NCBI GenBank assembly: GCA_028820995.1
Contig: JAPPHR010000137.1
Location: forward strand, 1-33,207
DNA length: 33,207 nt
Reading direction: 5' to 3'
DNA from: Rhodospirillales bacterium
Lineage (GTDB): Bacteria; Pseudomonadota; Alphaproteobacteria; UBA828
Each line of letters starts with the position of its first letter. Within the stretch, counting starts at the first letter, position 1. The translations under genes and the position numbers were made by a program. Shown piece by piece: positions 1 through 33,207 of this stretch. The notes beneath the pieces were generated by a model. It was given only the letters and a program-made list of their open reading frames with translations, searched no databases and was not told the origin of the DNA.

Positions 1-554
1 CGGATGCCGGGCACGACGATATCGAAGTCCGGGCCGTGCGCGGCGCGCAGCGCCGCGATCTCGTGCGGGCTCGCGATGACGCCCGCCAACCCCGCCTCGT
101 GCGCCAATTCGGCGAGCCGCAGCACCTGCTCGCGGGCCGTGGCCGTGACGCCCTGGCGCGCGAGTTCCGGCTCGTCGAGGCTGGTGAGCACGGTTACGCC
201 GAGCAGATTGGGTGGGGCGACGCCCAGCCTGGCGGCTTGTTCCTCCGCAGCCTCGCGCGCCGCCCGCGTCATGGCGAGCCCGCCGGCGGCGTGGATGGTG
301 AGATAGTGCGGCTCCAGGGCGACCACGCTGCGCACGGCGCCTGCCACCGTGTTGGGGATGTCGTGCAGCTTGAGGTCGAGGAAGAGCGGACGGCCCGCGG
401 CGCCCACCGCACGCACGCCCTCCGGGCCATGCGCGCAAAAGTATTCGAGGCCGAGCTTGAGGCCGCCGACCGCCGGCGCCAGCAGATGCGCCAGGGCTTC
501 CACCTCAGAGCGGTCGCGCGCATCGAGGGCGCAGTAGAGAGAGACGTTCGGCAT
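1..554 (-). CDS. pyrF: Orotidine 5'-phosphate decarboxylase (partial, C-terminus outside window)
   Basis: Minus-strand reading from 554 gives MPNVSLYCALDARDRSEVEALAHLLAPAVGGLKLGLEYFCAHGPEGV...LFLDLKLHDIPNTVAGAV...; LDLKLHDIPNTV is the OMP decarboxylase signature. An alternative in-frame ATG lies at 560. Confidence 0.9.
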   Translation of the reverse strand, partial: MPNVSLYCALDARDRSEVEALAHLLAPAVGGLKLGLEYFCAHGPEGVRAVGAAGRPLFLDLKLHDIPNTVAGAVRSVVALEPHYLTIHAAGGLAMTRAAREAAEEQAARLGVAPPNLLGVTVLTSLDEPELARQGVTATAREQVLRLAELAHEAGLAGVIASPHEIAALRAAHGPDFDIVVPGI

Positions 555-637
555 GAGCATCCTGTCCGGGTCGGAACAGTTTACTCGCGCCGGCGGTGCG
601 GGACGACCGGAGAGCGGAAGAGCAGCGGAGGACGGAC

Positions 638-1276
638 ATGAGCGGAACGGCAGAGAAGGTCGCAGCGGTGCTGCTCGATACCGGTGCGTTCCTGGTGCGC
701 CCGCAGGAGCCCTTTCGCCTGACCTCGGGGCTCTACGCGCCGTTCTATGTGAACTGCCGGCTGATCCTGTCGCGGCACGAGGCGCGTATCAGGGCGGCGG
801 CGGCGCTGGCGGCCACGGTGCCGCAGCCCGGTACCACGGTGATCGCCGGTGGCGTCACCGCAGGCGTGCCCTTCGCCACGCTCGTCGCCGACCGGCTGGG
901 GCTGCCCATGGTCTACGTCCGGGCGGAGGCCAAGTCACACGGCACCGTGAGCCGCATCGAGGGCGGCGCTGTCGCCGGCGAGCGCGTGCACCTGATCGAG
1001 GACCTGATTTCCACCGCCGGCAGCATCCTTGCCTTCACGGAAGCGCTGCGCGAGGCCGGTGCGGAGGTGGACGGCGTGAGCGTGCTGTTTTCGCGCGCGA
1101 GCGAGTCGGCGCGACTGGCGCTGGAAGAGGCGGGGCTCGCGATCACCGCGATTTGCGGCCTCGACACGCTGCTTGCGGTGGCGCTGGGAAGCGGGCGCAT
1201 CGACGAGAAGGGGCTCGGCGAGGTCCGTGCCTTCTTCGCCGACCCGGAAGGCTGGTCCGCCCGCCACGCGCCATAG
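638..1276 (+). CDS. pyrE: Orotate phosphoribosyltransferase
   Basis: MSGTAEKVAAVLLDTGAFLVRPQEPFRLTSGLYAPFYVNCR...; PRPP-binding segment VHLIEDLISTAGSI; adjacent to pyrF. Start moved from the ORF-track 596 to the ATG at 638. Confidence 0.88.
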   Translation: MSGTAEKVAAVLLDTGAFLVRPQEPFRLTSGLYAPFYVNCRLILSRHEARIRAAAALAATVPQPGTTVIAGGVTAGVPFATLVADRLGLPMVYVRAEAKSHGTVSRIEGGAVAGERVHLIEDLISTAGSILAFTEALREAGAEVDGVSVLFSRASESARLALEEAGLAITAICGLDTLLAVALGSGRIDEKGLGEVRAFFADPEGWSARHAP

Positions 1277-1291
1277 GTTGCGACGGCGCGC

Positions 1292-2623
1292 TCAGAAGTC
1301 GATGGCGCGCCCCTTGCGCTCCCAGTCGCCGTAGCGGGTGGGCTCCGGCCCCGCGGGGCCGCCGATCTCGGGCACGGGTTCGGGTTTGTCTTCGGTGCCG
1401 TTATCCGATGGAGGGGCCGCCGCAACCTCGGCGAGCTTCCGTGCCGCCTTGCCGGGCCGGGCCAGGATGTCCGGGCCGATCGAGGGGATATCGGCGAGCC
1501 CGCAAAGCCCCATGGTGAGGTCGAGCTCGCGGCGGAAGATATCGAAGACGTGCGCCACGCCCGCCTCGCCCGCGACGGTGAGGCCCCAGAACTGCGCCCG
1601 GCCGATGGTGCAGCAGTCGGCGCCGAGGGCCAGCGCCTTGACGATGTGGGTGCCCCGTCTGATCCCGCCGTCGAGCAGGACCGTCGCACGGCCCGCCACC
1701 GCATCGGCCACGCGCGGCAGCGCGTCGAGCGCGCTCGCGGCGCCGTCGAGCTGGCGGCCGCCGTGGTTGGAGACGAACATCCCGTCCACGCCGTTCGCCA
1801 CCGCCTCGGCGGCGTCGGCGGGGTGAAGCACGCCCTTGAGCAGAAGCGGCCCCTTCCAGACGGCGCGCAACGCCGCGACGTCGTCCCACTGCATGCCCTG
1901 ATCGGGCAGTGTCAGCATTCGCTGGTGGAGGGTGGTGAGGTCGTTGGCGCCGCCGGGCCTGCGGTAGTTGCCGAAGGTGATGTTCGGAATGGTGCGCCGC
2001 ATCCGCAGCAGCCAACGCAGCTTGGTTGCCATGTTGGCGATCTCGCCGGCGGAAAAGCGGGGCGGGATGACGAAACCGTTGCGGATGTCGCGCTCGCGGT
2101 TGCCGAGCATCTGGGTGTCGATGGTGACGACCAGCGCCTCATAGCCGGCAGCCGCCGCGCGCTCCGCCATCTCGTGGGTGAGCCCGCGGTCCGTGTAGAT
2201 ATACGTTTGGAACCAGCGGGGCTCGATGCCGGTCTCGGCCAGCTCTTCGAGAGTGCAGATCGAGCCGTGGCTGAGGCAATAGATCGAACCGGCCTTGGTG
2301 GCCGCCCGTGCCGAGGCGGCTTCGCCGTCCGGCCAGAGAAGCCCGGCAAGTCCGGTCGGCGGAACGATGAGCGGCATCGAGATGCGCCGGCCGAAGAGCG
2401 CGGTCGAGAGATCGCGGCTCGCCGACCCCCCGATGGGGCGCGGATAGAGGGGCACGTCGTCGAAGGCGGAGACGTTCCGCCGCAGCGTGTGCTCGTCGCC
2501 GGCGCCGCCGTCGACGAAGTCGAACACCGCGCGCGGCAGCACGCGCCGGGCTTCCTCCCGGAGCGCCGTGATGTTGTAGGCCCGCCGCTTCCAGCGGGGC
2601 TGGCGTTCGCCCGCCATCCTCAT
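1292..2623 (-). CDS. FMN-dependent alpha-hydroxy-acid dehydrogenase (L-lactate dehydrogenase / glycolate oxidase family)
   Basis: C-terminal part of the 1292..6409 minus ORF: RAVFDFVDGGAGDEHTLRRN..., LLLKGVLHPADAAEAVANGVDGMFVSNHGGRQLDGAASALDALP, LLDGGIRRGTHIVKALALGAD; classic LldD-family motifs. Start at the ATG at 2623. Confidence 0.9.
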   Translation of the reverse strand: MRMAGERQPRWKRRAYNITALREEARRVLPRAVFDFVDGGAGDEHTLRRNVSAFDDVPLYPRPIGGSASRDLSTALFGRRISMPLIVPPTGLAGLLWPDGEAASARAATKAGSIYCLSHGSICTLEELAETGIEPRWFQTYIYTDRGLTHEMAERAAAAGYEALVVTIDTQMLGNRERDIRNGFVIPPRFSAGEIANMATKLRWLLRMRRTIPNITFGNYRRPGGANDLTTLHQRMLTLPDQGMQWDDVAALRAVWKGPLLLKGVLHPADAAEAVANGVDGMFVSNHGGRQLDGAASALDALPRVADAVAGRATVLLDGGIRRGTHIVKALALGADCCTIGRAQFWGLTVAGEAGVAHVFDIFRRELDLTMGLCGLADIPSIGPDILARPGKAARKLAEVAAAPPSDNGTEDKPEPVPEIGGPAGPEPTRYGDWERKGRAIDF

Positions 2624-2815
2624 CCTCGCCGTGATGGCGCGCCAGTATAGGCGGCAAGCGGCGCGCGCGCATGGCCGCGCGAAGGAGCCATCTCGGGTGG
2701 GTCGCTTGACCCGATTGGGTCCCGGTAAGACACTGCCTCGCCGTCGCCGGTGCGTAGCGGCAGAGACCCAACGACCAGACGCGGCCGCCGGGCCGCAGCA
2801 GCGAGCGGACGGCCC

Positions 2816-4894
2816 ATGAAATTGATCGGCGTCGATGTCGGCGGCACCTTTACCGATCTCATCATCACCGACAGCGAGACGCGCGAGAGCGCCATTCACA
2901 AGGTGCCCACCACGCCGGACGATCCGTCGGACGGCGCGGCGGCGGGCATCGCCGCTCTCTGCGAGCGGAGCGGCACGGCGCCCGACGCCATCGCCCACGT
3001 CTTCCACGGCACCACGATCTCGACCAACGCGGTGCTTCAGTACGATGGCGCGGAGACCGGCATGATCACCTCGGCCGGCTACCGCGACATCATCCACATC
3101 GGTCGCCACCAGCGGCCGCAGAACTACTCGATCATGCAGGACATCCCGTGGCAGGCGCGCCCGCTGGTGCGCCGCCGCCACAGGCTGACCGTGAAGGAGA
3201 GGCGCGTGCCGCCGCAGGGCGCCGTGCTGGAGCCGCTGGACGAAGAGGGTGTGCGCCAGGCCGCGCGCACGTTGCGCGACAAGGGCGTGGAGGCGGTCGC
3301 CATCTGCTTCCTCTTCGCCTACATCGACCCCACGCACGAGGAACGGGCGCGCGCCATCGTGCTGGAGGAGTGGCCCGAGGCCTTCGTCACCACGTCCGCG
3401 CGGGTGGCGCCGCAGTTCCGCGAGTTCGAGCGCTTCACCACGGCGGCGATGAACGCCTTCATCGGCCCCAAGGTGCGCAACTACGTGCGCCGCTTCGAGG
3501 ACCGGCTGAAGCAGGCCGGCGTCGCGGGCGACCTCCACATCATGGGGTCCAACGGCGGTGTCGCGACCGCGGCGATGGTGGCGGACGTGCCGGTCATCAC
3601 GCTGATGTCGGGGCCTGCCGCCGGCGTGCTGGGCGGCGCCTGGGCGGCGGAGCGCTCCGGGCGGCGGCGCCTCATCACCTTCGACGTGGGCGGCACCAGC
3701 GCCGACATCGGCATCGTGATCGACGGCCACTACAACGAAGCCACCGCGCGCGATACCTGGATCGGCGGCTACCCGGTGCTGGTGCCGATGATCGACATCA
3801 CGACCATCGGCGCAGGCGGCGGCAGCATCGCCCGCGTCGATGCCGGCGGGGCCTTCAAGGTCGGCCCCGAGAGTGCCGGCTCGGAGCCCGGCCCCGCCTG
3901 CTACGGCCGGGGCGGCAGCGCGCCCACGGTGACGGACGCCAACCTCGTGCTCGGCCGGCTGGATGCGGACAACTTCCTCGGCGGCGAGATGACGCTCGCG
4001 CCGGAACGTGCGGACAAGGCTCTCACGGACCTTGCCGAGACCCTCGGCGTCGACAAGCACGAAGCGGCGGAAGGCGTGCTCACCATCGTCAACGCCAACA
4101 TGGCGAACGCCATCCGCTCCAAGACGGTGCAGAAGGGGCTCGACCCGCGCGACTTCTCGCTGGTCGCCTTCGGCGGTGCCGGCCCGCTGCACGGGGCCGA
4201 GGTCGCGGCGATGCTCGACGTGCCCGAGGTCGTGGTGCCACCCCATCCCGGCATCACGTCGGCGGCCGGCCTGCTCACAACCGACCTTAAGTACGACCAG
4301 ATCATGACCGCCTTCCAGGTCAAGGGCGCGGTCGACATCGAGCGGATCAACCGCGATTTCGCGCGTCTGAGCCGCGACCTGATGGCCCAATACGAGGCTG
4401 CCGGTCTCGGCGCCGACCGGGTGGAAGAGCGCCGCGCCGGGGACCTGCGCTACGTCGGCCAGGGCTACGAGCTGCGCGTGGCCTTCCCGGCGGGCGAGCT
4501 GGACGCGGCTGGGCTCGACGAGGTCTGGCAGGCCTTCCATGCACTGCACGAGCGGGAATACGGTCACTGCTTCACCGAGAGCCCCATCGAGATCGTGAAC
4601 ATCCGCATCACCGGAGTCGGCCGCATGCCCAAGATCGCGGCGCCGCCCGAGCCAGCCGGCGGCTCGTTGGCCGCTGCGTTGGTCAAGACCGCGCGCTCGG
4701 TCTTCCGTGTGGACGGTGCGCTCGAGGGCTACGACACGGCCTTCTACCGGCGGGATGCGCTGCCGCTGGATGACCCGATCCCCGGCCCCGCGATCATCGT
4801 GCAGAAGGATGCCACCACCGTCGTGCCGCCCGGCTGGTCGGTGCGTGTGGACCGCAGCGCGAATCTCATCCTGCGCCAGGGCGAGGAGGAGTGA
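2816..4894 (+). CDS. hyuA: Hydantoinase/oxoprolinase subunit A (HyuA family, N-methylhydantoinase A)
   Basis: MKLIGVDVGGTFTDLIITD..., FHGTTISTNAVLQ, TFDVGGTSADIGIV, GGGSIARVDAGGAFKVGPESAGSEPGPACYGRGG; hallmark HyuA motifs. Confidence 0.92.
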   Translation: MKLIGVDVGGTFTDLIITDSETRESAIHKVPTTPDDPSDGAAAGIAALCERSGTAPDAIAHVFHGTTISTNAVLQYDGAETGMITSAGYRDIIHIGRHQRPQNYSIMQDIPWQARPLVRRRHRLTVKERRVPPQGAVLEPLDEEGVRQAARTLRDKGVEAVAICFLFAYIDPTHEERARAIVLEEWPEAFVTTSARVAPQFREFERFTTAAMNAFIGPKVRNYVRRFEDRLKQAGVAGDLHIMGSNGGVATAAMVADVPVITLMSGPAAGVLGGAWAAERSGRRRLITFDVGGTSADIGIVIDGHYNEATARDTWIGGYPVLVPMIDITTIGAGGGSIARVDAGGAFKVGPESAGSEPGPACYGRGGSAPTVTDANLVLGRLDADNFLGGEMTLAPERADKALTDLAETLGVDKHEAAEGVLTIVNANMANAIRSKTVQKGLDPRDFSLVAFGGAGPLHGAEVAAMLDVPEVVVPPHPGITSAAGLLTTDLKYDQIMTAFQVKGAVDIERINRDFARLSRDLMAQYEAAGLGADRVEERRAGDLRYVGQGYELRVAFPAGELDAAGLDEVWQAFHALHEREYGHCFTESPIEIVNIRITGVGRMPKIAAPPEPAGGSLAAALVKTARSVFRVDGALEGYDTAFYRRDALPLDDPIPGPAIIVQKDATTVVPPGWSVRVDRSANLILRQGEEE

Positions 4895-4897
4895 ATC

Positions 4898-6667
4898 ATG
4901 GCAGAGACGCCGAACGTCCGCCCCATCGACGCCGTCACCGCCAGCGTGATCCAGGGCGCGCTGGAGAACATCGCGGTCGAGATGGGCTGGAAGCTCATGC
5001 GCATGTCGTACTCGTCGATCATCCGCGAGTCCGAGGATTTCGGCGCCGCGATTATCGACCGCCACGGCCGCCAGCTTTGCGAATCGAAGCACTCGACGCC
5101 GCTCCAGTCGGGGCCGATCCCCGGCTACGTGAAGGGGATGAACCAGATCCTCGAAGAGCGAGGCCAGACGCTGAACGAGGGCGACGTCATCATCCACAAC
5201 TCCGCCTATCACGGCGCGAGCCACGGGCCGGACGTGGCCTTCATCGTCCCCGTCTTCCACGGCGGCGCGCTGGTGGGCTATGCCGTCACCACGGCGCACC
5301 ACCTCGATATCGGCGCGCTCAGCCCCGGCAGCTGCGGCATCGTCGATGCGATGGACGCCTATGCGGAAGGCCTGCAGTTCAAGGCGCTCAAGGCCTATGA
5401 CCGGGGCGTCGCGAACGAGGCGCTCTGGCACATGATGCGCGACAACATCCGTGCGCCCGACATGGTGGTGGGCGACATGGAGGCGCAGGTCGCCGCCAGC
5501 CGCATCGGCGCCGAGCGTTACCTGGCGCTCATCGAGCGCCAGGGGCTCGACACGGTCGAAGCGGCGGCCGATGCGCTCATGGATTATTCCGAACGCCTCA
5601 TGCGCCAGGCGATCGAGGCGCTGCCCGACGGCACCTACCGGGCCGAGGGCCATGTCGACGGCTTCCTCGACGATCCCGACCGGCGCCACTTCAAGGTCGC
5701 CGTGGCCGTGACCGTCAAGGGCAGCGAGCTGGTGGTGGACCTCGACGGCACCGCCCGGCAGTGCGACGACCGCCCCATCAACATGCCGCTCGAAGGCACG
5801 GTCGATTGCGCGATCTGGCTGACAGTGCGCTCGATCCTGCTGGACAGCGAGTCCTTCGGCCATATCCCGCAGAACTCGGGCCTGATCCGCCCCATCACCA
5901 TCAAGGCGCCAGAGGGGACCATTGCCAATCCCACCTTCCCGGCGCCCACCATCGCGCGCTTCGTCTCCGGCAACATTGTCGCGGACACGCTGATGAAGGC
6001 GCTGGCCCAGGCGGTGCCCGACAAGGTCTCCGCCGGCGTCGGCAACCTCAAGGTGATCGCCTTCTCGGGTATCAAGGACGGCGGACATTGGGTCCACATG
6101 GACATCCACGAGGGCAGCTACGGCGGCCGTGCCGGCAAGGACGCGATGGACGCGGTCGATACCCTCTACGCGAACACCCGCAACAACCCGATCGAGGACA
6201 TCGAGTCCCACCTGCCGCTTCGCATCGCCCGTTACGAGCTGCGCGACGACGCCTCGGCCGCCGGGCGCTGGCGCGGGGGGATCGGGTCGATCCGCGAGGT
6301 CTCCTTCCTCTCGGACAGCTTCATCTCGGTCGAAGGCGATGGCCACGCCTTCCGCCCCTGGGGCTTCGACGGCGGCGCGGAAGGGCGCGAGGCGGCGCTG
6401 GTCTACCACCGCGCCGACGGCGAGGACATTCCGTTCCCCTCGATGATGCCGAACCGCGCGGTCAAGGCCGGCGAGAGGCTGACGCTTACCGGCACCTGCG
6501 GCGGCGGCTACGGCGACGCCGCCGAACGCTCGGCGGACGCCGTGGCGGAAGACGTGCGGGATGGCTACATCTCGCGCGAGACGGCCGAGAGCGTCTATGG
6601 TGTCATTGTCACCGAGTCAGGCCAGCTCGACACTGCGGCCACCGAGGCCCGGCGCGGAAGCGGATAG
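4898..6667 (+). CDS. hyuB: Hydantoinase subunit B (HyuB family, N-methylhydantoinase B)
   Basis: VIQGALENIAVEMGWKLMRMSYSSIIRESEDFGAAI..., HNSAYHGASHGPDVAFIVPVFH; immediately downstream of hyuA. Confidence 0.92.
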   Translation: MAETPNVRPIDAVTASVIQGALENIAVEMGWKLMRMSYSSIIRESEDFGAAIIDRHGRQLCESKHSTPLQSGPIPGYVKGMNQILEERGQTLNEGDVIIHNSAYHGASHGPDVAFIVPVFHGGALVGYAVTTAHHLDIGALSPGSCGIVDAMDAYAEGLQFKALKAYDRGVANEALWHMMRDNIRAPDMVVGDMEAQVAASRIGAERYLALIERQGLDTVEAAADALMDYSERLMRQAIEALPDGTYRAEGHVDGFLDDPDRRHFKVAVAVTVKGSELVVDLDGTARQCDDRPINMPLEGTVDCAIWLTVRSILLDSESFGHIPQNSGLIRPITIKAPEGTIANPTFPAPTIARFVSGNIVADTLMKALAQAVPDKVSAGVGNLKVIAFSGIKDGGHWVHMDIHEGSYGGRAGKDAMDAVDTLYANTRNNPIEDIESHLPLRIARYELRDDASAAGRWRGGIGSIREVSFLSDSFISVEGDGHAFRPWGFDGGAEGREAALVYHRADGEDIPFPSMMPNRAVKAGERLTLTGTCGGGYGDAAERSADAVAEDVRDGYISRETAESVYGVIVTESGQLDTAATEARRGSG

Positions 6668-6679
6668 GGAGATACGCCC

Positions 6680-7438
6680 ATGAAGATCAAGGTGATCAAC
6701 CCCAACACCACCATGGCGATGACCGAGGGGATCGGCGAGGCGGCACGCTCCGTCGCCGGGGCGGGCACCGAGATCGTGGCGGTGAGCCCCGAGTTCGGGC
6801 CGGAGTCGATCGAGAGCTACTACGACGAGCAGGTGGCGGCCTGCGGCGTGCTCGACGAGGTGCGCAAGGGAGAGAGCGAGGGCGTGGATGCCTATGTCGT
6901 CGCCTGCTACGGCGACCCGGGCCTTCACGCTGCGCGCGAGGCGACCGAGAAGCCGGTGGTCGGCATCGCCGAGGCCTCGTTCTACACGGCTGCGATGGTG
7001 GCGGCCCGATTCTCCATTGTTTCGGTCATTCCCCGCGTCCGCACGCTGATGGAAGAGATGGTGCGCGGCTACGGCATGGCGGAGCGCATCGTCGCCATCC
7101 GCACGACGCCGCTCTACGTGCTCGACATCGAGCGTGACCCGGAAGGCTCGATGGAGAAGCTGCGGGACGAGGTGCGCCGCTCGGTCAAGGAGGACGACGC
7201 GGAAGCGGTCTGCCTCGGCTGCGCCGGCTTTGCCCGCTTCGCTGCCGAGCTCGAGGCCGAGCTCGGCGTGCCGATCCTGGACGGCGTGGTCTGCGCCACC
7301 AAGCAGGCGGAGCTGCTGGTGGGTCTCGGCTTGAAGACCAGCAAGCGCAAGACCTACCGCCCGCCGGAGCGCAAGCGCTTCACCGGCATGTTCCGCCACT
7401 TCGGCACCGCCGAGGACGTCGCCGAAGCCGCGGAGTAG
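6680..7438 (+). CDS. Aspartate/glutamate/hydantoin racemase family protein
   Basis: MKIKVINPNTTMAMTEGIGEAARSV...; two conserved Cys motifs VVACYGDPGL and CLGCAGF; operonic with hyuAB. Confidence 0.88.
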   Translation: MKIKVINPNTTMAMTEGIGEAARSVAGAGTEIVAVSPEFGPESIESYYDEQVAACGVLDEVRKGESEGVDAYVVACYGDPGLHAAREATEKPVVGIAEASFYTAAMVAARFSIVSVIPRVRTLMEEMVRGYGMAERIVAIRTTPLYVLDIERDPEGSMEKLRDEVRRSVKEDDAEAVCLGCAGFARFAAELEAELGVPILDGVVCATKQAELLVGLGLKTSKRKTYRPPERKRFTGMFRHFGTAEDVAEAAE

Positions 7439-7464
7439 GGGAGGGCGCCGCCCGCCTGCCGCGG

Positions 7465-7491
7465 CGCCGCGACGACAAGAACGTCGCGGCG
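7465..7491 (+). terminator. Stem-loop after the hyu operon (possible terminator, no T-tract)
   Basis: Perfect 10-bp inverted repeat CGCCGCGACG / CGTCGCGGCG (7465-7474 / 7482-7491) with 7-nt loop, 27 bp after the racemase stop. Confidence 0.5.
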
Positions 7492-7550
7492 GCCCGTCCG
7501 CGGGCGACGTATCTCGCTCTCGCACAGAGGGCAGTAAATGCTACTTATTC

Positions 7551-7578
7551 TGGACGTCTCAACACATTACGGTATGAT
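7551..7578 (+). promoter_or_regulatory. Putative sigma70-like promoter for the PIN-toxin locus
   Basis: TGGACG (7551-7556), 16-nt spacer, TATGAT (7573-7578) in an AT-rich stretch upstream of the ORF at 7634. Confidence 0.4.
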
Positions 7579-7584
7579 CGCGAT

Positions 7585-7614
7585 AATATCTAAAAAATAT
7601 CTACATAAAATCTA
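7585..7614 (+). repeat. Three 8-bp direct repeats at 11-bp period (candidate autoregulatory operator)
   Basis: AATATCTA (7585), AATATCTA (7596), AAAATCTA (7607), starts exactly 11 bp apart, 20 bp upstream of the ATG at 7634. Confidence 0.6.
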
Positions 7615-7633
7615 TGCATGAGTGGAGGGTACG

Positions 7634-8302
7634 ATGCAAATTCAGGATGTTACGCTCGAAATTGAGCAAAGCCTCGCCAACCTCAAGAGCCTGAAGGCTT
7701 CTGCCCTGCCGCCGGCGCTGCAGGGCTTGCGGCGCCTGCCCTTGGGGGACTACGAGCCTCGGGTGAGCATTCGCTACTGGAACGGGAATCAGTACCGCAA
7801 AGTCCGCAGGACTGCAGACGCAAGCTACTTCGACCCTGATCGTTGCGATGTGGTGATCGAGTTCGTCCCGTCCGACTCCGCTGACGATGGAGACGGATGG
7901 ACCGATGCGGGAGGCGATACCGGCGATACCGCCAGGGCCAGCGCGTTGGATGGCGAAACGGCCATGGACCAGCTTCTCAAGGCGCTCTCGGAGATGGAGA
8001 GGGCGCGGGAGTTAGTGAGCCTGAAATGGTTTCGAGACCAGTACCTCCCGGCATGCGGTTACGACTGGGCCCGTGATCCGAGGGCCTGCGGCACCCTGTT
8101 GCTCCAGGCGACCGGGCAGCGCTTGATCCTGACAAGCCAGGTACCGAACCCGAACAATCCGCTCGACCCGGTCACTGCGATACGGATAAACCGCCGGCAT
8201 CCGCGGTTCGAAACAAATTCCCAGTCGCGCCGCTCCCAGTTCGAGCCGGTTCGTATCCGGGGAGGCGCGATCGCGGATACGGTCATCGGCGACAGACGCT
8301 GA
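7634..8302 (+). CDS. Uncharacterised ~222-aa protein upstream of a PIN-domain toxin (candidate antitoxin or partner)
   Basis: ORF with GGAGG RBS 4 nt before ATG 7634; MQIQDVTLEIEQSLANLKSLKASALPPALQGLRRLPLGDYEPRVSIRYWNGNQYRKVRRTADASYFDPDRCDVVIEF...; 8 bp before the PIN gene. No family recognised. Confidence 0.75.
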   Translation: MQIQDVTLEIEQSLANLKSLKASALPPALQGLRRLPLGDYEPRVSIRYWNGNQYRKVRRTADASYFDPDRCDVVIEFVPSDSADDGDGWTDAGGDTGDTARASALDGETAMDQLLKALSEMERARELVSLKWFRDQYLPACGYDWARDPRACGTLLLQATGQRLILTSQVPNPNNPLDPVTAIRINRRHPRFETNSQSRRSQFEPVRIRGGAIADTVIGDRR

Positions 8303-8310
8303 TCCGGCCC

Positions 8311-8760
8311 ATGACGAGTGTCTATCTGGATACCAGCGCGCTCATCAAGCTCTACATCAAGGAGGAGGGGACTGAGCGGATCGCCGGCATCGTAGAAGAA
8401 TCCGACGACGTGCGGCTGATCATCCTCTACCTCACACCCATCGAAGTCCGCTCGGCGATCCGCCGGCGCGAGCGTGAGGGCGATATAGCGGCGGCTGATG
8501 CAGAGCGGGTTCTCAGGCAGATCGAGGACGACTGCTCAACGCTCTTTCTGACGCAGCCGTTGTCGTCGCCAGTGATGGAGGAGGCCGCCCGCCTGATCGA
8601 CCGATACCCGCTCAGGGCTTACGACGCGCTTCAGCTTGCGGGATGCCTCGTGGTTCGCGAGGGTATGCCAGGACCGGTAACCTTCGTTTGTGCGGATACG
8701 CGTCTCTGCGACTCGGCAGGTAAGGAAGGATTGGCGGCGCTCAACCCGATAGCGCCGTGA
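8311..8760 (+). CDS. PIN-domain (VapC-like) ribonuclease toxin
   Basis: [21 protein letters not shown]..., [50 protein letters not shown] acidic residues in expected order. Confidence 0.88.
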
Positions 8761-8784
8761 GCCGGCCGCCAGGCCGCTCCTATT

Positions 8785-8843
8785 GTCCGGATCACCTCCT
8801 CTTCTCAGTTGCCGCGCCGGCAACGGGCGGCGACCATCCGGAC
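8785..8843. repeat. Nested inverted repeats downstream of the PIN gene
   Basis: Outer GTCCGGAT (8785-8792) / ATCCGGAC (8836-8843); inner GTTGCCG-CGC-CGGCAAC (8808-8824). Confidence 0.5.
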
Positions 8844-8916
8844 TGCCGTTACTTGGGAGCCATCCCGGCGTGTTCGAGCGTCTCGCCAAATGACGAACGG
8901 GCATACATGCGGTCCC

Positions 8917-8944
8917 TTGACGATAATAATAATAGTTCTAAATT
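8917..8944 (+). promoter_or_regulatory. Putative sigma70-like promoter for the peroxiredoxin
   Basis: TTGACG (8917-8922), 16-nt AT-rich spacer, TAAATT (8939-8944), upstream of ATG 8982. Confidence 0.45.
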
Positions 8945-8981
8945 GCATCTCAGCACACAGTCTGGATCAGGAGCAAGCGAC

Positions 8982-9518
8982 ATGCGTGTACCCGAGGTGA
9001 CATTCAAGACCCGCGTCCGTGACGACAGCCTGGAAGGGCCGAACCCGTTCCGCTGGCAGGATCGGACCAGTGACGAGATCTTCTCCGGCCGCCGGGTCGT
9101 GCTCTTCGCGCTGCCGGGCGCGTTCACGCCGACCTGCAGCAGCAGCCACCTGCCCGGCTACGAAGAGCTGCACCACTGCTTCATGGACGCAGGGATCGAC
9201 GAGGTGGTCTGTCTTTCCGTCAATGACGCCTTCGTCATGTACCAGTGGGGACAGTACCAGGGTGTCGACTACGTCACCCTGCTGCCGGACGGTTGCGGCA
9301 CCTTCAGCCGCCGCATGGGCATGCTCGTGGACAAGGACAACCTCGGCTTCGGCCTGCGCAGCTGGCGCTATTCCATGCTGGTGGAGGACGGCGGGGTCAC
9401 GAAGATGTTCGTGGAGCCGGGGCTTTGCGACAACGCATCGTGTGATCCCTTCGAGGTCTCCGACGCCGAGACCATGCTCAGGTTCGTGGAGTCGCTCGCT
9501 CAGGCCAAGGCCGCCTGA
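8982..9518 (+). CDS. Peroxiredoxin (Prx5 / AhpC-TSA-Redoxin type)
   Basis: [25 protein letters not shown] catalytic-Cys motif, [40 protein letters not shown]. Start reassigned to the ATG at 8982. Confidence 0.88.
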
Positions 9519-9524
9519 CCACCC

Positions 9525-9564
9525 GAGCCCTGCCCCGCCGCCGGATGGCGCCAGGGCAGGGCTC
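9525..9564. terminator. Bidirectional terminator-like stem-loop between convergent peroxiredoxin and xerC
   Basis: Perfect 11-bp inverted repeat GAGCCCTGCCC (9525-9535) / GGGCAGGGCTC (9554-9564). Confidence 0.65.
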
Positions 9565-10523
9565 TAACCCGCGCGCGGGTGGGCTGCCGTGTAGGCGGCG
9601 AGAAGCCCGGCCTCGTCCACCTCCGTGTAGCGCTGGGTGGTCGAAAGGCTGGCGTGGCCGAGGAGTTCCTGGATCGTGCGCAGATCGCCGCCGCCTGCGA
9701 GCAGGTGGGTGGCGAAGCTGTGTCGCAGCGCGTGCGGCGTCGCCGAGGCAGGCAGACCGAGCGCGCCGCGCAGCCGCGCCATCGTCTGCTGAACCAGGCG
9801 GGGTTGCAGCCGCTTGCCGCGCACGCCGACGAAGAGGGGATCGCCCGGCTCCAGCCGGTGCGGACAGGCGGCGAGGTATTCGGCGACCGCCGCGGCCACG
9901 ACAGGCAGCACCGGAACCACCCTCTGTTTGTTGCCCTTGCCGGTAATCATCAGGCTGTGGACCTTGGCGTCGGCCGCGGGCGCGTCCGCGCGGTCGAGGC
10001 CCAGCGCCTCGCCGATGCGCAAACCGCAGCCGTAGAGCAGCAGCAGCACCGCGGCATCCCGGCGGGCGATCCAGTCGGGCGGGCCGGCGTTCAGTGCCTC
10101 AAGACCCACGACCGCCTTGGCCTGCCCCTCGGTCAGCGGCCGGGGCACGGCGCGCGGCGTGCGTGGCGCCCGCACCAGCGAGAGCGCCGAGGAGACGGGA
10201 ACGCCCTCGCGCTCGAGGTGGCGGAAGAATACCCGAACCGCCGACAGGGCCCGCGCCGTCGAGGTGCGTGCCAGGCCTTCCGCCGCCCGGCGCGCGAGCC
10301 AGGCGCGCAGGTCGCGCACGGTGAGGCTGCCGAGCGCCGCAAGGTCGGGCGCCGCGCCCCGGTGCTCCGCGAGGAAACGCATGAAGTCGTGGAGGTCGCG
10401 CCGGTAGGCGGCGATCGTGTGGTCGGAGCGCCGGCGTTCGTCGGCGAGGCGGGCGAGCCAGGTCTCGACCGCCGTGGCGAGGTCGGCGGCGGCCGGTGTC
10501 GGCCCGCGCGCCGGCGCACTCAT
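9564..10523 (-). CDS. xerC: Tyrosine recombinase XerC
   Basis: R-K-HxLRH-H-Y residues: [68 protein letters not shown]; fused 4-bp stop/start overlap with the upstream gene. Confidence 0.9.
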
Positions 10524-11182
10524 GAGAGGATCGACTGGCCCGTCTTCTGCCAGTCGGCGAGGAAGGCGTCGAGCCCCTTGTCGGTGAGCGGGTGGCTCGC
10601 GAGCTTGCGCAGCACCGCCGGCGGCACCGTCGCCACGTCGGCGCCGAGCCTCGCGGCTTCGACGACGTGGAGCGGGTGGCGGATCGAGGCAACCAGGACC
10701 TCGGTCGCGATGGTATCGGGGTAGGCGCGGTAGATCGTTACGATCTCGCGAATCAGGCCCATCCCGTCCTGGCTGATATCGTCGAGCCGGCCCACGAAGG
10801 GCGAGATGAAGGCGGCGCCCGCCTTGGCCGCCAGCAACGCCTGGGAGGGCGAGAAGCAGAGCGTGACGTTGACCTTGGTGCCGCCCTGGCTGAGCGCGCG
10901 GCAGGCCTTGAGGCCATCCCAGGTGAGCGGCACCTTGACCGCGACGTTGGGCGCGATGGCGGCGAGCTTGCGGCCTTCGGAAAGCATGGTCTCGGCATCG
11001 GTCGCGGTGACCTCGGCGCTGACGGGGCCCGGCACGACGCCGCAGATGTTCCGGATCACCTCGAAGAAGTCGCCGCCGGACTTGGCGATGAGCGAGGGAT
11101 TGGTGGTCACACCGTCGAGCAAACCGGTCGCCGCGAGATCCTCGATCTCGGCGATGTCCGCCGTGTCTACGAAAAACTTCAT
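10520..11182 (-). CDS. Transaldolase / fructose-6-phosphate aldolase (short TalC/FSA type)
   Basis: [36 protein letters not shown]..., [46 protein letters not shown]. Start set to the ATG at 11182, not 11359. Confidence 0.92.
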
Positions 11183-11337
11183 GGCGCCGCTCCGTCCGAG
11201 ACCCTTCGCCCTGCGCCGGCCTGTCGAGTCATCGGGCTGGACGCCGTCGCAGGAGTGATGCAGGACGTGAGCATGACCGCAGCATCCACGACTCGACTCG
11301 GCTCCGGGCCGGCGGCTGACGCGGGCGGCCTCATAGC

Positions 11338-13599
11338 ATGTCCCGCGCGCCGTTGCCATTCCGGCGCTGCGGACCGGGTGCCGTGAGCCGATCCGTCGGA
11401 GGCGAGGGAGGGGGCGCGTCTGCGTCTTCGCTCGTGGCGGTTCTGCTGCCGCTGCCGCTCGACCGCGCTTACGACTACGCCGTGCCGGACGAGCTCGCCG
11501 CCGCCATCGCGCCCGGCTCCTTCGTCCGCGTGCCGCTCGGCCGGGTGGAGCGCATCGGCGTGGTCTGGGGCGAGGGCGAAGGCGACGTCGAGCCGGCCCG
11601 GCTCAAGCCGGTGACGGCGGTGCAGGAGGCGCCGCCGATGACCGAGCCGCTCCGCCGCCTGGTCGATTGGGTCGCCGACTACACGCTCGCGCAGAGGGGC
11701 GCCGTTCTTCGCATGGCGATGAGCGTGCCCGGTGCGCTCGAACCTGCGCCGGTCCGGACCGCCTACCGGCTGGGGCAAGGTGAGCCGCCGCGGATGACCG
11801 AAGCGCGGACCCGCGTGATCGCCGTGCTGCAGGACGGGCCGCCGCGTACCGCGACCGAAATCGAGCGCGAGGCCGGCGTGAGCGCCGGTGTGGTGCGCGG
11901 ACTGGAAGCGCTCGGCGCGTTGGAGGCGGTCACGATGCGCGAGGTGGCAACCTTCGATCGACCCGACACGCACGGCGCCGGCCCGATCCTGTCCGCCGCG
12001 CAGGCGGGTGCCGCCCAATCGTTGAGGAGCGCCGCCGCCGCAGGGAATTTCTCGGTCACCGTGCTCGACGGCGTGACCGGCGCCGGCAAGACGGAGGTCT
12101 ATTTCGAGGCCATCGCCGCCGCGCTCGATGCGGGCCATCAGGTGCTGGTGCTGCTGCCGGAGATCGCGCTCAGCGCCCAATGGCTCGCACGCTTTCGCGC
12201 GCGCTTCGGCACAGCGCCTGCCGTCTGGCATTCCGAGCTCGGCACGCGCCGGCGGCGCGAGACCTGGCGCGCCGTTGCCGAGGGCCGGGCGCGGGTCGTG
12301 GTCGGCGCACGGTCCGCGCTCTGGCTGCCCTTCCGCCCGCTCGGCTTGATCGTCGTCGATGAGGAGCACGACACCGCCTTCAAGCAGGAGGACGGCGTCG
12401 TCTATCACGCCCGCGACATGGCGGTCGTGCGCGCACGCCTGGAGGGCTGCCCTGCCGTGCTGGTGTCCGCCACGCCGTCGCTCGAGACGGTCGTGAATGT
12501 CGAGAGGAGCCGCTACGGCAGCGTCCAGTTGCCCGACCGCCACGGCGGCGCGCGGCTGCCGGCGATCGAGACCGTCGATCTGCGCGAGACGCCGCCGGAA
12601 CGAGGCACGTGGCTCGCCCCCGCCTTGCGTTCGGCTCTCGCCGAGACACTGGATGCCGGCGAGCAGGCCCTGCTCTTCCTCAACCGCAGGGGATACGCGC
12701 CGCTCACGCTTTGCCGCGCCTGCGGTCATCGCTTCCACTGCCCGAACTGCAGCGCCTGGCTGGTGGAGCACCGCTTCTCCGGCACGCTCGACTGCCATCA
12801 TTGCGGCTTCCGCGTTGCCCAGCCCGAGGCCTGCCCGGCGTGCGGGGAAGAGGGAAGCTTCGCGGCCTGCGGGCCGGGGGTCGAGCGGCTCGCGGAAGAG
12901 GTGGACGGCGCCTTCCCCGGCGCCCGCTGGGCGGTGCTCACCAGCGACACGGTGCAGCGACCCAGCCAGGTCCAGGACCTGGTCGATGCCATCGCGGCCC
13001 GCGAGATCGACGTGCTGATCGGCACGCAGATGGTGGCCAAGGGGCATCACTTCCCGCAGCTCACCCTGGTGGGCGTTGTCGATGCCGACTTGGGGCTCGC
13101 CGGCGGCGACATGCGGGCGGCCGAGCGCACCTATCAGCTGCTCCACCAGGTGGGCGGGCGCGCCGGGCGCGGCGGACGCCCCGGCCGGGTCGTGCTCCAG
13201 ACCTATGCCGCCGAGCACCCGGTCATCGCGGCGCTCGCCGCAGGCGACCGCGATTCATTCATGGCGCGGGAGGCGGCGGCGCGCGAGGCCCATGGCCTGC
13301 CGCCCTTCGGCCGCCTCGTGGCGGTGATCGCGTCCGGCCCAGGCGAGACCGAGACGCAGCGTGCCGCCTCCGCCCTTGCCCGCGCTGCCCGTGCCGAGGA
13401 GAAGAGCCTCGGAATCCAGGTGCTGGGCCCGGCGCCGGCGCCGCTCAGGCTGCTGCGCGGGCGTCATCGCTTCCGCCTCCTCTTCAAGGCGCCGCGCGGT
13501 GCGCTGCTGCAGCCCCATATGCGGCGCTGGCTGGCGGCCCTCGACCGGCGCACGCGCGCCCGCCTCCAGGTGGACATCGACCCCCACAGCTTCATGTGA
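11338..13599 (+). CDS. priA: Primosomal protein N' (replication restart helicase)
   Basis: [17 protein letters not shown] (Walker A), [12 protein letters not shown] (DEEH), Zn-binding Cys clusters [17 protein letters not shown]...CHHCGF...[28 protein letters not shown]. Confidence 0.95.
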
Positions 13600-13690
13600 C
13601 CCGCGCTCACCGTGACTCGTTCCCGCGCCTTTGCTAGGGTCGCACGGGCTTTACCGCCGTTGCGGCCTGTGGGAGCGCAGGGGGGACGCC

Positions 13691-14521
13691 ATGATTATCC
13701 AGACGCAGGCTGAGGAGCGGCCGGACGGCGCCCGCTTCGCCATCACCCTCGACGAGCACCTCCAATTGGTGACTCAGTTCGCCGAGAACTTCGGCAACGA
13801 TGACTTCGCGCGGCCGGAGCCCCGTGATTACTTCATTTACGCCTGCCGCTGGCACGACAAGGGCTGGAAGGACCTGGACGACAACCCGCCGCTCGATCCC
13901 AGGACCGGCCTCCCCTACAACCTGGTGGAGACGCCGATCCCCATCATCACGCTGACCGGCTGCCGCTCGCCCGAATACAATGAAGCGCACCACGCCTATT
14001 GCGGGCTGCTGGACAGCATGCACATCTGGGGGCTCTACAACGGGCGCTACGGCCTCTCGGACAAGGTGCTGATCGACATCGTGCCGGAGGAGCACCGCCT
14101 CGCCGCCGACACCATGCTGAACACCGAGCGCCAGCGCCAGGAGCGACTCACCGCCGTGCTGCAGGACGATCCCGATACCGCACCCTGGGTCGAGCACGAG
14201 CGCCTCTTCGCCAACTACAAGGCGCTGCAGTTCTTCGACACCTTCGCCCTCTACTTCAACTGCGTGCACCCGGAAGGGCGCGGCGAGAGCACGTTCGAGA
14301 ACGTGCCGCGCGGCGTCGAAGACGATGTCAGCATCGAGGTGCGCGCGCTGGGCGACGGCGTCTACAGCCTCGACCCCTATCCCTTCCGCGACGACGGGCT
14401 GGAGGTCTCGTTCACCGGCCGCCATCTCGCGCCCTTCGGCATCGACGACAAGCCCGACATGGCCGCGGTGATGCGGGGGACCCCGCGCGAGCGCCAGAGC
14501 GCCCGGCTGGTCGCAGCCTGA
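13691..14521 (+). CDS. DUF3891-like protein
   Basis: MIIQTQAEERPDGARFAITLDEHLQLVTQFAENFGN...YFIYACRWHDKGWKDLDDNPPLDPRTGLPYNL; HD-like HDKGW motif. Start at ATG 13691. Confidence 0.65.
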   Translation: MIIQTQAEERPDGARFAITLDEHLQLVTQFAENFGNDDFARPEPRDYFIYACRWHDKGWKDLDDNPPLDPRTGLPYNLVETPIPIITLTGCRSPEYNEAHHAYCGLLDSMHIWGLYNGRYGLSDKVLIDIVPEEHRLAADTMLNTERQRQERLTAVLQDDPDTAPWVEHERLFANYKALQFFDTFALYFNCVHPEGRGESTFENVPRGVEDDVSIEVRALGDGVYSLDPYPFRDDGLEVSFTGRHLAPFGIDDKPDMAAVMRGTPRERQSARLVAA

Positions 14522-14554
14522 ACGCCGCGCCGCTCGCGTCCGAGGTCCTGAACC

Positions 14555-15067
14555 GTGCCAGCTTCCGCACGCGCTAGTCCCGTCGAAGTGCTCGGACTGG
14601 ACCATGTCGTGCTCCGGGTCGCCGACATCGACGCCTCGCTGGAGTGGTATCGGCGGGTGCTCGGCTGCACCGTCGAGCGGCGGATCGAGAGCTTCGGGCT
14701 CTACCAGCTGCGCGCAGGCGCGAACCTGATCGATCTCGTCCCCGTGGCCAGCAAGGCCGGCAAGCCGGGCGGCGGCGCACCGGGCAAGACGCGGCGCAAC
14801 ATGGAGCATTTCGCCCTCAAGCTCGCGGCCTTCGACGAGACGAAGCTCCGCCGCTACCTCAAGCGGCGCGGTATAGACGCCGGCGAGACGGCACGGCGCT
14901 ACGGCGCGGACGGCCACGGGCCCTCGCTCTACCTCACGGACCCGGACGGCAACACGGTCGAGCTCAAGGGGCCGCCGGATGCGGACCAGAGCGAGAGGGT
15001 TGCCGACGCCGAGTACCCGGCCCGCTCGCGGAGAAGGGCGGCAGCCAAACGGAGTGTTCAGGCATGA
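14555..15067 (+). CDS. VOC / glyoxalase family protein
   Basis: VLGLDHVVLRVADIDASLEWYRRVLGC..., SLYLTDPDGNTVELKGP; GTG start; 4-bp overlap with the next gene. Confidence 0.88.
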   Translation: MPASARASPVEVLGLDHVVLRVADIDASLEWYRRVLGCTVERRIESFGLYQLRAGANLIDLVPVASKAGKPGGGAPGKTRRNMEHFALKLAAFDETKLRRYLKRRGIDAGETARRYGADGHGPSLYLTDPDGNTVELKGPPDADQSERVADAEYPARSRRRAAAKRSVQA

Positions 15068-16110
15068 AGGCGGTCGTCATTCACCGTCACGGCGGACCGG
15101 AAGAGCTCGTCTACGAAGACATCGAGACTCCGGCGGTCGGGCCCGAGGACGTCCTGATCAACCTCGAGACGGTCGGCCTCAATCACTTCGACCTCGACGT
15201 GTGCGACGGTATTTCGGGCTATCTGAGCCTCGACATGCCGCACATCCTGGGCGTCGAGGGCGCAGGCACGGTCGCCGAAGTGGGTTCCTCGGTGACCGCA
15301 TACCGCCCCGGCGACAGGGTGATGCCCTTCCTCACCATCACGTCGGGCCTCTGCCGGCACAAGGTATGCAACTGCGCGCTGGGAATGGACAACATCTGCC
15401 TCGACTTCGAGAAGCTGGGCGTGACCTGCTGGGGCACCTACGCCGAATACGTGAAGGTCTCGCACCACAACGTGATCCGCATTCCAGACGGCGTTCCGGC
15501 GCTGGATGCGGCGGCGGGCCAGGTCGCCTTCGCCACCGCGTGGGAGCTGGTGGTCAAGAAGGCGCAGGTGCGCCAGGGCGAGGACGTGCTCGTCAACGCC
15601 GCCGGCAGCGGCGTCGGCTCGGCCGCGATCCAGTGTGCTCGCGTGGCCGGCGCGCGGGTGATCGCCACCGCCGGCTCCGACGAGAAGCTCGCGCGCGCCC
15701 GCCAATTGGGCGCCGACGACGTCATCAACTATAACGAGGCCCCGGCGATCGGCGAGGCGGTGCGCGATCTCACCGATGGACGCGGAGTCGATGTCTGTAT
15801 CGAGATGGTGGGCGGATCGGTGCTGCAGCAGAGCCTGGATGCGCTCGCGCTTAACGGGCGGCTGGCCACCTGCGGCGCGCACGCGGGCGAGAAGGTCGAG
15901 ATCGACATGATCGAGTTCTTCCGCAAGCAGATCACGATGACGAGCTGCCATTTCGCGCCCAAGTCCACCAACCACGAGGTCCTGCGCCTGATGGAGCAGG
16001 GCAAGCTGAGACCGGTGATCGGTGAGGTCATGCCGTTGTCCGACATGCGCACCGCACACGAGCGCCTTGCCGATCGCGCCGTCTTCGGCAAGATCGTGCT
16101 TGAGGTATAG
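15064..16110 (+). CDS. Zinc-type alcohol dehydrogenase / quinone oxidoreductase (MDR superfamily)
   Basis: MKAVVIHRHGGPEELVYEDIETPAVGPEDVLI..., HILGVEGAGTVAEVGSSV, VLVNAAGSGVGSAAIQCARVAGARVIATAGSDEKLARARQLGAD. Confidence 0.9.
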   Translation: MKAVVIHRHGGPEELVYEDIETPAVGPEDVLINLETVGLNHFDLDVCDGISGYLSLDMPHILGVEGAGTVAEVGSSVTAYRPGDRVMPFLTITSGLCRHKVCNCALGMDNICLDFEKLGVTCWGTYAEYVKVSHHNVIRIPDGVPALDAAAGQVAFATAWELVVKKAQVRQGEDVLVNAAGSGVGSAAIQCARVAGARVIATAGSDEKLARARQLGADDVINYNEAPAIGEAVRDLTDGRGVDVCIEMVGGSVLQQSLDALALNGRLATCGAHAGEKVEIDMIEFFRKQITMTSCHFAPKSTNHEVLRLMEQGKLRPVIGEVMPLSDMRTAHERLADRAVFGKIVLEV

Positions 16111-16121
16111 CGAGGGAGCGT

Positions 16122-17105
16122 ATGGCCGAACTGGAATTGCGCGAGGTCGACCGCTGGCACCACCGGCGCGTCGTTCTCGACGGACTCAGCTTCAAGGCGC
16201 CGTCAGGGCGCATCACGGCGCTTCTGGGCGACGAGGAGTCGGGGTGCGTGGCGGCGCTCAAGGTCATCGCCGGGATCGAGAAGGCGCAAGGCGGCTCCAT
16301 CCTGATCGACGGCGAGGACGTGGGCCGAGACAAGGAGGGCGTGCGCGAAGCGGCGACGGTGTTCCGCAGCGCAGCCCTGATGCCGCACAAGACGGCTCTC
16401 GAGAACATCGCCTACCCGCTCCGGATCGCGCGCTTCGACCGGCAGACGATCGAGGAACGCGTGCTTGCGGTTGCCGAGCACTTCGGCCTCATGGACGTGC
16501 TGACCGAGCGGCCGAAGAGGCTGACCGACGTTCAGTGCTATCAGATCGGCCTTGCTCGCGCGCTCGTGCGCGACCCTGGGGTCTACCTCTTCGAACTGCC
16601 GCCGGAGGAGGACAGGGGTATCCGCGAGCTCGCGATCAGCGAGATGCAGCGGCTCAGGGACGAGTTCGGCCGCACCGTGGTCTACGCCGCCGGCACCGTC
16701 GAGGCTGTGCGCGACCTGGCCGACTGGGTCGTCGTGCTCCACGAGGGGCGCAGGCTGCAGATGGGACGCCCGGAGCGCATCGCCCAGTGGCCCGCTTCTC
16801 GCCGGGTCGCAAGGCTCTTCGGCGCCAGGCTCCGGGCCGCGCGCGTGAAGGAGAAGGGCAGGGACTCGGTCACGGTCACTCTCAAGGACGGCGCCATCCT
16901 CACGCTCCCCTGCGAGAGCGACGAGGCGGCGGCAGGCGAACGCGCCACCCTCGCCATCTGGCCGGAGCACATCGGCCGTGACGGCGAGAAGGCGGTTTAT
17001 CCGCCCGAGCACTGCTACCTGTTCAGCGAGCGCGGGCACCTGGTGCTGGGGCCGCATGGACTGCCGCCGAAGCCCAAGAAGAAGAGCACCCGCCGCCGTC
17101 GGTGA
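16122..17105 (+). CDS. MalK/UgpC-type ABC ATPase homologue with degenerate catalytic motifs (likely pseudoenzyme)
   Basis: Overall ABC-ATPase architecture with C-terminal TOBE-like region, but Walker A reads GDEESGCVAAL, Q-loop AATVFRS, signature LTDVQ, Walker B YLFELPPEED, H-loop YAAGTVEA. Confidence 0.8.
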   Translation: MAELELREVDRWHHRRVVLDGLSFKAPSGRITALLGDEESGCVAALKVIAGIEKAQGGSILIDGEDVGRDKEGVREAATVFRSAALMPHKTALENIAYPLRIARFDRQTIEERVLAVAEHFGLMDVLTERPKRLTDVQCYQIGLARALVRDPGVYLFELPPEEDRGIRELAISEMQRLRDEFGRTVVYAAGTVEAVRDLADWVVVLHEGRRLQMGRPERIAQWPASRRVARLFGARLRAARVKEKGRDSVTVTLKDGAILTLPCESDEAAAGERATLAIWPEHIGRDGEKAVYPPEHCYLFSERGHLVLGPHGLPPKPKKKSTRRRR

Positions 17106-17211
17106 ACGCCGAGTCGGCCCGTCCGGGCTTCACATTGTGGGTGCTGCGCTATGTTCCCCCACAGTATTTCTCTCGGACGAACGCACTTCGACGCATAAAG
17201 TGATCAACATA

Positions 17212-17263
17212 TAGTAACGAGTGGAGCGAATATACTACGATATATTGTAAGTATTAGTAACGA
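17212..17263. repeat. Direct repeat TAGTAACGA x2 in AT-rich intergenic region upstream of pcm
   Basis: TAGTAACGA at 17212-17220 and 17255-17263, flanking an AT-rich segment with imperfect dyad ATACT...AGTAT. Confidence 0.45.
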
Positions 17264-17379
17264 AAGGCGATGACACACGGCCCCGAACATTGTCTTGTGC
17301 GTGCAGCATCATTGCCATTCTCGCGGTCCGCGCAGTAGAATGAAATAGCAACGTCTGCCTCCAACGGGTTCTCCACACA

Positions 17380-18036
17380 ATGACCGACCACGCCACCGCC
17401 CGCCGCAATATGGTTTCGGGCCAGATCATGACCAACCGCGTCACCGACGAGCGGTTGATCGAGGCGATGGAGGAAATTCCGCGCGAGCGCTTCGTCCCGC
17501 ATGCCAAGCGGGCCGTCGCTTACGTGGACGAGGACGTGGAGATCGCGTCCGGCCGCTATCTGATGGAGCCCATGGTGCTGGCACGGCTGGTGCAGGAGGC
17601 CGGCATCGGGGCCGACGACGTGGTTCTCGATGTCGGCTGCGGCACGGGATACGCGACGGCCGTCATGTCCCGCCTCGCCGGTACCGTGGTTGCACTGGAT
17701 GTCGACGGATCGCTCGCCGCGGAGGCGGAGCGCACGCTGAGCGGGGTGGATGCCGACAACGCGATCGTGGTGACCGGTCCGCTCGCCGAGGGCTACGCCC
17801 GCCAGGCGCCTTACGACGTGATCCTGTTGAGCGGAGCGGTCGATCACCTGCCGCATGCGCTGACGGATCAGCTGGCCGAGGGCGGCAGGATCGTCGGCGT
17901 TCTGCGCGAGCCCGGCAGGGTGGGTCAGGCGACACTCTGGGCGCGGCATCGCGGCGCGCTATCGAGCCGGAGCCTGTTCGAGGCGTCGCTTCCGCCGCTT
18001 CCGGGCATCGCTCGCCCCGTGCGCTTCGAGTTCTAG
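17380..18036 (+). CDS. pcm: Protein-L-isoaspartate O-methyltransferase
   Basis: ARRNMVSGQIMTNRVTDERLIEAMEEIPRERFVP..., VVLDVGCGTGYATAVMSRLAGTVVALDVD. Confidence 0.9.
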   Translation: MTDHATARRNMVSGQIMTNRVTDERLIEAMEEIPRERFVPHAKRAVAYVDEDVEIASGRYLMEPMVLARLVQEAGIGADDVVLDVGCGTGYATAVMSRLAGTVVALDVDGSLAAEAERTLSGVDADNAIVVTGPLAEGYARQAPYDVILLSGAVDHLPHALTDQLAEGGRIVGVLREPGRVGQATLWARHRGALSSRSLFEASLPPLPGIARPVRFEF

Positions 18037-18040
18037 CGCT

Positions 18041-18370
18041 ATGGACGGGGAGGTGCCGGCGCTTTCGGTCGGGGACTTCGCGGCGCTCCGCGCGAGCCAG
18101 GGAGAGTACGCGCTGCTCGACGTGCGCGAGCCCTGGGAGGTGGCGCTCGGCGCGCTGCCCGAGGCGATGACCATCCCCATGAACGAGTTGCCCGACCGGC
18201 TCGAAACGCTGCCGGCGGACCGCCCGCTGGTGGTGCTGTGCCACCACGGCCAACGCAGCGGTCATGTCACGGCGTGGCTCAGGCGGCTCGGCTACGACAA
18301 TGCGGTCAATCTGGAAGGCGGTATCGACGCATGGGCGCGAACGGTCGATCCCGCCATGCCGACCTACTGA
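18041..18370 (+). CDS. Rhodanese-like domain protein
   Basis: YALLDVREPWEVALGALPEAMTIPMNEL, active-site loop VVLCHHGQRSGHV, NLEGGIDAWA. Confidence 0.9.
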   Translation: MDGEVPALSVGDFAALRASQGEYALLDVREPWEVALGALPEAMTIPMNELPDRLETLPADRPLVVLCHHGQRSGHVTAWLRRLGYDNAVNLEGGIDAWARTVDPAMPTY

Positions 18371-18382
18371 AGGGAGCGGCCC

Positions 18383-19783
18383 ATGATTCGCGATCGACGG
18401 CGCATCACGATTGGCAGGACGGCGTTCCTCGCGCTGCTTGCGGGGCTCCTTGTCGGCACGTCCGCGCAGTTCCAGGGCGCCGTCGCACAGACCCTGGAGG
18501 AGGCGCTCGTCCTCGCCTATCAGAACAATCCGGCCTTGCAGGCCCAGCGTGCTCGCCTGCGGGCGGTGGACGAAGAGGTGCCGGAAGCGCTGGCCGGCTG
18601 GCGTCCCACAATCGAGATCGCGGGGGATGTCGGCGCGCTCTACAGCAACACGGACGGCATGATTCCCAACAGCGGGAGCAGCACGGTCGCCCCCTATGGC
18701 GTGGGCTTCTCGGCCGTCACGCCGCTCTACCAGGGCGGGCGCGTCGCCGCCCAAGTCGAGTCGGCCGAGAACCGGGTCAACGCGGGCCGGGCGCAGCTTC
18801 AGGCGGTCGAGCAGTCGATCCTGCTCGACACGGTGACCGCCTACATGGACGTGCTCCGCTACGGCGCCGAGATCGAGCTCAGCCGCAGCAGCGAGCGCGT
18901 GGTGCGGCGCCAGCTGCAGGCGGCGCAAGACCGGCTCGAGGTCGGCGAGGTGACGCGCACCGATGTGGCTCAGGCCGAGGCCAGGCTCGCGCAGGCGGGC
19001 GCGGAGCGGGTGATGGCGGAGGGCGGCATGATGTCCGCCCGCGCCTTCTTTCGGCAGGTGGTCGGCGCGCCGCCGGGTACGCTCTCCTGGCCGCCGGTTC
19101 CCATGGGCCTGCCGGAGACCGAGGAGGACGCGCTCGCCGCCGCAGCCGGGGGCAACCCGTCGATCGCCGCGTCATCGTTCATCGCGGAGGCGTCGGAGGC
19201 GGAAATCGAAGTGGCCGCATCCGCACTCAGGCCCCAGGTCGCGATCGTGGGCGACGTCCGCCAGCGCTTCGACTCGTCCGACCTCATCGAGTCGAGCACC
19301 GATGCCTCGTTGAAGGCCACCCTGCGGGTGCCGCTCTATCAGGGCGGTGCCGCGAACGCGCGCATCCGCCAGTCGAAGCAGATTTCGGCGCAGCGTCGCC
19401 TCGAGCTCGATCAGACCCGGCGCGCGGTGCAGGAGCAGGTTGCCCATGCCTGGAGGGCTCTCACGTCGGCGCAGGCACAGATCTCCGCGTTCGAGTCTCA
19501 GGTGGCCGCGGCAGCCGTTGCCCTTGACGGCGTCGAGCAGGAGACACGAGTCGGCCTGCGCACGACACTCGATGTGCTGGACGCGGAACAGGAGCATTTC
19601 AAGGCCCAGATCAACCTGGTCCGGGCGCAGCGGGAGGCGATCGTCGCCGCCTATCAGCTGAACGCGGCGGTCGGCGCACTCACGGCGCGGCAACTCGGGC
19701 TCCCGGTCGACCTGTACGACCCCGAGGAACACTACTTGAGCGTGCGCGGGAGTCCTGGCGTGTGGCTATGGTCGGAAGAATGA
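18383..19783 (+). CDS. tolC: TolC family outer membrane efflux protein
   Basis: Signal peptide followed by QTLEEALVLAYQNNPALQAQRARLRAVDEEVPEALAGWRPTIEI..., TRTDVAQAEARLAQA, TTLDVLDAEQEHFKAQINLVRAQREAIVAAYQLNAAVG. Confidence 0.93.
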   Translation: MIRDRRRITIGRTAFLALLAGLLVGTSAQFQGAVAQTLEEALVLAYQNNPALQAQRARLRAVDEEVPEALAGWRPTIEIAGDVGALYSNTDGMIPNSGSSTVAPYGVGFSAVTPLYQGGRVAAQVESAENRVNAGRAQLQAVEQSILLDTVTAYMDVLRYGAEIELSRSSERVVRRQLQAAQDRLEVGEVTRTDVAQAEARLAQAGAERVMAEGGMMSARAFFRQVVGAPPGTLSWPPVPMGLPETEEDALAAAAGGNPSIAASSFIAEASEAEIEVAASALRPQVAIVGDVRQRFDSSDLIESSTDASLKATLRVPLYQGGAANARIRQSKQISAQRRLELDQTRRAVQEQVAHAWRALTSAQAQISAFESQVAAAAVALDGVEQETRVGLRTTLDVLDAEQEHFKAQINLVRAQREAIVAAYQLNAAVGALTARQLGLPVDLYDPEEHYLSVRGSPGVWLWSEE

Positions 19784-19813
19784 CCGCGACAGACGCGGCG
19801 GAGGAGTGAGCAC

Positions 19814-20410
19814 ATGGAAAAGCCGGCGCTGGCCGATCACCCGATCAACGACACGATGAAGCGGCGCTGGAGCCCGCGCGCGTTTGCGCCGCGCCCGATG
19901 CCGCGCGAGGACATCCTGACCATACTGGAGGCCGCGCGCTGGGCGGCGTCGAGCTTCAACCAGCAGCCCTGGCACTTCCTGGTCGCGACCAGGGACGAGG
20001 AAGAGCGATTCGCGCAGCTGCTCGAATGCCTGGTGCCGGGCAACCAGGTGTGGGCGCGGAACGCGTCGCTGCTCATCCTCACGGTCACCAAGCACACGTT
20101 CGATCACAACAACTCGCCCAACAGCTGCTGCGTCCACGACATCGGCCTCACCGCCTGCCAGCTGGTCCTGCAGGCGACGGAGCTGGGCTACGCTACCCAC
20201 CAGATGGCGGGCATCGAAGCGGACAAGATCCGGGAGACCTACGGCGTGCCCGAGGGTTTCGAGCCTGTGACGGGCATCGCCGTCGGCTATGCCGGGGATC
20301 CGGATACCCTTCCCGACGACCTTCGCGAGATGGAGCTCGGGGCACGGGAGAGGCGCCCGTTCGACGAGTGGGTCTTCGCCGACCGCTGGGGACAGTCCGC
20401 AGGCTTCTGA
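19814..20410 (+). CDS. Nitroreductase family protein
   Basis: MKRRWSPRAFAPRPMPREDILTILEAARWAASSFNQQPWHFLVATRD...; FMN-binding nitroreductase motifs. Confidence 0.9.
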   Translation: MEKPALADHPINDTMKRRWSPRAFAPRPMPREDILTILEAARWAASSFNQQPWHFLVATRDEEERFAQLLECLVPGNQVWARNASLLILTVTKHTFDHNNSPNSCCVHDIGLTACQLVLQATELGYATHQMAGIEADKIRETYGVPEGFEPVTGIAVGYAGDPDTLPDDLREMELGARERRPFDEWVFADRWGQSAGF

Positions 20411-20476
20411 CGGCTCATGCCTGAAGGTTCTCTCGACATCTGAGCGAACTCAGTCAGGTCGCTTTGGGGGCGAACG

Positions 20477-20914
20477 ATGTCCAATTTTCACGTGAGCGTC
20501 GGCGAGCAGGTCACGTTTTCCAAGACCGTCGGCGAGAGCGACGTTTACCTGTTCGCGGGGATCACCGGCGACCTCAACGGTCTCCACGTGAACGAGCATT
20601 ACATGTCCACGACGCCCTATGGGCACCGCATCGCTCACGGCGCCTTGCTGGTGGGATTCATGTCCACGACGTCGACCATGATGATCGCCCGTTGCGCCGA
20701 GCGGGAAGGCGACGAAACGCCCGTTTCGCTCGGCTACGACCGTATTCGCTTCACCGCGCCCGTCTATATCAACGACACCGTGAGCGTGACCTACACGGTT
20801 GTTCGGATCGATGAGGAGCGCCGCCAAGCGTTGTCCGATATCGAAGTCGCCAACCAGCGGGGCGAGACCGTGGCCGTGGCGCAGCACATCATCAAGTGGG
20901 TGCCGCAGGCGTAA
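20477..20914 (+). CDS. MaoC-like (R)-hydratase domain protein
   Basis: FSKTVGESDVYLFAGITGDLNGLHVNEHYMSTTPYGHRIAHGALLVGFMST; hot-dog MaoC motif. Confidence 0.9.
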   Translation: MSNFHVSVGEQVTFSKTVGESDVYLFAGITGDLNGLHVNEHYMSTTPYGHRIAHGALLVGFMSTTSTMMIARCAEREGDETPVSLGYDRIRFTAPVYINDTVSVTYTVVRIDEERRQALSDIEVANQRGETVAVAQHIIKWVPQA

Positions 20915-20943
20915 GCGGGGAGCAATTCCAGGGAGACCAAGTC

Positions 20944-21228
20944 ATGGAGCGTGCACTCTGGCAGGGGCAGGTCATCGCCGAGTCCGACAGTTACGAGACC
21001 GTCGAAGGCAACGTCTATTTCCCGCCGGGAAGCGTGAACCACGAATTCCTCATGCCGAGCCAGACGACCACCGTTTGCGGCTGGAAAGGCACGGCTCGCT
21101 ACTACTCCATCGAGGTCGGCGGCGCACGCAATGCGGATGCCGCGTGGTATTACCCCGATCCGAAGCCAGCGGCCGAGAACATCCGGGACCACGTCGCTTT
21201 CTGGCGGGGAGTCACGGTCGAGTCCTGA
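20944..21228 (+). CDS. DUF427 domain protein
   Basis: MERALWQGQVIAESDSYETVEGNVYFPPGSVNHEFLMPSQTTTVCGWKGTARYYSIEVGGARNADAAWYYPDPKPAAENIRDHVAFW. Start at ATG 20944. Confidence 0.88.
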   Translation: MERALWQGQVIAESDSYETVEGNVYFPPGSVNHEFLMPSQTTTVCGWKGTARYYSIEVGGARNADAAWYYPDPKPAAENIRDHVAFWRGVTVES

Positions 21229-21297
21229 GCCCGGAGCGCCGTTCGGTCTCGCACGCGTCTCGTACCCGGAGGCGCACAACAGAAGGCAGGAAACCCG

Positions 21298-22587
21298 ATG
21301 CCTCGATACCTGAAGACCGGCATCAGCGATGCCGAAGCGGCGGAGGCGGACGCGAAGGTTCGCCGCGTCGTGGAAGACGCGCTGAACGACATCGCCAAGC
21401 GGGGCGATGCGGCGGTGCGCGAGATGTCGATCAAGTTCGACCGCTGGGAGCGCGAGGATTTCCGGCTGAGCGAGGCGGAGATCGAGGACTGCCTGGGTGC
21501 ACTGACCGGGCAGGACCGCGACGACATCCTCTTCGCACAGGAGCAGATCCGAAACTTCGCCCAGATCCAGCGCGACGCGCTCCAGGACGTCGAGGTCGAA
21601 ACCCTGCCGGGTGTGGTGCTCGGCCACAGGAACATCCCGGTGGGCGCCGTCGGCTGCTATGTGCCGGGCGGCAAGTATCCGCTGCTGGCGTCGGCCCACA
21701 TGTCGGTGGTGACGGCCAAGGTGGCGGGCGTCGAGCGCATCGCGACCTGCGCGCCGCCGTTCGAGGGCAGGCCTGCGCCGGCCATCGTCGCAGCCCAGCA
21801 TCTCGCGGGCGCCGACGAGATCTACGTTCTGGGCGGCATCCAGGCGGTCGGCGCCATGGCGCTCGGCACCGGCAGCATCGAGCCCGTCGACATGCTGGTC
21901 GGCCCCGGCAACGCCTTCGTCGCCGAAGCCAAGCGCCAGCTCTTCGGCCGCGTCGGCATCGACCTGCTGGCCGGCCCCACAGAGACGCTGGTAATCGCAG
22001 ACGAGACCGTGGACGGTGAGCTTTGCGCCGCCGACCTGCTCGGCCAGGCCGAGCACGGCCCGACCTCGCCGGCGACGCTGCTCACCAACTCGGAGAGCCT
22101 GGCTCGGCAGACCATGGCGGAGGTGGAGCGACAGCTAACCATCCTGCCGACGGCCGAGATTGCGGGCCAAGCCTGGCGCGACTACGGCCAGGTGATCGTC
22201 TGCGACACGCTCGACGAGATGGTGGCGGTCGCGGACGAGATCGCTGCCGAGCACGTTCAAGTGATGACCGAGGACCCTGACTGGTTCCTCGAGCGCATGA
22301 CCAACTACGGCGCGCTCTTCCTCGGGCCTCGCACCAATGTCTCATACGGCGACAAGGTGATCGGCACCAACCACACGCTGCCGACACGCAGGGCCGCGCG
22401 CTACACCGGCGGCCTCTGGGTCGGCATGTTCCTCAAGACCTGCACCTACCAGCGGGTGTTGACCGACGAGGCGTCCGCCATGGTGGGCGAGTATTGCTCC
22501 AGGCTCTGCGCCCTCGAAGGCTTCGCCGGGCACAAGGAGCAGGCGGATATCCGCGTTCGCCGCTACGGCGGCAAGAACCTTGCCTGA
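21298..22587 (+). CDS. Histidinol dehydrogenase family dehydrogenase (HisD-like; possibly sulfopropanediol-dehydrogenase HpsN-like)
   Basis: [62 protein letters not shown] (HisD active-site/Zn residues) but variant [19 protein letters not shown]. Confidence 0.85.
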
Positions 22588-23365
22588 TCTCCCTGTCGAG
22601 GGCGCGCTGCCGAAGACGCCGTCCTTCCGTCTCGACGGCAAGCGGGCGCTGGTTACCGGCGCGAGCCGCGGCCTCGGCCGCGCCTGTGCCGCGGCGCTCG
22701 CCGAAGCCGGTGCGCAGGTCGTGCTCGCGGCGCGGGGCCGCGACGGGCTGGAGCAAGTCGCGGGCCAGATCGAAGCGGCAGGCGGCGCTGCGGAGATCCT
22801 GCCTCTCGACATCGCCGACGTGGCGCAGGCCGGGGACGCGCTCGCGGCGCTCGGGCCGGTCGATATCCTCGTCAACAATGCCGGCGGCAACCGCCCCGCC
22901 GCGTTGCTCGACGTGACGGTGGAGGACTTCGACGCGGTCATGGGCATCAACGTGCGCGGCGCCTATTTCTGTGCCCAGGCCGTGGCGCGCGAGATGGTGG
23001 CGGCGGAGAAAGGCGGCGTCATCATCAACATGTCCTCCCAGATGGGGCATGTGGGCGGGCCCAGGCGCACGGTCTACTGCGCCACGAAGCACGCGATCGA
23101 AGGCATGACCAAGGCGATGGCGATGGACCTTGCGCCCCACAACATCCGGGTCAACGCCATCGGTCCGACCTTCATCTCCACGCCGATGACCGTGCCGTTT
23201 CTCGAAGACCCCGCGTTCAAGGAAGATACGCTGAACCGGATCGCGCTCGGCCGCCTCGGTGAAATTACCGACGTGATGGGCGCCGTCGTGTTCCTGGCAA
23301 GCGACGCGGCCAGCCTGATAACCGGCGCGAGTCTGTTGATCGACGGCGGTTGGACGGCTCAATAG
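22580..23365 (+). CDS. SDR family oxidoreductase
   Basis: [78 protein letters not shown] start overlapping the HisD-like stop. Confidence 0.92.
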
Positions 23366-23403
23366 ATGCAAATTCAAGAGCCGTTTTGGTCACATGAACG
23401 GCT
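23354..23403 (+). promoter_or_regulatory. Three-armed inverted-repeat region (mutually exclusive hairpins) at the SDR 3' end
   Basis: ACGGCTC (23354-23360), GAGCCGT(T) (23378-23385), AACGGCT (23397-23403): the middle arm can pair with either flank. Confidence 0.4.
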
Positions 23404-23602
23404 GGGTATGCCGTTGCACGCATAGGCGTATCGGAACGCCCAAACCGCATTCTTAGCACAGTTATATCGTCTAACATTATACCCCCAAAATTGATTGGTA
23501 TGCCTATAATGAATATCGACGCTTCTGTTGCTTTCAATCGGCAGTATGTCTGCTATAGGGCGTAAAGTTCCCGAATCGCTGGCATTCGACGGAGGTGAGT
23601 TC

Positions 23603-23893
23603 ATGGCGAGACGGTCTGTAACCCAGGTCGACGAGGGCACATTGACGAAGGGGCAGCGTCGCAAACTCGATGCTCTGCGGAAATCGGTCGGTGAGGAGAT
23701 CGGTGAGCGCGCGTTCGCAGCCTGGCTTTCCACGCAGCCGAAGCCCGTCATAGAAACGGTGGATCACGACGCCGCGCTGATCGTCGATACGCTCTGGCCC
23801 CTCGTCCGGGAAGGTTCGCTCGCAATTCCGCGCGGTGGGTACCTGCTTCGCCGCGGACGTCATCGACTTATTTGCGAGCCGGTCAGAAAATAG
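23603..23893 (+). CDS. Small hypothetical protein (96 aa)
   Basis: MARRSVTQVDEGTLTKGQRRKLDALRKSVGEEIGERAFAAWLST...PRGGYLLRRGRHRLICEPVRK; GGAGG RBS about 7 nt upstream of ATG 23603; flanked by AT-rich DNA. Confidence 0.6.
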   Translation: MARRSVTQVDEGTLTKGQRRKLDALRKSVGEEIGERAFAAWLSTQPKPVIETVDHDAALIVDTLWPLVREGSLAIPRGGYLLRRGRHRLICEPVRK

Positions 23894-24235
23894 AGATGCC
23901 GTGCACCAGCCTCCCAATTTCGGGAAGCGCTGAGCGATAGGGATGCTGCCGGCGCGAGATTATCCCGGCCTTGACCGTAAAGTAGTAGCCATGCGCACGG
24001 CCTCGCGTGCGTTCTCAGACTCCGTCCAATACCAACCTCTTCACTCAGTGAGACGGGTCGCGCACAGGAGCAGATAGCAAAGCTGCGCCGTCCACTAAAC
24101 ACCCCGGACCATGGTGCGGTGCACAGGCGATCCGGCGCGAGGCATTGTCCGCGCCATGAACGCTCTGAACGCTTCTTCGCCCACCCGCCACCCCACCCGA
24201 GCCGCGGCTCGTCGCAACCGCGCGCGGAGCGCACG

Positions 24236-25336
24236 ATGAGCGCGCTCGACGGGTGGATCGACATCTGTCGCGCCGGCATCTGGCGCGACATGCAAGGCCA
24301 CGACGTTCGCCTCGACGAGGATCGGCTGGATCGTATCGTTGCCGCGCACGTTGCCGCCGATCCGGCGCCGGTCGTGATCGGCCATCCCGAAACCGACGCG
24401 CCGGCCTACGCCTGGATCGACGGGCTGCGCCGCATCGGCGATCGGCTGCAGGCGACGCTCCGCGACATCGCTCCCTCCTTCCGCGAGGCGGTGGAGGCGG
24501 GACGCTACAGCGGACGCTCGATCGCTCTCCAGGGCGACACGCTGCGCCACGTCGGATTCCTGGGCGGCCGTGCGCCGGCGGTGCCGGGGCTTGCACCGAC
24601 CCGCTTCTCATCCGCGCCCGAGACGGTGGTCGCCTTCACCAGGGATGGCGAAGGGGAGTCCCCGGACGACTCATCCACGGATGACCCCGACTCTCTCCAT
24701 ACCCCGGGGCGGGGAGAGGCCGGAGAGGAAGACTCCGAGGCCAGCGTTGAGGTCGCAGGCACGGAGAGCCGGGCTGCGGAGCAGCCCGGAGCGAGTGCCC
24801 GGCGACTGAGGGATATAGACGAACAAGAGGCTGCGCTCGCGGTGCGGGAAGAGGCGCTCCTGGCGAGGGAGGCGGCCGCCGCGGCAGACGAGCGCCGGCG
24901 GGCGGCGGAGGCAGCGATTGCCCCCCATGTCGAAGCGGGGCGCGTCCTGCCTGCGGAGCGCGCGGCGCTTGTCGCGCTGTTCGCCGCGCTGGGCGACGAC
25001 TCCGGCAGGGGCGCTGCAGGCGAAAACGCCACCATCGCCTTCGCGTCGGCCTCGGGCGGCGCGGCGCGGATGCTGCCCGCCGCCATTCTGGAACGATTCA
25101 TCGAGGGCCTTCCCAGGCGCGTCGACTACCGGACGCTCGCGGGCCGCCCCGTACCCGGCGCATCGGCGCTTACGGGCACTCATGAAGGTGCGGGTGAGGA
25201 CAGCGAGCGGATCGCTGCCGAGGCCCGCACGTTGATCGCGGCGGAGGCGGAGAAGGGCGTGACCCTTACACCCGCCGAAGCCGTCGACCGGGCGCGCGCG
25301 AAGCGCGGCCTCGGCATCGAAGGAGGAACCCAATGA
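24236..25336 (+). CDS. Phage Mu gpI-like protease/scaffold protein
   Basis: MSALDGWIDICRAGIWRDMQGHDVRLDEDRLDRIVAAHVAADPAPVVIGHPETDAPAYAWIDGLRRIGDRLQATLRDI...; coiled Ala/Glu-rich scaffold-like C-terminus; first gene of capsid block. Confidence 0.75.
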   Translation: MSALDGWIDICRAGIWRDMQGHDVRLDEDRLDRIVAAHVAADPAPVVIGHPETDAPAYAWIDGLRRIGDRLQATLRDIAPSFREAVEAGRYSGRSIALQGDTLRHVGFLGGRAPAVPGLAPTRFSSAPETVVAFTRDGEGESPDDSSTDDPDSLHTPGRGEAGEEDSEASVEVAGTESRAAEQPGASARRLRDIDEQEAALAVREEALLAREAAAAADERRRAAEAAIAPHVEAGRVLPAERAALVALFAALGDDSGRGAAGENATIAFASASGGAARMLPAAILERFIEGLPRRVDYRTLAGRPVPGASALTGTHEGAGEDSERIAAEARTLIAAEAEKGVTLTPAEAVDRARAKRGLGIEGGTQ

Positions 25337-25689
25337 GTCATGTGTTGATGTGGCGAGCGGCGGACGCCGGCGGTGCCGTCGCCTCCCACCGAATCGTCAA
25401 GTACGGCGATGCCGACGGCAAGGTGGTGCAGTCCACCGCGGCAGCGGATGCCCACGTCGGGATCTCCGGCCGGGCGTCGGCGGCCTCGGGCGGTCGCGTC
25501 GAGATCGCCCGCGCCGGCATCGCCGACATCGAATACGGCGGCAACGTCGCGCGTGGCGCGCTGCTGACCGCCGATGGCGACGGCAAGGCGGTGACCGCCG
25601 CCGACGGCAATCGCGTCATCGGCATCGCCGAGGTGTCCGGGGTCTCAGGCGACATCGGCCAGGTGCTGCTCGCGCCCGGCCTTCACTAA
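25333..25689 (+). CDS. Capsid cement / DUF2190-like decoration protein
   Basis: Small protein between gpI-like and capsid gene: RIVKYGDADGKVVQSTAAADAHVGISGRASAASGGRVEIARAGIADIEYGGNVARGALLTADGDGKAV. Confidence 0.6.
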   Translation: MSHVLMWRAADAGGAVASHRIVKYGDADGKVVQSTAAADAHVGISGRASAASGGRVEIARAGIADIEYGGNVARGALLTADGDGKAVTAADGNRVIGIAEVSGVSGDIGQVLLAPGLH

Positions 25690-25699
25690 GGGAAACACC

Positions 25700-26674
25700 A
25701 TGGATCACGAAACCATCCAGCTCGCTTCCGGCCCTTACGAGGTCCAGACCCGGCTCACGCAGATCGCGCAGGCGGCGATGCCGACCGGCCTCATCGCCGA
25801 CGAGGTCTGCCCGCGCGTCCGCACCGGGTATAAGTTCACCTACACGACGCTCACCGAAGAAGACCTGTTGACCATCCCCGACGTGCGGGCTTCCCGCGCC
25901 GGGCGACTCAACCAGGTCGAGTTCGGCGCCACCGACACCACCGCGAGCGTCGTGGATTACGGCCTGGAAGACCCCGTCCCTTCCCGCGACATCGAGGAGG
26001 CGCGTGCCCAGGAGGTCGCCTACGACCCGCTGGAGCAGGCCGCGGTCTCGACCGCCGAGCTGGTGAAGCTCGCCCGCGAGCGGCGTGTCGCCGACCTGGT
26101 GACGACGGCCTCCAACTACACGGCCGGTCATTCCACGACACTCAACGGCAACGCGCAGTGGAGTCACGCCAGCTCGAACCCGCGCAAGGCGATCCTGGAG
26201 GCCCTCGACGTGCCGCTGGTGCGCCCCAACACGCTGGTGTTCGGGCAGAGGGTATGGACCGCGTTGCGTCAGCACCCCAAGATCGTGGAAGCCGTGGCCG
26301 CCACCGGCGCCGGCGATCAGGCCTCCGGCATTGTGATGAAGGAGGCGGTCGCCGAGCTCTTCGAGGTCGAGCGCGTGCTGGTGGGCATGGCCTGGTACCA
26401 GAGCGCCAAGCGCGGCCAGGCCGATAGCTTCGCCCGCCTCTGGGGCAAGCACGCCTGCGCCATCCACGTGCGCCGCGACATGGCCTCCGCACGCGACCGG
26501 ATGCCGAAGTTCTGCTGGACCGCCGATGCCCTCGGCGGGCTGCAGGTCGGCACCTACGAGGAGCCCGGGCGTGGCGTCAATCGCGGCTCGACGGTGGTCA
26601 AGGTCAGCGATTGCGTCAAGGAGCTGGTGGCCTATGGCCGCGCCGGCTACCTCTGGCGCGACGCGGTGGCCTAG
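25700..26674 (+). CDS. Phage major capsid protein
   Basis: 324 aa; TGLIADEVCPRVRTGYKFTYTTLTEEDLL...NQVEFGATDTTASVVDYGLEDPVPSRDIEEA...RRVADLVTTASNY; position after protease and decoration genes. Confidence 0.75.
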   Translation: MDHETIQLASGPYEVQTRLTQIAQAAMPTGLIADEVCPRVRTGYKFTYTTLTEEDLLTIPDVRASRAGRLNQVEFGATDTTASVVDYGLEDPVPSRDIEEARAQEVAYDPLEQAAVSTAELVKLARERRVADLVTTASNYTAGHSTTLNGNAQWSHASSNPRKAILEALDVPLVRPNTLVFGQRVWTALRQHPKIVEAVAATGAGDQASGIVMKEAVAELFEVERVLVGMAWYQSAKRGQADSFARLWGKHACAIHVRRDMASARDRMPKFCWTADALGGLQVGTYEEPGRGVNRGSTVVKVSDCVKELVAYGRAGYLWRDAVA

Positions 26675-26677
26675 CCC

Positions 26678-27667
26678 ATGGCACCGGCTCCTACCGATCA
26701 CCTGTGCGGCCTCGGCTATTCGCCGGCGGACCAGCGCCAAAGCGCGGCCGAGGGCGAGGTCTGCCGGCACGCCGAGCGCCTGCTCAACATGGTCCACGCG
26801 TACTGCGAGATCCGGGATTCGTGGACCGGATGGCTGCGCTCGGGCGCCATGAGCCGCACCCTCTTCGAGCGGATCGTCCCGGAGATGCGCCACCTCCAGG
26901 GCGCCGAGCGGCGGATCGTCGAGGAGCCGAGCGTGACGCTGCTAGCGGTGCTCGACTACGCCGCTCGCGCCCGGACTGCGGTGCCGGCGTACACGCCCCG
27001 CGAGGGCATCGACTACCCGCAGCCGCCCGTCTCGGACGCGGTGCGGGAAGTCTGCGCGCGGATGATCGAGGACGCCGAGCAGGCTGCGCTCGCGGCTCGC
27101 CGGGCGAGCGCCCGCGCCTATGTCGCGCGCATGACCAGTGCGATCGAGCGCGAGCGGAAGGAGGAGGCCCGGCGCCAGAAGGCGATGGCAGAGGCCGGCG
27201 TGACCGAGACGCCGGAGGAGGCCGAGCGGGCGCAAGCCACGATGGAGGCGCGGATCGCGGTCTATGAGCGTGAGATTCGCCGCGTCTACGACGAGGCAAA
27301 CCTCAGCCCGGACGGCACGCCAACGGACGTAGCGAAGCAGGCGCCTGCAGTCGCCGAACGACCGGCCGATGCGGCCGGGCTCACGGTTGACTGGCAAGTC
27401 CACGCGCGCCGATGGGGCAGGACGATCCTGACACCGACGGCGGAGACCGCGCCGGCGTTCGCGCGCCGGCTGGTGTTGGTCGACCGGGGCAAGCGCGGCG
27501 GCGTGCTGCGTGCGTTTGGCGCGTCCGATCTCGTCGACCGCCTCAAGACGATCAACGGCGTTGCCGTTCGTGTGGCCCACCGCCGCCGCGACCGCTACGA
27601 GGCCCCGCTGACGCCCGCTCAAGTCCGGGAGATGCGCGGTCACGCCGAAAGGCGGGCGGCATCATGA
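26678..27667 (+). CDS. Hypothetical phage-block protein (329 aa) with charged coiled-coil-like middle
   Basis: Intact ORF between capsid and gp36-like genes; MTSAIERERKEEARRQKAMAEAGVTETPEEAERAQATMEARIAVYEREIRRVYDEANL. Confidence 0.6.
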   Translation: MAPAPTDHLCGLGYSPADQRQSAAEGEVCRHAERLLNMVHAYCEIRDSWTGWLRSGAMSRTLFERIVPEMRHLQGAERRIVEEPSVTLLAVLDYAARARTAVPAYTPREGIDYPQPPVSDAVREVCARMIEDAEQAALAARRASARAYVARMTSAIERERKEEARRQKAMAEAGVTETPEEAERAQATMEARIAVYEREIRRVYDEANLSPDGTPTDVAKQAPAVAERPADAAGLTVDWQVHARRWGRTILTPTAETAPAFARRLVLVDRGKRGGVLRAFGASDLVDRLKTINGVAVRVAHRRRDRYEAPLTPAQVREMRGHAERRAAS

Positions 27668-28065
27668 CCTACGCAACGCGCGCGGACCTGGAGGCGCGCT
27701 TCGGCGCGGAAGAGGCGTTGGACCTCGCCGGCATGCAGGACGGGCGCATCGAATCCGCGCTCTCGGACGCGGCGGCCGAGATCGACGCGGCGCTCGCCGC
27801 TGCCTATCGCCTGCCGCTCGAGGGCGGCCCCTGGCCGCGGCTCATCGGCGTCGCCTGCGACCTGGCCCGGCGTGCGCTCTATGACGACGTCTCGCCTGCC
27901 GAAGTGAACGCGCGGGCCGAACGGGCGCAGGCGGCGCTGGCTCGCCTCGCCGCCGGCGGCGAAGCGCTCATCGACGACTCCGGCCACCCGGCGCCCCGGC
28001 GCGACACCGCCAAGCGCGCCGGCTCAACGCCCGCGCTTACGCCCGACAGCCTGGCGGGGCTGTGA
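27664..28065 (+). CDS. Mu gp36-like head-tail connector (DUF1320)
   Basis: MTYATRADLEARFGAEEALDLAGMQDGRIESALSDAAAEIDAALAAAYRLPLEGGPWPRLIGVACDLARRALYDD; characteristic DUF1320 N-terminus. Confidence 0.85.
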   Translation: MTYATRADLEARFGAEEALDLAGMQDGRIESALSDAAAEIDAALAAAYRLPLEGGPWPRLIGVACDLARRALYDDVSPAEVNARAERAQAALARLAAGGEALIDDSGHPAPRRDTAKRAGSTPALTPDSLAGL

Positions 28066-28514
28066 TGGCGGGGCAGGGGAGCAGCGTCGTGGTGGATACC
28101 GCGCCGCTCGACGGGGCGCTTGCGCGCCTGGCAGCGGTGCTGTCGCACCCCGATGGCATCATGGATGCGATCGGCAGATACTTGGTCGGCTCCGCGCACC
28201 GGCGCTTCGAGCGCGAGCGCGCGCCGGACGGCACGCCCTGGCTCAAGAGCGCGCGCGCGATTGCCGAGGGCGGCCGAACTCTCACGAATACCGGCCAGCT
28301 GCGTAACTCCATCGCGCACACGGTCACGGACGGCGGTCGCGCGGTCGAGGTGGGGTCGGGCGTCGTCTACGCCGCCATTCACCAGTTCGGCGGCCACGCG
28401 GGCAGGGGACGACGGGCAAGGATTCCGGCGCGCCCCTATCTCGGCGTGGACGAGCACGACCGCGATGCCATCACGCATATCGTTTCGCGCGCGCTGCAGG
28501 GAGCGCGGCCATGA
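28065..28514 (+). CDS. Mu gpG-like virion morphogenesis protein
   Basis: VGSAHRRFERERAPDGTPWLKSARAIAEGGRTLTNTGQLRNSIAHTV...VEVGSGVVYAAIHQFGGHAGRGRRARIPARPYLGV; typical gpG motif. ATG 28065. Confidence 0.88.
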   Translation: MAGQGSSVVVDTAPLDGALARLAAVLSHPDGIMDAIGRYLVGSAHRRFERERAPDGTPWLKSARAIAEGGRTLTNTGQLRNSIAHTVTDGGRAVEVGSGVVYAAIHQFGGHAGRGRRARIPARPYLGVDEHDRDAITHIVSRALQGARP

Positions 28515-28987
28515 CTCTCGCAGCGCTGGAAATGCACCTCGCCGACGCCATGGCGGAGCGGCTCACGGCGCTCAAGACGGACGACGGCGTGCCGGTCTTC
28601 GCCGCCGTTCTCAGCGCGCTCGACACGGCGGCGCTGACGGCCTGGCCCAAGGCTCCGGCAGCCCTGGTGCTGCCGATCTCCGACGAGGCCGAGGGCAGCA
28701 CGACGCGCCGGGTGGAGAGCGCGCCCGTGCAGCACATCGTCCGCGTCGGCGTCTCGGTGATGGTGGCCGCCCCCAACGACCGCGGCGGCGCGCGGGGGCG
28801 GGAGCGGCTCTCCGCCCTGCTCGCCCGCGCCAGGCAGGCGCTCGCCGGCTGGGCACCGCCCAGCCAGCGCGAGGTCCTGTCCTTCCGCCGCGGGCGGCTG
28901 GTCTCGCTGGAGGACGGGCGCCTGCAGTGGCTCGACGAGTACGAGATTCGCCGCGTCGCCCGCGCCGGCGTCGTGGACGTGGAATAG
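28511..28987 (+). CDS. Phage tail terminator-like protein (Mu gp37-like position)
   Basis: 158-aa ORF overlapping gpG-like stop; position immediately before the tail tube gene; ALKTDDGVPVFAAVLSALDTAALTAWPKAPAALVLPISDEA. Confidence 0.6.
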   Translation: MTLAALEMHLADAMAERLTALKTDDGVPVFAAVLSALDTAALTAWPKAPAALVLPISDEAEGSTTRRVESAPVQHIVRVGVSVMVAAPNDRGGARGRERLSALLARARQALAGWAPPSQREVLSFRRGRLVSLEDGRLQWLDEYEIRRVARAGVVDVE

Positions 28988-28999
28988 GGAGACATCCGA

Positions 29000-29890
29000 A
29001 TGACCGCGCGAAGCATCGACAAGCGCACCGACAACATCCTCATCGGCGCCGGCGAAGTCTACCTCGACATCCACGAGGGAGGCGCTGCGACGGGCGAGCG
29101 CTACCTGGGCGATGCCGTGGGGGCGGAGCTGGAGGTCGCGACCGAGGAAACCACGGTCTTCTCCGGCTCGGGCCCCGTCGCGCGCGAGCTTACGCGCATC
29201 GCCCGCAGCGTGACGCGCACCGTGAGGCTCACGCTCCACGACATCAGCTTGGAGAACCTGGCGCTCTTCACGGTGGGCGAGGTGAAACGGCTCGACGCTG
29301 CGGACCACGTCTCGGGCGAGGCCGCCGTTCTGCGACCCGGCCGATGGTATCAGCTCGGCGGGGCCGACCGGCCCGCCGGCGTGCTCAGGCTGGCTGCGCC
29401 GGCCGACAAGGCCGCTGCGATCGCAGCCGTGACCGTCGCCACCACGGCGCAGGCGCCGGTGACGGCGACGCAGGCGATCGCCGCCGGGCAATTCGGGAAC
29501 GCTGCCAGCGAGACCGAGCAGAAGGGCCAGTACGTGGTGGACTATGCCCGCGCCCGCATCTTCTGGCTGCCTCCCGACCACGCGCTCTACGAAGCCAAGG
29601 CCGGCGTCGAAGCCGGCACCGCTCTCGCCGTCGATTACACGCCCGACGATGCGCCGCGGGACCAGGTGCAAGGCGCGTTCCGACAGTTAATCGGCGCCTT
29701 TCGCTACATCGAGGACGCGGCCGAGGGTCAGGGGCGGAACATCTATGCGCCGCGCTGCTCGATCCAGCCGGCCGGCGGGCTGACCCTGCTCGACGGGCGT
29801 TCGTCCGAGCAGCAGATTAGGCTCGCCGTCTCGATGCTGGAGCCGGGCGGCGGCCAACCCGCGCTCTACATCGACGGGCAGGCCGCCTGA
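29000..29890 (+). CDS. Phage major tail tube protein
   Basis: MTARSIDKRTDNILIGAGEVYLDIHEGGAATGERYLGDAVGAELEVATEETTVFSGSGPVARELTRIARSVTRTVRLTLHDISLENLALF. Confidence 0.7.
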   Translation: MTARSIDKRTDNILIGAGEVYLDIHEGGAATGERYLGDAVGAELEVATEETTVFSGSGPVARELTRIARSVTRTVRLTLHDISLENLALFTVGEVKRLDAADHVSGEAAVLRPGRWYQLGGADRPAGVLRLAAPADKAAAIAAVTVATTAQAPVTATQAIAAGQFGNAASETEQKGQYVVDYARARIFWLPPDHALYEAKAGVEAGTALAVDYTPDDAPRDQVQGAFRQLIGAFRYIEDAAEGQGRNIYAPRCSIQPAGGLTLLDGRSSEQQIRLAVSMLEPGGGQPALYIDGQAA

Positions 29891-30570
29891 TGGACAGCTT
29901 ATCCCCCACCTCACCCCGGCCCTCTCCGCCCCCAGGGGCGGAGAGGGAGACCGCGCCGTCAACGCCTGCGTCCCCTCTCCGCCCTTCAGAGGGGAGGAGG
30001 ACAGGGGGTGGGCTTTCGGCCGAGAGCACAGTGGAAGCGGAGAGAGGCCTGCACCACCCAAGCGCCGCCGACCACGAGCTCTCCGTGCTGTTCCCGGATC
30101 GGGATGTGACGGTGTGGGACCCTGACACCGGCGACGCAGTATCGCTCACCGTGCGGGAGTTCTGTTTCCGCGAAGGGCTGGAGGCGACGGCGCTGGCGCG
30201 CCCACTGCTCCAGGCCCTCGCCGCCCTGGTGCCAATCGGGGAAGGCGGCTTGGAGGCCGGGGAGGAGGGGCCGGATGCGCTCGCGATCGAAGGCGCGCTC
30301 GCCGCCCATGCGGCGCTCTGGCTGGAGCTCGCCGCCCGCGCCTGCGGCCGGGACGCGGACTGGCTCGCGCGCCTGAGCGATGCGGACGGGCGCGCGCTCT
30401 CGGAGGCGATGTGGGCCGCGAACGGCGCATTTTTTTTGCGCCGCGTCGTGGCCCAGGTGGCGGCGCGGGCGAAGCGCGAGACGGCGAGTCCGTCGCCCTC
30501 TACCGGGTGCTCGACATCCTCGTCCGCGCCGGCCACGGGCGCGGCCACGTCGAGCTCAGCGAGCGCCTGA
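29890..30570 (+). CDS. Tail-assembly chaperone (frame-0 product; candidate -1 frameshift extends it to 30629)
   Basis: Between tail tube and tape measure; SVLFPDRDVTVWDPDTGDAVSLTVREFCFREGLEATALARPLLQALAALVP; second ORF in the -1 frame (30411..30629) gives ALYRVLDILVRAGHGRGHVELSERLTWRQIVLFYRAATEPMAGE. Confidence 0.6.
   Translation: MDSLSPTSPRPSPPPGAERETAPSTPASPLRPSEGRRTGGGLSAESTVEAERGLHHPSAADHELSVLFPDRDVTVWDPDTGDAVSLTVREFCFREGLEATALARPLLQALAALVPIGEGGLEAGEEGPDALAIEGALAAHAALWLELAARACGRDADWLARLSDADGRALSEAMWAANGAFFLRRVVAQVAARAKRETASPSPSTGCSTSSSAPATGAATSSSASA
29920..29994. repeat. Tandem GC-rich palindromic repeat inside the chaperone ORF
   Basis: CCCTCTCCGCCCC-CA-GGGGCGGAGAGGG (29920-29947), then CCCCTCT...AGAGGGG (29972-29994); CCCTCTCCGCCC occurs twice directly (29920, 29973). 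Confidence 0.75.
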
Positions 30571-30641
30571 CGTGGCGGCAGATCGTCCTCTTCTACCGCG
30601 CGGCCACCGAGCCGATGGCAGGCGAATGAGGGACATGAACA

Positions 30642-31361
30642 TTGCCTACTGATCTGGAACTCGCGCTCCGCGTTCGTGCGGACATGCGAGAGGCGCTCCA
30701 GGGAATCGGCACGCTGAACCGGTCCCTCGGCGATACCGCGCGAAGGGGCGGAGAGGCCGGCGCATCGCTGACGGGCGCAACCGGTGCGGCACAGGCGTTC
30801 AGCGTGGCGCTCGGCGCCTTAGGCCGCGAGAGCGGGAGCACCCTCGGCCAGGCCAGAGACGCGGCCGAGACGGTCTTCGGTGCCATGGAGTCGGCGCTCC
30901 AGCGGTTCGTCACCACGGGGAGCGTCTCGTTTTCCAGCTTCGCCGATTCCGTGATCGCGGATCTCGCGCGCATCGCCGCGCGCCGCTACATCACGGGGCC
31001 GCTGGCCGATCTGCTGTTCGGCGGCTTCCTCGGCGGCGCGTCGCCTGGCTCCGCCCGCCTGTTCCACGCCGGCGGCACGGTCGGCGCGTTGGGCGGCGTC
31101 ACACGCAACGCCGGCCTGCGCGCGGACGAGGTGCCGATCGTCGCGCAGCGCGGCGAGACTATCCTGCCGCGCGGCGCGCAGATCGTCGCCCCTTCGATCC
31201 ATGTCAATTTCGAGAATCGCGGCACACCGCAGCGCGAGGTGAGCCGCGAGGTGCGCCTCGATCCGCGCGGCCTCGTGGTCTCGATCGTCACCGACGACAT
31301 CCGGCGCGGCGGGCCGATCCGCCAGACCATGCAACGCGAGCTCGGGCGAGGGCTCTCATGA
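30642..31361 (+). CDS. Short phage tail tape-measure protein
   Basis: TTG start with GAGGGA upstream; RADMREALQGIGTLNRSLGDTARRGGEAG...SFSSFADSVIADLARIAARRYITGPLADLLFGGFLGG...FHAGGTVGALGGV...VPIVAQRGETILPRGAQI, typical tape-measure C-terminal motifs. Confidence 0.75.
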   Translation: MPTDLELALRVRADMREALQGIGTLNRSLGDTARRGGEAGASLTGATGAAQAFSVALGALGRESGSTLGQARDAAETVFGAMESALQRFVTTGSVSFSSFADSVIADLARIAARRYITGPLADLLFGGFLGGASPGSARLFHAGGTVGALGGVTRNAGLRADEVPIVAQRGETILPRGAQIVAPSIHVNFENRGTPQREVSREVRLDPRGLVVSIVTDDIRRGGPIRQTMQRELGRGLS

Positions 31362-31726
31362 GTGCGCTGGTCTGGCCTTCCTACGCAGCGGTCGAGGCGG
31401 ACGGCTATGCCGTCTCCGACGATACCGATGTTCAACGGACGCCCTTCGACGACGGGCTGGTGCGTCAGGAGCGGCGCTATTCGAGCGCGCTGACGGCGCT
31501 GTCGATCACCGCCCTGCTCGCAAACGACACCGACTATCGGCGCTTCCGCGCCTGGGCCGGCGACTGCGCGCACCGCTGGTTCGCGTGGACCGCGCCGGAG
31601 AGCGGCCAGGTGCACCAGGTGCGCGTGCGCGGCGGCGCGGGCGGCATCGATTACACGGCGCGCATTGGCCCGGACGGCCGGCGCTCGTGGGAGGCGACCC
31701 TCGATCTTGAGGGCGTCGGGCTCTAG
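31358..31726 (+). CDS. Phage tail protein (distal/minor), unknown family
   Basis: 122-aa ORF with 4-bp overlap to tape measure: VWPSYAAVEADGYAVSDDTDVQRTPFDDGLVRQERRYSSALTALSITALLANDTDYRRFRAWAGDCAHRWFAW. Confidence 0.55.
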   Translation: MSALVWPSYAAVEADGYAVSDDTDVQRTPFDDGLVRQERRYSSALTALSITALLANDTDYRRFRAWAGDCAHRWFAWTAPESGQVHQVRVRGGAGGIDYTARIGPDGRRSWEATLDLEGVGL

Positions 31727-31744
31727 CGAACGAAAGGACTCACC

Positions 31745-32137
31745 ATGCCGATTACAGCGGCCGAGCAGAACCGGGCGGTGCTCGCCATCGCGGGTGCCGG
31801 CGACGATTACCTGGCCCTCGCCACCGCCGACCCGACGGCGGCGGGCAACAACCTGATCGCTGCCGCCGGCCGGGCCGAGCTCGACCTCGGCCGCGAGAAC
31901 GCCGACCCTGCGGGCGCAGTGAAGAACCTGGCGGCGGTGGACTTCGCGCCGACGGCGCTGGTCGAGAACGCCACGCACTTCGCCATCATGACGGCTGCGG
32001 GCGGCGGCGCTGTGCGCGCCTGGGGCCGGCTGGTGGACGATCAGGGCCAGGACGCAACGGTCAGCCAACAGTCCACCGACGACATCCTCCGGGTGCCCGC
32101 CGGCGCCGTCGTGATCCGCATTCCCTCGGGCGCCTAG
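31745..32137 (+). CDS. Hypothetical phage tail-region protein
   Basis: 130-aa ORF with RBS AAAGGA; MPITAAEQNRAVLAIAGAGDDYLALATADPTAAGNNLIAAAGRAELDLG... Confidence 0.55.
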   Translation: MPITAAEQNRAVLAIAGAGDDYLALATADPTAAGNNLIAAAGRAELDLGRENADPAGAVKNLAAVDFAPTALVENATHFAIMTAAGGGAVRAWGRLVDDQGQDATVSQQSTDDILRVPAGAVVIRIPSGA

Positions 32138-32164
32138 AGACGAGCCGGCGGCGGCGGGGGTTCG

Positions 32165-33207
32165 ATGACTCGGCAGGTCCTGGAGCTCACCGGACTCGGC
32201 GGCGAGGGCTGGCGCGGCGCCGAGCTGATCGATCCTGCGCTGATCGCGGGCAGCGGGACCGCCTACCTGCGCCGGGTGCGCCGAAACGGCAACAGCCTGC
32301 AAGTGCGGCTCTCGGCGACGGCCGACGACCGGCCCGAAGATGCCGGGCCGGAGTTCTCGACCGCGCTCGAGACCTCGGCGCGCGCCTTCACCTTCACCGA
32401 CGGCGCGGACACCCTCGTGCTGAAAGGCCCCGGCCACGAGGACAACACCTTCGCCGACGAGACGGAGCCCTACTTCTGGACTCCCGGCAACACCGCCGAA
32501 TTCACGGCGTGGTTCGGAAGCACGCGTCAAGACTTCACCCTCACCCTCGACGACGGCGTGCTCGAACATACGGTGCGCGGCGGGGCTGCGGCCGGCGCGC
32601 CGGAGGCCCGTGCCCGCGTCGACGTGATCCTGCCGCTCGGCCTCGCCGACTTTGACGCGGAGGGGCTCCAGGTCGACGTTCTGGCGCTGATCCGCGCCGG
32701 TGCCGGCCCGGCGGGCACCGTCTATGCCGCGCCGCCGCGCGGCAGCGTGGGCGCGCTGGTGGACGGTGAGCTCGGCCTCGGCGCCGGCGACGCACCGATC
32801 ACTCGCATCCGGCGGCGCAACGGCAACATGCTCCTCATCAACGACGACGATCCGCTTTCGCTTGCCGGCTATTTCAACCCCGGCGGACCCGGGGCCGATC
32901 TCACGCTTCATATTCGGACCCGCGCCGGCGCGGCCTCGCTTCCCGTGATCGAGCACGGCCGCGAGGGCAGCGACTTTATCCAGTTCGGCCCACTCGGCAC
33001 CGATCTCCAGGCTCTCCTCGACGGCATCGGCAACGGCGATCTCTTCATTTTCGCGCTGGCGCGCCCGGCGGCGATCACGGTGCGGGGCGCAGCCGAAGCC
33101 GGCGCGGCCGAAGCGGTGGCCCGCGTGCTGCGCGTCACGCCGCCCATCCGCACGGTCCGGGGCACCGCTACCGCCGGCGAGGCCGAGGCCGGCCGCACCT
33201 GGCTGCT
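32165..33207 (+). CDS. Repeat-containing phage tail-tip/fibre-like protein (partial, runs off window)
   Basis: Open frame from ATG 32165 to window end; recurring TVRGxAxAGxxEA motif (TVRGGAAAGAPEARARV, TVRGAAEAGAAEAVARV, TVRGTATAGEAEAGRTW). Confidence 0.55.
   Translation, partial: MTRQVLELTGLGGEGWRGAELIDPALIAGSGTAYLRRVRRNGNSLQVRLSATADDRPEDAGPEFSTALETSARAFTFTDGADTLVLKGPGHEDNTFADETEPYFWTPGNTAEFTAWFGSTRQDFTLTLDDGVLEHTVRGGAAAGAPEARARVDVILPLGLADFDAEGLQVDVLALIRAGAGPAGTVYAAPPRGSVGALVDGELGLGAGDAPITRIRRRNGNMLLINDDDPLSLAGYFNPGGPGADLTLHIRTRAGAASLPVIEHGREGSDFIQFGPLGTDLQALLDGIGNGDLFIFALARPAAITVRGAAEAGAAEAVARVLRVTPPIRTVRGTATAGEAEAGRTWL

Follow-up and report, generated by a model that had tools for sequence, protein, structure and literature searches.

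The window analyzed here, a 33,207-nt stretch of DNA from a Rhodospirillales bacterium, encodes an ABC cassette protein of the MalK/UgpC family (327 aa, 16122..17105, + strand) that is in all probability a retained, catalytically dead pseudo-ATPase. This reading draws on an open reading frame, homology, orthologues, dN/dS and a fold match. Comparison of the orthologous sequences points to purifying selection on the protein across a bacterial family, and it would serve there as a non-hydrolyzing structural or regulatory subunit. The best explanation overall, tentative as it is, would place this non-hydrolyzing subunit in the position of a nucleotide-binding subunit on an importer permease of the same catabolic regulon.

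The gene and its orthologues

The reading frame opens with an ATG at 16122 on the + strand and runs to 17105, the last base of its stop codon. A ribosome-binding-like AGGG (16113-16116) lies 5 nt upstream of the start, and the gap from the stop of the preceding alcohol dehydrogenase (ADH) gene to the start measures 11 nt. The GC content at the third codon position is 0.89 and the frame is coding according to a codon-usage model. The homology to ABC ATPases is certain: the protein matches Pfam ABC_tran with 57 bits and NCBIfam UgpC with 153 bits over residues 1-287, and the PDB matches are AlgS and MalK (E 1e-35 to 1e-33). All NCBIfam scores lie far below the curated cut-offs (UgpC 153 against 432 bits, MalK 139 against 568 bits, PotA 125-131 against 356-482 bits).

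Orthologues without stops are present in all congeneric genomes (7/7, 68-88% identity). The public records of this genus (g1, the genus of the window) include the MAGs RHO3_bin_58 and RHO3_bin_80, labelled Rhodospirillales. Within the GTDB family the gene is single-copy in 16 of 21 genomes, with G020 counted among the genomes without it, although its contig stops inside the neighboring ADH gene and a real absence is unproven. The family members score 350-512 bits against a clade profile, while the next best sequences, intact paralogues, do not exceed 289 bits. Open frames were found in 15 separately assembled genomes, the MAGs analyzed being 62-100% complete. Neither the cassette gene nor the DUF3891 gene that opens its operon was found in G015 (98% complete).

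No member was detected outside the family among 385 class-level genomes, a search in which five candidates per genome were scored and which rare distant members could escape. The sole extra-family match at E <= 1e-88, in G297, carries intact motifs. In a plasmid search the best matches did not exceed about 35% identity, and the annotated ones were UgpC or other ABC ATPases. A viral-contig scan matched two loci, both of them canonical ABC ATPases. In a FastTree phylogeny that included intact paralogues, largely drawn from this family, the sequences form one clade with a support of 1.0; the tree is midpoint-rooted and the branch of this clade is long, and its sister group is therefore uncertain. 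A second, partly deviant ATPase type was observed among the paralogues (L068, L069 and L070 in G011, G014 and G020), in which Walker A and B are intact, the Q-loop Gln has been substituted by Asp (IFDNL) and the H-loop His by Pro (ATPDYTEA).

Loss of the ATP-site motifs

The former motifs were located by alignment, all on the + strand. At the former Walker A (residues 36-44, 16227..16253) the canonical GPSGCGKST has become GDEESGCVA, with Lys42 substituted by Cys. The former Q-loop Gln (residue 82, 16365..16367) is an Arg. The former signature (residues 134-138, 16521..16535) reads LTDVQ instead of LSGGQ, the former Walker B (residues 155-160, 16584..16601) YLFELP instead of FLFDEP, and the former H-loop (residues 189-192, 16686..16697) AAGT instead of VTHD. 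Overall, the Walker A Lys, the Q-loop Gln, the signature glycines, the Walker B Asp-Glu and the H-loop His have all been replaced. The P-loop glycines G36 and G41 survive, as does D164 of the D-loop, which is shorter than the canonical one.

An earlier note on this DNA had described the uninterrupted 327-aa ORF at 16122-17105 and listed its motif substitutions, all of which are exact. Its phrase that every catalytic motif is erased holds for the key residues and goes too far for G36, G41 and D164. The likeness to MalK/UgpC that it had seen along the whole length is borne out by the UgpC match over residues 1-287 and by the predicted MalK fold, except that the D-loop spacing is not fully kept.

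The losses are concentrated. Reference columns were taken to be those with conservation in 80% or more of 61 intact paralogues. Of the 25 that fall within Walker A, the signature, Walker B, the D-loop or the H-loop, the protein retains 7, and of the 39 in the remaining cassette regions compared it retains 26 (Fisher P = 0.004, the division into these two groups being the analyst's own choice). Walker A keeps 2/7 columns, the signature 1/5 and the H-loop 0/5. In contrast, the helical subdomain on the permease-docking side (residues 84-133, 16371..16520, + strand) has mostly canonical columns, 8/9 being kept.

In all 15 family sequences with complete motifs, three residues are gone: the catalytic Glu, the His of the H-loop and the first Gly of the signature. 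Their substitutes vary: L/A/P/R for the Glu, G/D/E/N/S/A for the His and D/A/E for the Gly. Genera g3 and g6 retain Lys42, and g3 alone also retains Gln82. The regulatory domain has its second half in g6 and g3 and lacks it in g1 and g2. Since the survival of these elements differs by genus, the motif loss appears to be stepwise and lineage-specific, atop a shared core of losses.

It could be imagined that the former nucleotide pocket has been repurposed to hold another ligand of the pathway, giving the protein a sensor role. The replaced motifs are for the most part fixed within genus g1 (GD[ED][ED]SG, R82, YLFELP), with no drift, which speaks for such a role. However, the replacements differ between genera (QAV, DRA and ELP at Walker B), so that the clade as a whole shares no one new pocket, and this role is improbable.

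The earlier note had also considered a heterodimer in which the protein would be the inert half. In such an importer ATPase, an intact MalK-type partner encoded elsewhere would hydrolyze ATP, as in RbsA/NupO or Pdr5. Degenerate nucleotide-binding halves are indeed common in ABC transporters (PMC7756269, PMC11466899), ATPase-less importers exist, and each of the two genomes scanned holds about 100 ABC cassette matches. A single ATP site is composed of Walker A, Walker B and the A-, Q- and H-loops of one subunit together with the signature contributed by its partner (PMC7756269). Pdr5 has its losses within one such composite site (PMC7756269), whereas the chain described here loses Walker A, Q-loop, Walker B and H-loop as well as its signature. 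With both its own-site motifs and its signature lost, a heterodimer containing this chain would have no complete ATP site; the protein should therefore not be the silent half of a working dimer, unlike Pdr5 or, so far as they are described, RbsA/NupO. Moreover, its gene is not paired with an intact MalK-type ATPase gene, and no second one was found in its operon or in related operons. The inert-half proposal is thereby weakened and has become unlikely, if slightly less so than the repurposed pocket.

Predicted fold and selection

The AlphaFold2 model of the protein has a pLDDT of 84.7 and a pTM of 0.82, from a shallow input alignment of 9 sequences. The top Foldseek ranks are MalK chains of the E. 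coli maltose transporter (3rlf/2r6g), with a TM of about 0.81 by query length. The MalK fold is thus predicted to be retained. In that fold, the helical subdomain contains the cleft where the coupling helices of MalF and MalG dock (PMC3150292, PMC7658222).

The alignment and the strands of the model place a shortened OB/TOBE-like C-terminal domain at residues 236-310 (16827..17051, + strand), which corresponds to the MalK regulatory domain minus its second half. The TOBE-like C-terminus of the earlier note is accordingly half correct: the regulatory domain has its first half and lacks its second, and no TOBE domain is among the Pfam matches. The strongly basic C-terminus that it had noticed is the tail PKPKKKSTRRRR (17067..17102, + strand), read from the sequence; its end is of low confidence in the model. 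All members of the genus have such a basic tail.

Between congeneric genomes, dN/dS (Nei-Gojobori) ranges from 0.12 to 0.39 in the pairs listed, with a median of 0.33 over all pairs and a value of 0.22 for the window and its closest relative (G000-G007). This median is the highest among the nine genes compared, the other eight lying at 0.07-0.26. By these values the constraint on the cassette protein is clear, though weaker than on the neighboring genes. Within the genus, conservation is 0.82 for the replaced motif columns and 0.78 for the rest of the cassette (permutation P 0.20). The replaced columns are neither relaxed nor newly constrained; their conservation equals that of the remaining cassette. 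The OB region at the C-terminus is the least conserved part (0.72).

A pseudogene, a decaying gene or an assembly artefact was considered and ruled out by the stop-free orthologues, the low dN/dS and the losses common to several genera. Decay would fit the highest dN/dS of nine genes, but this value is far below 1, no stop interrupts the frame in 15 genomes, each assembled separately, and the model confidently predicts a MalK fold; such an origin is extremely improbable. The earlier note had argued for a retained pseudoenzyme rather than decay and had suggested orthologues, dN/dS and structure as checks. All three agree with it: open orthologues share the key losses in genus and family, none with intact motifs was found, dN/dS is not near 1, and the predicted structure matches an ABC fold.

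Operon and catabolic linkage

The cassette gene is the last of a compact operon on the + strand. This module opens with a DUF3891 protein (13691..14521; Pfam DUF3891 E 3e-33), followed by a VOC/glyoxalase-fold protein (14588..15067, alternative start 14555; Pfam Glyoxalase) and a zinc-binding ADH (15064..16110; Pfam ADH_N/ADH_zinc_N), which overlaps the VOC gene by 4 nt. All three assignments are also backed by synteny, and the alcohol dehydrogenase and VOC neighbors named in the earlier note were identified correctly. DUF3891 is rare, with close homologues in 10 of the 385 class-level genomes searched, and the collection of papers searched contained none on it.

The DUF3891-VOC-ADH-cassette order is syntenic throughout g1. 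In g6 and g3 the corresponding DUF3891-(VOC)-ADH-cassette module lies within or adjoins a larger catabolic cluster with genes for BKACE, GATase, SMP-30, acyl-CoA dehydrogenase, enoyl-CoA hydratase, AMP ligase or thiolase; the genes of these related loci were called with a simple codon model. In g2 a VOC-cassette pair adjoins genes for GATase, SMP-30, thiolase, hydratase and acyl-CoA dehydrogenase, as well as what appear, by eye, to be CoxLMS-type molybdenum hydroxylase subunit genes. In g1 itself the GATase and SMP-30 genes sit at a separate locus. The GATase gene is present in 15 of 16 genomes with the cassette gene and in 1 of 5 without it (P 0.004, a comparison confounded by phylogeny). In G011, VOC-ADH occurs without the cassette gene and is followed by PhyH and a nitrilase-like gene.

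Two further features of the window were observed. Downstream of the metabolic genes, positions 24236-33207 carry phage-like head and tail genes with PHROGs matches to a head maturation protease, a major head protein, a portal-like protein, a major tail protein and a tape-measure protein, which may represent a prophage or a gene transfer agent. At 9564-10523 (- strand), a tyrosine recombinase (Phage_integrase with a SAM-like N-terminal domain) adjoins a transaldolase-like gene.

The operon context suits a soluble scaffold or regulator. MalK binds the transcription factor MalT via the MalK C-terminal domain. In a similar way, the dead cassette would stay off the membrane and bind ADH, VOC, DUF3891 or a transcription factor. 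The close linkage of its gene to those of soluble enzymes (a VOC/ADH overlap of 4 nt, an 11-nt gap), the persistence of this linkage when the module relocates, the phylogenetic profile matching that of the pathway GATase, the basic tail throughout the genus and the lack of an identified importer permease or SBP beside the gene all speak for such a role. On the other hand, the permease-cleft columns of the helical subdomain are preferentially kept, conservation is lowest in the OB region at the C-terminus, and VOC-ADH exists without the cassette gene in G011. A soluble scaffold is a possible but doubtful reading. Similarly doubtful is a broader formulation in which, across a family of Alphaproteobacteria, a free-standing ABC cassette would have moved wholly outside ATP chemistry and taken on a dedicated non-catalytic task, regulating the catabolic regulon or acting as its scaffold, perhaps linking the pathway to an ATPase-less importer.

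A candidate permease partner

No permease or SBP was identified among the window ORFs scanned or beside the cassette gene in the related loci read. The observation in the earlier note that none is adjacent holds for these loci, while ATPase-less importers are encoded elsewhere in several of the same genomes. An ordinary importer operon severed by a contig end was rejected, as the gene is mid-contig in most genomes and its neighbors are conserved.

A permease-against-ATPase survey covered G008 (100% complete). On the contig of the cassette gene it revealed one SBP-permease-permease set without a neighboring ATPase, consisting of a binding protein and PotB/PotC-like permeases (L153, G008:C22, 7170-10319). 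The set is conserved in several genera (also L181, L183, L184 and L185): orthologues at about 69% are present in five g1 genomes and in G009, and a near-identical set in G016. No adjacent ATPase is seen in the orthologous sets where flanks are present, whereas several paralogues of the set (about 50%) carry an ATPase directly upstream. Relatives of its PhyH gene occur in G019 on the contig of the cassette gene and in G011 immediately after VOC-ADH. The set shares a contig with the cassette gene in G008 and G016.

ATPase-less sets were found in 8 genomes, and 8/8 have the cassette gene. This association is not significant alone (Fisher P = 0.11) and is confounded by phylogeny. The search for a permease lacking its own ATPase, proposed in the earlier note, has thus yielded a candidate in G008 and its relatives, with an association of that strength. 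The importer was not found in G013 (98% complete) or in genus g6, both of which have the cassette gene, and it therefore cannot be the only partner. As a partner the ATPase-less importer is suggestive.

Docking to a permease was ranked first because the cleft of the helical subdomain is preserved, with the soluble scaffold or regulator close behind. The cassette protein would occupy the nucleotide-binding-subunit position on an importer permease, contacting it through the retained coupling-helix cleft. The docked importer, for which the PotBC-like SBP/permease set is a candidate, would feed the same catabolic regulon as the operon, and the cassette protein may hold or gate the permease without powering it. 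Several observations weigh against this: the gene has no neighboring permease or binding protein of this type of transporter at any locus read, orphan importers may use shared intact ATPases, the helical-subdomain residues may be kept for folding alone, and the MalK regulatory domain is shortened. The top-ranking dN/dS among nine genes also counts against the overall explanation. Action by docking is itself slightly less probable than that explanation and is favored with reserve.

Relation to known ABC transporters

The closest known relatives are MalK and UgpC, the ATPase subunits of type I (CUT1) sugar importers and the best NCBIfam matches. The protein shares their fold, with the cassette and the first part of the regulatory domain, and keeps the permease-docking columns. 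Unlike them, it has lost the ATPase motifs, its regulatory domain is shortened, its operon holds no permease or SBP, and its scores remain under the cut-offs.

Most known dead cassettes form one half of a functional transporter, in which an intact partner preserves one of the ATP sites. The degenerate half of RbsA/NupO likewise lacks the Walker A Lys (in NupO also the Walker B acids) and has a deviant signature (PMC11466899). The dead half there is part of a fusion with a second transporter half, whereas the protein described here is free-standing, in an operon without partner or permease. Site 1 of Pdr5 shows the same Lys to Cys substitution in Walker A and has also lost the Walker B Glu and the H-loop His (PMC7756269). 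However, the deviant signature of Pdr5 (LNVEQ) is on the other cassette and one full site survives (PMC7756269), while here all losses are in one chain. Heterodimeric importer ATPases such as DppD/DppF combine two different subunits in one importer with functional asymmetry (PMC12136057). Both of these subunits bind nucleotide in the full transporter and neither is dead (PMC12136057), unlike the present case.

The collection of papers searched contained none on a "pseudoATPase" importer subunit. Fold and family are already known; what is new, judged from the genomes compared, is a free-standing, wholly dead member that is kept across a bacterial family. Both its own site and the signature for the site of a partner are gone. 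The graded loss among its relatives, with Lys42 in g3 and g6 and Gln82 in g3, makes the route from a motor to a non-motor protein readable from living lineages.
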